Shown: in pieces, positions 1 to 61,251 of the stretch
Position numbering within the stretch: position 1 is the first letter of the stretch
How the letters are laid out: every line of letters begins with the position of its first letter
Source: Lachnospiraceae bacterium
GTDB taxonomy: Bacteria; Bacillota; Clostridia; Lachnospirales; Lachnospiraceae
Assembly: GCA_023663945.1 (NCBI GenBank)
Contig: JAMPGL010000019.1
Coordinates: 1 to 61,251 of the forward strand
DNA length: 61,251 nt
Direction: 5' to 3'
Made by a program: the position numbers and the translations under genes
The notes under the pieces: model-generated
Told to the model about the DNA's origin: nothing
Databases searched by the model: none
What the model saw: only the letters and a program-made list of their open reading frames with translations

Positions 1-14
1 CGAGAGCGCGGTGA

Positions 15-48
15 CGTAGAAATAAATCTCCATACAAGCGTCCGTTCT
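15..48. repeat. Left copy of inverted repeat shared with 12531-12566
   Basis: These 34 bases match the reverse complement of 12531-12566, except for a 2-base AT present only in the right copy. The two copies bracket the first 12.5 kb in opposite orientation. No transposase is visible at either copy. It may be a dispersed genomic repeat or a boundary of a rearranged or inserted block. Confidence 0.75.
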
Positions 49-87
49 TCACCCCTCCTTTACCACATTAAACCGCAAATTAAAATC

Positions 88-456
88 CTAACTATTTTCT
101 TCACTCTTCTCTTTGAAGTAAGCGCGTTTTGCCATAATTTCGTCCTGTGTTTCTTTGGATAAACATTTATATATATCGTCATATTCTAATTCGGCAATTG
201 GAGTTCCCAGAACCGGTGTCAACAGCCTGTCATAAAAATAGTCCTGCCAAAGGTCTTCAAACATAGTTTTGCTGTCGGTATACGTTATTACATCGTCAAA
301 TCCGGCGTTTGGATTATAATATTGTAGTTTTACAAAACCGTATCGTCCGGCATCAACCACAATAATATCAGTCAATTCATATAATTCTTCAAAAGCGTTT
401 GCGACTTTTCGGCATTTTTCCCTTTCCTCATCGGTGATATATCTCTCTTTTTTCAT
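88..456 (-). CDS. Hypothetical acidic protein
   Basis: About 122 residues with no signal peptide or membrane segment. The sequence is acidic and rich in aromatic residues and looks like a folded cytoplasmic protein, but I do not recognise the family. I chose the ATG at 456 because an AAAGGA ribosome site lies just upstream on the minus strand; an in-frame GTG at 477 overlaps that site and is less likely. It is divergent from the HTH gene at 617. No function is proposed. Confidence 0.6.
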   Translation of the reverse strand: MKKERYITDEEREKCRKVANAFEELYELTDIIVVDAGRYGFVKLQYYNPNAGFDDVITYTDSKTMFEDLWQDYFYDRLLTPVLGTPIAELEYDDIYKCLSKETQDEIMAKRAYFKEKSEENS

Positions 457-616
457 GGTCTTTTCTTTTCCTTTCACATAGTAATAAGAAACTTCTCACT
501 ATATAGTTTACCCATTTTGTAGTATAATTTCCACTATTGGTAACCAGAACCATCTCCATTATAGGGGTATACACGTATATAAACAAGAGAAAAGATAAAG
601 GAAAATATGACAGGTC

Positions 617-928
617 ATGATAAAATTTGATAGATTATTCAGAACTCTAAAAGATAATGGAATAAGTCAGTACAGTCTTTATAACAAATATGGTATCAGC
701 AGAGCCCAGATTCAACGATTGAAGGAAAATCAGTCTGTTACAACGCATACACTGGATATGATTCTGAATATTTTGGGCGAAAATTTTACACTTGACAATA
801 TAGAAATAAGTAGCAAACAAATGTTCGAAAAGCTATTGCAATCTTTCTTTACATGTGTTATGATAAATACAAACAAATGTTCGGAGCACATTCCCTATGG
901 AAAGCAATTTGATTGTCGGAATAACTGA
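617..928 (+). CDS. XRE/Cro-type helix-turn-helix protein with extended tail
   Basis: Residues 1-65 have the layout of a short Cro/C1-type DNA-binding domain: a first helix, then an ISQYSLYNKYGISRAQIQRL recognition pair and a THTLDMILNILG helix. Family members of this kind usually stop near residue 65-75. The remaining ~35 residues look unstructured and overlap the next gene's promoter and start, so the 3' end may be a read-on into regulatory DNA after loss of an earlier stop. The ribosome site is weak. Target unknown; no evidence that it regulates the neighbouring radical SAM gene. Confidence 0.6.
   Translation: MIKFDRLFRTLKDNGISQYSLYNKYGISRAQIQRLKENQSVTTHTLDMILNILGENFTLDNIEISSKQMFEKLLQSFFTCVMINTNKCSEHIPYGKQFDCRNN
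814..827. promoter_or_regulatory. LexA (SOS) box-like operator 1
   Basis: CAAACAAATGTTCG agrees at 13 of 14 positions with the Bacillus LexA/DinR box CGAACRNRYGTTCG. It lies just upstream of the -35 element at 836. Confidence 0.55.
836..864 (+). promoter_or_regulatory. Promoter of the radical SAM/DUF4130 operon
   Basis: TTGCAA (836-841) and TATGAT (859-864) are separated by 17 bases. It lies inside the 3' part of the HTH reading frame and is flanked on both sides by LexA-box-like sites, which suggests SOS-controlled transcription. Confidence 0.6.
870..883. promoter_or_regulatory. LexA (SOS) box-like operator 2
   Basis: An identical 14-mer to the site at 814-827 lies 56 bases downstream, at about the predicted transcription start. 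Binding here would block initiation. Confidence 0.55.
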
Positions 929-2228
929 AAAGATGACTCTTATGGAGAAGTTGGAGATTCTTACGGCTGCGGCGAAATATGACGTGTCCTGCTCATCCAG
1001 CGGTGTTGGCCGTAAGGGGGATGGAACCGGCATTGGCAATACAGCAGCGGCAGGAATCTGTCACAGCTTTAGCTCAGATGGAAGATGCATTTCACTTCTT
1101 AAGATTCTTTTTACCAATGAATGCATTTACGATTGTAAGTACTGTATTAACCGGAAGTCCAACGACGTGCGCCGGGCATCCTTTACGCCGGATGAGATCT
1201 GCGAACTTACGATTCAGTTTTACCGTCGTAATTATATAGAAGGTTTATTTTTGAGCTCCGGGATTTTATATAGCCCGACGTATACCATGGAGCTGATATA
1301 TGAGGCTGTTTATAAGCTGAGAACCCTATATCGTTTTCAGGGATATATCCATGTGAAGGCAATCCCGGGAGCGGATCCGGAACTGGTACAGAGAATGGGG
1401 CTTTTGGCGGATCGGATGAGCGTGAATCTGGAGCTTCCCACGGCGGAAGGGCTTAAACGGCTGGCACCGAATAAGCACCGAAAGAATATTCTTTCTCCCA
1501 TGCGTCAGATTCAGCAGGGAATCAGCCAAAGTAAAAATGAACTTATGGTATACCGCAATGCACCTTCTTTTGTGCCGGCGGGACAATCTACCCAGATGAT
1601 TATTGGAGCTACGCCGGAAAGTGACTATCAGATTATGACGGTGGCAGAGACTCTATATCAAAAATTCGATTTAAAAAGAGTTTATTACTCGGCGTTTGTC
1701 AGTGTAAATGAGGATAAAGAACTTCCGGCGCTGTCGGGAGGTCCGTCGCTGCTTCGGGAGCACAGGCTGTATCAGGCGGACTGGTTACTGCGTTTTTACG
1801 GATTTGAGGCGAAGGAGCTTTTAAGCGAAAGCAAGCCGAATTTTAATATCCTGCTGGATCCCAAGGCGGATTGGGCACTGAGGCATTTGGAGCAGTTTCC
1901 GGTAGAAATCAATCGCGCCGATTATAAAATGATTCTGCGGGTGCCCGGAATTGGGGTAAAAAGTGCGCAGAGGATTGTGCGGGCAAGGAGGAACGGGAAC
2001 CTTAATTTTGATAATCTGAAAAAGATAGGCGTAGTGCTGAAACGGGCGCTGTATTTTATCACCTGCAATGGAAAGATGATGTATCCAACCAAGATAGAGG
2101 AGAATTATATTACCCGGAATCTGATTTCCAATAAGGAGAAACTTCCCTTTGACAGGGATGGCATGACCTATCGGCAGCTTTCGTTATTTGACGATGAGAA
2201 GGAGGCAGAATGGAGGAGTATTATCTGA
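897..2228 (+). CDS. Putative DNA modification/repair radical SAM protein
   Basis: A 443-residue protein. The radical SAM iron-sulfur motif CX3CX2C is at C76, C80 and C83, within NECIYDCKYC. A helix-hairpin-helix-like RVPGIGVKSAQRI stretch sits near residue 350, a DNA-contact motif. The KYDVSCSSSG opening and the HhH tail match the radical SAM family linked to uracil-DNA glycosylase and to the DUF4130 protein encoded next. The start at 897 has a GGAG site; family members often begin nearer ATG 933, so the first 12 residues are uncertain. It overlaps the next gene by 19 bases. The exact reaction is unknown; a role in DNA repair is family knowledge, supported here by the SOS-like promoter. Confidence 0.87.
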   Translation: MESNLIVGITEKMTLMEKLEILTAAAKYDVSCSSSGVGRKGDGTGIGNTAAAGICHSFSSDGRCISLLKILFTNECIYDCKYCINRKSNDVRRASFTPDEICELTIQFYRRNYIEGLFLSSGILYSPTYTMELIYEAVYKLRTLYRFQGYIHVKAIPGADPELVQRMGLLADRMSVNLELPTAEGLKRLAPNKHRKNILSPMRQIQQGISQSKNELMVYRNAPSFVPAGQSTQMIIGATPESDYQIMTVAETLYQKFDLKRVYYSAFVSVNEDKELPALSGGPSLLREHRLYQADWLLRFYGFEAKELLSESKPNFNILLDPKADWALRHLEQFPVEINRADYKMILRVPGIGVKSAQRIVRARRNGNLNFDNLKKIGVVLKRALYFITCNGKMMYPTKIEENYITRNLISNKEKLPFDRDGMTYRQLSLFDDEKEAEWRSII

Positions 2229-2986
2229 TTTGCGAAGACTCGCTGGAGGGAATCCTTACCGGGATTTATGATGCGTACCTTATGAAAAGGCCCCATGAAC
2301 GGATTCACATCTGTATCGGAGAAGAAGAGAATTATCGTCTGTTTGCGGTTTACGAGAGGCATGAGCCTGATGAGCAGAAGACGGTGAAGGTTGTACGCAC
2401 TTTGATAAGGGATTTCGGCATGGAAACCTATATGGCTGTCTGCCGTGCCCTGGCATCACCGGAGCCGGATAAGGGGGAGGCAGTTTACAAGACTATTGCC
2501 GCAGGCTTACGAATGCGGAACAAAAGGGAAGTTATGGGAAATCTGGCAGACCCTTATGTGCACAGAGTTTTTGAGCTGGCAAGGTTTACCGCCAATGAAG
2601 CGCATTATCACGTGGAGTTTTTGAGATTCAGGGAGCTTGAAAACGGCATCTTGTATGCGCGGATTGAACCGAAGAATAATATCATCACATTTATCATGCC
2701 TCATTTTGCAGACAGGCTTCCTCTGGAAAATTTTGTGATTCAGGATGAGAGAAGGAATATTTATGCCCTGCACCCAGCGGGGGGAGAGTGGTATCTGGTG
2801 TGCGGAGACTGCGGAGAGGAGGGGGGACTGCCCGGCTTTTCGGAGGGAGAAAAGAAGTACAGCGAACTGTTTATGCACTTCTTTCATACAATAGCTATAA
2901 AGGAACGCAGGAATGAAGGGCTTCAAACGAATATGCTGCCACTCCGCTACCGGAGGTACATGACGGAGTTTCTGCAAGAATATTAG
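2210..2986 (+). CDS. DUF4130 (TIGR03915-type) DNA metabolism protein
   Basis: 258 residues, soluble. It matches the conserved partner family of the radical SAM protein upstream: DGxLTGIYDAY-like N-terminus, a central ARFTANEAHYHVEFLRF segment and a PLRYRRYMTEF C-terminus. An AAGGAGG ribosome site precedes the ATG, and the gene overlaps the radical SAM gene by 19 bases, so the two are translationally coupled. In many bacteria these two genes sit together and are regarded as a DNA repair or modification unit; the biochemical role is not established. No clear terminator follows. Confidence 0.85.
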   Translation: MEEYYLICEDSLEGILTGIYDAYLMKRPHERIHICIGEEENYRLFAVYERHEPDEQKTVKVVRTLIRDFGMETYMAVCRALASPEPDKGEAVYKTIAAGLRMRNKREVMGNLADPYVHRVFELARFTANEAHYHVEFLRFRELENGILYARIEPKNNIITFIMPHFADRLPLENFVIQDERRNIYALHPAGGEWYLVCGDCGEEGGLPGFSEGEKKYSELFMHFFHTIAIKERRNEGLQTNMLPLRYRRYMTEFLQEY

Positions 2987-3201
2987 CGACGGATAACAGT
3001 ATATTGCCCAAATAAATGGAAATATTATTTTTATGCCAAAACATCCGATAGAATATCAGACAGTCAATAAAGAAAAGTGCGGAGAAATTGGCTGGATTGT
3101 ACTTAAAAAAATACTTTACAAACCCTAAATAGGGTGGTAACCTTTGTTAAAAGTACAAGAAAACGTTTTTCTAATCTGTGTTTTGTAAAGGAAAGGTGAT
3201 A

Positions 3202-3432
3202 ATGATGAAGCAGTGTAGAATCAAATTAAGGCTTGATGAGGTGAAGAAATTTGTGGAAGCCGCCAGCAGATGCGATTTTGACATTGACGTTTCATATAAC
3301 CGATTTACGGTTGATGCCAAATCCATTGTTGGAGTGCTTGGGCTTGACCTGAATCAGATTTTGACAGTAACTTATGACGGTTATGATTCGGAGTTTGATA
3401 AGCTGATGAAAAATTATGCTCTGGCAAGCTGA
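3202..3432 (+). CDS. HPr-family (PTS phosphocarrier-like) protein
   Basis: A 76-residue protein starting at the ATG after AAGGAAAGGTG. The SIVGVLGLDLNQILTV segment is the HPr-fold helix 2/strand motif that carries the regulatory serine in classical HPr. The usual catalytic histidine region (GIHARP) is absent: the N-terminus has LRLDEVKKFVEAASRCD instead. It is therefore likely a regulatory or structural HPr paralogue rather than a sugar phosphocarrier. It stands alone, with no PTS gene nearby, and is followed by a terminator. Its 3' end is duplicated in tandem (3401-3452). Confidence 0.78.
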   Translation: MMKQCRIKLRLDEVKKFVEAASRCDFDIDVSYNRFTVDAKSIVGVLGLDLNQILTVTYDGYDSEFDKLMKNYALAS

Positions 3433-3452
3433 TGAAGAATTATGTTCTGGCA
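3401..3452 (+). repeat. 26 bp tandem duplication at the 3' end of the HPr-like gene
   Basis: Two near-identical 26-base units (3401-3426 and 3427-3452, two mismatches) start with AGCTGATGAA. The first junction supplies the TGA stop, and without the second unit the gene would end at TAA after the same residues, so the protein is unchanged. Confidence 0.85.
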
Positions 3453-3485
3453 AGCTAAAATGAAAATTGAATAAGCAGGAAACAG

Positions 3486-3531
3486 AAAACTCCCTGTTAA
3501 GGACGCTGTGCGTTTTTGGCGGGGAGTTTTT
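3486..3531 (+). terminator. Rho-independent terminator after the HPr-like gene
   Basis: AAAACTCCC near 3487 pairs with GGGGAGTTTT ending at 3530, with a U-rich tail. The loop is long and contains a second T run. Confidence 0.7.
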
Positions 3532-3684
3532 GCAATATCAATATAGTGCCAGTTTTTAATGATATTTGTAAAAAAGCATGTTATACTGTTGGAGTACAGA
3601 TGGCATGAATCTGGGAAAGAATTAGAAACGCTGGGATTCAAAGACGGCTGGTAAATGGAATAGGAGAAGGACTGGCAAAGATAA

Positions 3685-6159
3685 ATGGAAATTCAAATAT
3701 CAGTAAGGAGCCTCGTAGAATTTATTCTGCGCTCCGGAAATATTGACAACAGAAGAGCGGCGGCTCCTGAAAATGCCATGCAGGAGGGCGGGAGAATCCA
3801 TCGGATGATACAACGGCGCATGGGAGGGGATTACCACGCGGAGGTACTTCTGCATTATATTTATCATACAGAGGATTATGAGATTCATATTGACGGCAGG
3901 GCGGACGGAATTATGATTCAGCCTGTCGGGGATCAGGCGCAGATACCGGAACTGACAAATGTGTCAGTAGAACCGGCATACCGTGATCTGGTGACGGTGA
4001 CCATTGATGAGATTAAGGGAACTTACCGGGAACTGCACAAAATCAGGGAAGCGCAGGCTGTCCATCTGGCGCAGGCGAAGTGCTATGCATATATTTACGG
4101 AAGCCAGAATAATTTGAAACATGTCCGGGTGAGGATGACTTACTGCAACATTGACACGGAGGAAATTAAATATTTTCACTTTGAATATGAGATGGATGAG
4201 CTTCGGGAATGGTTTATTGACATAATGAGTCAATATAGAAAATGGGCAGATTTTCAGTTTGCCTGGCAGAAGCTGCGTCAGGAAAGTATTAAAAACATGC
4301 AGTTTCCGTTTCCTTATCGGGAGGGGCAGAAGGAGCTGGTAACTTATGTGTACCAGACCATATATCACAAAAGAAAGCTGTTTATTGAAGCGCCTACCGG
4401 GGTAGGCAAAACCATATCTACGCTGTTTCCGGCAGTGAAATCCATGGGAGAGGGACGAGGACAAAAGATTTTTTATCTGACTGCAAAGACGATCACAAGG
4501 ACGGTGGCGGATGAGGCGGTAGGCTTGATGCGGACGAAAGGGCTTAAGTTTAAAAGTGTGATATTGACCGCGAAGGACAAAATATGTTTTATGGATGAGG
4601 CGGAGTGCAATCCGGAATACTGCCCCTATGCAAAAAGGCACTATGACCGCATCAATGACGCGATATATGACCTTTTGACTCATTCGGACAACTTTAACCG
4701 TGAGCAGATTGAGGAGTATGCCCGCAAACATCAGGTGTGTCCCTTTGAGATGTCGCTGGATATGAGTTTGTTTGCAGATGGAGTGATCTGCGACTACAAT
4801 TATCTGTTTGACCCGCATGTATATTTAAAGAGATTTTTTGCGGAGGGTATCCGTGAAGATTATATATTTCTGGTGGATGAGGCGCATAATCTTGTAGACC
4901 GGGGACGGGAAATGTACAGTGCAGTGCTGGTCAAGGAGGATTTTCTGGCACTGAAAAAAGTTGTGAAGGATTACGACCAGAGGATGTACCGCCAGCTTGA
5001 AAAGTGCAACCGTGAGCTCCTTGATCTGAAAAGAGTCTGTGAAGATTATGAATATTTGGATGAAGAGGAAGCGGCGCCGTTCGTGCGGGAGCTGGTGAGG
5101 CTTTCGGGCATTATGGACAATTATCTGGAAGACCACGAGGAGAGTCCGGTGAGAGGCGATGTGCTGGATTTTTATTTTGAGGTGAGTCATTTTCTGATGA
5201 TTAACGATAAGCTGGATCGAAATTATGTGATTTACACGCAGATGGAGTCTGACGGAGGGTTTATCATTCGGCTTTTCTGCGTCAATCCTTCCAAAAATCT
5301 GCGGGAATGTATGCTGCGGGGCAGAAGCACCATTCTCTTTTCCGCGACTCTGCTCCCTATCCAGTACTATAAAAGCCTTTTAGGGGCGGAGGAAGGCGAT
5401 TATGAGGTATATGCAAAGTCTGTTTTTGATTCCCGGAAAAAGGGCTTGTTCATTGCCGGGGACGTGACCAGCAAATATACCAGACGAACAGACATGGAAT
5501 ATTATAACATTGCATCCTACATTCATAAGGTGGTCAGTCAGAGGGACGGAAACTATATGATTTTTTTTCCTTCACATGCCTTTTTGCAAAATGTCTACGA
5601 ATTATATTGCAGCTATTATCTGGATTCAGAGCAGACGGAATGCATCGTTCAGGAGGAATATATGGATGAGCAGAGCCGGGAATCATTTTTAAAGCGTTTC
5701 GACAGTGAAAAGGCGGTGGAAGAAGCAGAGCTTGGGCAGGCAATCCGCATGGAGATTGAGCAGGAGCAGGAAAGGTCTCTTTTGGGATTTTGCGTGATGG
5801 GCGGAATTTTCAGTGAGGGGATTGATTTGAAGAGAGACAGTCTGATTGGCGCACTGATTGTGGGAACGGGGCTTCCGCAGGTGTGCGTTGAGAGGGAGAT
5901 TTTAAAAAGCTTTTTTGATGCGCAGGGAGACAACGGATTTGATTTTGCCTATCGTTTTCCGGGAATGAATAAGGTTCTTCAGGCGGCGGGAAGAGTGATA
6001 CGGACTGTGGACGATGTGGGAATTGTAGTGCTTTTGGATGAACGCTTTTTGACGATGCCGTATCTGCGCAGTTTTCCAAGGGAGTGGGAAGAGTACGAGA
6101 GGGTTTCTCTGGAAATGGTGGAAAAAAGGGTGGAACGTTTTTGGGATGAGTGGCTTTGA
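3685..6159 (+). CDS. XPD/DinG-type ATP-dependent DNA helicase with N-terminal nuclease-like domain
   Basis: 824 residues. Residues 1-200 resemble a PD-(D/E)XK (RecB-like) domain, with HIDGRADGI and IDEIKGTY as the likely D...ExK elements. The helicase core follows: Walker A APTGVGKT (~235), a cysteine cluster (CFMDEAEC, CPYAK, CPFE) typical of XPD-family 4Fe-4S domains, a DEAH box in VDEAHNL (~397) and motif VI QAAGRVIRT near the C-terminus. Family members unwind 5'-3' DNA in repair. It stands alone between two terminators. The nuclease-helicase fusion is known in Clostridia; substrate unknown. The ribosome site AGGAG is rather far (about 17 bases) from the ATG. Confidence 0.85.
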   Translation: MEIQISVRSLVEFILRSGNIDNRRAAAPENAMQEGGRIHRMIQRRMGGDYHAEVLLHYIYHTEDYEIHIDGRADGIMIQPVGDQAQIPELTNVSVEPAYRDLVTVTIDEIKGTYRELHKIREAQAVHLAQAKCYAYIYGSQNNLKHVRVRMTYCNIDTEEIKYFHFEYEMDELREWFIDIMSQYRKWADFQFAWQKLRQESIKNMQFPFPYREGQKELVTYVYQTIYHKRKLFIEAPTGVGKTISTLFPAVKSMGEGRGQKIFYLTAKTITRTVADEAVGLMRTKGLKFKSVILTAKDKICFMDEAECNPEYCPYAKRHYDRINDAIYDLLTHSDNFNREQIEEYARKHQVCPFEMSLDMSLFADGVICDYNYLFDPHVYLKRFFAEGIREDYIFLVDEAHNLVDRGREMYSAVLVKEDFLALKKVVKDYDQRMYRQLEKCNRELLDLKRVCEDYEYLDEEEAAPFVRELVRLSGIMDNYLEDHEESPVRGDVLDFYFEVSHFLMINDKLDRNYVIYTQMESDGGFIIRLFCVNPSKNLRECMLRGRSTILFSATLLPIQYYKSLLGAEEGDYEVYAKSVFDSRKKGLFIAGDVTSKYTRRTDMEYYNIASYIHKVVSQRDGNYMIFFPSHAFLQNVYELYCSYYLDSEQTECIVQEEYMDEQSRESFLKRFDSEKAVEEAELGQAIRMEIEQEQERSLLGFCVMGGIFSEGIDLKRDSLIGALIVGTGLPQVCVEREILKSFFDAQGDNGFDFAYRFPGMNKVLQAAGRVIRTVDDVGIVVLLDERFLTMPYLRSFPREWEEYERVSLEMVEKRVERFWDEWL

Positions 6160-6374
6160 GCTCTTGCAGGCAAGAATGAAGGCAGTTTTGAGAAATGACG
6201 TCGTTTTTCATAAAAAAAGTTAAACAGATTTCACTTTATGACATGCATGTCATTGTGGATAACTATGTGGAAATGGGGGATTTCTCAATCTTTGTGGATT
6301 ATGTGGATAAAAAATGTTCGCTGTTTTTTAGTGAATGTTTGCAAGACGGAGGATTCAAAAAACAAAAAATACTT

Positions 6375-6420
6375 ATTTGGTCAATTTCAAGGATCCCCAA
6401 ATTGACCAAATGCGTTTTTT
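6375..6420 (+). terminator. Rho-independent terminator
   Basis: A perfect 13-base stem (ATTTGGTCAATTT at 6375-6387, complement at 6399-6411) with an 11-base loop is followed by GCGTTTTTT. It separates the helicase gene from the GH13 promoter. Confidence 0.85.
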
Positions 6421-6431
6421 ATTCTCAAACA

Positions 6432-6460
6432 TGTACAGAAAGGGGAAAATATGGTATACT
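6432..6460 (+). promoter_or_regulatory. Promoter of the GH13 gene
   Basis: TGTACA (6432-6437), 17 bases, TATACT (6455-6460). The leader is about 135 bases long and purine-rich. Confidence 0.5.
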
Positions 6461-6602
6461 TTTCGAGGCTGAAAAAGGTGCAGGATGCGGGAGCAGTGTG
6501 AGAGCAAGAGCAGAGCAAAAGCAAAAGCAGGAGCAGTGCGAGAGCGGAGCAGGAATGTGCTGAAAGGTTCAGCAGAGACAAATGAAATAGGAGGCAAGTG
6601 CT

Positions 6603-7913
6603 ATGTGGGCATATGAAAGTGTTTTTTATCAAATTTATCCACTTGGATTTTGCGGAGCGCCCTTTGAAAATGACGGTGTACTAGAACATCGAATCAAGAA
6701 GGTGAATGAGTGGATTCCTCATATTAAAAAGCTGGGGGCAGATGCAGTTTATTTTTCGCCGGTATTCGAGTCAGATACACACGGATATAACACCAGGGAT
6801 TACACAAAGATTGATACCCGTCTGGGAGATAATCAGGATTTTAAACAGGTTTGCGGCAGGCTTCATCAAGAGGGAATACGAGTGGTGCTGGATGGTGTGT
6901 TTAACCATGTGGGAAGAGGATTCTGGGCTTTTCAGGATGTGCTTCAAAAGCGATGGGACTCTCCCTATAAAGACTGGTTTCATATCAGCTTTGACGGCAA
7001 TTCCAATTATAATGACGGTCTCTGGTATGAGGGCTGGGAAGGCAATTATGATCTGGTGAAGCTCAATCTTCGGAATGAAGCGGTAATTGAGCATATTTTT
7101 TCTGCAATTAAAGGCTGGGTAGAAGAATTTGACATTGACGGGCTGCGGCTTGACGTGGCTTACTGTCTGGATCATGATTTCCTGCGCAGGCTGCGTCAGT
7201 TCTGCAATGGATTAAAGCCCGACTTTTTCCTTTTAGGAGAGACCCTGCACGGGGATTATAATCAGTGGGCTAACGATGCAATGTGTCATTCCGTGACCAA
7301 TTATGAGTGCTACAAGGGTCTGCATTCCAGCTTTAACAGCATGAATATGTTTGAGATTGTTCATTCTCTGCTTCGGCAGTTCGGACCGGAGAACTGGACG
7401 CTTTATAAAGGAAAGCATCTATTATCTTTTGTGGATAATCATGATGTGTCCAGAATTGCCAGCATCTTAAATAATGAAAAGCATCTTCCGCTGATTTACG
7501 CGTTAAGCTTTGGCATGCCGGGGATTCCCTGCGTTTATTATGGAAGTGAGTGGGGAGCTAAGGCGGACAAGCGGGAAGGCGACCCGGCGCTGCGCGCCTG
7601 CTTTGAGGCGCCGATGGAGAATGAACTGACAGAGTGGATTAGTAAGCTGGCAAAGGCAAAGAAAGAGTCGAAGGCATTAAATTATGGAGATTTCCGTTCC
7701 GTAGTGCTGACCAATAAACAGTGCATTTTTGAGAGAAAGGCTGACGGAGAAAGAGTTTTAGTTGCCATAAACGCGGACGGCGAAGATTACACGGCACATT
7801 TTGATGCCGGATGCGGAACGGCGGTGGACTTAATCACGGGTCAGATGCACGATTTCGGGGGAGGAAGCACCCTTCCTGCCTACAGTGCATACTTCTGGAA
7901 AATGGAGCGTTAG
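6603..7913 (+). CDS. GH13 alpha-amylase-family glycosidase (cyclomaltodextrinase/neopullulanase-like)
   Basis: 436 residues, no signal peptide, so cytoplasmic. The TIM-barrel signature regions are all present: DGVFNH (97-102), GLRLD with nucleophile D184, LLGE with acid/base E213, and FVDNHD with D278. The length is that of a compact GH13 enzyme without the N-terminal domain of classical cyclomaltodextrinases. The likely substrate is short alpha-glucans or maltodextrins. AGGAGG-type site (AATAGGAGGCAAGTGCT) before the ATG. No sugar transporter is adjacent. Confidence 0.9.
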   Translation: MWAYESVFYQIYPLGFCGAPFENDGVLEHRIKKVNEWIPHIKKLGADAVYFSPVFESDTHGYNTRDYTKIDTRLGDNQDFKQVCGRLHQEGIRVVLDGVFNHVGRGFWAFQDVLQKRWDSPYKDWFHISFDGNSNYNDGLWYEGWEGNYDLVKLNLRNEAVIEHIFSAIKGWVEEFDIDGLRLDVAYCLDHDFLRRLRQFCNGLKPDFFLLGETLHGDYNQWANDAMCHSVTNYECYKGLHSSFNSMNMFEIVHSLLRQFGPENWTLYKGKHLLSFVDNHDVSRIASILNNEKHLPLIYALSFGMPGIPCVYYGSEWGAKADKREGDPALRACFEAPMENELTEWISKLAKAKKESKALNYGDFRSVVLTNKQCIFERKADGERVLVAINADGEDYTAHFDAGCGTAVDLITGQMHDFGGGSTLPAYSAYFWKMER

Positions 7914-7990
7914 CCGGCAGAACAGAGTACCGGCGTCAGAATAGAATGCCGGCATCAGAATGGAGCGTCAGCCGGTAAATAGAATGCGGT
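7912..7990 (+). repeat. Imperfect ~20 bp tandem repeats after the GH13 gene
   Basis: Units built on CCGGCRTCAGAATRGA recur three to four times directly after the stop codon. The CCGG cores can pair with each other, so the array may act as a weak terminator or be a decayed repeat. Confidence 0.5.
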
Positions 7991-8037
7991 TGTGCAGAGA
8001 ATCCTCTGTATCATAGAAACATGGAATTTTTTTGCAA

Positions 8038-8106
8038 AATGTAAAGTCTGCTTGACAATAAATGTAAAGTGAACTATACTTTAAAATGTAAAGCGCGCTA
8101 TACATT
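8038..8106 (+). promoter_or_regulatory. Promoter and operators of the XRE operon
   Basis: TTGACA (8052-8057), 17 bases, TATACT (8075-8080). AATGTAAAG occurs three times, at 8038, 8061 and 8085, with 23-24 base spacing, one copy on each side of and one inside the promoter. The third copy forms a near-palindrome, 8085-8106, centred on AGCGCGCT. This layout fits autoregulation by the XRE protein encoded just downstream. Confidence 0.75.
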
Positions 8107-8124
8107 GAAGAAGGAAGGGATATT

Positions 8125-8334
8125 TTGCAGACAAAGATTGCAGAATTTAGGAAAAAAGCCGGGGTAACGCAGGAAGAGCTTGCGGATGCGGTAAACGTGA
8201 CCAGACAGACCATTATCTCTCTGGAAAGCGGAAAGTATAAGGCATCGTTAGTGCTTGCTCATAAGCTTGCCCAGTTTTTTGACGTGACAATTGAAGAAAT
8301 GTTTCTATTTGATATGGAGGAAGAAAATATATGA
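8125..8334 (+). CDS. XRE-family transcriptional regulator (YozG-like)
   Basis: 69 residues forming one Cro/C1 helix-turn-helix domain: VTQEELADAVNVTRQTIISL contains both core helices. The start is TTG at 8125, supported by AAGGAAGGG seven bases upstream. It overlaps the next small gene through ATGA. The three AATGTAAAG repeats and palindrome at its promoter are probably its own binding sites. Such short regulators in Clostridia usually control the membrane proteins encoded with them. Confidence 0.88.
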   Translation: MQTKIAEFRKKAGVTQEELADAVNVTRQTIISLESGKYKASLVLAHKLAQFFDVTIEEMFLFDMEEENI

Positions 8335-8471
8335 GCAGAGGAATATTTTGCCAGACAACAGCGGCAACCAATGAGGAATACAGAAAGGAATTGAAGAGGA
8401 AAAACGTCTGGCTTGGCTTTTGCCTGCTTGGGTCGGTGGCAGCATCCGCCTATTATAAGAAAAAGATGTAA
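8331..8471 (+). CDS. Small single-pass membrane protein (46 aa)
   Basis: It starts at an ATG overlapping the stop of the XRE gene (ATGA) with GGAGG upstream. The product is 46 residues: a charged N-terminal half (EEYRKELKRKN) and one hydrophobic helix, VWLGFCLLGSVAASAYY, ending in KKKM. Operon position and coupling argue that it is translated. No family recognised; it may be a partner of the CmpB-like membrane protein that follows 16 bases later. Confidence 0.65.
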   Translation: MSRGIFCQTTAATNEEYRKELKRKNVWLGFCLLGSVAASAYYKKKM

Positions 8472-8487
8472 AGGAAAGATGTAAGAT

Positions 8488-9810
8488 ATGGATTTTACTT
8501 TTTATCAATTGTGTTGGTTTTACTTTATTTATTCTTTTATCGGCTGGTGCGGTGAGGTATGTATTGCCGCCGTAAAGAAGAAAACATTTATTAACAGAGG
8601 ATTTGTTAGCGGTCCCTTTTGCCCGATTTATGGCGCGGGGGCCGTAGCATTTGCTGTTTTCCTGCCGGAGCTTACAGGTAATCCGTTCTTTTTATTTTTA
8701 GGAGGAACAATTCTTGCTTCTTTTATTGAATTTGCGACAGGAGCCCTTTTGGAAAAGCTTTTTCACCAAAAATGGTGGGACTACTCGGAGATTCGATTTA
8801 ATTTTGAAGGTTATATCTGTGTAGAATATTCGTTTTTATGGGGTGGCTTTGCGCTGCTTCTTACTTATCTGATTAATCCGGCATTATCCGTATTGATAAA
8901 TATGATACCGCGGCTGGCGGGTGTGATTATTTTGTGGATACTGACGGCATTTTTAACATTAGATACCATGGGAACCTCTCTTGCAATACGGGGGATGCAG
9001 AAAAGGATGGAGCAGCTTGCTCAATTGACCGAAGGGATTGGACAGGTTTCCCGCTTTTTGGAGAACGCCATTACACAGAAAATTGTAAAGCGTATGGAAA
9101 AGGCGTTTCCAGCAATCTCACCGGAAATATTGAAAAAGGAAGCAATCCCAAAAGAAAAGCCGGAAGTTTTTGCGAAGGGATGCGGATTTTATAAGCTTTT
9201 TTCTCTGTTTTTTATTGGAGCATTTTTGGGAGATGTAACTGAGACTATTTTTTGCTTGATTACCACTGGTCAATTGATGAGCCGCAGCAGTGTGGTTTAT
9301 GGCCCGTTCAGTATTGTGTGGGGTTTGGGGTGCGGACTGCTTACGGCGGTTTTGTACCGGATACGGGATAAAAGTGATTCTTATATCTTTGTGGCGGGGA
9401 CACTTCTTGGCGGTGCCTATGAATACATATGCAGCGTATTTACGGAACTGGTATTCGGCACGGTTTTTTGGGACTACAGCGGTTTCCGGTTTAACTTGGG
9501 AGGCAGAATTAATCTCCTTTATTGCTTTTTTTGGGGCATTGCGGCTGTGGTTTGGATGAAACTTTTGTATCCCGGGCTTTCTTCCCGGATAGAAAAACTG
9601 CCTCAAAAAACGGGAAAGATACTCTGCAATTTTCTTATGGTGTTTATGGCAGTCAATTGCCTAATTTCAGCACTGGCACTGGCTCGGTATGGAGAACGGC
9701 AGGCGGAAGGGTCAAAGCCTGCAGAAAATGTGCTGGAAGAATTTTTGGATGAGCGCTTTACGGATGAGAGGATGGAGCGGATTTATCCTAATGCAAAGGC
9801 TGTGGGTTAA
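8488..9810 (+). CDS. Duplicated CmpB-type (PF06541) membrane protein, putative ABC-transporter type IV
   Basis: 440 residues with many membrane segments. Two homologous halves are visible: each has an F/YSFIGW- or FFIGAFLGD-type first helix, a GPFCPIYG/GPFSIVWG motif, and a WDYS-x3-FN motif (FHQKWWDYSEIRFN, FWDYSGFRFN). This is the PF06541 pattern repeated twice with a cytoplasmic linker (~residues 165-235). No ATPase gene is adjacent, so transport is unproven. It ends the XRE operon. Confidence 0.8.
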   Translation: MDFTFYQLCWFYFIYSFIGWCGEVCIAAVKKKTFINRGFVSGPFCPIYGAGAVAFAVFLPELTGNPFFLFLGGTILASFIEFATGALLEKLFHQKWWDYSEIRFNFEGYICVEYSFLWGGFALLLTYLINPALSVLINMIPRLAGVIILWILTAFLTLDTMGTSLAIRGMQKRMEQLAQLTEGIGQVSRFLENAITQKIVKRMEKAFPAISPEILKKEAIPKEKPEVFAKGCGFYKLFSLFFIGAFLGDVTETIFCLITTGQLMSRSSVVYGPFSIVWGLGCGLLTAVLYRIRDKSDSYIFVAGTLLGGAYEYICSVFTELVFGTVFWDYSGFRFNLGGRINLLYCFFWGIAAVVWMKLLYPGLSSRIEKLPQKTGKILCNFLMVFMAVNCLISALALARYGERQAEGSKPAENVLEEFLDERFTDERMERIYPNAKAVG

Positions 9811-9917
9811 ATCTGCGCTTCCCCTGCGGAGATTATCTGGTGGACAAATTTTTTAATACTGTCTGCGTAACAGTTCAGCCTTGCAGTCCCGGATGCACAT
9901 AATTTTACAAATAGATA

Positions 9918-9985
9918 TTGACAAGTAATATTATATGACGTATAGTATGTTTAACACAAATAATACTATACGTCATATAATATTA
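9918..9985 (+). promoter_or_regulatory. PadR promoter with 23 bp perfect inverted repeat
   Basis: TTGACA (9918-9923), 17 bases, TATAGT (9941-9946). A perfect 23-base inverted repeat has its arms at 9926-9948 and 9963-9985, with a 14-base spacer. The left arm covers the space between -35 and -10 and the right arm the transcription start. The core ATGACGTATAGTAT is PadR-operator-like, so this is probably the autoregulatory site. Confidence 0.85.
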
Positions 9986-10020
9986 TAAATAGAAACAGTA
10001 TTGCAGAAAGGAGAAGCGTA

Positions 10021-10344
10021 ATGGTTTTTAATACAGGAGCGGCGCTTTTGGATGCGATTGTACTGGCTGTAGTATCCAGAGAGCAGGAAGGCGCATATGG
10101 ATATAAGATTACGCAGGATGTACGGCAGGTGATTGAACTTTCCGAATCCACATTGTATCCGGTGCTGCGGAGGCTTCAAAAGGATGAATGCCTTGAGGTG
10201 TACGACAGAGAGTGTGCTGGAAGAAACAGGCGGTATTACAAGGCAACGGAAAAGGGAAGGCTTCAGCTTAATCTTTACGAAAGTGAATGGAGAAAATATT
10301 CTGCAAAAATCAATGGAATATTCGAGGGAGGAATGAGCAAATGA
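10021..10344 (+). CDS. PadR-family transcriptional regulator
   Basis: 107 residues of PadR winged-helix type: EGAYGYKITQDV, the SESTLYPVLRRLQKDE recognition region and the RNRRYYKATEKGR wing. The C-terminal dimer helix is short. GAAAGGAGAAGC is upstream of the ATG. It overlaps the DUF1700 gene by ATGA. PadR proteins of this type repress their own operon, commonly of envelope-stress-like genes; the perfect palindrome upstream supports this. Confidence 0.92.
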   Translation: MVFNTGAALLDAIVLAVVSREQEGAYGYKITQDVRQVIELSESTLYPVLRRLQKDECLEVYDRECAGRNRRYYKATEKGRLQLNLYESEWRKYSAKINGIFEGGMSK

Positions 10345-11276
10345 GTAGATGGGAATTTATGAGGCGGCTAGAGTCACTGCTTTCCGACATTTCGCCGAAT
10401 GAGAGGGAGGAAGCGCTTCAATATTATAATGATTATTTTAACGATGCCGGAAGAGAAAATGAGCAGGAGGTCATAAGGGCGCTGGGTTCTCCGGAGCAGG
10501 TGGCAAAGATTGTGAAAGATGGTCTTGCGGATAATCTGGAGGCGGGAGAGTTCACGGAGAATGGATTTTCCAGCCGGAGCGCGGAACAGCGGAATGCCAT
10601 TATAAAAAGCCCCAGGCAGAGCGGAGAAGCAAATGCGCAGAATGGAGAAGCAGCTACGCAGAGCGGAGAAGCAAATGCGCAGAGCAGAGGAATAGATGCG
10701 CAGAGTGAAGGGGCAATTGCACAGAGCGAGGGAATTGCGCAGGGGGGATGGAACAAAAGCGCGGGAACCGGGAGTGCGGAGACCCAAAATGCAGCAGATA
10801 GAAAAAGCAGTGCCGGAAATGGGGAAGCCTCTTCTTTTTCAAAAGAAAGCGGTAATGCGGCGGCAGGAGATGCCGGCAGACAGAAAAAGAAGGATGAGTT
10901 TCCAACATGGGCAATTGTGCTGATTGTGATTGGGTGCGTTATTCTCTCACCGGTAGTTCTGACATTGGCGGGTGCGCTGCTGACAGTGATTGTAAGCGTA
11001 CTGGCAACGGTATTTGGGCTGGTGTTTGGATTTGGGCTTGCGGCGCTGATTCTTTTTATCGTGGCGGTTTCATTGGCGGCAGGAGGATTCGGCTGTGTGC
11101 TTTCGTCACCGATTACAGCGCTGGGGCTTTTGGGCGGCGGGCTGATTTGTCTGTCGTTAGGAATTTTGTTTGTGCTTCTTACCGTATTAGTGGCAGGAAA
11201 ACTGATACCGGCTATTTGTCAGGGAATTGCATATATTTTTAAAAAGCTTTTCGGGAAAAAGGAGGCAGCGGCATGA
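10341..11276 (+). CDS. DUF1700 (HAAS-domain) membrane protein with repeat-expanded linker
   Basis: 311 residues. Residues 1-65 (MSRWEFMRRLESLLSDISPN, then EEALQYYNDYF and ALGSPEQVAKIV) are the DUF1700/HAAS signaling-type domain. A low-complexity linker (~90-185) is made of repeated AQSGEAN/AQSEG units encoded by 18-21 bp DNA repeats (10618-10745). The C-terminal ~120 residues form several hydrophobic helices ending in KKLFGKKEAAA. Coupled to PadR and to the DUF4097 gene by 4-base overlaps. Confidence 0.87.
   Translation: MSRWEFMRRLESLLSDISPNEREEALQYYNDYFNDAGRENEQEVIRALGSPEQVAKIVKDGLADNLEAGEFTENGFSSRSAEQRNAIIKSPRQSGEANAQNGEAATQSGEANAQSRGIDAQSEGAIAQSEGIAQGGWNKSAGTGSAETQNAADRKSSAGNGEASSFSKESGNAAAGDAGRQKKKDEFPTWAIVLIVIGCVILSPVVLTLAGALLTVIVSVLATVFGLVFGFGLAALILFIVAVSLAAGGFGCVLSSPITALGLLGGGLICLSLGILFVLLTVLVAGKLIPAICQGIAYIFKKLFGKKEAAA
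10618..10745 (+). repeat. Imperfect 18-21 bp coding repeats in the DUF1700 linker
   Basis: The unit GCGCAGAGCGGAGAAGCAAA recurs six or so times with substitutions, giving an Ala/Gln/Ser/Gly/Glu linker. Its length is likely variable between strains. Confidence 0.65.
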
Positions 11277-12253
11277 ATAAATTTTTTAAATACGGACTTA
11301 TCACGGCAGGAATTTCGATGGCGGCAGGGATTGTATTTCTGCTGATAGGCATAGCGGTAGAGGGAAAAGTTCTCATCAATAACCCCGAATGGGTGCTGAA
11401 CGGGATGAGCAGGCTGGGGATTTTGGATGAATTGGATGAATTGGATGACTGGCAGGAAGCTCATCATGGAACGCATCACGGAGCAAATTGGAGCTGGGGC
11501 GGAAGCAATAATCAGCTGATAATTAATGGAGAAATACAGGAATCGATAAGCGTGCCGGGAGAAATTTCGGCGGCGGGAATCAGAAAGCTCGGATTGTACC
11601 TTGGCGCGGGGCAGTTTTATATTCAGGAAAAAGACACGGACGACGGTATCATATCCATCACGGTTCAGGGCGCAGGGGACTGCGACTATTATACCGACGG
11701 CGATACGCTGTATGTGGAGACCTTTAAGGGAAATCAGTTTGGAAATGATTTTGTAGGAACCGGAAATCAGGCTGTGATTAGTTTTCCCAAAGGAAGCTTC
11801 TTCGATGAAGTGGAATTGACATGCGGAGCGGGAGTGGCGGAAATCTACAATCTGACTGCCGACGAGTTGGAAATTGAGACGGGAGCCGGAGAGGTCAAGG
11901 TCAATTCTTCCGCTGTATCAAAATTTTCCGCCAATGTCGGTGCGGGAAGAGTCGAAGCCGGAAACATGACAGCCAAGGAGGTTGATCTGGAGCTCGGCAT
12001 GGGAGAATGCGTTTATCAGGGGAAAGGTTTAATCGACATAGATGCGGAATGCGACCTTGGGAACATGGAGATTATAGTGGATGGCTCCAAGGGAGACTAT
12101 AACTATGCGATTGAATGTTCTGCCGGGAATATTGACATTGGAGGAGACAGCATTACAGGGCTGGGCACGGAGAGAAAGATTAATAATGGAGCATCGAGGA
12201 ATTTTGAGTTGTCCTGCAACATGGGAAATATTACGGTAGATTTTCAGAACTGA
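11273..12253 (+). CDS. DUF4097-family beta-strand repeat protein (putative adhesin)
   Basis: 326 residues. An N-terminal membrane anchor (YGLITAGISMAAGIVFLLIG) is followed by a short acidic DELDELDD repeat and a His-rich HHGTHHG segment. From residue ~95 to the end is a beta-helix-like repeat domain with glycine-rich turns (LGLYLGAGQFYI, VELTCGAGVAEI, LEIETGAGEVKV, VDLELGMGECVY, CSAGNIDI, SCNMGNITV), characteristic of DUF4097. Third gene of the PadR operon; the domain is probably outside the membrane. Confidence 0.88.
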   Translation: MNKFFKYGLITAGISMAAGIVFLLIGIAVEGKVLINNPEWVLNGMSRLGILDELDELDDWQEAHHGTHHGANWSWGGSNNQLIINGEIQESISVPGEISAAGIRKLGLYLGAGQFYIQEKDTDDGIISITVQGAGDCDYYTDGDTLYVETFKGNQFGNDFVGTGNQAVISFPKGSFFDEVELTCGAGVAEIYNLTADELEIETGAGEVKVNSSAVSKFSANVGAGRVEAGNMTAKEVDLELGMGECVYQGKGLIDIDAECDLGNMEIIVDGSKGDYNYAIECSAGNIDIGGDSITGLGTERKINNGASRNFELSCNMGNITVDFQN

Positions 12254-12265
12254 CGGGAGGGTATT

Positions 12266-12511
12266 ATGATTACATTGATGCTGATTTTGGTATTTTTCAT
12301 TTTGTTTTTGGTTTTGTCGCTTTGCCTGCGCCTTGCAGGGGGTGTGCTGAAAATTGCTTTTAAATTAATATTCTGCCTGCCTTGCGCGCTCATATGCGGA
12401 ATATTTGGATTGATATGCTGTTGTACGCTGATTTTGATTCCGCTGGGGATTTTAAGTTTTAAGCTGACGGGGATGTTGCTGAATCCGCTGCGGGCGTGTG
12501 TTTCGGTTTAA
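12266..12511 (+). CDS. Small hydrophobic membrane protein
   Basis: 81 residues almost entirely hydrophobic, with two to three predicted helices (LMLILVFFILFLVLSLCL, IFGLICCCTLILIPLGIL). It follows the DUF4097 gene by 12 bases with GGGAGGG before the ATG, and is the last gene of the operon. It is unrecognised beyond the recurrent small membrane proteins found with PadR-DUF1700-DUF4097 operons. Confidence 0.7.
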   Translation: MITLMLILVFFILFLVLSLCLRLAGGVLKIAFKLIFCLPCALICGIFGLICCCTLILIPLGILSFKLTGMLLNPLRACVSV

Positions 12512-12530
12512 TGTAGTAGAGAGAGTTTAG

Positions 12531-12566
12531 AGAACGGACGCTTGTATATGGAGATTTATTTCTACG
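12531..12566. repeat. Right copy of inverted repeat shared with 15-48
   Basis: 36 bases whose reverse complement equals 15-48 plus an extra AT. It sits at the junction between the PadR operon and the MarR-MATE island. Confidence 0.75.
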
Positions 12567-12811
12567 CGCCATATATGGCGTGTAGAATTTGTTTTCTCCG
12601 GAGCGTACCTTATCACAACCTGCTAATTAAACTAAACCGGAATTCTGATAAGACACTTTTTATAGCATTTATTAACTGTTATATCTTATCTTCAAAAAGT
12701 CCGCAAACCCTTGAAAATGCTAAATTTATAGCAAGCGAGTTTGCCCTTACGCTTTCCCTTGTGTTATATCCTTTTCCCAATCCAATCTCCGATTGGATTT
12801 TGTTACTGAAC

Positions 12812-12838
12812 GCCCATAAGGGCAAAAATAAGGGAAAG
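12812..12838. repeat. 27 bp direct repeat, left copy
   Basis: GCCCATAAGGGCAAAAATAA and the following seven bases match 15812-15838 at 25 of 27 positions, exactly 3000 bases apart. The two copies bracket the MarR-MATE-CheW-like genes. GCCC-ATAA-GGGC is itself a small hairpin. Confidence 0.8.
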
Positions 12839-12948
12839 AAAAACCTATAACAAATTATAACACAATATAAATCAGGCGAAAAGAACTGATTGAAATGCTT
12901 TCTTAATTTCTCCGAAAATGTGATTAGAAAAGAAAGGACAGATAAGAT

Positions 12949-13251
12949 ATGAGATTTATATATGCAGAATACAATAGCCTTTTGACAATAGAATCTGCCC
13001 TATGATTCTATTGTATGTACCACAACAGTGTTGATGTAACCACTTTTGACGGATATATCCTGCGGATTGACTGTAATGTGGTGGAAGATGGACCCCGGAC
13101 TACTCCCTGCTCTCAATGTGCTTTAGATGCGTTGGCAATAGACGAACCGCTTGATATATGCAATCCATCGGATTCCCGATGGATTTGATTAGCAATCGAT
13201 GGCAATTTGCAGATGTGGGTGGATGCAGAGGACAGTTTGGAACTATGGTAA
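12949..13251 (+). pseudogene. Broken small gene of mobile-element type, interrupted by two perfect hairpins
   Basis: One continuous 100-codon frame starts at ATG 12949 (AAAGGA upstream) and ends at TAA 13249, but holds two in-frame TGA stops (13003 and 13186). The readable parts, MRFIYAEYN, VDVTTFDGYILRIDCNVVED, ALDALAIDEPLD and QMWVDAEDSLELW, look like one small protein; I think of the DUF6061-like proteins common on integrative elements, with modest confidence. Each stop touches a perfect hairpin: 12985-13014 (11-base stems) and 13162-13185 (10-base stems). Both are multiples of three long. They may be small inserted elements or decay. Confidence 0.55.
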
Positions 13252-13275
13252 ATCCCTTTAGAAAAATCAGAAGGT

Positions 13276-13728
13276 TTAATTATCCCGTTCCATTTCACTG
13301 ACCTTGCAAAACAATTCCAAAATTGTCCTAACAGCCTCGCCAAACCGATTTAATTCACTCGGTTCAAGATAATCCATAAATTCATGGTAGCAGTCAGTGT
13401 TGTCGCTGCGGAATTTGTCCATATAGCTGACTGCCGTATCTGTTATTTTGATTTTCGTGATGCGGCGGTCAGCGGGATCATAAATCCTCTCAATGAAATT
13501 CTGCTCAAACAAGCGGTTGGACATTTTGCTGAGCTGGTGCTTTGGCATATTTATCATTTCAGAAAATTTAGTCATTGTGACAGCGCCGCTTGTGCGTAAC
13601 ATCTGTAAACAATAGTACATTTCAAGGCTCACTCCGTCATCTAACAACTGTTTGATCGGGCGGATAATGCGGTAATTCCAATGGGGTAACAGTAACAGCA
13701 GGTCTTTTTGTATTTCTTTTACGTCCAT
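13276..13728 (-). CDS. MarR-family transcriptional regulator
   Basis: 150 residues from ATG 13728, which has AGGAG eight bases upstream; a longer frame to 13779 runs into the operator. Winged helix: GAVTMTKFSEMINMPKHQLSKMSNRLFEQNFIERIYDPADRRITKI, with the usual DRR wing. Divergent from the MATE gene, with two inverted operator-like sequences between them. It probably represses the pump and itself, responding to a pump substrate. Confidence 0.88.
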   Translation of the reverse strand: MDVKEIQKDLLLLLPHWNYRIIRPIKQLLDDGVSLEMYYCLQMLRTSGAVTMTKFSEMINMPKHQLSKMSNRLFEQNFIERIYDPADRRITKIKITDTAVSYMDKFRSDNTDCYHEFMDYLEPSELNRFGEAVRTILELFCKVSEMERDN

Positions 13729-13752
13729 AATTGATACTCCTAACCATATACT

Positions 13753-13833
13753 AGCATTTGTGCAACTATTTTTCTTCATGTATTGACAGAAAGGTATAAA
13801 TTAGCTATACTGAAATAGTTGTATAAATGCAAC
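13753..13833. promoter_or_regulatory. MarR operators and MATE promoter
   Basis: The sequence 13753-13772 recurs as its near-exact inverse at 13813-13831 (AAATAGTTG-x-x-AAATGC). The MATE promoter TTGACA (13783-13788), 17 bases, TATACT (13806-13811) lies between them, with the right operator over the start site. GTTG...CAAC at 13818-13833 is a further palindrome. Confidence 0.75.
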
Positions 13834-13905
13834 AAATATATTTATGCAATTAAATTGTAGCATATGGCAGATAAAAAAGCAAGAATAAGGCAGGAGGTTC
13901 CTTTG

Positions 13906-15276
13906 ATGAATGAAAAAGCAGAACAGGACAAGAATCTGGAATTGATGGCAGCTGCCCCTATTCCAAAAGCAATTATTAAATTGGGAATACCGACTGTGAT
14001 AAGCAGCCTGATTTCCGTCATTTACAATTTGACAGATACCTATTTCATAGGGCTGCTTGATGACCCGATCCAGCTTGGTGCAATTTCTTTGGCATTTCCG
14101 GTATTCCTTGTCATTCAGGCAGTCAGCACGATTTTTTCGGTTGGTGCGCCGTCTTATATATCAAGGTGTCTTGGCAGCGGCGAATATGGTGAGGTAAAGA
14201 AAACCTCATCAGTAGGGTTTTATGGCATTACGGTCATTACGGTGATTTTATCAGTCCTGTACTTTATCTTCCAAAATCCGATTTTACGGCTTATGGGAAC
14301 TACGGCGGAAAACTATGCTCCGACAAAAGCCTATATGAGCATTATAGTGCTTTTTGCTTTTACAATTTCTGTGCAGGTGGTTCTGCCCTGTGTCCTTCGT
14401 GCGGAGGGTAAAGTAAAGGAATCGGCAGCGGCTCTTCTGATAGGGACGATTGTAAATATCGTATTTGACCCTGTTTTCATTCTTGCTTTACACATGGGTG
14501 CGGCGGGCGCGGCATGGGCAACTATTCTCGGCAATGTCTGTGCAGCAGGATATTGTATCTTTGTCATTCTGAAAAAAGATACATTTCTGTCCCTTTCCAT
14601 AAAAGATTTTGCGCCCACAAAAAGGATTGTAGGGGAAATCTTCAAAATCGGCTTTCCCTCGTCCATTACAAACTTTGTCATGAGTTTTTCAAGCATATTG
14701 CTTAACAATTTTGCATCGATATACGGAAATAATGCGGTATCAGCGGTGGGTGTCGCAAATAAGCTGATGACGGTTATGACTATGACAATTGGTGGATATG
14801 TCATGGGTTATCTGCCCTTTGTCGGTTATAATTATGGTGCGGGAAACAATGAGCGTGTTAAAAAGTCCTTTTGGTTTACAGGTTTATCTTCTACGGTATT
14901 CGGGTTAATCTTAGCAGTTCCGTTTACCCTGCTTGGTTCTGCATTTATGGGGGCTTTTACAAGCGAGGCTCAGATCATAGAGCTTGGCGTGGAATGTCTG
15001 CATATCTATGTTTTCTGTCTGCCGCTTTTAGGTATGCAGTATACAGTGACTGCCACATTTCAGGCAACCGGCAAGGCGCTTTCGGCAATGATTGCCAATC
15101 TTGGAAGGCAGGGAATTTTCTTTATCCCGACAATCATCATCTTCAAACAGATTTTTGGCTTTTATGGTCTTATCTGGGCGCAGGCTTTAGCGGATGCCCT
15201 TGCCGTTATATGTTGTATTTTACTTGCATTGCCAATGATAAAAAATATTTCAAAGGATGATTTATATGGGAAATAA
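13906..15276 (+). CDS. MATE-family multidrug efflux transporter
   Basis: 456 residues from ATG 13906, which has AGGAGG eight bases upstream; an upstream in-frame ATG at 13864 has no ribosome site. Twelve membrane helices in two halves, with family motifs PTVISSLISVIYNLTDTYFIG and, in the second half, GYLPFVGYNYGAGNNERVKK. It is driven by Na+ or H+ exchange in this family. Controlled by the divergent MarR gene and overlapping the CheW-like gene. Confidence 0.92.
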   Translation: MNEKAEQDKNLELMAAAPIPKAIIKLGIPTVISSLISVIYNLTDTYFIGLLDDPIQLGAISLAFPVFLVIQAVSTIFSVGAPSYISRCLGSGEYGEVKKTSSVGFYGITVITVILSVLYFIFQNPILRLMGTTAENYAPTKAYMSIIVLFAFTISVQVVLPCVLRAEGKVKESAAALLIGTIVNIVFDPVFILALHMGAAGAAWATILGNVCAAGYCIFVILKKDTFLSLSIKDFAPTKRIVGEIFKIGFPSSITNFVMSFSSILLNNFASIYGNNAVSAVGVANKLMTVMTMTIGGYVMGYLPFVGYNYGAGNNERVKKSFWFTGLSSTVFGLILAVPFTLLGSAFMGAFTSEAQIIELGVECLHIYVFCLPLLGMQYTVTATFQATGKALSAMIANLGRQGIFFIPTIIIFKQIFGFYGLIWAQALADALAVICCILLALPMIKNISKDDLYGK

Positions 15277-15688
15277 TCATTATCTGAATGTACTTTTTCA
15301 AGTTGGAAAAAGTTTGTTTTTGGTTTCCAGCGAGTATGTATCTGACATACAGTATATTCCGGATTCCATTACGGAACTTCCGAAAGCACCGTTATATATG
15401 CGGAAAACCTGTAATTCTTTTGGAAGAGTTATAACAATGATTGACATAGGGCTGTTGCTCGGCATGAAAGAAAACACCTGCCCTGAAAAACTGATTATTC
15501 TGAATCCGCCCACGAAAGGAATTATGGTAGATAATGTGCTGTCCGTAGAACATACGGAACAGTTTAAGGAAATAGAAAAAAGTTTTGCTGTCCCGCCAAT
15601 CATAAAGAATTTTTATGTCCGTACAGGCAGGAAAGAAATTATTTTGGAAGTGGATATTCCTAATCTTCTTCATAGAACCACACAATAA
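15266..15688 (+). CDS. CheW-like domain protein coupled to a MATE pump
   Basis: About 140 residues. The fold signature is CheW-like: LFLVSSEYVSDIQYIP, then PLYMRKTCNSFGRVITMIDIGLLLGM, then KLIILNPPTKGIMVDNVLSVE, equivalent to the strand-loop order of chemotaxis adaptors. No chemotaxis genes are nearby. The start at 15266 has AAAGGA eight bases upstream and lies within the end of the MATE gene, so the two are translationally coupled. The role is unknown; an adaptor or regulator acting with the pump is an inference. Confidence 0.65.
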   Translation: MGNNHYLNVLFQVGKSLFLVSSEYVSDIQYIPDSITELPKAPLYMRKTCNSFGRVITMIDIGLLLGMKENTCPEKLIILNPPTKGIMVDNVLSVEHTEQFKEIEKSFAVPPIIKNFYVRTGRKEIILEVDIPNLLHRTTQ

Positions 15689-15730
15689 GGCTGATATGAT
15701 AGTAAAAACATTTCATATCAGCCCTTGTTT
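15689..15730 (+). terminator. Terminator of the MATE-CheW-like operon
   Basis: A perfect 11-base stem, GGCTGATATGA (15689-15699) with its complement at 15713-15723, is followed by CTTGTTT. Confidence 0.85.
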
Positions 15731-15811
15731 ATAGCACTTCATTCCGCAAAACTCTTGGATAAGGTTGTTGGAATGGATTAAAACTGAATAAAAAACTTTC
15801 CCTTGTAACTT

Positions 15812-15838
15812 GCCCATAAGGGCAAAAACAAGGGAAAA
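15812..15838. repeat. 27 bp direct repeat, right copy
   Basis: Partner of 12812-12838 (25/27). It sits in a larger imperfect hairpin, CTTTCCCTTGT...ACAAGGGAAAAG (15796-15839). CCGCAAAGCCTTGAAAAT at 15865-15882 also resembles CCGCAAACCCTTGAAAAT at 12701-12718. Confidence 0.8.
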
Positions 15839-15919
15839 GGATACATATTTTGAGGTTAGGCATACCGCAAAGCCTTGAAAATAGGGGAAAGTTAAATCAG
15901 TTAGTAGATAAACTGGAAT

Positions 15920-16498
15920 TTATAGTAAAATCCCCGCCTTCTTCAGCGCCGGCCGCAGCGCCATATAAAGCAGTACGGACACGATTGCGGAAGTCACTGC
16001 GTTGATGGAGGTGGAAGCGATATTCCAGACAAGGGTTACTTCGGCGGCAGGCTTTCCAAGAATAACAAGCTTATATAAATAACCGAAAAGAGGGTCAAAG
16101 ACCACGTTAAATCCCAGCCCGCATACGGAAGCAAGAATTGTCCATTTTAAAACCTTGCCGTTGTCCGTTTCCGTAGATATTTTTCCAAGTTTATGTGCGA
16201 TCAGCCCGGCAATCAGCCCGATGCAGAACTTTAAGATAAAAGTCTTGGGGGCGTAAATGATGTACTGAGGGTCTAACAGGTCGCCGATGGTCATGCCGAT
16301 TGCACCGCCCAGACCGCCGTAGACACCGCCAAGGAGAAGGGCTCCAAGCACGCAGACGGCATTCCCTAAATGAATGGAAGTGGCATCGCCGCCGGGAAGC
16401 TGGATTCGGATTTGCAAAAAGGTAAACACCACATAAGATAAAGCCGCCATCAGTCCGGTCATGGCGATTTTTTGAGTCATTTGATTTTTCATAATCAT
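15920..16498 (-). CDS. ECF transporter S component (vitamin/precursor uptake)
   Basis: 192 residues with about six membrane helices. The AMTGLMAALSYVVFTFLQIRI start and the glycine-rich LGNAVCVLGALLLGGVYGGL / IGMTIGDLLDP segment are typical of S components that bind a vitamin and dock with a shared energy-coupling module. The energy-coupling genes are not here. The substrate cannot be read from sequence; pyridoxine- or hydroxymethylpyrimidine-type S components look closest. GAGGAG is upstream; ATG 16492 is an alternative start. Confidence 0.82.
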   Translation of the reverse strand: MIMKNQMTQKIAMTGLMAALSYVVFTFLQIRIQLPGGDATSIHLGNAVCVLGALLLGGVYGGLGGAIGMTIGDLLDPQYIIYAPKTFILKFCIGLIAGLIAHKLGKISTETDNGKVLKWTILASVCGLGFNVVFDPLFGYLYKLVILGKPAAEVTLVWNIASTSINAVTSAIVSVLLYMALRPALKKAGILL

Positions 16499-16702
16499 TC
16501 ATCTCCTCTGCAATTATTAATGTCGTTTACTATAGATATCGTTGTAATTCATTATATGCAAAAGTGGCATTGAAAAAAGTGCCAATTCGGAACTTTTTGA
16601 CCATGCCAGATATTGGGCAGATAAAAGTGGAATACAAAAATGTAAATTTTTTCTAAAAAAATTCCTGTTTTTTAAATAATTTCTAAAATATCTTGGATTC
16701 AA

Positions 16703-16757
16703 TTGACATTCTCCGGAAAGCTGGAATATAATAGCAAATGGTTAACTAGTTAAATAT
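16703..16757 (+). promoter_or_regulatory. Promoter and MarR operator of the ABC exporter operon
   Basis: TTGACA (16703-16708), 18 bases, TATAAT (16727-16732). Just downstream, the perfect palindrome TTAACTAGTTAA (16742-16753) and a second half-site, ATGATTAACATTT (16760-16772), overlap the start of transcription, fitting repression by the MarR protein of this operon. Confidence 0.75.
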
Positions 16758-16846
16758 TAAATGATTAACATTTGAAAAAAGGCAGCGTGCCAAGAGCAGT
16801 GCGCTATGGAAATACGGCTCGGAAGCATTTGAGGAAGGAGGTCATG

Positions 16847-17305
16847 ATGGAGAGTAAGCGACATCAGGTCGTGAACCTATTCATACGGTCTGATCAGGTT
16901 ATAAGAAGCTCCATTGAATGCGGGGTAAAGGATACCGGTCTGCACAGGAGCCAGCATAGAATATTGATGATTCTTGGAAAACATCCGGATTGTTCGCAGA
17001 CAATGCTTGCAAGGAAGCTGGAAGTATCTCCGGCGGCGGTTGCGGTTGCGCTTAAAAAGCTGGAAAAGTCTGGTTATATTGAGAGGCAGAGCGTGGAATC
17101 GGATAACCGGATGAACCATGTTGTAGTGACACCGAAGGGGATGGAAGCAATCCGGGTAAGCTGTGCTTACTTTCAGGAGGTGGAAAACGTTTTACTGGAT
17201 GGGTTTTCAGAAGAAGATTTGGATATTTTGGAGCGATTTTTAAAAAAGGTAATTCAAAATGGTGAAAATTATTACCGGCCGGTAAACGAAAAGAAAGGCA
17301 AATGA
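16847..17305 (+). CDS. MarR-family transcriptional regulator
   Basis: 152 residues. ATG 16847 is five bases after AAGGAGG (ATG 16844 would be only two bases away). Winged-helix core: LHRSQHRILMIL, CSQTMLARKLEVSPAAVAVALKKLEKSGYIERQSVESDNRMNHV, with the RMNHV wing in place of the usual DRR. First gene of an operon with two ABC half-transporters 28 bases later, a common arrangement for drug-responsive exporters. Confidence 0.9.
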   Translation: MESKRHQVVNLFIRSDQVIRSSIECGVKDTGLHRSQHRILMILGKHPDCSQTMLARKLEVSPAAVAVALKKLEKSGYIERQSVESDNRMNHVVVTPKGMEAIRVSCAYFQEVENVLLDGFSEEDLDILERFLKKVIQNGENYYRPVNEKKGK

Positions 17306-17332
17306 CAGAACTAAGAAAGGCAGGAGTAGTTT

Positions 17333-19069
17333 ATGAAAAGATTTTGGAAGTACATGAAGCCATATCTTTCGGCATTTATCATCGGGCCGATTATGATGAT
17401 CGTGGAGGTCATCGGGGAGGTGCTGCTGCCAAAGTTTATGGCAAATATTATTAATATAGGGGCGGCGAATCACAATGTACCTTATATTATAGGAATGGGA
17501 GCCTGCATGATTGCAACGGCGTTTCTGATGATGGCGGGCGGAATCGGAGGAGCTTATTTTGCGGCTAAGGCGTCTATCAGTTTTTCTTCGGATCTTAGAA
17601 GCGACTTATTTAATAAGGTGCAGACGTTCTCCTTTTCCAATTTGGATCGGTTCAGCACCGGTTCTCTGGTGACCAGGCTGACCAATGACATCACGCAGGT
17701 GCAGAATTTAATCAATATGGCGCTGCGGATGATGCTGCGTGCGCCGGGAATGCTTATCGGCGCACTGATTATGGCAATTATGATGAATGCACAGCTGGCG
17801 GTGGTGGTGCTGGTGGTAATCCCGGTTTTGGCATTATTGATTGGTCTGATTATTAAAACCGCCTTTCCAAGATTTGAAATTATGCAGAAAAAATTAGATT
17901 TTCTCAATTCCAATATTCAGGAAGTGCTGACGAATGTGCGCGTGATTAAATCCTTTGTGCGGGGCGGCTATGAGGAACAAAAGTTCGCAGAATCCAATGA
18001 GGAGTTAAAGCAGTCCAGTTTAAATGCTTTTAAGGCAGTCATACTGAACATGCCTCTCATGATGGGTATGATGAACGCCACAACGCTGGCGGTTGTATGG
18101 CTTGGAGGAAAGCAGATTTTGGCTGGTTCTATGCCGGTGGGAAATTTGACCGCTTTCACGACTTATATTGTTCAGATTCTTATGTCGCTGATGATGCTGG
18201 CAATGGTGCTTTTGCAGAGTTCAAGAGCACTGGCGTCTTTACGCCGTATTACGGAAGTGCTTGACACGGAAGTGACGTTATCGGATGAGGGATGCACACT
18301 GCCGGAGAAGACGGTAAACAGCGGTAAGGTGGAGTTTCGGGATGTTTCTTTTCGTTATTATAAAGAAAATAAAGAAGCGGTGCTCTCTCATATCAATTTT
18401 ACCATAGAAAGCGGAAAGATTCTTGGCATTATCGGCTCTACCGGAAGCGGAAAGACTACGCTGGTTCAGATGATTCCCAGACTGTATGATGTGGATGAAG
18501 GGCAGGTTCTTGTGGACGGCGTGGACGTGAGGGATTATTCTTTGCAGAATCTCCGTGAGGGCGTAGGCATGGTGCTTCAAAAAAATGTTCTTTTTTCCGG
18601 GTCTATTGCGGAAAACCTGATGTGGGGTGATGAGAACGCATCTTTAGCAGATATGAAAAAGGCGGCAGAGGCGGCTCAGGCGGATGACTTTGTCACGTCC
18701 TTTACCGACGGCTATGAGACAGAGTTAGGACAGGGAGGCGTCAATGTGTCCGGCGGACAGAAGCAGAGGCTTTGTATCGCAAGGGCTCTTTTGAAGAAGC
18801 CTAAGATTTTGATTTTGGATGACTCCACCAGTGCAGTGGATACGGCAACTGAGGCAAGGATCAGGGAAAGCTTTACCGGAACCTTAAAGGATACCACCAA
18901 AATCATCATTGCCCAGAGAATCAGTTCGGTACTGGATGCAGATGAGATTCTTGTTTTGGACGAGGGAGAGATTGTCGGCATGGGAAGCCACGAGCAGCTT
19001 CTCAAGGATTGTGAAGCTTATCAGGAAATCTATTATTCCCAGATGGATCGGGAGGTGAGCGCATCATGA
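17333..19069 (+). CDS. ABC exporter half-transporter with degenerate ATPase site (heterodimer subunit 1)
   Basis: 578 residues: six membrane helices (1-320) then one nucleotide-binding domain. Walker A GSTGSGKTT (~365), signature VSGGQKQR and Walker B ILILDDSTSAVD, where aspartate replaces the catalytic glutamate. In heterodimeric exporters of the BmrCD/TM287-288 class this is the subunit with the non-canonical site. It overlaps the next half-transporter by ATGA, the expected partner. Probable drug or lipid-like export. Confidence 0.92.
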   Translation: MKRFWKYMKPYLSAFIIGPIMMIVEVIGEVLLPKFMANIINIGAANHNVPYIIGMGACMIATAFLMMAGGIGGAYFAAKASISFSSDLRSDLFNKVQTFSFSNLDRFSTGSLVTRLTNDITQVQNLINMALRMMLRAPGMLIGALIMAIMMNAQLAVVVLVVIPVLALLIGLIIKTAFPRFEIMQKKLDFLNSNIQEVLTNVRVIKSFVRGGYEEQKFAESNEELKQSSLNAFKAVILNMPLMMGMMNATTLAVVWLGGKQILAGSMPVGNLTAFTTYIVQILMSLMMLAMVLLQSSRALASLRRITEVLDTEVTLSDEGCTLPEKTVNSGKVEFRDVSFRYYKENKEAVLSHINFTIESGKILGIIGSTGSGKTTLVQMIPRLYDVDEGQVLVDGVDVRDYSLQNLREGVGMVLQKNVLFSGSIAENLMWGDENASLADMKKAAEAAQADDFVTSFTDGYETELGQGGVNVSGGQKQRLCIARALLKKPKILILDDSTSAVDTATEARIRESFTGTLKDTTKIIIAQRISSVLDADEILVLDEGEIVGMGSHEQLLKDCEAYQEIYYSQMDREVSAS

Positions 19070-21069
19070 GAGAAGAAAAACTTGCTTATCTGGAAAAGAA
19101 ATATGAAAGTAAATTGAATCCGAAGACAGAATCGCTGCCGGTAGAAAAGCCGCAAGGTGCGGGACCCAAGATGCCCGGTCCGGGCAAACGAAACGCCAGA
19201 AATGCTATGGCAGGCGGAAAACCTCAAAATGTAAAGAAGACCGTGGGAAGACTTTTCGGATATATTGCCGGGCAAAAGTTAAAGCTTGGAATCGTCTTTT
19301 TGTGCGTTATCGGAGGAACCATTGCAAACCTTGCAGGTTCTTACATGCTGCGTCCGATTATCAACGGGCTGACTGCCGAGGACAGGAGCGTGACAAATCT
19401 GCTGATGGGCGTGTTCACAATGGCATGCATTTATCTGGTGGCAATACTGGCACAATACCTGCAGCAGAGAATTATGATCGGCGTATCCCAGGGCGCTATT
19501 CAGAAGCTTCGTAATGACTTGTTTGGAAAATTACAGAAGCTTCCGGTCAGATATTATGACACCAACAATCACGGCGATGTGATGAGCCGTTTTACCAATG
19601 ATGTGGATGCGGTGGGAGAGATGCTGAACAACACAGTAGTTCAGCTGATTTCCGGAGCGATTAACATAGTAGGAACTTTTGCACTAATGATTTATACCAA
19701 CGTGTGGCTTACTCTTATCACCATTGTGATGATGCCGATTATGCTTCGCGCCGTCTCTTTTGTGGGCGGAAGGAGCCGGAAATATTACAGGGCGCAGCAG
19801 GCGGCAATCGGCACGCTGAATGGTTACATTGAGGAAACGGTGACCGGGCAGAAGGTAGTCAAGGTTTTCTGCCACGAGGACTCGTCCCGGGAAGAGTTTG
19901 AATATCTCAATCAGGATCTTCGCGGAAAGCAGATTAAGGCACAGTTCTTTGGCGGAATCATGGGACCGGTTATGGGAAATTTGAGTCAGGTCAGTTATTC
20001 CCTGACGGCGTGCATCGGCGGTATTTTGTGCGTGCTTCGCGGGTTTGACCTTGGAGGCTTAAGTGTTTTTGTCAACTATTCCAGACAGTTTTCCAGACCG
20101 ATTAACGAGGTGGCAATGCAGGTGAACACTATCTTTTCGGCACTAGCCGGAGCGGAGCGTGTGTTTGCAGTCATGGATGCCGAGCCGGAAGCGGAGGATG
20201 CGGAACATGCTGTAAGGATTTGCGAAGAAAACGGAAAGAAGCTGTATGCAGTTCCCAAAGAAAATGCGATTACCAAAAAGGAAGGCTTCCGCGCGGATGT
20301 GGTTCGTGAGGATGCACAGAATTATTATAAGGAAGTAAAAGGCGCGGTGACGCTTCAGGATGTGACGTTTGGGTATAATCCGGATAAGACCATTCTGAAA
20401 AATATTTCCCTTTATGCAAAACCGGGACAGAAAATTGCCTTTGTGGGTTCTACCGGTGCGGGAAAGACCACCATCACGAACCTGATCAACCGTTTTTATG
20501 ATATTGATTCGGGAGTGATTACTATTGACGATATTCCGGTTACAGAGCTTGCAAGGGACGACCTTCGGAAAAATATTTCCATGGTTTTGCAGGATACTCA
20601 TTTGTTTACGGGAACCGTCCGGGAAAATATCCGTTACGGAAGGCTGGATGCCTCCGATGAAGAAGTGGAGCAGGCGGCAAGAACGGCAAGCGCCCATTCC
20701 TTTATCATGCGTCTTGAGCACGGCTATGATACCATGCTGGAAGGGGACGGCGCTAATTTAAGCCAGGGGCAGAGACAGCTTATTAACATTGCCCGTGCGG
20801 CAATTTCCAAGGCGCCTATTTTGATTCTGGATGAAGCGACCAGCTCGGTGGACACCAGAACAGAAAAGCATATTGAAAAGGGAATGGATCGCCTGATGGC
20901 GGAGAGGACAACGCTGGTAATCGCCCACAGGCTTTCCACCGTAAGAAATGCAAACGCCATTATGGTTTTGGAGAACGGCGTAATCATAGAGCGCGGCGAT
21001 CATGACGATCTGCTGGCGCAGAAGGGACGGTATTATGAGCTTTATACCGGATTGAGTGAGCTGGATTAA
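19066..21069 (+). CDS. ABC exporter half-transporter with canonical ATPase site (heterodimer subunit 2)
   Basis: 667 residues. A ~75-residue polar, proline/glycine-rich N-terminal extension precedes six membrane helices. The nucleotide-binding domain has Walker A GSTGAGKTT, the altered signature LSQGQRQ and Walker B ILILDEATSSVD with catalytic glutamate. An extended loop before the ATPase domain (~385-425) is typical of TM288-type subunits. Coupled to the upstream gene; a strong terminator follows. Confidence 0.92.
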   Translation: MREEKLAYLEKKYESKLNPKTESLPVEKPQGAGPKMPGPGKRNARNAMAGGKPQNVKKTVGRLFGYIAGQKLKLGIVFLCVIGGTIANLAGSYMLRPIINGLTAEDRSVTNLLMGVFTMACIYLVAILAQYLQQRIMIGVSQGAIQKLRNDLFGKLQKLPVRYYDTNNHGDVMSRFTNDVDAVGEMLNNTVVQLISGAINIVGTFALMIYTNVWLTLITIVMMPIMLRAVSFVGGRSRKYYRAQQAAIGTLNGYIEETVTGQKVVKVFCHEDSSREEFEYLNQDLRGKQIKAQFFGGIMGPVMGNLSQVSYSLTACIGGILCVLRGFDLGGLSVFVNYSRQFSRPINEVAMQVNTIFSALAGAERVFAVMDAEPEAEDAEHAVRICEENGKKLYAVPKENAITKKEGFRADVVREDAQNYYKEVKGAVTLQDVTFGYNPDKTILKNISLYAKPGQKIAFVGSTGAGKTTITNLINRFYDIDSGVITIDDIPVTELARDDLRKNISMVLQDTHLFTGTVRENIRYGRLDASDEEVEQAARTASAHSFIMRLEHGYDTMLEGDGANLSQGQRQLINIARAAISKAPILILDEATSSVDTRTEKHIEKGMDRLMAERTTLVIAHRLSTVRNANAIMVLENGVIIERGDHDDLLAQKGRYYELYTGLSELD

Positions 21070-21084
21070 TATTGATGACAAGAG

Positions 21085-21131
21085 AAAATCTTGCCTGATA
21101 TAGGATAAACCTATAGCTGGCAAGATTTTTT
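21085..21131 (+). terminator. Terminator of the ABC exporter operon
   Basis: AAAATCTTGCC (21085-21095) pairs with GGCAAGATTTT (21119-21129), followed by Ts; an inner TATAG/CTATA pair lies within the loop. Confidence 0.85.
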
Positions 21132-21136
21132 ATATA

Positions 21137-21166
21137 TTGTACAAATGAGTAACAGAGTGCTATACT
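21137..21166 (+). promoter_or_regulatory. Promoter of the MetQ-like lipoprotein gene
   Basis: TTGTAC (21137-21142), 18 bases, TATACT (21161-21166). GAGTG-CTATA-CTCACTC (21155-21171) forms an inverted repeat over the -10 element. Confidence 0.55.
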
Positions 21167-21198
21167 CACTCTAGCAGACAAAAAGGAGGAGAAATATT

Positions 21199-22011
21199 AT
21201 GAAAAAAAGTTTAGCATTATTATTAACAGGAGCATTTTTGGCGGCGGCAATTACCGGATGCGGCGGTAAAAGTGCAGATGACAAGGTAATCAAGGTTGCG
21301 GCATCCGCAACACCCCATGCGGAGCTTTTGGAGCAGGCAAAGCCTATTTTGGCGGAGCAGGGCTATGATCTTCAGGTTACGGTTTTTGATGATTATGTAC
21401 AGCCCAATGAGGTAGTGGAAAGCGGAGACTTTGACGCAAATTATTTCCAGCATATTCCTTATTTGAACAGCTTTAACGAAGAAAAGTCAACCCATCTGGT
21501 TAACGCCGGCGGTATCCATTATGAGCCGTTCGGAATTTATCCCGGAGCCAAGTCCGATTTAAGCGCAGTGGCAGACGGAGACAACGTGGTTGTTCCCAAC
21601 GATACCACAAATGAGGCAAGGGCGCTTCTGCTTTTGCAGGACAACGGGCTGATCACTTTAAAGGATGGCGCAGGTCTTGAAGCAACGGTAAATGACATTG
21701 TAGATAACCCTTACAACCTTGAGATTGTGGAGCTGGAAGCGGCGCAGATTCCCAGAGTTCTCAGTGAGTTTGCCTATGCGGTCATGAACGGAAACTATGC
21801 GCTGGAAGCCGGATATTCCGTGGCAAGGGACGCGCTTGCATATGAGAGCTCCGATTCGGAGGCGGCTAAGACCTATGTGAATGTGATTGCCGTAAAAGAA
21901 GGAAATGAAAATGCGGATAAGATTAAAGCACTGGTGGAAGCGCTGAAAACAGATACTATTAAGAATTATATCAATAGTACATATGACGGAGCGGTAATTC
22001 CCTTTGAATAA
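21199..22011 (+). CDS. metQ: MetQ/NlpA-family substrate-binding lipoprotein
   Basis: 270 residues. Lipoprotein signal peptide with lipobox AITGC (cysteine at 21), so anchored outside the membrane. The mature part has the NlpA-family pattern KVAASATPHAELLEQAKPIL, FDANYFQHIPYLNSFN and AALIPR-like QIPRVL, as in methionine-binding MetQ. The usual MetN ATPase and MetI permease genes are not adjacent, so it must share a transporter encoded elsewhere. It is followed by a terminator and a LysR regulator gene. The methionine assignment is by family only. Confidence 0.87.
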   Translation: MKKSLALLLTGAFLAAAITGCGGKSADDKVIKVAASATPHAELLEQAKPILAEQGYDLQVTVFDDYVQPNEVVESGDFDANYFQHIPYLNSFNEEKSTHLVNAGGIHYEPFGIYPGAKSDLSAVADGDNVVVPNDTTNEARALLLLQDNGLITLKDGAGLEATVNDIVDNPYNLEIVELEAAQIPRVLSEFAYAVMNGNYALEAGYSVARDALAYESSDSEAAKTYVNVIAVKEGNENADKIKALVEALKTDTIKNYINSTYDGAVIPFE

Positions 22012-22041
22012 TAGCGTATAATTGTGTATAATGTGTTTAGA

Positions 22042-22074
22042 AGTCTCGGAACTTCGGTTCCGGGGCTTTTTGTT
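22042..22074 (+). terminator. Terminator of the MetQ-like gene
   Basis: CTCGGAAC-TTCG-GTTCCGGGG stem with a stable UUCG loop and a TTTTTGTTT tail. Confidence 0.88.
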
Positions 22075-22099
22075 TAATAGGAAATTCTTTCAAAAAGTG

Positions 22100-22118
22100 T
22101 AAGAACCGAAGGTTCTTA
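22100..22118. promoter_or_regulatory. Perfect hairpin/operator before the LysR gene
   Basis: TAAGAACC-GAA-GGTTCTTA is a perfect 8-base inverted repeat 33 bases before the LysR start. It could be an operator or one of the GAA-loop hairpins scattered in this window. Confidence 0.5.
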
Positions 22119-22150
22119 TCTTAACGGATGTAATTGGAAAGGAATAAACT

Positions 22151-23056
22151 ATGACACTGACACAACTTCGCTATGTAATTGCAATTGCAGATACTCACTC
22201 CATGAACGAGGCGGCAAGAACCTTATTTATCGCCCAGCCCAGCCTTTCCCAGGCAATTAAGGAGCTGGAAGAGGAAATCGGCATTTCGCTGTTTAACCGC
22301 AGTAACCGGGGCGTGCGGATTACGCCGGAGGGGGAGGAGTTTTTGGGGTACGCCAGAGCGGTTGTGGAGCAGTATCGGCTGGTCGAGGACCGCTACATCG
22401 AAAAGAAAAACAGCAAAAAGCGGTTCAGCGTGTCCATGCAGCACTATACCTTTGCGGTGAAGGCGTTTGTGGAGCTGGTGAAGCAGTTCGGCATGGATGA
22501 GTATGAGTTTGCAGTGCATGAGACCAAGACCCATGAAGTGATTGGAGATGTGAGAAACTTCCGAAGTGAAATAGGCATTTTATATTTGAACGATTTTAAT
22601 TCGGCGGTGCTCACCAAGCTGTTTCAGGAGTCCGGTCTGGAATTTAAAGAGATTTTTAAGTGTGGAATTTATGTGTATATGTGGAAAGGGCATCCCCTTG
22701 CATGCCGGGAGGAGATTGCGCTGGAAGAGCTGGAGGAATATCCCTGCCTTTCCTTTGAACAAGGGGTAAATAATTCCTTTTATTTTGCGGAGGAGGTACT
22801 TAGCACTTATGCGTATAAAAGGCTGATTAAAGCGAACGACAGGGCTACGCTTTTAAACCTGATGGTAGGGTTAAACGGCTATACCCTTTGTTCCGGAATT
22901 ATCTGCGAAAGCCTGAACGGTTCCGACTACTGCGCGGTAAAGCTGAAATCAAAGGAGCTCATGACCATCGGCTATTTAAAGCGAAAAGGGATGCCGCTTA
23001 GCACGCTGGGGCAGAAATACCTGGATGAAATCAGGAAGTTCCGGGCAAGTCTTTAG
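22151..23056 (+). CDS. LysR-family transcriptional regulator
   Basis: 301 residues. N-terminal LysR helix-turn-helix MTLTQLRYVIAIADTHSMNEAARTLFIAQPSLSQAIKELEEEIG, then a periplasmic-binding-like effector domain. AAAGGAATAAACT precedes the ATG. Same orientation as and just downstream of the MetQ-like gene; LysR proteins of this shape frequently govern sulfur or methionine uptake, so it may sense an amino-acid signal. No binding site can be proven. Confidence 0.9.
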   Translation: MTLTQLRYVIAIADTHSMNEAARTLFIAQPSLSQAIKELEEEIGISLFNRSNRGVRITPEGEEFLGYARAVVEQYRLVEDRYIEKKNSKKRFSVSMQHYTFAVKAFVELVKQFGMDEYEFAVHETKTHEVIGDVRNFRSEIGILYLNDFNSAVLTKLFQESGLEFKEIFKCGIYVYMWKGHPLACREEIALEELEEYPCLSFEQGVNNSFYFAEEVLSTYAYKRLIKANDRATLLNLMVGLNGYTLCSGIICESLNGSDYCAVKLKSKELMTIGYLKRKGMPLSTLGQKYLDEIRKFRASL

Positions 23057-23080
23057 AGCTGGCGGCCAGGTCAACTCTTT

Positions 23081-23215
23081 TTACGGAAACAGAAACACCT
23101 GCCTGATGTTCAGAGCATCGCCGGTCAGTCCATTTAGGCGTTTGATGACATCTGTGGTGTTATATTTTCCGGAAAGGAGCCGGAGGGTGCTGCCGGAATA
23201 ATGCTCACGGCTCAC
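23081..23215 (-). pseudogene. Decayed LysM domain fragment, relic of the 24006-25676 family
   Basis: Minus-strand translation gives SGSTLRLLSGKYNTTDVIKR and then LNGLTGDALNIRQVFLFP before a stop. This matches the last LysM domain of the protein encoded at 24006-25676 (SGDTLWLLSRRYGTTVDAIK, LNGLTSDILNIGQVLLIP) almost residue for residue. No start or upstream domains remain. It is probably the tail of a duplicated copy, since deleted, or replaced by the DUF3592-like gene now between the two. Confidence 0.8.
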
Positions 23216-23271
23216 ATTACCCACGTTTTTAAATTTTATAAAATGGATAGGAGAGAAGGAGGTATTTATTT

Positions 23272-23883
23272 ATGAATGTACTGCAAAAATTATTAATGGC
23301 TCTTGGGGCGGCATTTGCCGGTATAGGACTGATTTTCACGGTTGTATTAGGGAGTGCCCTTCCTAAGGTGCCGGGTTCGGGACCTATGGTTATGATAGTG
23401 ATTCCGATTTTCTTTATTCTTATAGGGCTCAGCCTTATAATATTTGTACTAACGGCTGTGGCAAAGAAGAAGGAAGTGGCAAAGAAAGGTAAAAAATACT
23501 CGGCAAAGATATACGGATATGTCGAAAATACATCTGTCAGGGTAAATTCCGATTATCTCATTGACACAAAGGTTCATTATTTTGATGAAAAACATATTGA
23601 GAGAGAGGCGATTATACCTACAGGTTTTAACAGGGGAAGTTCCCAGTATCCTATTGGAATGACGATAGACATATATGAGTATAACGGAAAATACAGCTTT
23701 GACCCCAAATCAGTCAGAGATGAGATTCTGCCCGGTGAAAATGAGCTTATGGACGATAAGCCTATAGAACCGGAGAGGATAACGAATGTGGCTATTGAAT
23801 GTAAAAATTGCGGTGCGACATTTCAGGCGGTTAAAGGGTATACCGAGAGATGCCCTTATTGCGGAAGCATTTATAATGCATAG
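23272..23883 (+). CDS. Two-TM protein with DUF3592-like domain and C-terminal zinc ribbon
   Basis: 203 residues. Two N-terminal membrane helices (LMALGAAFAGIGLIFTVVLG and MIVIPIFFILIGLSLIIFVL) are followed by a soluble beta-rich domain that resembles DUF3592 (KGKKYSAKIYGYVEN, KVHYFDEKHIEREAIIP). A zinc ribbon, CKNCGATF...CPYCGS, is at the end. AGAAGGAGG before the ATG. It lies between the LysM relic and the intact LysM gene. Function unknown. Confidence 0.75.
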   Translation: MNVLQKLLMALGAAFAGIGLIFTVVLGSALPKVPGSGPMVMIVIPIFFILIGLSLIIFVLTAVAKKKEVAKKGKKYSAKIYGYVENTSVRVNSDYLIDTKVHYFDEKHIEREAIIPTGFNRGSSQYPIGMTIDIYEYNGKYSFDPKSVRDEILPGENELMDDKPIEPERITNVAIECKNCGATFQAVKGYTERCPYCGSIYNA

Positions 23884-24005
23884 AGAGGGCGTAAATTCCG
23901 TGCTTCGTTGTTTGCAGCGAGGTTGTTGATTTGTAATAAGCCACGCATTATTTGGACTTTTATCAGGGACTTCAAATGACAGTCGGCGGTTTCGCCGCAG
24001 GTACG

Positions 24006-25676
24006 TTAAGTTGTACCTGCGGGGATTAGAAGCACCTGCCCGATGTTCAGAATATCGCTGGTCAGTCCGTTCAGACGTTTGATGGCATCTACGGTGGTGC
24101 CATATCTTCTGGAAAGGAGCCAGAGAGTGTCGCCGGATTTGACAACGTAGCGGACAGGCTCCGAGCCGGGGTCAGGCGAAGGAACATTTTGAAGGATTCC
24201 ATGGTAGACTTCGTAGAGAGCGTTCCAAGTGCGGGTTCCAACAATTCCGTCAGGAGCAAGGTTTTTGGACTGCTGGAAAGCGATTACCGCCTGCCGGGTA
24301 GCGTTTCCAAAGATGCCGTCCTGAGAAAGGGAGGGAATACCGGGGTAATATTCGCCGGCAACATTTAAAAGATACTGAAGGGTAATCACATCTTGACCGC
24401 GGGAACCCTGCCGAAGTGTGCTGCTTGGCGGGACAGTTCCGATTCCAAAGGAATTTCCTTCGCTGTCCAGCTCCGCCAGTCTTGTTACGGCGGTATACAG
24501 GCTGGAAATTTTGTACCATGTAGCTTTTCCTACGATGCCATCGGGGGTTAAGTTAAAAATGCTCTGAAATTTTGTCACGGCGGCACTGGTGCTGGCGCCA
24601 AAAGTGCCTGCGGGATCGGTGATTGCAGGAATGGCAGGATAATTGCGCCGGATCCGGGTTAAATAGGTTTGGATAGTTTCCACGTCAAGACCAGTGCTTC
24701 CGGTCCGCAGTGCCGTTCCCGGATAAGAGGTGAGAACGTTAGTTATAGTGTTGGCACTGGCAATTTCAATGTCGCTTGGATAATAAGAACGCAGAATCTG
24801 AATGGGGGTCATTCCCTGATTTGCCAATGTCACAGTTCCCCATTGAGATAACCCCTGACAGGTAGTGGTCGTTCCGTTGCAGAAGGAGGTAAAATAAGGA
24901 GCATTTTGTCCCTGACGGCGGACATATTGATTGAAAATGCCATCCACAATCCGGCTGATGGAATCGTAGATGGGATGCCCGTAGACAAAGTACTGGTCGT
25001 AGGCAGTGCTGTTTGTTATGTCGAAATTATATCCAAGATTCCGATACCATTCCGTATAAACCCTGTTCAGGGCAAAGGTGATGATGGCGTAGATATTGGC
25101 TGTCAGCGCGGCGTCAGACCAGGTGGGATAAATTTCACTGCTTGCAACGTTTTTGACATAATCGGGAAAAGACACCTGAACATTGGAGGCAGAGGAGCTT
25201 GGGGCGCCCAAATGAACGGTGATTGGGTTGGGGATTACTACCTGACGAAGCACATAGGGAGTAATGAGGGAGCCTCCTTCCTGATCATGAGAGACCGGCA
25301 TAGAGACGGCGGGTTTCCCAATGGGGATTTCCGTGGTATTTGGACTGCGCTGCTGATCGGACATAGGTATAAGGGAGAGGGGAAGCAGGGCTCTTTCGCC
25401 GTCAAAAATCGGGATGGCAGAAACGTAGAGAGAATTAAAGCCATCTGCCCTTGCAAGTACATTGTAGCTGGCAAAAGGGGTTTCCTCATAATATGGGGTC
25501 TGCGAAAACGTTCTGCTTATTGTTTCTAACGGGATGTCCTGTGTCCTGCCGCTTTCATCGGTAAGTAATTCGTAGACTAGATTTCCGCTAGAATCCGTGA
25601 CCCGGATCTGCACTCCCTTTAACGGAAGAGCTTCATGGGCGGTTCCTGCCTGTATGGATAAATAGCCGATAGCCAT
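24006..25676 (-). CDS. SpoIID/LytB-like protein with two PG-binding domains and LysM
   Basis: 556 residues without a signal peptide. Order: an N-terminal beta domain (1-110), a SpoIID-like domain (~165-310; YVKNVASSEIYPTWSDAALT and AIITFALNRVYTEWY, then CQGLSQWG), two PG_binding_1 domains (~320-400 and ~410-490, each with AVTKFQ/AVIAFQ and DGIVGKATW/DGIVGTRTW) and a C-terminal LysM (~512-553). This suits a spore-coat or cortex protein acting on peptidoglycan inside the mother cell, where no secretion signal is needed. Single-gene unit. Confidence 0.82.
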   Translation of the reverse strand: MAIGYLSIQAGTAHEALPLKGVQIRVTDSSGNLVYELLTDESGRTQDIPLETISRTFSQTPYYEETPFASYNVLARADGFNSLYVSAIPIFDGERALLPLSLIPMSDQQRSPNTTEIPIGKPAVSMPVSHDQEGGSLITPYVLRQVVIPNPITVHLGAPSSSASNVQVSFPDYVKNVASSEIYPTWSDAALTANIYAIITFALNRVYTEWYRNLGYNFDITNSTAYDQYFVYGHPIYDSISRIVDGIFNQYVRRQGQNAPYFTSFCNGTTTTCQGLSQWGTVTLANQGMTPIQILRSYYPSDIEIASANTITNVLTSYPGTALRTGSTGLDVETIQTYLTRIRRNYPAIPAITDPAGTFGASTSAAVTKFQSIFNLTPDGIVGKATWYKISSLYTAVTRLAELDSEGNSFGIGTVPPSSTLRQGSRGQDVITLQYLLNVAGEYYPGIPSLSQDGIFGNATRQAVIAFQQSKNLAPDGIVGTRTWNALYEVYHGILQNVPSPDPGSEPVRYVVKSGDTLWLLSRRYGTTVDAIKRLNGLTSDILNIGQVLLIPAGTT

Positions 25677-25770
25677 AATAAATTCTCCTTTTTATCATAT
25701 GATTCATCTTACGATTTATCTTATGAGGGGAGAGTGAAACAGTTACAAAATATGATATTTTAAATGAATG

Positions 25771-25803
25771 AAAATCCCTGTGGAACGGAAATCACAGGGA
25801 TTT
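25771..25803 (-). terminator. Terminator of the XRE gene
   Basis: AAATCCCTGTG (25772-25782) pairs perfectly with CACAGGGATTT (25793-25803); the U tail lies on the minus strand. Confidence 0.85.
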
Positions 25804-25810
25804 ACTGCGA

Positions 25811-26134
25811 TTAAGAAAGTAATTTGGCTTCTAATTCAAGTATTTCGAGGAGATATTCTTTTTTGGAATCCGGACATGCCGAATAAATTTCAATCATTCT
25901 GACGGGAACAGGATATTCCGGCATAATTCCTTTTAAAAGGTAATCCAGACTGACGCCAAGCACTTTGCTTACTTTTATCAGATTATCAACAGAAAGCCCT
26001 ATCATGCCGCGCTCCGCTTCACTGTAGTGCTTAATGGATATGTCAAGTTTTTCGGCAAGCTGCTCCTGAGTTAAATGGTGCAGTTTTCTCTGTGTTCGTA
26101 AACGTTCACCCATTGCTTTTTTGTAATCGTTCAT
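25811..26134 (-). CDS. XRE-family transcriptional regulator
   Basis: 107 residues. The Cro/C1 domain occupies residues 8-65 (MGERLRTQRKLHHLTQEQLAEKL and IKHYSEAERGMIGLSVDNLIKV), followed by a short helical tail. Divergent from the dynamin-like GTPase operon, with a palindrome over the GTPase promoter's -35 element. It probably controls that operon. Confidence 0.88.
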   Translation of the reverse strand: MNDYKKAMGERLRTQRKLHHLTQEQLAEKLDISIKHYSEAERGMIGLSVDNLIKVSKVLGVSLDYLLKGIMPEYPVPVRMIEIYSACPDSKKEYLLEILELEAKLLS

Positions 26135-26210
26135 GAATTAGCTCCTATCCTGTTTGATGCCTATTATTAGTATATATGAAGGGAAAGACTATAAAAATAA
26201 CCTGTAAGGT

Positions 26211-26240
26211 GTTGCAAAATGCAACGTATAAAGTTATAAT
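26211..26240 (+). promoter_or_regulatory. Promoter/operator of the dynamin-like GTPase operon
   Basis: TTGCAA (26212-26217), 17 bases, TATAAT (26235-26240). The palindrome GTTGCA-AAA-TGCAAC (26211-26225) covers the -35 element and is a good candidate for the binding site of the divergent XRE protein. Confidence 0.75.
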
Positions 26241-26274
26241 TCGTAATATGAGAATGAGCAGGAGGAGAATTGGA

Positions 26275-28125
26275 ATGGGTGCAAATATATTAAGTGAAAG
26301 GGCAGAACAGACTGCTTTGTCAAATATGTTTGAAGGACTGTCAATTTTATTACAGGACAGTGATGATGCGGTTGAAAAAGAAAGGATAAAGAAGGCGATT
26401 CAGGGAATGACGAGCACTACCGCTTATTTGATGCTGGGCGAGACGGAGACAGGGAAAAGCAGTCTTCTTAGAGAGTTGTTCTACAATATTTTTGAAGTGG
26501 CAGAGGATATGGCAGGAGATGTCTGCGAATATCGATGGGGAGAACAGGAATTTACAATGCCGTTGTCAGATGGATTTCAAAAGAGATTCATTGCTTCTGA
26601 AAATATGAAGGGTTTATCGATTATTGATACAAAGGGATTAAATTGTTTTAACGATACGACGCTCATCAGGGTAAAAGAATTGGCTGAAAATTGTGACGTT
26701 GTTTTTGTAGTGCTTAATGCGGCTCATGTAAACAGTTCCAGATTATGGGACATCATTGAGAGCTTTCCTGCAAAAAAGATGTTATTTTTTCTTACCAAAT
26801 GTGATTTGCTTCCATCGGAAGAGCTGGCAAAAAATATTGACAAAGTAAAGTGTTATATGCAGGAAAGCAATATTTCAGCTCCGGTTTTTCCGGTAAGCAT
26901 TAAAGAGGAGCAATCGGCTGACGGCACAGTACCCCTAGAGGAGGTCAGAGCTTATATCAGAAATCAGGTGGTCGGATCCAATCCGATGCTGAGAAAGCAG
27001 AGGCAGAATGTTGAGGAAGCTGGAGAATTACTGAATCAGATATACGCATCCTTTTCCATGCGGAAAAAGCAGTACTTATCAGATGCCGAAATCCTGCGCA
27101 AAATCAATCGTTCTATGGACGATTATGTGGCAAACCATCAGAAGGTGATAGATGACTTGATTAAAAAGCTGACAGTGGAAATCAATAAGGACATTGATAA
27201 TTATGAAAAGGAAATTATTTCAAAGCTTGATCCTTACAAAATTAAAGAGCGCTTTAAGGAGAAAGAGGACTTTGAATATTACCTGAACATGACTAATGAA
27301 AATTATAAAACCATGATGAGCGATTCCGTCAACCGCAAGACCATAGAAGCAATCAAGGGATGCCTGCATGATCTGGAAATTGTTTTTCAGGAAGCTGTTG
27401 GGTATTTTAATACCAGAGAAAATATTATGGAGTTGAATGACCGGTTTTATGGTTCTTTGTCAAAGAGCCGTCAATCGATGGCGGCGGAGACAAAGGAGAC
27501 AATTGTCGCAACCGGCGAATTGTACAAAACATTAAGCGAAGCATCGGAAACTTTATTTTTGCAGATTTGGGATGAACGGAAGAAGTATGATGACAGGATA
27601 AAAAAGCGCTTCATATTTTCGGTTGCAGGGGGAGGCATTACAGGTTTTTTTGGAGGAGCAGGGGGTGCGGTTGGAGTAGGTAAGGCAGTAGCTGCAGGGG
27701 GTAAGGCAGTGGCAGTTGCAGGTGAGGCAGCTGCAGGAGCACTTTCAGCTTCGGCATTATTTGGAGCTGCTGTTATCGGCATCGGGGTTGCGCTGTTAGG
27801 TGCGTTTGCCGTTAATGCTCTGGCAAAAACTCTCTATGATCCTAGGGCATCAAACAAAATGGAAGAAGCAGCGCAAAGATGTATTGAGCAGTTTAAGATG
27901 GAAGTTGGCAATACCAGAGTAAAAATGATTGAACAGATTTCGGCACAGATAACAGATATTTTTGAGAGAGAGCTCGCTTCTGCAGACGGCTGTTTTACGG
28001 ACTTCCGCATGTCGGTCAATATTGACGAGCAAAGGATTCCGCTTTTGGAGCAGAAATTACAGGAAACGGAAAAAATTCTGGAACAGATTAATGGCATGAT
28101 AAATCGAATGGAGATAAACGGATGA
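26275..28125 (+). CDS. Dynamin-like GTPase with membrane-inserting segment
   Basis: 616 residues from ATG 26275 (AGGAGG nine bases upstream). GTPase motifs: P-loop GETETGKSS (55-63), DTKG (118-121) and TKCD (174-177). A long helical stalk follows (~270-440), with many charged heptads, then a glycine/alanine-rich hydrophobic segment (~443-520, GGGITGFFGGAGGAVGVGKA onward) able to insert in membrane, then a terminal helix. This order is that of bacterial dynamin-like proteins, which remodel or patch membranes and in some systems protect from phage. Coupled by ATGA to the next gene. Confidence 0.82.
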   Translation: MGANILSERAEQTALSNMFEGLSILLQDSDDAVEKERIKKAIQGMTSTTAYLMLGETETGKSSLLRELFYNIFEVAEDMAGDVCEYRWGEQEFTMPLSDGFQKRFIASENMKGLSIIDTKGLNCFNDTTLIRVKELAENCDVVFVVLNAAHVNSSRLWDIIESFPAKKMLFFLTKCDLLPSEELAKNIDKVKCYMQESNISAPVFPVSIKEEQSADGTVPLEEVRAYIRNQVVGSNPMLRKQRQNVEEAGELLNQIYASFSMRKKQYLSDAEILRKINRSMDDYVANHQKVIDDLIKKLTVEINKDIDNYEKEIISKLDPYKIKERFKEKEDFEYYLNMTNENYKTMMSDSVNRKTIEAIKGCLHDLEIVFQEAVGYFNTRENIMELNDRFYGSLSKSRQSMAAETKETIVATGELYKTLSEASETLFLQIWDERKKYDDRIKKRFIFSVAGGGITGFFGGAGGAVGVGKAVAAGGKAVAVAGEAAAGALSASALFGAAVIGIGVALLGAFAVNALAKTLYDPRASNKMEEAAQRCIEQFKMEVGNTRVKMIEQISAQITDIFERELASADGCFTDFRMSVNIDEQRIPLLEQKLQETEKILEQINGMINRMEING

Positions 28126-29468
28126 ACACAAAACAAACAAAAGCGCTTGAATGTCTAGATGAAATTGAGCAGTATGCAAAGGAACAGAAACTTTCAACCA
28201 GGATTCTTGACAGCATCGACGAATGTAAAGATCAGATAGCGGAAGAAAATGTAAACTGGAATGAAGTGAATCTTGCGGTGGAAGATCTGCTGAAAAGTAT
28301 TGAGCAGAAGATGATGCTGGTATCTGTCGGCAAAGAGACAAGCAAAAATGAAGTATCCATACAGGAAATTAAGGCAAAAGTTACCGAGATGGCAAAGCGG
28401 TGGCATGTAGAAAACGAAGAGTCAGCCAATATGATGACAGAACGAAAAAAAGTTGTTTTGGAAAAGACATACAGAGAAATTCAGGAAATATCTTATACCA
28501 AAGCACATCGAAAGGAATTGAAGGACGAAGAATTATATTTGGAATTTTTCAAAAAGGTCAAAGGAAAATATGAAACGGAAATTTTCAGCCTGATTAAGGA
28601 AATGATCAGCGATATTAGCGGCAACTGTACCTTTATGCTGGAACAGGTGCGGAGTATGTTCCAGAGCATTGGCGGATATGCAAAAGGGGTAGGAAATCAA
28701 AAATTTTATTATGAATATGCAGACAGAAAAGAAGGGCTGGATAAAAAAATACAAGGGGAAGTAGAAACGACCGAAGCGGGAGGCGGTGAGATTATATCCT
28801 TTGCCAACCGAACCAAGGAAGCGTTAAAAGAGATTAAAAATAAAATAAATCGAAAGACCAAGTTACTTATGATTGCGCCGGTTCTTGCTGTGCTTGGCGT
28901 GCTGTTGATAGGCTTTTCGGTTAAGACAATTACAGCGATTAGTGAAAATAGGGCTGTAATAGAAGAAAAGGGAGGAGAAAAGCGGGAAGAAAAGAGTGAA
29001 CCGAAGACAAATGATAATTCTGCCGAAGAAAATGATGAAATAAAAGGGATGGTAAATTTTATAATGGAAGAAGCGGTAGACACCGCTTTATCTAAGGCGG
29101 AATCAAAAATCGTGCCGAATGTGGCGGGAAGTTTATTCCCCAAAATATTAATAGCTGCTATATTGATTGTGATTGTACTTTACATAATTTATATCGCAAT
29201 ATTAAAACTATGGTGTGATCAGCAGGCTCGCAAAAGGTGCGGTGAATATCTAAAAACAGAAACGGTTCAATTCGAGCATGATAATGTGCTGATGCCGAAA
29301 TTGGAGGATGCAATAAAAACCGCGGTTGAAGAATATGAAAGTCAATATCTTGCCATACTTAATTCAATTTTTATGGGGACGGATTATGATTCTGAGATGT
29401 CTCAAAGCAAAAAATCAGATCAATTTGCGGTTTTAAAAGAAAAATGGAATGCTGTAAGATACGAATGA
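28122..29468 (+). CDS. Coiled-coil protein with two transmembrane helices
   Basis: 448 residues. Residues 1-240 are helical and highly charged. A first membrane helix (~247-270, LLMIAPVLAVLGVLLIGF) is followed by a Glu/Lys-rich loop and an amphipathic stretch (~280-340), then a second membrane helix (~342-366, ILIAAILIVIVLYIIYIAIL) and a cytoplasmic helical tail. No known family. It is translationally coupled to the dynamin-like GTPase, so it is likely its membrane partner or receptor. Confidence 0.75.
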   Translation: MNTKQTKALECLDEIEQYAKEQKLSTRILDSIDECKDQIAEENVNWNEVNLAVEDLLKSIEQKMMLVSVGKETSKNEVSIQEIKAKVTEMAKRWHVENEESANMMTERKKVVLEKTYREIQEISYTKAHRKELKDEELYLEFFKKVKGKYETEIFSLIKEMISDISGNCTFMLEQVRSMFQSIGGYAKGVGNQKFYYEYADRKEGLDKKIQGEVETTEAGGGEIISFANRTKEALKEIKNKINRKTKLLMIAPVLAVLGVLLIGFSVKTITAISENRAVIEEKGGEKREEKSEPKTNDNSAEENDEIKGMVNFIMEEAVDTALSKAESKIVPNVAGSLFPKILIAAILIVIVLYIIYIAILKLWCDQQARKRCGEYLKTETVQFEHDNVLMPKLEDAIKTAVEEYESQYLAILNSIFMGTDYDSEMSQSKKSDQFAVLKEKWNAVRYE

Positions 29469-29481
29469 GGAGGAAAAAGAA

Positions 29482-30054
29482 ATGGACAGCGTCAAAGGAT
29501 TAATGAAAAAGGTGAAAAAACCGAACAACATGCAGATTGCTTCTAAGTCTTCTGTTTCCAGCGGTGAGAACTTAAAAACTATGAAAAAAGAACTGGAAGA
29601 CCTAATCAATTCGAAAGCAAAAATTTATGGATTTATCGGAATGGAAGTCTATGATTTATATAAAGAAAACAAAATTGAAATTCCACAAGTAAAAAATTAT
29701 CTGGATAATATGGATGCGATTAATCAGTCCATAGAAGAAATGAAAAATGAAATAAAAGAAAGAGAAGCCAAAAATGTGGGTAAGAATATTTGCTCCTGCG
29801 GTTATAAATTAAAGCCTCAGGACAGGTTCTGTCCTAATTGCGGTGAGATGGTTCCAAGAGATACCGTCATTTGTTCCTGCGGCACTGAGCTAAACAAAGA
29901 TGCGAAGTTCTGCCATTCCTGCGGAAAAAGCATGGAAAGCATTTTGAAAGGACAGGAGGAACCGGAAAAGCAGATTATGAAGGAATGTATTTGCGGAGCC
30001 AAGGTTCCGGCAGGACAGTTTATGTGCCTTGAATGTGGAAGAAAAATTGAATAA
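29482..30054 (+). CDS. Triple zinc-ribbon protein
   Basis: 190 residues. The N-terminal half (1-95) is helical. The C-terminal half holds three short zinc ribbons of pattern CxC...CxxC: CSCGYKL...CPNCG, CSCGTEL...CHSCG and CICGAKV...CLECG. AGGAGG lies before the ATG, 13 bases after the coiled-coil gene. Third gene of the GTPase operon; presumably a protein- or nucleic-acid-binding accessory. Function unknown. Confidence 0.8.
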   Translation: MDSVKGLMKKVKKPNNMQIASKSSVSSGENLKTMKKELEDLINSKAKIYGFIGMEVYDLYKENKIEIPQVKNYLDNMDAINQSIEEMKNEIKEREAKNVGKNICSCGYKLKPQDRFCPNCGEMVPRDTVICSCGTELNKDAKFCHSCGKSMESILKGQEEPEKQIMKECICGAKVPAGQFMCLECGRKIE

Positions 30055-30244
30055 ATATAATATAAAATAGCAAGGAAGCACCTCTGCACCAGAATAAGGA
30101 ATCTCCAGTGAGGAAAAAATTTACTTTTTATACTGCTAAAAAGGTAGAAAATTACAACAAGGACTAGCCGTTATGCTAACAAATTGGTATAATAGATGTA
30201 AAAAGTAACAAAATACAGCTATATGGTGTCAGAGGAGGAACGTT

Positions 30245-31597
30245 GTGAGGCAGATTGCATGGGACGATAGTTATAAGATGGGAATCGAGTTTATCGATAA
30301 AGATCACAAAATACTTTTTTCCACGATGAATAAGCTTTTAAAGATCAGCGAAGATCAGGAAAAGAATGAATGGGTGTGCCGTGAGGGCGTTAAATTTCTA
30401 AAGAATCATTCGATAGAGCACTTTGAGCGCGAAGAAGTGTACATGAAATCAATCGGTTATGATGAATACGACATACATAAGCGCCTTCATGACAATTTCA
30501 GGGAGAAAACGCTGCCGGCGCTGGAAAAAGAAATGGAAGAGATGCATTATTCCACAGAGTCAGTCAGGCATTTTTTGGGGGTCTGCATTGGCTGGGTAAT
30601 TTCCCATACACTGACGGAGGATATGGCAATCCATGGGATAAGCACCAGTAAATGGACCAATATTCCTCACGAGCGCGAGCAGGAAGCACTGGAGCAGACC
30701 ATTATCCAGATTTGCAGGGATATTTTCCGCATGAAGGCGAAAATGATCAGTGAGCAGTATGGAGGGCAGGATTTCGGAAAGGTTATCTGCTGCCGGTTCA
30801 TTTATCGGGGACATGACAAAAAGAAATGGGAAGTTATCCTAGTTTATGAGGAGCGGCTTCTGCTTAAGATCATGAGCGGAATCCTCAATATGGAATATCC
30901 GCGTGTGGATGATATGGCAATCAATGTCTGCCGATATATTTCCCGCCAATTTATAGAACGGGTCAGGGAAAGTTTTCCAGAGCTGGAATTGTTTGAGCTT
31001 GAAAAGGAAAGCCTCTTGACACATGAACAGCTTCTTGACTCCTTTGAGCGAGAGCATCCTTCCTGCAGCCTTTTGTTTGATACGGGTACGGGATATTTTG
31101 CATTTTGCGCCATGACCGCAGATTCTATCCATGGCAAAATAGCCTCCGCGATCAATGATCAAAATGCGATAGATATGGTGAACAAGTATCTGATTAAAGA
31201 AGATAAAGAATGGAAAGAGCATAAAAAGCGGATTCTTGTGGTGGATGATTCTGATTTTATGCGGAAAAGAATCATTCAGCTTTTGGAGAAAGATTATGCT
31301 GTGATTGAAGCCGGTTCCGGCGCGTCGGCAATCCAAAGTATTGTAGTGAACAGACCGGATCTGGTTCTGCTTGACTATGAGATGCCTGTCTGCGATGGAA
31401 GGCAGGCGCTTGAAATGATTCGTTCCGAGAAGGCAACTGCAAGCATCCCTGTTATCTTTCTCACTGGAAAGGGTGACGTGGAGAGCGTTAAAAAGGTCAT
31501 GGCATTAAAGCCGGAAGGGTATTTATTGAAGACTCTGCCGGAAGATGACATTAAGAAGGCGATTGATAAATTTTTTGCCAAATTCAATGAAGCGTAG
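30245..31597 (+). CDS. Bacteriohemerythrin-response regulator fusion
   Basis: 450 residues. Residues 1-135 are a bacteriohemerythrin domain (IDKDHKILF, HSIEHFEREEVYM, HKRLHDNFREK, H-rich di-iron ligands), an oxygen or redox sensor. The middle (~145-315) is a CheX-like-length region of unclear family. The C-terminus (~325-445) is a receiver domain: VVDDSDFM, phospho-acceptor D in VLLDYEMP, and K in LLKTLPE. The start is GTG at 30245, with AGGAGG six bases upstream. No output domain, so it likely signals by protein contact or through the middle domain. A terminator follows. Confidence 0.87.
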   Translation: MRQIAWDDSYKMGIEFIDKDHKILFSTMNKLLKISEDQEKNEWVCREGVKFLKNHSIEHFEREEVYMKSIGYDEYDIHKRLHDNFREKTLPALEKEMEEMHYSTESVRHFLGVCIGWVISHTLTEDMAIHGISTSKWTNIPHEREQEALEQTIIQICRDIFRMKAKMISEQYGGQDFGKVICCRFIYRGHDKKKWEVILVYEERLLLKIMSGILNMEYPRVDDMAINVCRYISRQFIERVRESFPELELFELEKESLLTHEQLLDSFEREHPSCSLLFDTGTGYFAFCAMTADSIHGKIASAINDQNAIDMVNKYLIKEDKEWKEHKKRILVVDDSDFMRKRIIQLLEKDYAVIEAGSGASAIQSIVVNRPDLVLLDYEMPVCDGRQALEMIRSEKATASIPVIFLTGKGDVESVKKVMALKPEGYLLKTLPEDDIKKAIDKFFAKFNEA

Positions 31598-31606
31598 AGC
31601 TTGTCA

Positions 31607-31631
31607 GCGGGCGTTAAATACGCCCGTTTTT
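31607..31631 (+). terminator. Terminator of the hemerythrin-REC gene
   Basis: CGGGCGT (31608-31614) pairs with ACGCCCG (31620-31626), followed by TTTTTGC. Confidence 0.85.
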
Positions 31632-31633
31632 GC

Positions 31634-31662
31634 TTGACATTTTCTGTTAAGGGGAGTATACT
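31634..31662 (+). promoter_or_regulatory. Promoter with structured leader before the coiled-coil gene
   Basis: TTGACA (31634-31639), 17 bases, TATACT (31657-31662). The ~185-base leader can fold: TATGTGAAAAT near 31683 pairs with ATTTTCACATA near 31732, enclosing CCATG/CATGG. A LexA-box-like CGAACAAATGTTTC (12/14) lies at 31808-31821. Confidence 0.6.
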
Positions 31663-31855
31663 CACTTCATAGCAATCAAATCTATGTGAAAATCTATCCA
31701 TGAAACATGGAATCATTGGTGCTTCGCCGGTATTTTCACATATTACTAATTAACAGGACGGTCAAAACGAAAATAAGCATTTAAATAATTATAAATGATT
31801 GTTATTACGAACAAATGTTTCGCATTGACCGGAAGAAGAAAGAGAGGTAGACTCA

Positions 31856-32500
31856 ATGTATAAGGAGATGAAAGACATGACCAACGAAGAAATGTTTAGG
31901 GCAATTATGGAGCGCATCGATTCCCTGGAATCAGGACTAAACAGCAGAATGGACAGGCTGGAAGCCAAGATGGATAAGCTGGAAGCCCGGATGGATAGTT
32001 TGGAAGCCCGGATGGACAGCTTGGAAGCTAAGGTGGATAAGCTGGAAGCCCGGATGGACAGCTTGGAGGCTAAGGTGGATAAGCTGGAAGCCCGGATAGA
32101 CAGCTTGGAAGCTAAGGTGGATAAGCTGGAAGCCCGGATAGACAGCTTGGAAGCTAAGGTGGATAAACTGGAAGCCCGGATAGACAGCTTGGAGGCTAAG
32201 GTGGATAAGCTGGAAGCCCGGGTGGATAGTCTGGAACGTAAGGTTGATAGTCTGGAATGCAGAGTTGGAAATCTGGAAGCCAAGTTTGACTATCTGGAAT
32301 CTAACATGGATCTGGAATTTAGAGCAGTGCGGACAGAAATGGATGTTGCTTATAAGACCTTAAAGAAGGATATTTCAGTTCTGAATGATAAGGTTGACCG
32401 GCTTATGTATACAAAAGATGTTGACGGCTATGAGAAAATGAAGATACAGGTAGAACTGTTGACAAAAGGCTATCAAGAGCTGAAAGTAAAAATCGGATAA
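31856..32500 (+). CDS. Heptad-repeat coiled-coil protein
   Basis: 214 residues, no membrane segment. Residues ~18-135 are perfect heptads of the form MDSLEAR/VDKLEAK, with hydrophobic residues at a and d positions, predicting one long parallel coiled coil. The DNA is made of ~42 bp repeats (31955-32240). The C-terminal 70 residues are helical and less regular (LNDKVDRLMY). Start with GAGGTAG upstream; ATG 31877 (after AAGGAG) is an alternative. Role unknown; similar proteins are annotated only as coiled-coil. Confidence 0.8.
   Translation: MYKEMKDMTNEEMFRAIMERIDSLESGLNSRMDRLEAKMDKLEARMDSLEARMDSLEAKVDKLEARMDSLEAKVDKLEARIDSLEAKVDKLEARIDSLEAKVDKLEARIDSLEAKVDKLEARVDSLERKVDSLECRVGNLEAKFDYLESNMDLEFRAVRTEMDVAYKTLKKDISVLNDKVDRLMYTKDVDGYEKMKIQVELLTKGYQELKVKIG
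31955..32240 (+). repeat. 42 bp tandem repeats encoding paired heptads
   Basis: A 42-base unit (two heptads, e.g. AAGGTGGATAAGCTGGAAGC plus a CGGATAGACAGCTTGGAAG half) repeats four to five times almost exactly, flanked by diverged 21-base halves. Copy number can change without frameshift. Confidence 0.88.
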
Positions 32501-32540
32501 TTGATATCAGGCAGAATTTGGAGGGTGCGCAGAGCAGGGA

Positions 32541-33155
32541 ATGAGCATAAAAGAGGAAATCAAAGGCTGGCAGGAAGAAAATTTTGTAAAGACACTGGCT
32601 GATATGGGAATCAAAGAAGGGAGCATAGTCGTTGATTTTGGATGCGGGGTTGGGAACTATGCATTTTCGGTGTCTTACAGAGTCGGCGGGAAAGGAAAGG
32701 TGTACGCCGTTGATAAAAGCCGAATAGCGCTTGAATATCTCAGTGCGGAAGCGGAACAAAAAGGGGTTCAAAATGTTATCCCCATGACTCCAGAATACGA
32801 TGGAGGCATTCCGCTAAAGGACTGCTCTGCAGATATGGTTATGATTTATGACCTGATACATGATCTTGGCGGGCAGAAGCGGCAAATCCTAAATGAGTGC
32901 TGGCGCATACTGAAAGTGAACGGAATATTATCAATTGCGCCATTCCACATGGAAGAGTGGCAGATTGCGGAACTCACGCAGGAGATAGAAGGATATGGTT
33001 TTGCATTAGGCAATGTCCAAGAGAAGAAAGCACTGCATTTTGAGATGTATCGATACTTATTTCAGGAAACAGAGCCTTTAGGTGAGTATGAAAAGGGTAA
33101 TATTTACAATTTTTATAAAAAGGAAGAAAAGTGCTCGTGCATAGCGCTTCAGTGA
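32541..33155 (+). CDS. Class I SAM-dependent methyltransferase
   Basis: 204 residues. Motif I is VVDFGCGVGNYAF (~30-42), followed by VYAVDKS (motif II acidic residue) and a YDLIHDL motif IV-like stretch; ECWRILKVNGILSIAPF is the post-IV segment. The substrate is not predictable; the layout is that of the UbiE/Methyltransf_11 type. The last residues include KCSCIAL. No strong terminator follows before the operator-controlled ATC hydrolase gene. Confidence 0.85.
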   Translation: MSIKEEIKGWQEENFVKTLADMGIKEGSIVVDFGCGVGNYAFSVSYRVGGKGKVYAVDKSRIALEYLSAEAEQKGVQNVIPMTPEYDGGIPLKDCSADMVMIYDLIHDLGGQKRQILNECWRILKVNGILSIAPFHMEEWQIAELTQEIEGYGFALGNVQEKKALHFEMYRYLFQETEPLGEYEKGNIYNFYKKEEKCSCIALQ

Positions 33156-33202
33156 AGGCGTTGAAATATGTTTGAGGATATTTATAGTATTCAAGGTTTG
33201 CA

Positions 33203-33256
33203 TTGACAGAATTTGCGAGGTGTGATATTCTTTACAATGGTTAGTTAAAGCTAACC
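33203..33256 (+). promoter_or_regulatory. Promoter with GTTAG-N6-CTAAC operator (site 1)
   Basis: TTGACA (33203-33208), 17 bases, TATTCT (33226-33231). GGTTAG-TTAAAG-CTAACC at 33239-33256 lies at the transcription start. One of five sites of this type in the cluster. Confidence 0.8.
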
Positions 33257-33282
33257 GAAGAAAAAGAGGAGCGGATAAAAGT

Positions 33283-33915
33283 ATGAAATACATTGGAATG
33301 CCTATGGGGATGTGGATATTGTTTTGCAGTTCTTTTAAAAAGCAGTTATCTGTGACGCTGCACTTTGATGAGGAAACTGCCGGTGAGATTACACGGCGGG
33401 CAAGGCAGAAGTATCATGAGATCATAAAAATGCTGCCGAAATTTGAGAAGAGCGACCGCTTTCAAGTGAATATTGTTAATGCGGCGATGCTGGCGTCGTT
33501 TTATCTCAATATGCCGAAGAAGCCTTCGGCAGAGCAGATGACGGATTACTATGCCTCCGCGATGATGACGAAGCCCATGAAATGGTTTTGCGAGCAGTCC
33601 GGGAAAAAGAAGTTTACGGCAGGCGATATTAAGGAACTGAAAGAGACGGAAGCCCTGCGCGCCGCCGATAGGAATCCTTATTCGTGGAATATGAAATTCC
33701 TGCCTTATCCGGATGGCAGCGGTTATGAGACGAGATTTGAATGCTGTGGTATCTGCGCCCTGATGCGCAAATTGGAAATTTTTGAGCTGACTCCAGCTAT
33801 GTGCCATCTGGATTATACGATGGCTGAGGCAGGCAGGACGGCAGAGTTTGTGCGGGAATATACGCTTGCCTCCGGCGGACCGTACTGCGACTGTGGATAT
33901 AAGAAGAAAAATTGA
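33283..33915 (+). CDS. L-2-amino-thiazoline-4-carboxylate hydrolase-family protein (paralogue 1)
   Basis: 210 residues. The C-terminal half has the family's conserved pattern: an ECCGICALMRKLE segment, then CHLDYTMAEAG and the TLASGGPYCDCGY ending. In the named enzyme of this family the reaction converts ATC to N-carbamoyl-cysteine in cysteine formation, but most members, including this clade, have no tested activity. AGGAG before the ATG. Controlled by operator site 1. Confidence 0.8.
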   Translation: MKYIGMPMGMWILFCSSFKKQLSVTLHFDEETAGEITRRARQKYHEIIKMLPKFEKSDRFQVNIVNAAMLASFYLNMPKKPSAEQMTDYYASAMMTKPMKWFCEQSGKKKFTAGDIKELKETEALRAADRNPYSWNMKFLPYPDGSGYETRFECCGICALMRKLEIFELTPAMCHLDYTMAEAGRTAEFVREYTLASGGPYCDCGYKKKN

Positions 33916-33965
33916 AAAAAAGGTATCGGAAAGCGGGATGAATTGAAAAGGCAGGGATTATTAAT

Positions 33966-34486
33966 ATGGCAGTAAAAGTGGAGAGTATGACAGACGCGGA
34001 GATTGAGAGCATAGCGGAGGCGTTTGTCCGCGCGGGAGTCCGCATGGGCTGGCTGTATGCCACAAGCGAAAGACGGGAGGGATATATCATTTTTTATGAT
34101 TCAGGCACTTCGCCCTCTATTCCGGCGCTGATGGAAGTGATAAGAGGCTGTCTGAAATCGCTTGGTTTAAAGGGTGTATCTCTTATATGCGAAAACTGAA
34201 TAAAGGCGGAAAATCTCTGGAGAGCCGCATGAAGAAAGAGAAAAAGAATTTTATCAAGATTGAACTGGCGGCAGTCGCCAAGCCTTATCAGGGACAAGGG
34301 TATATGAGAAAGACGCTGGATATAGCTTTTCGGGCGGGGCAGGAAAGGAAACTCCCCTGTATTCTGGATACGGACGGCAGGCTGAAACGTGATAAGTATA
34401 TCCACGTGGGAATGCAGCTGGCAGGAACGAGAAAAATAGAAGATGGTTTGTATTTATACGATATGATGAGCGCAAAAGAAAAATAA
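33966..34486 (+). pseudogene. GNAT-family acetyltransferase, deleted and frameshifted
   Basis: Two frames, 33966-34199 and 34187-34486, read together as one GNAT enzyme. The first begins VKVESMTDAEIESIAEAFV but then jumps to GWLYATSERREGYIIF, lacking about 30 residues expected in between. The second carries the acetyl-CoA region YQGQGYMRKTLDIAF and the C-terminal KRDKYIHVGMQLAGTRKIED. A short stretch between them is out of frame. I infer an internal deletion plus a frameshift. Confidence 0.75.
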
Positions 34487-34832
34487 GCGGCTGCGAAGCA
34501 GACATTTGTTTTTCTTGCGCCATTAACGAGCAAATGTCCGATGAAATCGGACAAAAAGTGCTGAAAGCGCGGATTTGCGAGTTTAGATGATATAATGAGC
34601 GTTAGCGAGAAGAATGAGCTTGCTCATTCGGCGAGTGGCGAATGGCGATCATGAATCGAAGATTCATGATATAGTCAAATACCCCGTAGCAAGCTGACGG
34701 GGCATCAAACTTGTAACGCAGCAAGCTGCGGGGTATTAGACCCTCGCGGCAGTCGCCAAGGTCATGCAAGCATGACTTTGACTCGTTGCTCGCGGGAATA
34801 AAAACGGCAGGGGAATAGGGAGGTATTGAAGG
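34487..34832. other. Hairpin-rich intergenic region
   Basis: At least six short perfect hairpins are packed here: GACATTTG/CAAATGTC (34501/34531), TGTCCGAT-GAA-ATCGGACA (34535-34553), GAATGAGC-TT-GCTCATTC (34612-34629), ATCATGAATC-GAA-GATTCATGAT (34648-34670), TACCCCG/CGGGGTA (34680/34729) and TCATGC-AA-GCATGA (34762-34775). No gene is visible. Confidence 0.75.
34673..34802. repeat. Putative miniature repeat element, copy 1
   Basis: It begins AGTCAAATACC and ends with a 34-base block (34769-34802), and both ends recur at 39753-39820. AGTCAAA at the left is inverse to TTTGACT inside the right block, so the ends can pair. The core between them differs from copy 2 and is made of other hairpins. 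Confidence 0.65.
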
Positions 34833-35486
34833 ATGGACATGATTTTTGGGTTTTTAGGGCTTGCAGGAGGGATTTTCTGTGCAATCGGAGACATACTTTT
34901 TGACTTAAAAGGGAAAGGAAATAAAAAACTCGGCACTTCGGGAAATATTGACAGCAACTGGATAAAGATGTCCTATTGGAGATTCGGAGCATCCATACTT
35001 GTTGCTTTTTTGGGGGATGCCCTGCTGGGATTTGGATTTTACGCTCTGGTTGGGCAGATAAACGGCGGGCACGGCGCTTTGGCGGCAGTTACCGCTGTAT
35101 GCGGGTATGTGAGTGTCATTGCCGGATTTTTTGTACATACGGTTCTCTGCATTCAGCCGATTATCTATAAAAAGATTATGGAAACGGATCAATTTAAACT
35201 GGCGGACGATGTGCTGGAGACATATTATAAAGCTGTTCTGCCGCCGTTCCTCATCGGTTACGGATTTATACTGGTGGCGTCGGTATGCGTTATCATTGCA
35301 ATTGTGAAAGGCTTTTTGGGCGTGCCGAAATGGTTCGTTCTGCTTAATCCCTTTGTGTTCCTGTTAGTCGGCGTGAGCCTCAGAAAGATAAAGCCGGATT
35401 GGTTTTATGACCTGCCGGGAATTATTCTGCCGAGTCTTGGAATGGGGATGTTCGGGGTGATTGCGGTTGTGAGCATGATGTCCTGA
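34833..35486 (+). CDS. DUF6796-like membrane protein (copy 1)
   Basis: 217 residues with about six membrane helices. The N-terminus GLAGGIFCAIGDILFD resembles that of the protein encoded at 37801 (IIGCLCFGIGDWLLG), and both share the general length and topology of DUF6796. Function unknown. GGGAGGT upstream. It probably belongs to the same operator-linked cluster as the ATC hydrolase genes. Confidence 0.7.
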   Translation: MDMIFGFLGLAGGIFCAIGDILFDLKGKGNKKLGTSGNIDSNWIKMSYWRFGASILVAFLGDALLGFGFYALVGQINGGHGALAAVTAVCGYVSVIAGFFVHTVLCIQPIIYKKIMETDQFKLADDVLETYYKAVLPPFLIGYGFILVASVCVIIAIVKGFLGVPKWFVLLNPFVFLLVGVSLRKIKPDWFYDLPGIILPSLGMGMFGVIAVVSMMS

Positions 35487-35531
35487 TAAGGGAGGTACAG
35501 AAATAACTAACTGACTTGCGGAGGAGGATCT

Positions 35532-36023
35532 ATGGTAACATTTTTACTTTCACTACTTGCGATAGGCGGAATTGCCCTTATGCTGTACTCGGCAGTTGCG
35601 TTGGTGCAGGACAAGAGACTGTTCGGGTCTGCGCCTAAGGATGTTCAGGAACTGGTACAGCCCAAACCGGAACGGTTCAAAGGACAGCATTTGTTTGGAT
35701 GGACACTTTTAATCCTTAGTTTGCTGATGCTTGCGGCGGTTCTGGTTTTGGCTGTATGGGACGGCATCCGTAACAATTTCGGATTCTGGCAGTTTTTCGC
35801 AAGATTTCTGATTATACTGTATGCGTACAAGGCGTTTGACATGCTCTGCTTTGACTGGTTACTGCTGACGCGTTCGCATTTCTTTCAGCACTATTATCCT
35901 GAGATAGAGGGATGTGATGGGTGCACCAAATATGGCTTTAATTTAAGAAGCCAGATAATCCGTATTATTGTATATCCGTTCATTTGTGCATTTATTGCAT
36001 GGATATGTACGCTGATGCAGTAG
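35532..36023 (+). CDS. Hypothetical membrane protein
   Basis: 163 residues with four membrane helices (FLLSLLAIGGIALMLYSAVA, LFGWTLLILSLLMLAAVLVL, FFARFLIILYAYKAFDMLC and IIRIIVYPFICAFIAWICTL) and a small cysteine pair, EGCDGCTKYG, before the last helix. GGAGGAGG precedes the ATG, 45 bases after the DUF6796-like gene, so it is likely co-transcribed. Family not recognised. Confidence 0.75.
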   Translation: MVTFLLSLLAIGGIALMLYSAVALVQDKRLFGSAPKDVQELVQPKPERFKGQHLFGWTLLILSLLMLAAVLVLAVWDGIRNNFGFWQFFARFLIILYAYKAFDMLCFDWLLLTRSHFFQHYYPEIEGCDGCTKYGFNLRSQIIRIIVYPFICAFIAWICTLMQ

Positions 36024-36040
36024 ATATGCCGTGCTTTTTA

Positions 36041-36826
36041 TCAACCTTTTTTCAGCGAGCTTTCATGGGCGGCGGTTACTTCTTCCAGAAACTTTTCCGG
36101 ATGTTCGCCGGCAAGTCCGCCGTGCCCGACATTTTTAAAAATTTTAAGGGAAAACGCGTAACCGGCATCCTGCCACTTTTGGATATTCTTTGCAAGTCTG
36201 CGTTCCACAGAGCTGTTGATGCCATACCATAGGTGCATATCTGTATTTTTGAACGCTTCAAAGTTTACTCCGCGCCCGATGAGGCATCGATCCTGATTGC
36301 GCCAGCTTTTCCATGTAGCGTTAGTATAAACCAGTCTTTCAGCTTCCTCGTAGGTTCTTCCGGTAATTTTGGCAAGAAATTTTTTGCGTCGTTTTCCAGC
36401 ACGTCCCATGATGCAGTAGAAAAAGCCTGTGAAGAAAAAACAGTACAAATCCTTTCCCCATTCGCTTTTTATGTTGGGATAACCATGCGTTGAGAAACCG
36501 TCCGCAATGGTTGTGGTGATCGTCAGACGTTTATCCTGTATTACTTCGCACAGGATGCGGCAGCCATAAGATACTCCGTAAAGAATATCAATCTTTCCGC
36601 CGTAATGTGCCAAGACATAATCCCCGAGGCGTTTTGCTTCGTCCATGACAGACTGAAATTCTGTTTCCGGCTCTGATGGATTGAATCCGTCATATGCAAC
36701 TAAAATGACATGATATTTCCGCGACAGAATTTCGGCGGTTGGAATTGCACCCTTGTAGGATACGCCGCCTCCGTGCAGCAGAACCATGATTTCCTTGTTA
36801 TCTTTTCCAAATTCAAAATATTTCAT
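36041..36826 (-). CDS. Alpha/beta hydrolase
   Basis: 261 residues. The N-terminal strand-loop VLLHGGGVSYKG holds the oxyanion region, the nucleophile elbow is YGVSYGCR (GxSxG, serine ~90) and a C-terminal VGHGGLAG supplies the histidine. Coupled to the upstream TetR gene by a 4-base overlap, so it is part of one TetR-hydrolase unit. Substrate unknown. Confidence 0.85.
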   Translation of the reverse strand: MKYFEFGKDNKEIMVLLHGGGVSYKGAIPTAEILSRKYHVILVAYDGFNPSEPETEFQSVMDEAKRLGDYVLAHYGGKIDILYGVSYGCRILCEVIQDKRLTITTTIADGFSTHGYPNIKSEWGKDLYCFFFTGFFYCIMGRAGKRRKKFLAKITGRTYEEAERLVYTNATWKSWRNQDRCLIGRGVNFEAFKNTDMHLWYGINSSVERRLAKNIQKWQDAGYAFSLKIFKNVGHGGLAGEHPEKFLEEVTAAHESSLKKG

Positions 36827-37419
36827 AGCAACGCTCCCTTTCCTGATATGTAAATTTCTAACACCCGCAGCATAAGATCTATGCTGTCTGCAAGGGATGC
36901 TTCCACCAAAGTATCCCTGTGTTCGCGCATGGCGTATATGGATTTGACTAGATTTACCACCATGCCGCAGTTAACATTTTCCCGCACATCGGAAATGAGC
37001 GGAAGCCATTTCTGCGCCAGAGCCATCTGGTCTACAGGGTTGAATAAATCGGCATCCGCCATATGTGTTTTCAGCCAGAGAAAATCATTAACGGTCAGAC
37101 CGTTCATAAGGTCATATTCGGAATACAGGTATTCCCTGAAAAATTCGAGAAATTCATGTGCAGACATCTGGCTGCGTCCTGCAAATTTTTCCTTCAGCAT
37201 TTCGTCCTTTTTTTGTTCCGCCCATGTTATAAGTGCCAGAATAAAGGCTTCCTTGGATTCATAAAAGCTGTAAAAACTGCCTTTGGCAATCCCGCATGCC
37301 GAAGTGAGCTTTGAAACCGTCGTCCGCTGTACGCCGAGAGTCCGGAAGAGCTTTATGCCCTCATGGAAAAGCTGTTCCCGTATTTCTTCCTGTTGTTTTC
37401 TGGTAAATGAGGCTGGCAT
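36823..37419 (-). CDS. TetR-family transcriptional regulator
   Basis: 198 residues. The TetR helix-turn-helix lies at residues ~10-57: LFHEGIKLFRTLGVQRTTVSKLTSACGIAKGSFYSFYESKEAFILAL. The C-terminal ligand domain is family-divergent. It has its own promoter and a CAATGACC palindrome, different from the GTTAG-type operator, so it probably regulates itself and the hydrolase gene. Confidence 0.9.
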   Translation of the reverse strand: MPASFTRKQQEEIREQLFHEGIKLFRTLGVQRTTVSKLTSACGIAKGSFYSFYESKEAFILALITWAEQKKDEMLKEKFAGRSQMSAHEFLEFFREYLYSEYDLMNGLTVNDFLWLKTHMADADLFNPVDQMALAQKWLPLISDVRENVNCGMVVNLVKSIYAMREHRDTLVEASLADSIDLMLRVLEIYISGKGALL

Positions 37420-37432
37420 ATGGCTTCTCCTT

Positions 37433-37494
37433 CAATGACCATTTTTATAAAATGCGGTCATTGATATATTACTTCGTAATATTGGAATTGTCAA
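37433..37494 (-). promoter_or_regulatory. TetR-hydrolase promoter and operator
   Basis: On the minus strand TTGACA (37494-37489), 17 bases, TAATAT (37471-37466). CAATGACC (37433-37440) and GGTCATTG (37456-37463) form a perfect inverted repeat right after the -10 element. Confidence 0.75.
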
Positions 37495-37498
37495 TATC

Positions 37499-37536
37499 AC
37501 TTTAATCAAAACTTTTGCCAAAACTTGATTAAAAGT
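37499..37536. terminator. Long A/T-rich hairpin between divergent units
   Basis: ACTTTAATCAAAACTTTT and AAAACTTGATTAAAAGT form an almost perfect stem around GCC, flanked by T-rich and A-rich tracts. It could serve as an insulator or bidirectional terminator. The 380-base gap 37420-37800 otherwise holds only the promoters and operators listed. Confidence 0.5.
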
Positions 37537-37644
37537 TTGAAAGAAACTTTTGCTGTTATTGAAAAAGAAAAAGAGCGAAACGAAATGTCAGTTGGAGCAA
37601 AAAAAGCCAGACAGAAGTAGAAAATTGCGACATTGGCAAGAGCC

Positions 37645-37740
37645 TTGACAAGAGTCTGGGGCATAGAGTATACTAAAGGCAGTTAGCGGCTACTAACGAA
37701 TGTAGCCGTTTTTGCTTGCTGGAGGTTAGCCTGTGCTAAC
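37645..37740 (+). promoter_or_regulatory. Promoter with two GTTAG-N6-CTAAC operators (sites 2 and 3)
   Basis: TTGACA (37645-37650), 18 bases, TATACT (37669-37674). Operators lie at 37682-37697 (spacer CGGCTA) and 37725-37740 (spacer CCTGTG). CGGCTA (37687) also pairs with TAGCCG (37703-37708) followed by TTTTT, giving a terminator-like stem directly after the start site. Confidence 0.75.
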
Positions 37741-37800
37741 TACGATTATGAAATATTTAAGGCAGTTTCTGCAATTAAGGTTTTTCAGGAGGGAGAGTTT

Positions 37801-38487
37801 ATGACTTTACAAAAGAAATACTGTATTTTTGGAATTATCGGCTGTCTGTGCTTTGGCATAGGCGACTGGCTGCTTGGATATGTCAATCCGGCACTGCTGG
37901 AAGGGGCTGATTTATATTTTATCCGTGCGGGACACGGCATGGATTACAATACGTTGAGGGTTGATGTAACTCTTGCCTTGGCAGCGGCCGGGATATTTTT
38001 TCTATATCCGGGGTTTGTACATATAGCGGATATTGCAAAAGACGGGAAGACAAAGAGGCTTCTCGAGTACGCATTTGGTCTGTGCTCGGTCGGGTGGATG
38101 ATGCTGCATCTGCTCGTATCTTTCATTGTGCTTGTGTTTTCGGAAGCGGAGAAAAAGGCTGGGCGTGAGATTGCAATGACTCTTGCAGGCAGGTTTGGCA
38201 GTGCAGGGGTGGTGGTTGAAAAATGTACCTCTCTATTTGCTGTGGGCGCCGGTATCTTATTGATAGCGGCAATCCTGCGTGGGAATACCTGCCTGAAAAA
38301 GAAGGCTGCATTTTTTAGTCCGATAGTTCCGATGCTGGTAATTATTGCAGTTTCACAGGCGCTTCCACTGTCGGCATTTTCCTATGGGCTTTATACGTTT
38401 AATATGAATGCGGCAATGATGGTATGGTTTGCGTATCTTCTGATAGAAGGAAGTAAAACAGTTATAAATTGTGAGGTGCAGAAATGA
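37801..38487 (+). CDS. DUF6796-like membrane protein (copy 2)
   Basis: 228 residues, about six membrane helices. It starts IFGIIGCLCFGIGDWLLGYV, the same pattern as the product of 34833-35486. CAGGAGGGAG precedes the ATG. Coupled by ATGA to an ATC hydrolase-family gene, as part of the GTTAG-operator unit. Role unknown; may be the membrane partner of the enzyme. Confidence 0.72.
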   Translation: MTLQKKYCIFGIIGCLCFGIGDWLLGYVNPALLEGADLYFIRAGHGMDYNTLRVDVTLALAAAGIFFLYPGFVHIADIAKDGKTKRLLEYAFGLCSVGWMMLHLLVSFIVLVFSEAEKKAGREIAMTLAGRFGSAGVVVEKCTSLFAVGAGILLIAAILRGNTCLKKKAAFFSPIVPMLVIIAVSQALPLSAFSYGLYTFNMNAAMMVWFAYLLIEGSKTVINCEVQK

Positions 38488-39068
38488 AAAACAAACGCCA
38501 GTCAACGATTAAGAGATTTTTGATTCGGGAATTTGGAGAACAGAAAGGTATTTTTCTTTTTGAAAAACAAGAGTTGCTGTTTCAAACCCTTATAGAACGA
38601 TCAAAAGGAAAAAGCAAAAGCCAGCTAAAGACGTTGACGCAGACAATCCTGCCGGTGGTAGCGCTGTATCAGGTTCTTGCAGAGTTTGAACCTGAGGAAG
38701 ATGCCGTTTTCAATATTATGCGTAAGTATATGATAGATATTGTTGCTGCTGATAAGAATTTGTCAATGGCTAAGATGGAAAAGGTGCCGGGATTTTTTTA
38801 CATATATAGAAGTATATTTTTAAAGGTCATGCGGACAAGTGATTTGTGGGAAAGCACTCAGAAATGCGGAGAAAAATGCTATGACGTGACCATTACAAAA
38901 TGCTTATGGCACGAAGCATGTCTTACATATGGCTGTCCTGAGTTATGCCGTCTGTTTTGCGATGTGGACGATGTAACTTATGGCGGTTTGAATAAAATCG
39001 GATTCCATCGGACAAAGACACTTGGCTGTGGCGGAGATTGCTGTGATTTTCATTTTTTTATGAAATGA
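38484..39068 (+). CDS. L-2-amino-thiazoline-4-carboxylate hydrolase-family protein (paralogue 2)
   Basis: 194 residues. Family pattern in the C-terminal half: CLWHEACLTYGCPELCRLFC, then DVDDVTYGGLNKIGFHRTKT and the ending LGCGGDCCDFHFF. Conserved cysteines and the GGxxCDF ending match paralogues 1 and 3. The N-terminal half is helical. Its 3' end overlaps that of the convergent paralogue 3 by 19 bases. Confidence 0.8.
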   Translation: MKNKRQSTIKRFLIREFGEQKGIFLFEKQELLFQTLIERSKGKSKSQLKTLTQTILPVVALYQVLAEFEPEEDAVFNIMRKYMIDIVAADKNLSMAKMEKVPGFFYIYRSIFLKVMRTSDLWESTQKCGEKCYDVTITKCLWHEACLTYGCPELCRLFCDVDDVTYGGLNKIGFHRTKTLGCGGDCCDFHFFMK

Positions 39069-39649
39069 AAGTCACAACAGCTTCCGCCGGTTCCCAATGT
39101 CTGCGTTCTGGTAAAGCGGATATACGGCAGATTCCCATACGCATATTCATCATTTTTGCAAAATATATGGACTATTTCCGGGCATCCGTATTTTTCACAG
39201 TAATATTGATAAGGGCATTTGTTCACATTAAATGCCAATGCTTTGCTGGAAGCGGTTATAAATTCATGGGCAAATCCGGCTTCAGGACCAAACCCTTTCT
39301 TTACGCCTTTGGAAAAAACTTTCAGGAAAATCATTTTCATCCCCGGAAATTTCAGAAGCTTTGCATATTTTCTGCCAGCCTGCTTAGACACTGCAGCTGC
39401 GCCGTTTTCTAAAATTTGCATTGCCTTATCCGGATAGTTTGCCGCTATCGTTTTATAGACTGCTATTGCAGGAAAAATGCTGATATGCGTATGCCTTGCA
39501 ACGGCTTTTGGCTGTTCAGGATTTTCTTTAAGAAGATTCTGAAATTCTTTCTCAGCAGTTTTCCACAGAATGCCGGATTCGGATTCGGGAAAAAATTTTT
39601 TCATTTCACGCTCATACGATACCGCATATTTGCTTTCAATCAGATTCAT
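39050..39649 (-). CDS. L-2-amino-thiazoline-4-carboxylate hydrolase-family protein (paralogue 3)
   Basis: 199 residues. It carries the same C-terminal signature as paralogue 2 (YYCEKYGCPEIVHIFCKNDE, then TRTQTLGTGGSCCDFHF). Convergent with paralogue 2, sharing 19 bases at their 3' ends. The promoter on the minus strand is followed by operator site 4. Confidence 0.82.
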   Translation of the reverse strand: MNLIESKYAVSYEREMKKFFPESESGILWKTAEKEFQNLLKENPEQPKAVARHTHISIFPAIAVYKTIAANYPDKAMQILENGAAAVSKQAGRKYAKLLKFPGMKMIFLKVFSKGVKKGFGPEAGFAHEFITASSKALAFNVNKCPYQYYCEKYGCPEIVHIFCKNDEYAYGNLPYIRFTRTQTLGTGGSCCDFHFIKK

Positions 39650-39701
39650 AATATGTTTTCTCCTTGCCTTGTAAAAAGCAGTATATTTTCTTTCACCATT
39701 A

Positions 39702-39753
39702 GTTAGTGAGTACTAACTGGATTTAGTCTAGCATTTGCACTGTAATATGTCAA
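39702..39753 (-). promoter_or_regulatory. Promoter of paralogue 3 with GTTAG-N6-CTAAC operator (site 4)
   Basis: On the minus strand TTGACA (39753-39748), 17 bases, TAGACT (39730-39725). The operator is at 39702-39717 (spacer TGAGTA), after the start site. Confidence 0.78.
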
Positions 39754-39820
39754 GTCAAATACCTAAACCAGCCTTAGCTGGTTCTAAGCATGACTTTGAC
39801 TCGTTGCTCGCGGGAATAAA
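39753..39820. repeat. Putative miniature repeat element, copy 2
   Basis: AGTCAAATACC (39753-39763) and a 34-base block (39787-39820) identical to 34769-34802 flank a different hairpin core, AACCAGC-CTTA-GCTGGTT (39766-39783). It lies directly before the TetR promoter at 39825. Confidence 0.7.
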
Positions 39821-39824
39821 TCAC

Positions 39825-39853
39825 TTGACAGATGAGTTAGCCTGTACTAACAT
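39825..39853 (+). promoter_or_regulatory. TetR promoter with GTTAG-N6-CTAAC operator (site 5)
   Basis: TTGACA (39825-39830), 17 bases, TAACAT (39848-39853). The operator (39836-39851, spacer CCTGTA) lies between -35 and -10. This placement is typical of autorepression by the TetR protein encoded next, making it the likely master regulator of the five sites. Confidence 0.82.
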
Positions 39854-39896
39854 ATATCTATGAATATACTGATAAATGTTCATAGGAGGGATAATC

Positions 39897-40508
39897 ATGG
39901 GAAAGGCATTTTCAGACGAAGAAAAACAGGCGATAAGGGAAAAGCTGCTGGAAACAGGCATGGAGATGTTTCATGACAACTCGGTAAAGGCGGTAAACAT
40001 AAGGGAGCTGACTGCAAGAGCCGGTATTTCGCAGGGCGGGTTTTATACTTTTTATAAGGATAAGGATGAGTTCGTGCTGGACGTGATGAGATACCGTTCG
40101 GCGCAGAAAATCGCGGATGCGGAGAAGCTGTTTTGGCAGCCGACGGATGACCCTGCGGGTCTTATGAGTAAAGTTTTGTTTGAGTACTTGATTGATATGA
40201 AGCATAAGACCGACACGCGCGCGGCTTATTCCGAGGTGTTTCAAATGCTGGTGAAGCATCAGGAGAGGATCGGAGCACGGAGCATAACGCTGTTCCGCGG
40301 GTTTATAGAAAGGATTAATGCCTGCTGGATAGAGCGGGGGATTCCTGCGGAGGTGGATATTGAGGGAATGTGCGGCGTTATGGCGGGGGCATTTGTGCTG
40401 TTTTTTCATAACGAAATGATAGACAGGGATTATTTTGATGAAATATTTAAAGCGTTCCTGGATGCAGGCGTGAAGAAATATATTAAGAAAGCAGGGAAAA
40501 ATAAGTGA
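39897..40508 (+). CDS. TetR-family regulator, likely controlling the GTTAG-N6-CTAAC sites
   Basis: 203 residues from ATG 39897 (AGGAGGG upstream; an in-frame ATG at 39876 lies before that site). TetR DNA-binding domain: IREKLLETGMEMF, VKAVNIRELTARAGISQGGFYTFYKDKDEFV. The 5' operator lies inside its own promoter. It precedes a rifampin-phosphotransferase-like gene and a MATE gene in the same direction. Confidence 0.9.
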   Translation: MGKAFSDEEKQAIREKLLETGMEMFHDNSVKAVNIRELTARAGISQGGFYTFYKDKDEFVLDVMRYRSAQKIADAEKLFWQPTDDPAGLMSKVLFEYLIDMKHKTDTRAAYSEVFQMLVKHQERIGARSITLFRGFIERINACWIERGIPAEVDIEGMCGVMAGAFVLFFHNEMIDRDYFDEIFKAFLDAGVKKYIKKAGKNK

Positions 40509-40595
40509 AAAACAAACTTTTCACTTGGCAGGTTTGTGACTGTGCGCTGCTTGCACAAACATTGCTTATGCGCAAAAAGCAGCGCAGAAATGAGG
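40503..40595 (+). promoter_or_regulatory. Leader with alternative hairpins before the Rph-like gene
   Basis: Three overlapping pairings are possible: AAGTGAAAA/TTTTCACTT, GTTTGTG/CACAAAC (40532/40554), and GCGCTGCTT/AAGCAGCGC (40542/40580). The last two exclude each other, an attenuator-like arrangement. No U run. Confidence 0.4.
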
Positions 40596-40601
40596 TAAAC
40601 G

Positions 40602-43076
40602 ATGATTCGCAAATTTAATGAAATTGGAAAAGACGATGTTATGACGGCAGGCGGTAAAGGCGCCAACCTTGGTGAGATGACACGGGCGGGGCTCCCTGTT
40701 CCAAACGGGTTTGTGGTAACGGCGGATGCCTACCGCAGTTTCCTTGCGGAGAACCATATTGACGAAGAGATAACCGCCCTCCTTGACGGTGCAGGCGCGG
40801 ATGAACAGAAACTTTTCTCTGCGGCTGAGAAAATCCGTGAGCTTATCACAGCAGGAAGCATGCCCGTTTCTTTGCGGGAAGAGGTTAGCCGGAACTACCT
40901 TGACCTTTGCAAAAGCTCCGGAAACAGTTCCCAGCGCGTTGCGGTGCGCTCTTCCGCTACTGCGGAGGATCTTCCGGATGCAAGTTTTGCAGGACAGCAG
41001 GAAACCTATCTGAATGTTGTGGGAATCGATGCACTCTGCGAAAACATTATCCGCTGTTATGCTTCGCTCTGGGGGAACCGTGCGGTAAGCTACCGCCAGA
41101 CGCAGGGGTACGACCAGAAGAGAGTTGCGCTTGCCGTAGTTGTGCAGGAAATGGTGGAAAGTGAGAAAGCAGGCGTGCTTTTTACGGCAAATCCGGTGAA
41201 TAACAGCCGTGATGAAATGCAGTTGAACGCCTCCTACGGGCTTGGCGAAGCTGTCGTTTCCGGCAAGGTCACTGCCGACACATTTATCTGCGACAAAGAC
41301 GGAAATATCCGTTCAAGCGTTATTGGAAGCAAGGAAATAGAGATTATTTATGCAGAAAACGGCACAAGGGAAGTGCCGGTATCTCCGGAAAAGAGCAGAG
41401 TATTATGCCTGTCGGAAAAAGAGGTCAAGGCACTCTGCAGGGCGGCAGTGGCAGTGGAAAATTATTATAGCTGTCCGATGGACATTGAATGGGCAATCCG
41501 TGGAGAAAACGTTTTTATTTTACAGGCAAGGGCAATCACTACACTCACGGACAACATCGATGATGCTGAAATAGAAAAATACATCAGCAAAAACAAGGTG
41601 ACAGCCGCCATGCGCGAAAACATTGCGTTTCTTCTTGAAAAAATGCCCGTTGCACAGCTGCCCCTCGACCACAGTTTCTGCGGTTCGGTGAACAATCAGA
41701 AAGCGCAGATTTTTTCCGAAGTCGGGCTCATTATTTCCATGGAACCGCAGATAGATGATGACGGAATCATGATCCTGCCGCCAAATTACAAACGGATAAA
41801 CGGCAGGATATTTAAGATATTCGGTCTGCTTAAGGAAATTTTGAATCTTCCGGACTGCCGGGAGAAGTGTGGGCGTTATCTTAAGGAGTACCAGAAAAGC
41901 GTAGATAAAATGGCGGAGATACCCTTTGACAGACTTTCTCTGGAGCAGTGCGGTGAATACATAGATAAGACGTACAAACTTATCCAGCATATCGCTTACG
42001 CACGCTTCAAATATGCACTTTTCCCCGGAATGCTTGCCAATATGCGCATAGAAAAAATACTGAAGAAAATATCTCCTGACCTTACGGCTTACGATCTTTA
42101 CTGCAATCTTGATTATAAAACGGCGGTTGTGAATCGTGACATCACGGCGCTTGCGGACAAAATCCGTGCGGATCAGGCGCTTACTCAGGCGGTGATGCGC
42201 GGTGACAGTTACGAGCGCATCTGCCGTGATTTTCCGGATATTGCCGTAGAATTTGGGACATTTATGAGAAAGCACGGAATGAAGTCCGACTATAACTGCT
42301 ACTGCATTTTTGCAAAGTCGTTTATCGAGGATCCCGACCGTCTTATCAGCATCATAAAGCCGTTACTGAACAATCCTGCCGCGCCGGATGAGGAGAAATT
42401 CGCCCCACTGATGGCGCAGGTGCGCAAAGTGTGCGGTGAGAAAAAATTCCCTGATGTGGAGAGGCAGATTGACTGCATCCGCGCTTTCCATGTTGCGCGG
42501 GAGGAAAGCCAGTACCAGTGGGAGACGAGCTTTTATTATGCAAAAAGAATACTTGAGCGCGCATCATTCCTCTGCACGGACAGCGGTGATTTTGCAGACA
42601 GCATAGCATATCTGTTTCTCGATGAGTTCACCGCAATGTGTAAAGAAGGCTTTTCTGATAAGTATAGGGAGATCATTGCCCGCCGGAAGGCAAAACGCGC
42701 ACTTGCGGAGAAAGTCTGGGAGCGAAGTAAGCTCTTTATATTTGAGGGCGCAGGCGATGTGCTGACGGGCGTAGGCGGCAGCAGCGGCGAGACGGTAGGC
42801 AGGGTGTGTATTGTCCGCGGACCTGAGGAGTTTGGCAAACTGGAAAAGGGCGATATTCTTGTCTGCCCTTATACCGACCCGGAATGGACGCCGCTTTTTA
42901 AGGTGGCATCGGCGGTAGTCGCCGACACGGGAGCGGCATTGTCCCATGCGGCGATTGTGGCGCGTGAGTATGGGATACCCGCTGTATTGGGCGTAGGGCT
43001 TGCGACGGCTCGTTTCAAAGACGGCGAGATGATACGCGTTAATGGTTCCAAAGGAGAGGTAGAAAAAGTTGGTTAA
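40602..43076 (+). CDS. PEP synthase/rifampin phosphotransferase-family enzyme
   Basis: 824 residues. An N-terminal ATP-grasp domain of PEP synthase/PPDK type (AGGKGANLGEMTRAGLPVPN, AVRSSATAEDLPDASFAGQQ, EWAI), a ~400-residue helical middle without PPDK homology, and a C-terminal phosphohistidine domain (DTGAALSHAAIVAREYGIPA, His782). This three-part order and length fit rifampin phosphotransferases rather than PEP synthase (which has a PEP-binding barrel). The middle would bind the acceptor; whether it is a rifamycin is not certain. It overlaps the MATE gene. Confidence 0.82.
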   Translation: MIRKFNEIGKDDVMTAGGKGANLGEMTRAGLPVPNGFVVTADAYRSFLAENHIDEEITALLDGAGADEQKLFSAAEKIRELITAGSMPVSLREEVSRNYLDLCKSSGNSSQRVAVRSSATAEDLPDASFAGQQETYLNVVGIDALCENIIRCYASLWGNRAVSYRQTQGYDQKRVALAVVVQEMVESEKAGVLFTANPVNNSRDEMQLNASYGLGEAVVSGKVTADTFICDKDGNIRSSVIGSKEIEIIYAENGTREVPVSPEKSRVLCLSEKEVKALCRAAVAVENYYSCPMDIEWAIRGENVFILQARAITTLTDNIDDAEIEKYISKNKVTAAMRENIAFLLEKMPVAQLPLDHSFCGSVNNQKAQIFSEVGLIISMEPQIDDDGIMILPPNYKRINGRIFKIFGLLKEILNLPDCREKCGRYLKEYQKSVDKMAEIPFDRLSLEQCGEYIDKTYKLIQHIAYARFKYALFPGMLANMRIEKILKKISPDLTAYDLYCNLDYKTAVVNRDITALADKIRADQALTQAVMRGDSYERICRDFPDIAVEFGTFMRKHGMKSDYNCYCIFAKSFIEDPDRLISIIKPLLNNPAAPDEEKFAPLMAQVRKVCGEKKFPDVERQIDCIRAFHVAREESQYQWETSFYYAKRILERASFLCTDSGDFADSIAYLFLDEFTAMCKEGFSDKYREIIARRKAKRALAEKVWERSKLFIFEGAGDVLTGVGGSSGETVGRVCIVRGPEEFGKLEKGDILVCPYTDPEWTPLFKVASAVVADTGAALSHAAIVAREYGIPAVLGVGLATARFKDGEMIRVNGSKGEVEKVG

Positions 43077-44418
43077 GGAAACAAAAGAACAGCGCCGTGA
43101 GCGGATCATTACCGCACCGCTTCTGCCGTTGTTAATAAAAACCGCGATTCCCACAATTATTGGTATGCTGGTCACAACAATCTACAATCTCACAGACACA
43201 TTCTGGATAGGGAAAATGGATAACAAAAGCATGACCGCCGCCGTTGGAATTGTGTTTGCGTTCGTTTCCTTTGTTCAGGCACTGGGCTTCTGGTTTGGCT
43301 ACGGCAGCGGTAATGTCATGTCCAGAAGAATCGGAGAAGGCAATGAGCAGGAAGCGGAGATTATATCTTCAAACGGCATCGTTATGGCTCTGGTCACGGG
43401 AACAGCCTTAATGATACCGATGCTGATATGGATAGAGCCTCTCAGCGTTCTTCTTGGAGGAAACGCATCGGAGAGCCTTATGAAATATACCGTCCAGTAC
43501 CTTCGGGTAATGTTATTGGCTATTCCGTTCTCATTATTTGCGACAACGGTGTACAATCAGCTCCGGCTGTGCGGAAATGTCAGGGACGGAATGATTGGAC
43601 TGCTTGTGGGAATCCTCGCCAATATCATTCTCGACCCGGTACTGATTATTTTTTTGCACATGGAAATGCTCGGCGCGGGACTGGCAACGCTGATTGGGCA
43701 GATACTTGGTGCCGTGGTGCTGGCGTTTCTTTCCTATCGGCATGGAAATATTCCTGTGAGACTTAACAGATGCAATCTGGGCGATGGCAGGCTGTATCAT
43801 ATCCTTGCGGGCGGAGCACCGAATTTTTCCCGTCAGGGGATAACCAGTATTGCTTCCGTTCTGCTGAATGCGTCGGCTGCCAATTTCGGAGAAGCCACGA
43901 TTGCGGCGTTTACCGTTTCGTCAAGGGTGGCGGCGTTGGGATATATGGTCATGATCGGCTTCGGGCAGGGGTTTCAGCCAATCTGCGCAATGAACTATGG
44001 TGCAAAGAAATATGACCGCGTGAACCGTGCATTCTGCCTTACCGCCGGCATAGGAACCGGGCTTATGATAATAGCAGCCGCGGTCTGCGCTGTGTTTGCA
44101 AAACCGCTTATTGGAATGTTTCTGGCGGATGATGAGGTGATACGGATAGGAGCTGTCATTTTGAGGTATCAGTGCATCTCGTTCCCATTTCTTGCGTTTT
44201 ACGCGGTATCGAGCATGTATATGCAGAACTGCGGTAAATACATGACAGCGCTGGTTATTTCCGTAGCAAGACAGGGGATTTTTTACATTCCCCTGCTGTT
44301 TGTCTTAGGGACGGTGTTTAAGGATTTCGGGCTGTATATTGTTCAGCCTGTTTCGGATATTCTGTCATTTGTGCTGTCGGCGGTGATTTTATTTTTTGCA
44401 GGGCGTTGTGCTGATTGA
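43069..44418 (+). CDS. MATE-family efflux transporter
   Basis: 449 residues, TTG start at 43069 with AAGGAGAGGT upstream and 8-base overlap with the Rph-like gene. Twelve helices; PTIIGMLVTTIYNLTDTFWIG near the N-terminus and GFGQGFQPICAMNYGAKKYD in the second half are family motifs. With the upstream modifying enzyme it forms a likely antibiotic inactivation-plus-export pair. Confidence 0.9.
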   Translation: MVKETKEQRRERIITAPLLPLLIKTAIPTIIGMLVTTIYNLTDTFWIGKMDNKSMTAAVGIVFAFVSFVQALGFWFGYGSGNVMSRRIGEGNEQEAEIISSNGIVMALVTGTALMIPMLIWIEPLSVLLGGNASESLMKYTVQYLRVMLLAIPFSLFATTVYNQLRLCGNVRDGMIGLLVGILANIILDPVLIIFLHMEMLGAGLATLIGQILGAVVLAFLSYRHGNIPVRLNRCNLGDGRLYHILAGGAPNFSRQGITSIASVLLNASAANFGEATIAAFTVSSRVAALGYMVMIGFGQGFQPICAMNYGAKKYDRVNRAFCLTAGIGTGLMIIAAAVCAVFAKPLIGMFLADDEVIRIGAVILRYQCISFPFLAFYAVSSMYMQNCGKYMTALVISVARQGIFYIPLLFVLGTVFKDFGLYIVQPVSDILSFVLSAVILFFAGRCAD

Positions 44419-44556
44419 GGCTCGTATAGGGCACTGCCATTTGTCTTAATTCCTAATGGATAATTAGGATGCACTGTGCTATACTGTAGATACTATCAAG
44501 GGGGATGCGCTTGACAGGCAATATAAAAGGAAAGCACGGCAGAGAGGATTCAAAAC

Positions 44557-44895
44557 ATGATTAAAATGGAAATCCGCATGGATGATGAAAAAATACTGAA
44601 AGAGAGGAAATACAGGCTGGAAGCAGTATATGCGGCGGTTGACAAAGCTTTTGGGTATTGGGATTTTAAAGGAGAAAAGACCAGCAGCGGTTCTGTCATG
44701 TATAAGGATAATGGAAGCGACAGGGACTTTGGAAGGTTTGGCAGTATCGTGAATGCCTTGAAAAAGAAAGAATGGTTTATGGGAAATGTAGCGACATGGA
44801 TACTGTATGACAGCGACGATTCCGATTCTCCAGATGATTTTGCAACGGAAGACCTGATAGCCCATTATGCAGGGAAAAGAGCTGCAGGCGCATAG
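44557..44895 (+). CDS. Putative antitoxin partner of the VapD-like protein
   Basis: 112 residues, acidic C-terminal half (YDSDDSDSPDDFATEDLIAHY). The N-terminus IRMDDEKILKERKYRLEAVY and VDKAFGYWDF have no family I recognise. AGAGAGG upstream. It is 36 bases ahead of the VapD-like gene in the same direction, the position expected for an antitoxin or partner; that role is inference from context. Confidence 0.65.
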   Translation: MIKMEIRMDDEKILKERKYRLEAVYAAVDKAFGYWDFKGEKTSSGSVMYKDNGSDRDFGRFGSIVNALKKKEWFMGNVATWILYDSDDSDSPDDFATEDLIAHYAGKRAAGA

Positions 44896-44931
44896 ATTCC
44901 GGCAGGAGCAGGAGACACATGAGGAAACTGT

Positions 44932-45273
44932 ATGGAGAGAAGATATTTAAAGGCAATTAATTTTGACTTGAGCGTCCATAAGCTGGAGAAGTACTATCCG
45001 GATTATAGAAGAGCGTATTACGATGTAAAGCACTTTTTTAAGAAGCAGGGATTTGAACACAGGCAAGGTTCAGGATATGTTTCAAAGAAAAAGCTGATAC
45101 AGGCAGATGTCATAGATCTTCTGGATATGATGAATGAAGAGCTTCCATGGATGAGCGACTGCGTTACAAAAATTGATGTGACCAATATTGGGGCGCAGCA
45201 TGATTTGAAGGATTTGCTGAAGGATATTGCGGTTGCATCGGAAGAAGACATTCCATCGCCGGAAGAAATTTAA
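44932..45273 (+). CDS. VapD-like endoribonuclease (Cas2-fold)
   Basis: 113 residues. The ferredoxin-like VapD pattern is clear: KAINFDLSVHKLEKYYPDYRRAYYDVKHFFKKQGFEHRQGSGYVS, then a DLLDMMNEELPWMSDCVTKIDV helix-strand pair and IGAQHDLKDLLKD. VapD proteins are small RNases of toxin-antitoxin type, related in fold to Cas2. The acidic residue in FDLS is the family's catalytic aspartate. A terminator follows at 45310. Confidence 0.82.
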   Translation: MERRYLKAINFDLSVHKLEKYYPDYRRAYYDVKHFFKKQGFEHRQGSGYVSKKKLIQADVIDLLDMMNEELPWMSDCVTKIDVTNIGAQHDLKDLLKDIAVASEEDIPSPEEI

Positions 45274-45309
45274 TAAAAAGTGGAAATAAACCAGCTGGAT
45301 AAAATTAAG

Positions 45310-45347
45310 CCCGAAAGGAGTGCGGAAAATTCCCCTTTCGGGAGTTT
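45310..45347 (+). terminator. Terminator after the VapD-like gene
   Basis: CCCGAAAGG pairs with CCCTTTCGGG across a 12-base loop, with a short T tail. Confidence 0.7.
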
Positions 45348-45507
45348 CTGTGTTTTGGAAAAAATAATATACTTTTTTCGCTATAGGATTGAAAAACGGT
45401 GGGATATGTGTTACAACAAATTGCACGGATAATGTAATTTATACAGGATTAAAAGAAATTTGGAGAAAATTTTTGGTATATGAAAAAATTAAGAGGAAGG
45501 AAATCTT

Positions 45508-46719
45508 ATGAATAAAGAAAAGAAAACGCCGATAGTAGTAAGTTCTCATGATATCCAGTTAGATTCTGATTATGTGAAATGGATTTGTGATGTAAAACAG
45601 CGTTTTCGTAACACGCAGATTAAGGCTGCCGTAAAAGTAAACTCTGAGCAGTTGCTCTTTAATTGGCAAATGGGCAGAGATTTGGTAGTACGCAAAGCGG
45701 AAGATACATGGGGCGCAGGTATTGTTGAACAGGTAAGCCTTGATTTGCAGAATGAATTTCCATTGACGAAAGGATTTTCAGCCAGAAATCTTTGGAGCAT
45801 GAAAAAATGGTATTCTTTTTATTCTAATTCATCAGAATCCGAATATCTGCTTCACAATCTGACGGAACAGCTTGATTTGGGCAGTATAAAACTGAACCAG
45901 ATTGGTGCAGAAATAGAAGAAAACACGATTAATGAAAAACTGCACCAACTTGGTGCAGAAATGCGTTTTCCGCCCGTGTTCGGTTTCGTTCCGTGGAGAC
46001 ATCATGTAGAAATCGTAAACAAATGCAAAACAGTAGAAGAAGCATTGTTTTATATCAGGAAAACTATAGAGAATGGATTAAGCAGAAGTGCGCTGATTGA
46101 CATTCTGAAGGCAGATTTATATCATACTGTTGGCACTGCTGTAACGAATTTTTCGGAAAAGCTGCCAACAATACAGGGAAAACTGGCACAGCAGATTATT
46201 AAGGACACTTATGATTTGAGCTTTGTGTCATTGCCGCAGGGTTATGATGAAAATGCGTTAGAAGATGCTTTGGAAAAGAATATAACACAATTTCTGCTGG
46301 AGCTTGGAACAGGTTTTGCATTTGTTGGAAGACAGAAGGAAATTGTTGTTTCTGGAAAAACAAGAAAGATTGATATGCTGTTTTATCATATCCATCTGAA
46401 ATGCTACGTGGTAATAGAATTAAAAGCGGCTTCTTTTGAGCCGGAATTTGCAGGAAAATTGAATTTTTATGTCAATGCAGTCAATGAGTTGATTAGAACA
46501 CCGGACGAGAATCCCACAATCGGACTATTGATTTGCAAGGATAAAGATCAGACAGAAGTGCAATGGGCGTTTCAAGGGATTCAGACACCAATGGGAGTGG
46601 CTTCTTATGACAAGGTTAAATTGCAGGAAATTCAAGCACAACTGCCAACCGCGGAACAGATTCAGCAGAGAATTGATTTGGCGGAAGAAGAATACAGATT
46701 AAGTATAAAGGAGAGGTGA
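45508..46719 (+). CDS. DUF1016 (YhcG-type) PD-(D/E)XK nuclease
   Basis: 403 residues. The N-terminal DUF1016 helical domain holds LLFNWQMGRDLVVRKAEDTW and FSARNLWSMKKWYSFYS; the C-terminal PD-(D/E)XK domain has IDMLFYHIHLKCYVVIELKA (D...ExK) and LNFYVNAVNELI. These proteins are recurrent in defence islands and near restriction systems. Stands alone, with its own GAGGAAGG ribosome site. A decayed relative is at 60103-60525. Confidence 0.88.
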   Translation: MNKEKKTPIVVSSHDIQLDSDYVKWICDVKQRFRNTQIKAAVKVNSEQLLFNWQMGRDLVVRKAEDTWGAGIVEQVSLDLQNEFPLTKGFSARNLWSMKKWYSFYSNSSESEYLLHNLTEQLDLGSIKLNQIGAEIEENTINEKLHQLGAEMRFPPVFGFVPWRHHVEIVNKCKTVEEALFYIRKTIENGLSRSALIDILKADLYHTVGTAVTNFSEKLPTIQGKLAQQIIKDTYDLSFVSLPQGYDENALEDALEKNITQFLLELGTGFAFVGRQKEIVVSGKTRKIDMLFYHIHLKCYVVIELKAASFEPEFAGKLNFYVNAVNELIRTPDENPTIGLLICKDKDQTEVQWAFQGIQTPMGVASYDKVKLQEIQAQLPTAEQIQQRIDLAEEEYRLSIKER

Positions 46720-46830
46720 CTAATTTGAAAAAGTAATTTATGATAGAATTTGACAGGATTGGAAACAGAAGATGCGCAGAGAAATAGTAAAGGCATCTGG
46801 ATTGTTTCCTTAAGAGAGGATGCTTTTAAA

Positions 46831-48204
46831 ATGCAGGCGAAACAGGTCGATTTTTCGAAAGGAAGCGTTACGCAGAATATTATCCGGGTGGCAGCGCCTA
46901 TGCTGGCGGCGCAGATTTTGAATCTGATGTATAACATTGTGGATCGGATTTACATAGGAAGGATTCCCGGAGAAGGGCTTCTTGCACTGGGAGGCGTCGG
47001 ACTGTGCTTTCCGTTTATTTCCCTGATTACGGCTTTTACCAATCTGTACGGAATGGGAGGAGCCCCTCTTTGTTCTATTGAGCGGGGACGGGGAAATGAG
47101 GAAGAGGCGGAAGAAATCATGAATACCTCTTTTTACCTGCTTGTGATTACAGGAGGGGCTCTGACAATTCTGGGAAGCATTTTCTGCCGCCCTATTTTGA
47201 CTTTGTTCGGCGCGTCTGATGCCTCGTTGCCCTATGCGCTGTCTTATATGCGGATTTATCTATTAGGAACCATATTCTCCACGATAGCGCTTGGGATGAA
47301 CCCTTTTATCAATTCTCAGGGATTTGCCAATGTTGGCATGACCACTATTTTTCTTGGTGCCGCGGCGAATATCATTTTAGATCCGATTTTCATCTTCTTT
47401 TTCGGTCTTGGCGTGCAGGGTGCGGCCTGGGCTACCATCTGCTCCCAGATTTTGTCAGCGGTATTTGTCATGCGTTTTCTGACAGGCGGCAGGGCGGAAC
47501 TGCGCGTCAGGCTGAATAAGAAGCCGTCTTTGCGCAAAAGCCGTGTTTTGGATATCCTTGGGCTGGGAAGCGCAGGGTTTGTGATGCAGTGCACAAACAG
47601 TCTGGTGCAGATTGCATGTAACAGGATGCTGGGGGCTTTCGGCGGAGACATCTATATTTCTACCATGACGATTATCAATTCGGTGCGCCAGATTTTGGAT
47701 ACTCCGGTATTGGCAATTACCGAGGGAGCATCGCCAATTTTAAGCTATAATTATGGTGCGGGGAAATATGAGAATGTCAAAAAGGCAATCCGTGTTGTCA
47801 CGCTGACTGCCATCGCCTATACTGCGTCAGTATGGGTGCTGATTTTGCGACTGCCGGAAATGTTTATTGGAATTTTTAATCATGACGATTCACTTTTGAC
47901 GGTTGCGGTGCCTGCGCTGCGCATTTACTTTTTTGCCTTTATTTTTCAGGCATTGCAATACAGCGGGCAGACAGTGTTTAAGTCTCTCAATAAAAAGAAA
48001 CAGGCAATTTTCTTCTCTCTGCTCCGAAAGGTAGTGATTGTGGTTCCGTTGACCTTTTTACTGCCTCATTTGGTAAACCTTGGGGCGGAGGGAGTGTTTA
48101 TTGCGGAACCGGTTTCCAATTTTTTGGGAGGAAGCGCCTGCTTTCTTGCAATGATATGCACTATTTTTCCAGAACTTTCTCAGAAAAGGGTGCAGGAGGA
48201 ATAG
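46831..48204 (+). CDS. MATE-family efflux transporter
   Basis: 457 residues from ATG 46831 (GAGAGG upstream); the frame extends further upstream only to a TTG without a ribosome site. Twelve helices; APMLAAQILNLMYNIVDRIYIG and ITEGASPILSYNYGAGKYEN are the paired half motifs. Third MATE pump in the window and closest in type to the DinF-like group. Substrate unknown. Confidence 0.9.
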   Translation: MQAKQVDFSKGSVTQNIIRVAAPMLAAQILNLMYNIVDRIYIGRIPGEGLLALGGVGLCFPFISLITAFTNLYGMGGAPLCSIERGRGNEEEAEEIMNTSFYLLVITGGALTILGSIFCRPILTLFGASDASLPYALSYMRIYLLGTIFSTIALGMNPFINSQGFANVGMTTIFLGAAANIILDPIFIFFFGLGVQGAAWATICSQILSAVFVMRFLTGGRAELRVRLNKKPSLRKSRVLDILGLGSAGFVMQCTNSLVQIACNRMLGAFGGDIYISTMTIINSVRQILDTPVLAITEGASPILSYNYGAGKYENVKKAIRVVTLTAIAYTASVWVLILRLPEMFIGIFNHDDSLLTVAVPALRIYFFAFIFQALQYSGQTVFKSLNKKKQAIFFSLLRKVVIVVPLTFLLPHLVNLGAEGVFIAEPVSNFLGGSACFLAMICTIFPELSQKRVQEE

Positions 48205-48296
48205 TGGGGATTTCCTAATGGCGGTTTGTGATACTTTGCTGTATATGGAAAGTAAATAACATTAACAACCTAAAGAAATGGAAAGGAGCGGGGATT

Positions 48297-49079
48297 ATGG
48301 ATTCTGTAAAAGTTATGAAAGATTTAGTTTATCGGGAAAATGAGGGCAACGCCGGAAAACTGGATGTATATCTGCCGGAAGGAGAGAAATGCGGCATACT
48401 ATTGTTTTATTTTCACGGAGGCGGATTGGAGGAGGGCGATAAAGCCGACCAGCAGGGAATATATGAAGAATTAGCATCCAAAGGCATCGCTGTAGTGAGT
48501 GCAAATTATCGGATGTATCCGACAGCGGAATATCCGCAGTATATCGAGGATGCCGCCTTGGCTGTGGCATGGGGACTAAAGCATGTCAGGGAATGGATTG
48601 ATTATAAACATGTATTGATAGGCGGCATTTCAGCAGGGGCATATCTGTCCATGATGCTTCATTTTCAGCCGTGTTTTTTGAAAGAAAATGGTATTGAGGA
48701 AGAGCAGATTGACGGATACATTTTTGATGCAGGGCAGCCTACGGTTCATTATAATATCTTGAGGGAACGGGGCGGAGATCCCAATTCAGTCCGGGTGGAT
48801 GAGGCGGCGCCTATTTATTATCTGGAAGGAGAACGTGCCAGATCGAAAAAACAGCTCTTTTTGGTCATAGTGTCTGACAACGATATTCAGGGAAGGCGTG
48901 AGCAGAATGAATTGATGATCCAGACGATGAAGACGCACCAATATGAGGATTCTCAGATTGATTATCGTATCATGACGGGATACGCGCATACGGGATATGT
49001 AAATGTAAAGAGTGCTGATGGACATTATCCATATACGGAGATGCTTTGTGAATTTATAGAAAACTGGAAGTTGGGATAA
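48297..49079 (+). CDS. Alpha/beta hydrolase (HSL/esterase-like)
   Basis: 260 residues from ATG 48297 (AAAGGAGCGGGG upstream). HGGG in YFHGGGLEEGD is the oxyanion hole of the hormone-sensitive lipase type, GGISAGAYLSM is the nucleophile elbow (GxSxG) and GYAHTGYV supplies the histidine. Cytoplasmic. Probably an esterase or peptidase-like enzyme; substrate unknown. A terminator follows. Confidence 0.85.
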   Translation: MDSVKVMKDLVYRENEGNAGKLDVYLPEGEKCGILLFYFHGGGLEEGDKADQQGIYEELASKGIAVVSANYRMYPTAEYPQYIEDAALAVAWGLKHVREWIDYKHVLIGGISAGAYLSMMLHFQPCFLKENGIEEEQIDGYIFDAGQPTVHYNILRERGGDPNSVRVDEAAPIYYLEGERARSKKQLFLVIVSDNDIQGRREQNELMIQTMKTHQYEDSQIDYRIMTGYAHTGYVNVKSADGHYPYTEMLCEFIENWKLG

Positions 49080-49162
49080 GACGTAGTTTGGATGAAAAAA
49101 TGCATATCCGTTTGGTTTAGAAATTTTGGCAGAGGGCAGAAGAATAGTTTGCTGGAATCTAT

Positions 49163-49189
49163 TAAAAGTGTGATAAGACACGCTTTTTG
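49163..49189 (+). terminator. Terminator before the AT-rich operon
   Basis: AAAAGTGTG and CACGCTTTTT form a stem with a G-U pair and a T tail. Confidence 0.75.
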
Positions 49190-49218
49190 TTGAAGAGGAT
49201 ATAAGTGGGTGATATAAT
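49190..49218 (+). promoter_or_regulatory. Promoter of the radical SAM-ParB-SNF2 operon
   Basis: TTGAAG (49190-49195), 17 bases, TATAAT (49213-49218), immediately after the terminator. No second promoter is evident downstream through 55223. Confidence 0.65.
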
Positions 49219-49257
49219 GTTATAAATATATAAGTCAGCCTTGGGAGAAGACTAAGA

Positions 49258-49485
49258 ATGTCAGCAAGTTACAAAAAACTATGGAAGATACTAATTGATA
49301 AAGAATTGAAGAAGAAGGATTTAGAAAAAATGGTGGGAGTTAGCCATTATACAATAAATAAATTGAATAAAGGTGAAAATATAACAACCGATGTATTGGA
49401 AAAAGTATGTAGAGCATTAGATTGTACGGCTAGTGATATTATGGAATTTGTTTCGGATGATAAAAATAAAAATTGTGGAGAATGA
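49258..49485 (+). CDS. XRE-family regulator, first gene of the candidate system
   Basis: 75 residues: a short Cro/C1 HTH (MSASYKKLWKILIDKELKKK, then DLEKMVGVSHYTINKLNKGE and the VLEKVCRALDC helix). The following radical SAM start lies one base after its stop, so the two are coupled. It probably controls the whole operon. Base composition is markedly AT-rich like the genes that follow. Confidence 0.87.
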   Translation: MSASYKKLWKILIDKELKKKDLEKMVGVSHYTINKLNKGENITTDVLEKVCRALDCTASDIMEFVSDDKNKNCGE

Positions 49486-49486
49486 A

Positions 49487-50674
49487 ATGAAGATAGGTAT
49501 TATTGATGCTGATCTTTTAGGACGTGATAAACATCATTTTCCTAATTTGGCTTGTGAAAAAATATCAGGATATTGGAAAGCACGAGGTGCTGAAGTAAAA
49601 CTTTTGGTGGATTATGCAGGATTCGAGGAGTATGACCATGTGTATGTTTCTAAAGTTTTTACGGATACCTTGGTTCCGATAGAATTGGTAGAGTCTGAAA
49701 AGGTACATATTGGCGGAACAGGATTTTATTTTGATAAAGCGCCTGATTTACCAGATGAAATAGAGCATCATATGCCTGATTATAGATTGTATGATGATTG
49801 GATTGAAATGGATGTAAAAAGAGCAGAAGGACTGGCAAAAAAGCAGAATAAAGAATTTAAGCGTGACAATTACATTAAGAGATATAGAGAATATACAGAT
49901 TACGCAATTGGATTTATGACAAGAGGCTGCTTTAGAAAGTGTCCATTTTGTGTTAATCAAAAGTTTGACCATGTTTTTGAGCACAGTCCATTAGAAGAGT
50001 TTTATTATGAAGATTGTAAAAGGATTTGTTTGCTTGATGATAACTTTTTAGGATGTCCTAATTGGAGAGAACTATTAGAGCAATTAATGCAATTAAAAAA
50101 ACCATTTAAGTTTAAGCAAGGATTAGATGAAAGATTGTTAACCGAGGAGCAATGTAAAATATTATTTTCTGCAAATTATGATGGGGATTATACGTTTGCA
50201 TTTGATAAGATTTCGGATTACGAATTAGTACATTCAAAATTGAAAATGATTCGTAAGTATACAAAAACTACAAGCATAAAGTTCTATGTCTTGGTGGGAT
50301 ATGAAAGTACCGATAATGTTGATATAGAAAATGCATTTAAACGAATAGAGTTGCTAATAAGGTTTAAATGTTTACCTTATATTATGAGGTATCAAGACAA
50401 AGATTATTCTCCATGGAAAGAGTCTAAATATCGGAATTTGTATGTGACTATGGCTAGATGGGGAAATCAGCCTAGTATCTTTAAAAAGATGAGCTTTAGA
50501 CAGTTTTGTGAGGCAAATCAGGCATTACATAAGACGGAAGGAACTATGTGTTCGTCAATGAAAGCAATGACAGAATTTGAAATTGAATTTCCAGAAATAG
50601 CAAAAAAATATTTTGATTTAAGATATGAAGAGCATTATTTATCAAATAAGGGGGAAGACATATGGATTATATAA
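49487..50674 (+). CDS. Radical SAM protein with N-terminal cobalamin-binding-like domain
   Basis: 395 residues from ATG 49487. The N-terminal ~110 residues (KIGIIDADLLGRDKHHFPNL, ISGYWKARGAEVKLLVDYAG, then a DHVYVSKVF strand) look like a Rossmann/B12-binding-type domain, though the DxHxxG cobalamin motif is absent. CX3CX2C is at C148, C152 and C155 (GCFRKCPFC). The rest follows the SAM barrel. A substrate cannot be predicted; in the context of ParB-like and nuclease proteins, a nucleic acid or nucleotide is likely. It overlaps the next gene by 13 bases. Confidence 0.85.
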   Translation: MKIGIIDADLLGRDKHHFPNLACEKISGYWKARGAEVKLLVDYAGFEEYDHVYVSKVFTDTLVPIELVESEKVHIGGTGFYFDKAPDLPDEIEHHMPDYRLYDDWIEMDVKRAEGLAKKQNKEFKRDNYIKRYREYTDYAIGFMTRGCFRKCPFCVNQKFDHVFEHSPLEEFYYEDCKRICLLDDNFLGCPNWRELLEQLMQLKKPFKFKQGLDERLLTEEQCKILFSANYDGDYTFAFDKISDYELVHSKLKMIRKYTKTTSIKFYVLVGYESTDNVDIENAFKRIELLIRFKCLPYIMRYQDKDYSPWKESKYRNLYVTMARWGNQPSIFKKMSFRQFCEANQALHKTEGTMCSSMKAMTEFEIEFPEIAKKYFDLRYEEHYLSNKGEDIWII

Positions 50675-51663
50675 AGATACCGATTAATAATATAGAATTA
50701 GACTTGGAAAATCCAAGAATTAAGCAGTGGCTTGAAATGTATGGTGATGAAATAACAAGTGAAGGTATTGCTTTAGCATTAACCGCATCTGGAGGAAATG
50801 CTAATACATCAACATACACATCGTTAAAGGAGTCAATTAGAGTAAATAATGGGATTATTAATCCTATTATTGTGAATAGATATAAAAGCGGAAAACTTGT
50901 TGTAATAGAAGGAAATACAAGACTGCAAATTTATAAAGAGTTTGCAGTTGCTGACCCAGAAGGTCCATGGAACGAAATTATAGCTATGGTCTATGATGAT
51001 TTAGAAAGTAGAGCAATTCATGCAATTCGCTTACAGACACATTTAGTTGGTCCGAGAGATTGGGATCCTTTTTCAAAAGCTAAATATTTGAATCAACTGT
51101 GTAATGTCGACAAGTTGCCAATGTCAATGATTGTTTCTTTTTGTGGTGGGAAAAGTGTAGAGATAAGAAAGTTGATCGATGCATATACCGATATGATGAT
51201 GTATTACTTTCCGATTGTTAAAGAAGCAGAAATGGACCCAGACCCAAGAGAATTTTCCAAATTTGCCGAATTGCAAAATGCAGGAATTAAGCAAGCTTTA
51301 GCGGTTCATAAGTTTAGCAAAGATGATTTTGCAAAGTGGGTAGTGAATGGAAATATTGATACTGCGCAGAACGTTAGGCGATTACCTGCAATTTTGTCTA
51401 ACACATTGGCTAGAGAAGCTTTTCTAAAGTCAACTATATCTGAAGCAATTAAATATTTGAATGCTGACGAAAAAGGAGCAAAAGGACTTTTGGATGCTTC
51501 TATGAATGATCTGATAATGGAATTAATTAAGAGGTGCAGGAATGTGGAATATAAGCATATTAAGGCATTAAGAAATGATCCTCGATATGAAGAACAAAAA
51601 AACAACATAACAGAATTGTTGCATGAATTGCAGGAGATATCTGCAGATATAGAAAGTGAGTAA
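50662..51663 (+). CDS. ParB/sulfiredoxin-like nuclease-type protein 1
   Basis: 333 residues. ParB N-terminal fold elements: an LENPR motif (15-19), INPIIVNRYKSGKLVVIEGN and TRLQIYK (80-92), then HLVGPRDWDPFSKAKYL (127-143). The C-terminal half is helical. EGN-[ST]-RL and the [GR]DWDPF motif are shared with the ParB-like protein at 53551, so they are paralogues. ParB-fold proteins bind CTP or cut DNA; in DndB/DpdB-like settings they recognise DNA for modification. Confidence 0.82.
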   Translation: MDYIKIPINNIELDLENPRIKQWLEMYGDEITSEGIALALTASGGNANTSTYTSLKESIRVNNGIINPIIVNRYKSGKLVVIEGNTRLQIYKEFAVADPEGPWNEIIAMVYDDLESRAIHAIRLQTHLVGPRDWDPFSKAKYLNQLCNVDKLPMSMIVSFCGGKSVEIRKLIDAYTDMMMYYFPIVKEAEMDPDPREFSKFAELQNAGIKQALAVHKFSKDDFAKWVVNGNIDTAQNVRRLPAILSNTLAREAFLKSTISEAIKYLNADEKGAKGLLDASMNDLIMELIKRCRNVEYKHIKALRNDPRYEEQKNNITELLHELQEISADIESE

Positions 51664-51665
51664 GA

Positions 51666-52073
51666 ATGGAGTCGCAAATACATATTAACTTAGTTAATAT
51701 TGCACTTGAATATATTAAAAGTATTGTTCCGGAAGATGAACGTTCTTTGATTTATATAGATACCGCGGGAAATAATAATTCTACGAGAGTTATTGGCAAT
51801 TATATACCAGATGTATATTATAACTATGGTGGCAAGCTTATTATTGGAGAGGCTAAAACGCTCAATGATTTTGAAAAACTACACAGTAAGGAACAATTTG
51901 TAGCATATATGAATGAGTTTTTAGTGTTTCATGGTGAATGTATATTAGTTGTTAGTGTTCCGTGGCAACTGATAAAAACTGCAAAAAATTATTTTACGAG
52001 ATTGCGTAGAGAAATGGATGTCAATGTAAAAGTTATTATATTAAATGAAATAAGTAGGTGCTTTTTGGCATGA
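51666..52073 (+). CDS. Small PD-(D/E)XK nuclease
   Basis: 135 residues. A compact restriction-endonuclease core: PD (48-49) followed by E62-A63-K64 in YIPDVYYNYGGKLIIGEAKT, with the downstream SKEQFVAYM helix (Q77). Conserved PD-x12-ExK spacing supports catalysis. No DNA-binding domain of its own, so it must rely on partners. Two bases after ParB-like 1 and overlapping the SNF2 gene by 4. Confidence 0.82.
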   Translation: MESQIHINLVNIALEYIKSIVPEDERSLIYIDTAGNNNSTRVIGNYIPDVYYNYGGKLIIGEAKTLNDFEKLHSKEQFVAYMNEFLVFHGECILVVSVPWQLIKTAKNYFTRLRREMDVNVKVIILNEISRCFLA

Positions 52074-53548
52074 GCAGAATAATATCAACCTATAATGTAA
52101 ACTATTCGGCTAAAAATTCAGCTTTTCCATACCAAGCAGAAGCGTTTTTGACGATAAAGGACATGGATTATTGTGCAATTTTCCATGAACAAGGGTTAGG
52201 AAAAACCAAAATAGCAATTGATCTATTGCTATATTGGCTAAGCGCTAGAAATATAGATACAGTAATGATTGTGACAAAAAAGCAATTGGTAAAGAATTGG
52301 ACAGATGAATTTTTATTTCATTCATATATTAAACCTAAAGTGCTAAGTAGTAATAAAAGGGATAATTTTTATGTGTTGAATAGTCCGACAAAAGTAATTG
52401 TTACTAATTTTGAAACATTATCAACAGATAAAGATAGAATTGAACTTTTTTTGAAAGCACGAAATGTGGGAATTATTATTGACGAATCAACAAAGCTAAA
52501 GAACCCGGAAGCTAATCTTACGCAAGTTTTTTTTGAATTATCTAATTTGTTTAAGGTCAAGGCAATTATGACAGGAACACCAGTTGCTAATAGACCGTAT
52601 GATATGTGGGCACAAATATATTTTTTGGATAAGGGTAAGAGTTTAGGAAATGATTTCAATGAATTTAAAAGAAATACAGATTTAAGTAATGATTTATCGG
52701 CGAATAAAGAAAAGAGGATGGAGTTTGAAGATGTTGTATCGGGTATATATAAAAGAATTTCGCATTTTTCTATAAGAGAAACAAAGAAAACATGCGGAAT
52801 AGAGTTGCCACAAAAAGAGTATAAGACAATTTATATTAAATATAAGGATTTTCAGTATAAGATGTATAAAGAGGTGATTGATGAACTAAGCTTAGAGATA
52901 AAAAAGGATGGTTCAACAGAAATTGATGATGAAAGCGTTTCATTGAAGAGATTACTTAGATTAATGCAAATAACTTCAAATCCGAGATTGTTAAATGAAG
53001 ACTATGAGGAGATATCTGGAAAAGAAGAAAAATTAGCTTTGCTAATTGAAAGCATTGTTAGTAAAGGTGATAAGTGTATTGTATGGAGTAATTTTATAGA
53101 AAATATTGATTATTTTACTGACAAGTTTAAGAGTTATAATCCAAGAAAAATACATGGTTCTATGTCGATTGAAGAAAGAAATAAATCTGTAGATATATTC
53201 AAGAAAGATGAAGAGTGTAAAGTGTTGTTTGCCACTCCACAAGCTGCAAAGGAAGGGCTGACATTAACTATTGCAAATCATGTCATTTTTTATGACAGAG
53301 GATTTAATTTGGACGATTATCTTCAGGCACAAGACAGAATACATCGTATTTCTCAGAAAAAGAAGTGTTATGTATACAATTTACTAATTGAAAATAGTGT
53401 AGATGTTTGGATTGATAAATTATTAAATGCAAAACAATATGCTGCTTTTTTAGCACAAGGAGATATACAACTGCCAGAATATGTAGAAAGAGCTGATTAT
53501 AGTTATGGAGAAATAATAAGAGAGATACTAAAGGAACGGGAGGATTAA
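52070..53548 (+). CDS. SNF2-family DNA helicase/translocase
   Basis: 492 residues from ATG 52070. Motif I EQGLGKT (40-46), motif II DEST (138-141, in place of DEAH), motif III TGTP (168-171), then the second RecA-like domain with KVLFATPQAAKEGLTLTIAN and the arginine-finger motif VI AQDRIHRI (~419-426). Compact, no extra domains. SNF2 proteins occur in many DNA-modification defence systems, where they translocate on DNA. Overlaps the nuclease gene by ATGA. Confidence 0.88.
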   Translation: MSRIISTYNVNYSAKNSAFPYQAEAFLTIKDMDYCAIFHEQGLGKTKIAIDLLLYWLSARNIDTVMIVTKKQLVKNWTDEFLFHSYIKPKVLSSNKRDNFYVLNSPTKVIVTNFETLSTDKDRIELFLKARNVGIIIDESTKLKNPEANLTQVFFELSNLFKVKAIMTGTPVANRPYDMWAQIYFLDKGKSLGNDFNEFKRNTDLSNDLSANKEKRMEFEDVVSGIYKRISHFSIRETKKTCGIELPQKEYKTIYIKYKDFQYKMYKEVIDELSLEIKKDGSTEIDDESVSLKRLLRLMQITSNPRLLNEDYEEISGKEEKLALLIESIVSKGDKCIVWSNFIENIDYFTDKFKSYNPRKIHGSMSIEERNKSVDIFKKDEECKVLFATPQAAKEGLTLTIANHVIFYDRGFNLDDYLQAQDRIHRISQKKKCYVYNLLIENSVDVWIDKLLNAKQYAAFLAQGDIQLPEYVERADYSYGEIIREILKERED

Positions 53549-53550
53549 TT

Positions 53551-54534
53551 ATGAATACAGAAAATTTAACAATTGGTAAAAGGGATTATAAAGTTCAAAT
53601 TGTAGAATTAAATCAAGCAGATTTAAAGTTTTATCCTGAGAATCCTAGAGTTTATAATGTACTCAATATAAATGGGGAAGAACCTAGTCAGGATGATATC
53701 GAAGACTACATGTGTGCTATGGAACATGTTAAGCAACTTAGGGTTTCTATAGAAAGTAATGGTGGTCTGATAGATCCTCTTATTGTTAGGGATGGTGATT
53801 TTACGGTACTTGAAGGTAATAGTCGTCTAGCAGCATATCGTCTGTTATGTAGGACAGATGCTGTAACATGGGGAAAAGTTAAGTGTAAGTTACTGCCCGG
53901 GGAAATAGACGATTCGGCTATTTTTGCATTATTGGGTCAATATCATATTATTGGTAGAAAAGATTGGGATCCATTTGAACAGGCTAGTTATTTATATAGA
54001 CGTCATGAACAAACCAAATTACCAATAGCTTATATGGCACAAGAACTTGGAATTACCAAGGGAAAAGCAGAAAAAATGATCAGTGTAATCAAGTTTATGA
54101 TTGAAAATAATGATTTAACTAAAAAACACTGGAGTTACTATGAAGAATATTTGAAAAACGCTGGGATTAAAAAGTTTCGTGAAACAATGCCGAATTTGGA
54201 CGAAATAGTTGTAGAAGCAGTAAAAACAGAACAGATAAATGAGGCTGCTGATATGAGGAAATTAGGCGATATTGCGAAAGTTGGAGATAAGCAGTCGAAG
54301 AAGGTTATGCAGAAAATTTCGACTGGAGAAATAGATATCTATGAAGGGTATTCAGAAGTTGAGAATGCGGGAAAGTTTGATGATGTTGTCAAAAAGTTAA
54401 AAATGTTTCGACAGTACATAAATGATGATTCTATACCAAAGCAAATGAAAGTGTCTGAAGATTGTTATAAGCAAGCTCAATATGAAATTAAGAAAATATT
54501 AGCCAGACTAGAGCAATTGAAAGATAAAAAGTAG
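53551..54534 (+). CDS. ParB/sulfiredoxin-like nuclease-type protein 2
   Basis: 327 residues. The same layout as ParB-like 1: PENPR (29-33), IDPLIVRDGDFTVLEGNSRL (74-93) and IIGRKDWDPFEQASYL (133-148), then an HTH-like IAYMAQELGITKGKAEKMIS. The C-terminal half is charged and helical. Two bases after the SNF2 gene. With paralogue 1 it could form a heterodimer reading a DNA site. Confidence 0.82.
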   Translation: MNTENLTIGKRDYKVQIVELNQADLKFYPENPRVYNVLNINGEEPSQDDIEDYMCAMEHVKQLRVSIESNGGLIDPLIVRDGDFTVLEGNSRLAAYRLLCRTDAVTWGKVKCKLLPGEIDDSAIFALLGQYHIIGRKDWDPFEQASYLYRRHEQTKLPIAYMAQELGITKGKAEKMISVIKFMIENNDLTKKHWSYYEEYLKNAGIKKFRETMPNLDEIVVEAVKTEQINEAADMRKLGDIAKVGDKQSKKVMQKISTGEIDIYEGYSEVENAGKFDDVVKKLKMFRQYINDDSIPKQMKVSEDCYKQAQYEIKKILARLEQLKDKK

Positions 54535-54548
54535 AAAGGACGAATTGA

Positions 54549-55223
54549 ATGGATGATATAATTGTAGAATTTTATTCTGGTAAGTACGAGGAAAAGATTA
54601 ACAAAAAATCTTTATATTATTCATATGATTTTCCAAGACAAGAAGTAGTAGGGTATGTAGAAAAAATCATTTCAGAACCAATTGATAGATACATTGCGTA
54701 TATTAAGGGGCTAAAAAAAATAGAACAAATAACGGCTAAGGATGTGTTTCAATTTAGTGACATGAAACATGCGACTGTTGTGATTTGTGAAAAAGTGAAA
54801 GCGCATAATAATTTGGGAATGAAATATATTGATATTGGCAAGATTTTGTTAGATGATGGCAAAGTGAGAAAAGATGGTGCATACACAAAGTATGGTGAAA
54901 ATCATGTTAAAACTGCTGAAGCAATGGGATTGTTTTTTGAATTAAGTCGAACTTATTTTTTAAGCTGTTTGGGGTATATTTATTGTGATTTGCCGAATGA
55001 AGATAGAGATAAGTTGCTAACGAGACTGTTGTTGAGGAATAGATTGATAATAAGATTAGTGCAGGCATCAGAAAATGGAAATATAAATGCGAGAGAGTTT
55101 TTTTATATGTTATCTGATTCGACTTATTTACGTAGAAGGAGTAATGTAAAAGCAGTGTTAAACATATTGAAATCATCGGAAGAATATAATTTTAAAGATT
55201 TTGTAAATAAAATTATTTTATAG
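54549..55223 (+). CDS. Uncharacterised last protein of the radical SAM-ParB-SNF2 operon
   Basis: 224 residues, mostly helical and basic at the C-terminus (LLRNRLIIRLVQ, TYLRRRSNVKAVLN). No family recognised and no membrane segment. GAAAGGA and 14 bases separate it from ParB-like 2, so it is part of the operon. A winged-helix-like element (VKAHNNLGMKYIDIGKILLD) may be present. It could be a DNA-specificity or effector subunit. Confidence 0.7.
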   Translation: MDDIIVEFYSGKYEEKINKKSLYYSYDFPRQEVVGYVEKIISEPIDRYIAYIKGLKKIEQITAKDVFQFSDMKHATVVICEKVKAHNNLGMKYIDIGKILLDDGKVRKDGAYTKYGENHVKTAEAMGLFFELSRTYFLSCLGYIYCDLPNEDRDKLLTRLLLRNRLIIRLVQASENGNINAREFFYMLSDSTYLRRRSNVKAVLNILKSSEEYNFKDFVNKIIL

Positions 55224-55842
55224 TGGTCTATATAGTATTTTTGGATATATTAGTTTTTTTGATGGTGGAAAAAGGAATGGGTTTAATGCACCGAATTTTT
55301 GCATTGTATGAAGAACGGCTATGGGTCAAAAGTGGTCGTATACAGGATATGATATACTACAGCATAAATAGTCAAAAGGTGGGAGTAACGACAAAGTAAA
55401 AAGAAAATTACGGATATAACTATAACATGGAGGGCGATGCGATTCCAAAATGATGTTGTAGCATTATCTCTTATTCAGAGAGGAACAATTATTCCATTGG
55501 ATAAAGATACTTTTTGGCTTTGGACACATGGAAATATTTACTATGATGAGTTAGCAGGTAAAACGGGACTATTATAAGAAGGGAAGAGAAATTTTGAATC
55601 TGCTATTAGTGAAAAGATCTAGATGAAAAGCAACAGAGAATGAATAGGTAAATGAAATTCTTGTGCTTACTCAAATGAATCGGAATAGTGGTGAAGGATA
55701 ATATAAAATAATATTAGTTATATCAGATTTTGTAAAGATATTATCTTGTGCTGTGAAGTATAATTTGATGATTTACGATAACACATATGCTTAGGTATTT
55801 TACATATATTTTTTGTATCGAATATAGTGGAGGGAGATAAAT
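55224..55842. other. 619 bp gap with only a small relic frame
   Basis: AT-rich. It holds the small frame at 55437-55577 and a few stop-broken stretches, and no clear promoter, hairpin or repeat was found. Confidence 0.55.
55437..55577 (+). pseudogene. Small orphan frame, possible gene relic (46 aa)
   Basis: A 46-residue frame, MRFQNDVVALSLIQRGTIIP and then a tryptophan-rich DTFWLWTHGNIYYDELAGK, reads like the middle of a folded protein; the frame is open further upstream to about 55399 without a start. GGAGGG sits too close to the ATG. I take it as a remnant; family unknown. Confidence 0.35.
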
Positions 55843-56721
55843 ATGGCGATAATACCCAATAATTTTGTTAACGCTGTTGTTGCAATTGGTGTACAACAGC
55901 AGTGCAACGGACATAGAGAGAAATTATGGATTGGCACAGGTTTTTTAGTGAGTATGCAAGAACCTAATAATATGCAAGTTTCAACAATTTATTTGATTAC
56001 AAATAAACATGTTCTGAATGGGAAAAATACAGTTTACGTTCGGTTTAACAGTGTAGTGGGAGCTTTTGCTAAAGATTATGAGATTCAGCTAATAGATGGT
56101 ATGGGAAGAAAATCATATACAGAGCACCCGGATGCAGAGGTTGATATTATTGCAATACAATTAAATCCACAGTGTTTGATTAATGATAGCTCTATTTGGG
56201 GTGCAATAAATATTGATACGGAAGCACTGGATGTACATAATATGAAAATTCATGGAATAGATGAAGGCTGGCTGGTCTACGCACTTGGTTTTCCGATGAG
56301 TCTGGTAAGCGAAATTAAGACTCCCATATGCAGAATGGGCTGCATCTCTAGATTGATGGATGTATTTTTGCAACCGGATAGAGCAAAATATTTTTTAGTT
56401 GATGCGCAGGCATTTCCGGGCAATTCAGGTGGACCTATAATCAGTAAACCAGAAAGTGCATATTCAACAGTAGGGACAAATTATATACCTGCAAGACTTT
56501 TAGGTGTGTTAAGTGCTTATATTCCTTATAGAGATGCATTGATTAGTCAGCAGACACAGGAGATTAAAATGGTGCAAACTGAAAATAGTGGGTTAACCAT
56601 AGTTTATCCCGTAGATAGAATAAAAGAGGTTGTACTTTTAGACTGGGATAGACATAGAGAAGACACAATAAATAACTTTGGTACATATATTGGTATAAAT
56701 ACTGAAAATGGACAAGGGTAA
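55843..56721 (+). CDS. Trypsin-like serine protease (S1 fold, cytoplasmic)
   Basis: 292 residues, no signal peptide. Catalytic triad candidates are H in LITNKHVL (~54), D in EVDIIAIQ (~103) and S in FPGNSGGPII (~199). The FLVDAQAFPGNSGG stretch is the classical trypsin-fold serine loop. A stand-alone intracellular trypsin-like protease in an accessory island suggests a defence or regulatory role, as in trypsin-containing defence genes; that is inference. GGAGGG before the ATG. Confidence 0.82.
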   Translation: MAIIPNNFVNAVVAIGVQQQCNGHREKLWIGTGFLVSMQEPNNMQVSTIYLITNKHVLNGKNTVYVRFNSVVGAFAKDYEIQLIDGMGRKSYTEHPDAEVDIIAIQLNPQCLINDSSIWGAINIDTEALDVHNMKIHGIDEGWLVYALGFPMSLVSEIKTPICRMGCISRLMDVFLQPDRAKYFLVDAQAFPGNSGGPIISKPESAYSTVGTNYIPARLLGVLSAYIPYRDALISQQTQEIKMVQTENSGLTIVYPVDRIKEVVLLDWDRHREDTINNFGTYIGINTENGQG

Positions 56722-56826
56722 ATAATAAATAGATGACGGCAAGTTAGGTAGTTGAAAATGGCTTAAACAAAAAGTGAGGAATATATGAACTCGAAAAATG
56801 GAAATTGTATGCAGAAGGAGATTAAC

Positions 56827-57099
56827 ATGAATAAAACAGATGCAAAAACAGCGATGGAGGAACTATCAATGATATTGATTTACTTATCTCATTTTACAGA
56901 AAGAGACGGATTGGCAGATCCTAATAATAAATATGCGTGGAAAGGCTATGATTTTGATATTTTGAACCAACTTGACGAGAAAGATTATATAAGACAGGGT
57001 TCACATCGTTCAAAATCCATGTACATAACGAAAGACGGCGAGGCAAAGGCAAAGGAGCTTATGGAGAAATATAGTGTAGAAGATTGGGAAAGAGAATAA
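56827..57099 (+). CDS. DUF6429-family protein
   Basis: 90 residues from ATG 56827 (AAGGAG six bases upstream; an ATG at 56785 is in frame but weaker). The KAWKGYDFDILNQLDEKDYI-like core with SKSMYITKDGEAKAKEL is typical of this short family of unknown function, often seen in mobile regions. Cytoplasmic. Confidence 0.72.
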   Translation: MNKTDAKTAMEELSMILIYLSHFTERDGLADPNNKYAWKGYDFDILNQLDEKDYIRQGSHRSKSMYITKDGEAKAKELMEKYSVEDWERE

Positions 57100-57148
57100 A
57101 TATTGTAAGCAATTATCATATACGACGAAACAAAATAATTATAATTAA

Positions 57149-58855
57149 ATGATGATATTGGAGAAAGAAGACATGATATATTCTGAAAACCAGCTTAAAG
57201 AAAAAATCATTCAAATGATAGAAAATTTTGAAGATGAGGTTGTGGAGTTTAAGGAAGCAAAAACTAACTATTCTTTTAAAGATATCGGGAAATATTTTTC
57301 TGCATTAGGCAATGAGGCGAATATCCGGGATATGAAAGAGGCGTGGCTGATATTTGGTGTTACAAACAAAAAAGAAATTGTTGGAACGGCATACAGAAAA
57401 GACGGAAGTTTGCAAAGGATGAAAAAAGAAATTGTTGTCGGAACGAATGAGCGCCTGACATTTATGGAGATATATGAGATGAAATTAGAAGGAAAGCGAG
57501 TGGTTGCTTTCCAAATTCCGCCTGCGCTTCGTGGTATTCCGACAACATGGAATGGCGCTGCTTACGCAAGGGAGGATGAAAGTACCTGCCCACTGCCAAT
57601 GGATAAAGTAGATTTGATTCGCAGTCAGGTGGGCATTGATTGGTCAAAAGAAATTGTGGAAAATGCAAATATGGAAGATCTGGATGCAGAAGCTGTAAAA
57701 TATGCACGTACATTGTTTGTTAAAAAGCAAAAGGCTTCTAAGAAGTCTACAGAGATGTTGGAAAAGATGTCTGATATAGAGATATTGAATAAGGCAGGCT
57801 TATTAATAAAGGGAAAAGTGACAAATACAGCATTGATTCTTTTGGGAAAAGAAGAGTCTCAATATCTGTTTGATGGATTTATTCCAAGAATAACATGGAC
57901 TTTATATAATGGAGATGGCGTTGTTAAAGCATATGAACATTTTGATATGCCGCTTTTGCTGGCAGTAGACAAAACTTATGCGAAGATTAGGAATGAAAAA
58001 TATCGGTATATTGCGGGACAGCAAACTTTGTTTCCGGATGAGGTAGATCAATATGATCCTGATGTGGTGAAAGAAATTTTGAATAATTGCATTGCACATT
58101 CTAATTACCAACTTAGAGGTAAAATCAATGTGGAAGAATTTGAGGACAGATTGGTATTTATTAATGAAGGCAGCTTCATCCCGGAAACTGTAGAGCGTAC
58201 ACTTGAAGAGGGATATAAGCCGCCGTATTACCGAAATGGCTTCTTATGTCATGCGATGGTCAACCTTTATATGATAGATACAAATGCAATGGGGATTCCT
58301 ATGATGTATCAAATCCAACGGGATAAATGTTTTCCATTGCCAACCTATGACTTGGAAGATATTAATCGTGTAAAGGTTACTTTATATGGAAAAATTCTTG
58401 ACAGAAATTATACGCAGTTGCTTCATAGTAATGGAGATTTGGATTTGCATACGGTGTTTTTATTAGATAAAGTACAGAAAAAAGAGATTATTACCAAAGA
58501 GGATTACAATTCTCTGAAAAAAGTCGGATTAGTAGAGGGAAGATATCCCAACTTGTTTGTGTCATATAAGATTGCCAATATTGTGGGGACATCAGCAGAA
58601 TATGTAAGGAACAAGGGATTAGATAAGGATATATATCAACAGCTTATTATAAATGCTTTAAAAACAATGAAAAGTGCAAAGGTATCTGACATAAAGGCTG
58701 TATTAGATGGTGCATTGCCGACAATCATGGATGAGAAGCAGAAAATCAGAAAAGTCTCTAATATTCTTCAAAATATGAAAAAAGAAGGTATAGTTTATGT
58801 CGAAGGAAGCGGGCATAAGGCAAGGTGGATGCTGGCTAATGGACAAAAGGCTTGA
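57149..58855 (+). CDS. AlbA_2 (Schlafen-type)/ATP-binding domain protein
   Basis: 568 residues. N-terminal AlbA_2 domain: EFKEAKTNYSFKDIGKYFSA, EAWLIFGVTNKKEIVGT and AREDESTCPLPM. A GHKL-like region (~280-410) has a ILNNCIAHSNY (N-box-like) helix and the EDRLVFINEGSF strand. The C-terminus is a winged-helix region with HTH (VSNILQNMKKEGIVY). Such proteins are annotated as RecG-like or RNA-binding regulators and occur in defence islands. ATG 57173 is a possible start. Confidence 0.82.
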   Translation: MMILEKEDMIYSENQLKEKIIQMIENFEDEVVEFKEAKTNYSFKDIGKYFSALGNEANIRDMKEAWLIFGVTNKKEIVGTAYRKDGSLQRMKKEIVVGTNERLTFMEIYEMKLEGKRVVAFQIPPALRGIPTTWNGAAYAREDESTCPLPMDKVDLIRSQVGIDWSKEIVENANMEDLDAEAVKYARTLFVKKQKASKKSTEMLEKMSDIEILNKAGLLIKGKVTNTALILLGKEESQYLFDGFIPRITWTLYNGDGVVKAYEHFDMPLLLAVDKTYAKIRNEKYRYIAGQQTLFPDEVDQYDPDVVKEILNNCIAHSNYQLRGKINVEEFEDRLVFINEGSFIPETVERTLEEGYKPPYYRNGFLCHAMVNLYMIDTNAMGIPMMYQIQRDKCFPLPTYDLEDINRVKVTLYGKILDRNYTQLLHSNGDLDLHTVFLLDKVQKKEIITKEDYNSLKKVGLVEGRYPNLFVSYKIANIVGTSAEYVRNKGLDKDIYQQLIINALKTMKSAKVSDIKAVLDGALPTIMDEKQKIRKVSNILQNMKKEGIVYVEGSGHKARWMLANGQKA

Positions 58856-58861
58856 ACTGAT

Positions 58862-58984
58862 TTTGGACTAAGTCGAACTAAATGTTGGACTAAGCTACGC
58901 TGAAAATATGTGAAATTTGGCTGATTTTGGACTAAGTTGAACTAAATGTTGGACTAAAATTGAACTAAGTTGGACTAAAACTAA
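58862..58984 (+). repeat. TTGGACTAAGT/GAACTAAAT tandem-like repeat
   Basis: TTGGACTAA recurs five times and GAACTAA four times, alternating, immediately after the AlbA_2 gene. The rest of 58856-59160 shows no gene; GGAGG at 59148 belongs to the next gene. Confidence 0.65.
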
Positions 58985-59160
58985 ATAAGATTAAGTTAAT
59001 GTGAAATAGTAATCTAAATTGGGCAAACGCTTTTTCTTGCAAAGCTTTCAGCCTAAGCCGCTAAATTATTATTGTTTATATAATACCTGCATGCTGTAAT
59101 ATCAGTACAAAGTTATTGGAAGTGCAATAATGAAATGTGGGATTGAGGAGGTCATATTTT

Positions 59161-59433
59161 ATGGAAAATGAAGCTATTTTAACAAATGATGCACGATATA
59201 CTATTTTTCGATATGGGAAATATACGATTAGGTTTAAATCTCCTTATTCATTGGAAAAATATACACAAGTGAAAGAATGGGATATGGGATATTTGGTAGT
59301 TATGGCAAAATATTATCATAATGAAAAACAGGAAGAAGAATATATTGATTTGGTTCCGATATTAGAGAACCTATATTTTAATGTAAATGATTTTTTGAAA
59401 CCAATAGAGAAAGTGAGGATTTCTTATGATTGA
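59161..59433 (+). CDS. Small hypothetical protein, first of a DUF4160 triad
   Basis: 90 residues from ATG 59161 (GGAGG 9 bases upstream). Beta-rich pattern with FRYGKYTIRFKSPYSLEKYT and a C-terminal VNDFLKPIEKVRIS. Overlaps the next gene by 8 bases, so the two are coupled. Unrecognised; looks like the partner half of small toxin-antitoxin-like operons. Confidence 0.6.
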   Translation: MENEAILTNDARYTIFRYGKYTIRFKSPYSLEKYTQVKEWDMGYLVVMAKYYHNEKQEEEYIDLVPILENLYFNVNDFLKPIEKVRISYD

Positions 59434-59647
59434 TATAATGGAAGTAGCTAACAATGCAGATATGATAGTGAATGGCTATGCGTATACAAAAGAAAGAGAT
59501 TTTATTAAGGTTTTAAACCTGAATAACATAGAAAAGGCTGTTGTGTTAAATAGGGCGGGAGATGTATTAGAAACCAGTATGGATGATATAGAAATTCAAA
59601 TCGTAAAGACATATTGGGATAAAAACAAGGAATTGATGGGGGAATAG
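59426..59647 (+). CDS. Small hypothetical protein, second of a DUF4160 triad
   Basis: 73 residues, acidic, with a central FIKVLNLNNIEKAVVLNRAG beta stretch. It overlaps the previous gene by 8 bases and ends 1 base before the DUF4160 gene. Possible DUF2442-like role beside DUF4160 but the sequence does not prove it. Confidence 0.6.
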   Translation: MIDIMEVANNADMIVNGYAYTKERDFIKVLNLNNIEKAVVLNRAGDVLETSMDDIEIQIVKTYWDKNKELMGE

Positions 59648-59648
59648 T

Positions 59649-59927
59649 ATGCCGAAATATTATGAATATAAAATTGAAGGGTATTATCTTTATTTTACCT
59701 CATTTTGTACGATTGAATGTATGCATGTTCACGCAAGTGACAGAAAATTGTCTGAATCTGGTTCTGCGAAGTTCTTTGTGAAAGAAAATGGAGATAGTGT
59801 GCTTCAGAAACGAGGAGTGCTGAATGATAGGGAAATACGGAATATTCAGATTTTTATAAAAAATAACTATCAGGAAATGTATTTAAAATGGTCTCAATAT
59901 AGTAAACAGGGGTTTTATGAAGATTAA
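59649..59927 (+). CDS. DUF4160-family protein
   Basis: 92 residues. The DUF4160 layout is visible: MPKYYEYKIEGYYLYFTSF, then a HVHASDR motif, a strand (SAKFFVKENGD) and the terminal LNDREIRNIQIFIKNNYQEM helix with WSQY. These proteins usually pair with DUF2442-like partners and are thought to be toxin-antitoxin-like. Third of a coupled triad. Confidence 0.78.
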   Translation: MPKYYEYKIEGYYLYFTSFCTIECMHVHASDRKLSESGSAKFFVKENGDSVLQKRGVLNDREIRNIQIFIKNNYQEMYLKWSQYSKQGFYED

Positions 59928-60102
59928 AAAGATACCAAGAATAATAATCAAATGAAAAAGAGGAAACAATATATGTCATTCAACGAGCACGTTAGAATTA
60001 TCTATCATAGAACTTTTGCAAAACAAAGGCTACATACATTAGGTGGGTTTTGCAAATGCAAATGAACTATTATAAGTATGTATATGAGTTGGAGGCGAAT
60101 AG

Positions 60103-60525
60103 ATGGATAACAAAAATGAAATAAATAGAAGCGCATCAGCCTTTAGATATGCCGATTGCAGAGTCTATTGAACTGATCCAATATGCGAGGCAAATTACCG
60201 CAAAACAGGTAAATTTGGTACAGTTAAAAAACCACAAACAGTGTTTGAGGAATTGGATAAAGAACAACCTTTTATTGTTTTATGGTCAGATTATTTGCAA
60301 CTTATGTGGATTGAAAATGAGGACGAACGAAAATTTTATGAAATAGAGGCAACAAATGAGGCGTGGGGAATACGCACATTGCAAAGACAATACAATTCAA
60401 GCCTCTATGAAAGACTGGCTTTGAGCAGGGAAAAGGATAATGCCAATATTTATGCATCGGAGTATAAATTGTATTTGTTGGAAATGTTATCTTTTGATTA
60501 TCTTTTGAAAATATTCAAAATTTAA
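60103..60525 (+). pseudogene. Decayed DUF1016 (YhcG-type) nuclease fragment
   Basis: One frame from ATG 60103 (GGAGG upstream) to 60525 with an in-frame TGA at 60169-60171. The readable part, WSDYLQLMWIENEDERKFYE, IRTLQRQYNSSLYERLALSR and ANIYASEYKLYL, is DUF1016 sequence, but the part between RLALSREK and NIYASEY is missing and the nuclease core is gone. The tail FDYLLKIFKI derives from a local ATCTTTTGATT repeat. Confidence 0.72.
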
Positions 60526-60596
60526 GAAAAAAGACTGAAAAACCTTGATTTTATGCGATTTCTATCTTTTGACTATCTTTTGATTATCTTTTGAAA
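60487..60596 (+). repeat. TATCTTTTGAT repeats and TTCGCAGTAAA repeats
   Basis: TATCTTTTGA recurs at 60489, 60499, 60570, 60580 and 60589. TTCGCAGTA recurs further on at about 60701, 60711, 60721 and 60731. Both clusters lie in otherwise decayed DNA. Confidence 0.6.
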
Positions 60597-60795
60597 ACAC
60601 CGAAAAGAAAATGGCAGGATATTGGGATAAACTGGATGCAGTTGAGAAGGATATTGTAGCAAACATGATCCGGCATTGACCTATTCGCTGAACACATAGT
60701 TCGCAGTAAATTCGCAGTAAATTCGCAGTACTTCGCAGTTGATTGTTCATGCGAAAATCGCATCTTAAATATTATGCAGGGATAGAAAGAGAAGT

Positions 60796-60894
60796 GATTA
60801 CGTTATCACTGCTGATGACCGCCTGCTTAAGTTTCACGCAGAAGAGATAAAGATTGAAACACACTTAAACATAGCTTTAGGTGTGTTTTTTTAG
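60796..60894 (+). pseudogene. PIN-domain-like C-terminal fragment
   Basis: Frame reads DYVITADDRLLKFHAEEIKI and stops at TAG 60892. DYVITADDRLLKF is the last conserved strand-turn of PIN-domain toxins (catalytic aspartates ADD). No start. Low confidence because it is only 32 residues. Confidence 0.35.
60857..60892 (+). terminator. Rho-independent terminator
   Basis: AAACACAC (60857-60864) pairs with GTGTGTTT (60881-60888), followed by a T run. Confidence 0.75.
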
Positions 60895-61126
60895 AATATT
60901 TTCTTTGAGCGGTCTCAAAACGGAACAGCCCCAAAGAAATATCTAAGAAGTGCATCTGGATAGGTAAAATTCTTAAACAGAAAAATTCAAAAAAACATGA
61001 AAAAAGTGCCTCAGACTATCCGTTTGGCGAGTGGACTTATCGGGAAAAATAGCATAAAATAAGGAAAGTCAAAGGACATATAAGGCATTTGAAAAGAAAA
61101 AATTTACGGAAAGGGGTTGCAAAAAA

Positions 61127-61251
<125 letters not shown>

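Follow-up and report, generated by a model that had tools for sequence, protein, structure and literature searches.

An unnamed gene set of radical-SAM, ParB-like, SNF2 and nuclease proteins that looks like a relative of restriction-modification immunity

The described systems closest to the locus reported here include the type II restriction-modification systems of the DpnII kind, in which the modification genes come first and the nuclease last, and the Dpd system, which includes a ParB-fold protein, an SNF2 helicase and DpdA, a DNA-inserting transglycosylase. The Dnd, Ssp and Pbe systems, type I Zorya, DISARM and the phage loci that encode the enzyme family PHROG 9298 also stand among them, each through single components. 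The operon under study lies in a window of 61,251 nucleotides (the whole stretch of DNA that was analysed; contig JAMPGL010000019.1 of assembly GCA_023663945.1, Lachnospiraceae bacterium), and an earlier note had proposed it as an undescribed system. The gene set is unnamed, is conserved across very different bacteria, and looks like a relative of restriction-modification immunity. In keeping with the earlier remark that no described system was known with exactly this composition, none of the seven window proteins led to a named full-length system in four family libraries, and the passages available from six articles of the open-licence literature, which leaves preprints outside, contain no description of it (PMC10853773, PMC12839542, PMC12704722, PMC4989453, PMC13391042, and PMC10250203).

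The operon and its conserved core

Between positions 49,258 and 55,223 of the window, seven nearly overlapping open reading frames follow one another on the plus strand, with spacings in gene order of +1, -13, +2, -4, +2, and +14, exactly as the earlier note had described them. The first encodes a 75-residue XRE/Cro-type helix-turn-helix regulator (49,258-49,485; Pfam HTH_26, E 7e-20) and the second a radical-SAM enzyme with an N-terminal Rossmann-like domain, the proposed modification enzyme (49,487-50,674). Four core genes come next: ParB1, which is ParB/Srx-fold-like (50,662-51,663; Pfam ParB_N, E 5e-4, under the cut-off), a small predicted PD-(D/E)XK-type nuclease recognized by its conserved residues (51,666-52,073), an SNF2-type SF2 ATPase/translocase (52,070-53,548; Pfam SNF2-rel_dom, E 9e-29, and Helicase_C, E 7e-21), and ParB2, a second ParB-like protein (53,551-54,534). 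The operon ends with Unk7, the terminal gene of variant A (54,549-55,223), whose 224-residue, mainly helical product has no family match above the cut-off.

Two of the earlier claims hold in part. The single promoter proposed for the operon corresponds to a possible sigma-70-type site on the plus strand (49,190-49,218; TTGAAG-17-TATAAT, 10 of 12 positions, TG before the -10 element), but the evidence for it is weak because such sites are no commoner in the region than in shuffled sequence (32 observed against 36.0 ± 5.5 expected). The operon is indeed AT-rich, with a GC content of 0.30-0.36, but this low GC begins near 49.1 kb and continues to the end of the window, and is not specific to the operon.

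The catalytic motifs reported as intact, CFRKCPFC (CX3CX2C) in the radical-SAM enzyme, PD-x12-EAK in the nuclease, and EQGLGKT, DEST, and QDRIHR in the SNF2 protein, consist of residues that are near-invariant across relatives. The three cysteines are present in all 77 radical-SAM sequences, that of the window included; the P, D, E, and K of the nuclease, for which the four libraries gave no family match, are kept in 79, 83, 83, and 80 of 84 sequences; and 128 columns of the SNF2 protein, whose window representative is 47% identical to a rhizobial protein, are kept in 93% or more of the 83 sequences compared. The two ParB-like proteins of the window share the EGN[ST]RL and DWDPF motifs, as previously noticed, and are paralogues (27% identity over 243 aligned positions, E 3e-21); EGNTR occurs in 84 of 84 ParB1 sequences, while EGN occurs in 81 of 81 ParB2 sequences and is followed by S in 76 of them. 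A ParABS partition system was considered and set aside, since no ParA partner is listed among the matches of the other operon proteins in the four libraries, and ParB_N is under the cut-off for ParB1 (20.4 bits against 26.3) and unmatched in Pfam for ParB2. Searched against PDB sequences, the ParB1 profile retrieved the nucleoid occlusion protein alone, at E 0.04-0.05.

With ParB1 as the sole query, we assembled 86 loci, namely 80 of the 84 genome loci that the scan found, plus six viral contigs. All four core genes are present in 81 of these 86, which makes the gene set more than a chance association, and in 80 of the 81 full-core loci they keep their order on one strand within 4 kb, with median gaps of -1, -4, and -4; in the single exception, L091, ParB1 stands at the far end. 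The gene order thus recurs in other genomes, a check that the earlier note had suggested. The XRE gene, which that note had counted as part of the system, is local and lies outside the conserved set: at E<=1e-3 its profile matches, beyond the window's own sequence, only L043.

The ParB1 loci fall under 16 phylum names, and their distribution is patchy, ParB1 being found in the window's own genome only among 250 genomes of its family; in the same way, 395 class genomes around L034 yielded nothing besides L034's own. An SNF2 tree requires 23 phylum changes where at least 16 are needed for its 17 labels, an excess that is modest when taken alone, many rows being metagenome-assembled genomes. Distance matrices of the SNF2 protein correlate with those of ParB1 (0.83), ParB2 (0.74), and the nuclease (0.75), as do those of ParB1 with ParB2 (0.84). 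The radical-SAM matrices correlate with those of the GHKL (0.83) and DGQHR (0.82) proteins found in variant B, and at 0.50 and 0.56 with SNF2 and ParB1; none of 2000 permutations reached any of these values, in which host relatedness is uncontrolled. The core genes correlate more strongly with one another than with the radical-SAM enzyme, which counts against the reading that we favour below.

The radical-SAM enzyme and its exchange for methyltransferases

A radical-SAM family member lies within 4 kb of the core in 75 of the 81 full-core loci. The six others comprise L034 and L036, which have methyltransferases and DpnII instead; L038, L058, and L085, where the contig stops at ParB2 or shortly beyond it; and L097, a locus that speaks against the reading favoured below, the core being complete, radical SAM absent from the stretch, and methyltransferases absent among the ten neighbours scanned.

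Pfam gives only a weak indication (E 0.064, under the cut-off) that the window enzyme belongs to the radical-SAM superfamily, but the assignment is firm by its match to PHROG 9298 (E 9e-54), by the invariant cysteine motif, and by its predicted fold. The structural model (pLDDT 91.7) has MiaB as its best PDB match (7mjz, E 6.6e-6), and the structures most like it are those of MiaB, two of whose three entries contain bound RNA, and of RimO; the sequence profile searched against PDB sequences gave nothing at E<=0.01. These structures would suit an enzyme that modifies RNA or protein within an abortive-infection or toxin-like set that makes no DNA marks, as would the AbiH-domain protein that follows the core in L029. 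Methylthiotransferases of the MiaB/RimO type, however, hold a second Fe-S cluster with three N-terminal cysteines, and in our 77 sequences only the radical-SAM cysteines reach at least 93% conservation; we therefore do not place the family among the methylthiotransferases. Relatives on viral contigs moreover lie near DNA methyltransferases, in a search confined to DNA-modification genes, and we regard an RNA- or protein-modifying role as very unlikely.

Three contexts support the link to DNA modification that the earlier note had drawn for this enzyme. The first is provided by L034 and L036, from Bacilli, in which the core lacks radical SAM, a D12-class and an N6/N4-type adenine methyltransferase stand upstream, and DpnII lies directly downstream. 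Their ParB1 proteins are 90% identical, this context represents one lineage and two loci, and no further DpnII-type locus was found beyond L034's own in 395 class genomes around it. In the SNF2 tree, built by a quick method, the two fall in a 24-row group (support 89) that nests in a 31-row group (100, starred), all rows of which, except these two, carry radical SAM. It counts against our reading that the DpnII loci already possess an endonuclease and that they stand for a single lineage. If that reading holds, the exchange of radical SAM for methyltransferases plus DpnII would allow the same core to be compared under a known N6-methyladenine mark and under the one that radical SAM would write.

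The second context is variant B, in which the radical-SAM enzyme is accompanied by a GHKL ATPase and often by a DndB/DpdB-like protein. The third comes from viral contigs, where a single-protein scan for radical SAM found nothing and an alignment scan found 53 loci, of which 52 form the neighbour set (L200, a 53-residue match, was left out). A DNA methyltransferase lies within 3 kb on 35 of the 52 contigs with models partly seeded from such neighbours, and on 25 of 52 with other seeds and a C5 motif; after dereplication the latter figure becomes 11 of 32, the other 21 showing none within 3 kb by this second test, a point against the favoured reading. Methyltransferase density is 0.095 per kb near the viral radical-SAM genes against 0.006 further away. 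In phage L002, whose radical-SAM protein is 54% identical to that of the window (46% for L003), the gene overlaps a ParB-methyltransferase fusion and a C5 methyltransferase.

Mobility, neighbourhood and the terminal gene

Phages carry both protein families, radical SAM and SNF2 (PHROG 9298 and 62; phages L002, L003, and L008, and the 53 viral radical-SAM loci), and this also suggests a mobile-element module for replication, partition or anti-restriction, in which radical SAM would protect the element's DNA and the ParB, SNF2, and nuclease proteins would process it. The core is indeed present on rhizobial and Roseomonas plasmids and on six viral contigs, on one of which (L101) the SNF2 protein is identical to that of genome locus L077. 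Against this, no open reading frame in the stretches of the 52 viral radical-SAM loci, some of them short, matches ParB1, the nuclease or ParB2; most of the core loci, 80 of 86, belong to genome assemblies; and two loci are embedded in a restriction-modification operon. ParB1 is likewise unmatched at E<=1e-3 in 50,697 phage records, on which ground we also discarded the idea of a phage remnant. We judge such a module unlikely. Among the plasmid matches, H31, a near copy of H30, was left aside.

Upstream of the operon, the MATE gene has 79% matches in three congeners. Beyond it the region of L116 matches nothing else of the window, and since L116 alone among the regions compared extends far past the MATE gene, no insertion boundary emerged. 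The neighbourhood was compared with PADLOC families at E<=1e-15 in two random samples of proteins of up to 900 residues: 130 of the 165 neighbours at 20 of the 86 loci, and, as a control, 130 of the 277 proteins encoded in 20-kb regions at other places on these 20 contigs. Families with at least one member numbered 96 among neighbours and 67 in the control, and the highest count for a single family was 2 against 1 among the 25 families listed; the defence-island setting that the earlier note had proposed to look for did not emerge as a clear enrichment near the core in these 20 loci relative to the matched control, which counts against the reading favoured below.

Unk7 occurs in 14 of the 81 full-core loci, always within 4 kb of the core. 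Its model (pLDDT 94) has no PDB match at E<=0.001, and the fold search returned weak likenesses to the MarR, ROQ, and BpuJI recognition domains only; the protein is possibly DNA-binding. Relatives are fused to Peptidase_S24 (LexA-like) or to sigma-70 regions 2 and 4, which suggests regulation rather than cleavage and counts against the reading favoured here. Two likenesses were dropped: the sulfur-binding domain of ScoMcrA, which we had presumed to recognize in the C-terminal portion both of L029 and of some Unk7 relatives and for which Pfam gave nothing over the cut-off, and the resemblance of the sigma-70 fusion of L050 to a Dnd-locus neighbour protein, which amounts to 28 residues of generic sigma region 4.

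The same fusions suit a response to DNA lesions or stress, in which radical SAM would repair or process a lesion, the SNF2, nuclease, and ParB proteins would act at the damage, and Unk7-type proteins would regulate transcription. Radical-SAM DNA repair has a precedent in spore photoproduct lyase, and the L097 core, standing among housekeeping genes, has a UmuC-type polymerase and UvrB nearby. The fusions observed come, however, solely from variant-A loci of Bacteroidales, the top fold match is MiaB/RimO, the distribution is patchy, and in L034 and L036 methyltransferases plus DpnII replace radical SAM; a lesion response accordingly appears distinctly unlikely.

Proposed function and comparison with known systems

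We favour, with a probability of about one half, a modification-linked, mobile, restriction-like defence system that joins a radical-SAM modification arm to a ParB, SNF2, and nuclease arm as exchangeable modules. In the first module, the radical-SAM enzyme would install a mark on host DNA, assisted in variant B by the GHKL ATPase and often the DndB/DpdB-like protein. In the second, ParB1 and ParB2 may act as a pair that binds or clamps DNA under nucleotide control, the SNF2 motor would translocate on DNA, and the nuclease would cut DNA that lacks the mark, while the terminal gene (in the window Unk7, in L029 the AbiH-domain protein) may supply an accessory regulator or effector. The earlier note had likewise supposed that the ParB pair and the SNF2 protein would read the mark and that the nuclease would attack unmodified DNA. 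More tentatively, the locus might represent a widespread immunity class in which radical SAM, with its variant-B partners where present, writes a novel DNA mark and the ParB-ParB-SNF2-nuclease machine, which could also be coupled to adenine methylation, destroys unmarked DNA. If the favoured reading is correct, a radical-SAM enzyme would serve as the modification arm of a restriction-like system, which could lead to a DNA modification of a new kind and to the role of the uncharacterised phage family PHROG 9298.

Type I Zorya and DISARM share only the motor with the present set (SNF2 resembles ZorD at E 3e-49 and DrmD at E 3e-19), their companion components being absent among the listed matches. 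Phage PHROG 9298 loci share the radical-SAM enzyme family, whereas the core ParB1, nuclease, and ParB2 are absent from the 52 viral loci. With Dnd, Ssp, and Pbe, the likeness lies in the variant-B partner, which matches Pfam DndB at E 2e-11; among the matches listed for the window proteins, neither the DndC/SspD PP-loop sulfurtransferase nor DndD or DndE appears, and a separate Dnd/Pbe locus, with DndC and DndD matches, lies on another contig of the same genome. Dpd likewise combines an SNF2 helicase with a protein of the ParB fold: the window SNF2 resembles DpdE (E 3e-39), and the variant-B DGQHR protein, unlike the window's ParB1 and ParB2, matches PADLOC DpdB (E 1.5e-17). Neither DpdA nor DpdC appears in the match lists of the seven window proteins, which for SNF2 gave the best 25 of 28 matches, and DpdA is not listed for the variant-B proteins P0020, P0021, and P0022 either. 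Type II systems of the DpnII kind offer a parallel in layout, modification genes standing first and the nuclease last, and in L034 and L036, the only relatives with both a methyltransferase and an endonuclease in the operon, the core itself sits between N6-adenine methyltransferases and DpnII. In the window, where the four libraries gave neither a methyltransferase nor DpnII, radical SAM and Unk7 take those places, and the present set adds to the type II plan a motor and two ParB-like proteins.

Anatomy of the operon and extent of the system

The open reading frames checked in the window carry the seven genes, spacings and motifs that the earlier note had described, and its anatomy and broad idea of a modification-defence system are, in our verdict, right. 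A plausible site exists for the single promoter proposed there, although such sites are no more frequent than expected, and the operon is AT-rich as claimed, but not specifically so: low GC runs from about 49.1 kb to the window end at 61.2 kb and is therefore a property of a stretch larger than the operon. The XRE gene is to be dropped from the system, which is defined by the core ParB1-nuclease-SNF2-ParB2; radical SAM usually accompanies that core.

Among the window proteins, Pfam recognizes XRE (HTH_26), the motor (SNF2-rel_dom and Helicase_C), weakly ParB1 (ParB_N) and, below threshold, the radical-SAM protein (Radical_SAM); neither the nuclease nor the terminal protein, Unk7, has a match there. 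In PHROGs, the radical-SAM protein falls into family 9298 (E 9e-54), the motor into 62, and both ParBs lie nearest 3694, while PADLOC and NCBIfam gave no full-length named component for the window proteins. Residues 16-167 of ParB2 match an uncharacterised protein near one record end in Peduovirus P2 and phage Wphi (hits H25-H28; 29.9%, E 2e-7). The window also encodes, 3' of the operon at 55843-58855, a trypsin-like protease, a DUF6429 protein and a Schlafen AlbA_2 plus HATPase_c_4 protein; in the relative L028 a protein that combines the latter two domains likewise follows the core, beyond a larger gap.

Recurrence, variants and proposed inheritance of the core

Among 250 genomes drawn from the window's family, ParB1 was found at E<=1e-10 only in the window's own, and the wider distribution comes from plasmids, a species-level genome collection and viral contigs. 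Eight plasmid records match ParB1 by tblastn, seven of which were looked at: five rhizobial or Roseomonas plasmids (L011-L015) carry ParB1-nuclease-SNF2-ParB2 beside a DGQHR protein, a 543-547 aa radical-SAM protein and a GHKL ATPase, in a Bradyrhizobium plasmid (L016) the set is rearranged and includes three ParB1-like genes, and Persicobacter (L017) has a ParB only. Identities between window and alphaproteobacterial proteins are 36-41% for ParB1, 47% for SNF2, 41% for ParB2, 28% over 90 positions for the nuclease, and just 23% over 106 positions for radical SAM. A ParB1 profile yielded 84 relatives in the genome collection, 80 of them kept (L018-L097), and six viral contigs (L098-L103), in one of which (L101) SNF2 is identical to that of L077.

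With reading frames called mechanically and labelled by profiles, all four core genes occur in 81 of 86 loci; four of the five incomplete ones (L030, L073, L074, L086, L092) run up against a contig end within the set or next to it, and in L074 the SNF2 frame is truncated. The recurrence across genomes that the earlier note had called for is borne out: judged by stop codons, the four genes share strand and order in 81/82 loci, window included, with less than 4 kb (median 2,903) from the ParB1 stop to the ParB2 stop, the exception being L091, with ParB1 at the far end. Since ParB1 was the sole query, this order is independent evidence. Median gaps in the ordered loci are -1, -4 and -4 bases, and gaps are at most 60 bases in 80, 80 and 81; overlaps above 60 bases (6, 9 and 3) are probably over-long starts, because starts were set mechanically.

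The enzymes appear, from residue conservation, to have been kept active: counting only sequences within set length ranges, the radical-SAM cysteines are retained in 77/77, the nuclease P, D, E and K in 79, 83, 83 and 80 of 84, and the DGQHR D-QHR in 24/24, and 128 SNF2 columns (83 sequences) and 48 GHKL columns (47 sequences) are at least 93% conserved.

Partners among the 81 full-core loci are radical SAM (75), GHKL (47), DGQHR (23, of which 22 within 4 kb of the core) and Unk7 (14), the other three always within that distance. In the window's variant, radical SAM stands directly 5' of ParB1 and Unk7 follows ParB2; in the second, radical SAM accompanies a GHKL ATPase, and often DGQHR, placed downstream, upstream or on the other strand (16/75 radical-SAM loci). 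In an SNF2 tree of 83 rows, built by a quick method, the window groups with L018, L019, L020 and L021 (99, starred), and the architecture label changes 15 times. The phylum label changes 23 times, where at least 16 changes are needed for 17 labels (16 named phyla), and some labels may reflect contamination, because many rows are MAGs. Distances correlate at 0.74-0.84 among core proteins, and those of radical SAM at 0.83 with GHKL, 0.82 with DGQHR and 0.50 with SNF2; every one of these values lay above all 2000 permutations, in a statistic that ignores host relatedness. We read the correlations as pointing to two units that would be inherited together and at times exchanged.

Partner proteins and the proposed modification arm

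Three observations connect radical SAM with DNA modification: methyltransferases near its viral relatives, methyltransferases and DpnII around two cores that lack it, and the DndB/DpdB-like DGQHR protein that accompanies it in the second variant. The radical-SAM family occurs on 53 viral contigs, and 35 of the 52 tested for neighbours have a DNA methyltransferase at a distance of at most 3 kb (density 0.208 versus 0.009 per kb; some of the model seeds came from such neighbours). With non-phage seeds and a C5 motif the count is 25/52, or 11/32 after dereplication at 80% identity, and methyltransferase density is 0.095 per kb near radical SAM versus 0.006 farther off in the same stretches. The stretches examined from these 52, some of them short, showed no ParB1, nuclease or ParB2. 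The radical-SAM model (pLDDT 91.7, 34 sequences) gave four fold matches at E<=0.001 (6.6e-6 to 2.5e-4), MiaB and RimO being best; at an rmsd of about 12, the modelled protein shares domain types with these rather than the same arrangement. No N-terminal cysteine for a second cluster is conserved in 77 sequences, so MiaB-type sulfur insertion is not indicated.

Six of the 81 full-core loci lack radical SAM. In three (L038, L058, L085) the contig ends at ParB2 or just past it. In L034 and L036, both labelled Bacilli, a D12-class adenine methyltransferase lies 5' of the core (E 7e-63 in each), an N6/N4-type methyltransferase (E 2e-64 and 3e-66) adjoins ParB1, overlapped by 17 and 23 bases with mechanical starts, and DpnII follows directly 3' (E 5e-108 and 2e-109; gap 13, overlap 4); in L036 a 183-aa protein with no Pfam match separates the two methyltransferases. 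The genes dpnM, dpnA and dpnB are normally adjacent. In the SNF2 tree both loci fall in a group whose other rows all carry radical SAM. The sixth, L097, has its core among housekeeping genes, with no methyltransferase among ten scanned neighbours.

Unk7 is modelled as mainly helical (pLDDT 94, 16 sequences), with no PDB fold match at E<=0.001 and weak matches that include winged-helix and DNA-recognition proteins. Bacteroidales loci carry it as a fusion, with LexA-like Peptidase_S24 (L035, 8074-9771; the second of two tandem fusion genes at 13849-18100 in L050) or with sigma-70 regions 2 and 4 (L049, 13862-16201; L050, where the sigma part also matches PADLOC MzaA, E 6e-31). By eye alone, Unk7 of L033 (5864-7012) also looks S24-fused. 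In L029 an AbiH-domain protein (8578-10278) takes Unk7's place after the core; its C-terminal part, with no Pfam match over cut-off, resembles by eye the end of the L035 fusion.

A PIN-domain protein lies close to second-variant genes in L056 (18335-20254, PIN_8 by Pfam), one annotated as PIN-like in L011-L013, and one alike by size and position alone in L089 and L090. A second GHKL-type ATPase stands beside it in L013, L056, L089 and L090, and the two possibly form a separate linked module.

Defence context and comparison with known systems

This is a real, conserved gene system with no description found in the open-licence literature; the full text searched leaves many subscription papers and preprints outside its scope. 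In the surroundings of 20 loci, known defence genes showed no clear excess over a matched control, and no unoccupied insertion site was demonstrated for the island; both results count against a defence reading. The window's own genome holds a separate phosphorothioate-type locus (L201; contig C62, 1-14000) with DndD-like, DndC (PADLOC E 3e-125), DndB (Pfam, 393 bits), PbeC and PbeA (E 6e-201) genes, and a gene for an 875-aa protein that contains an RNA polymerase alpha-CTD domain and a sigma-70 region 4 domain.

The DGQHR protein of the second variant matches Pfam DndB (E 2e-11) and PADLOC DpdB (E 1.5e-17). By the tests made, the system belongs neither to Dnd or Dpd nor to Zorya, DISARM or classical restriction-modification, though its mode of action is probably of the modification-restriction kind, and we give roughly even odds (about 0.5) to its being restriction-modification-like with a radical-SAM modification arm.
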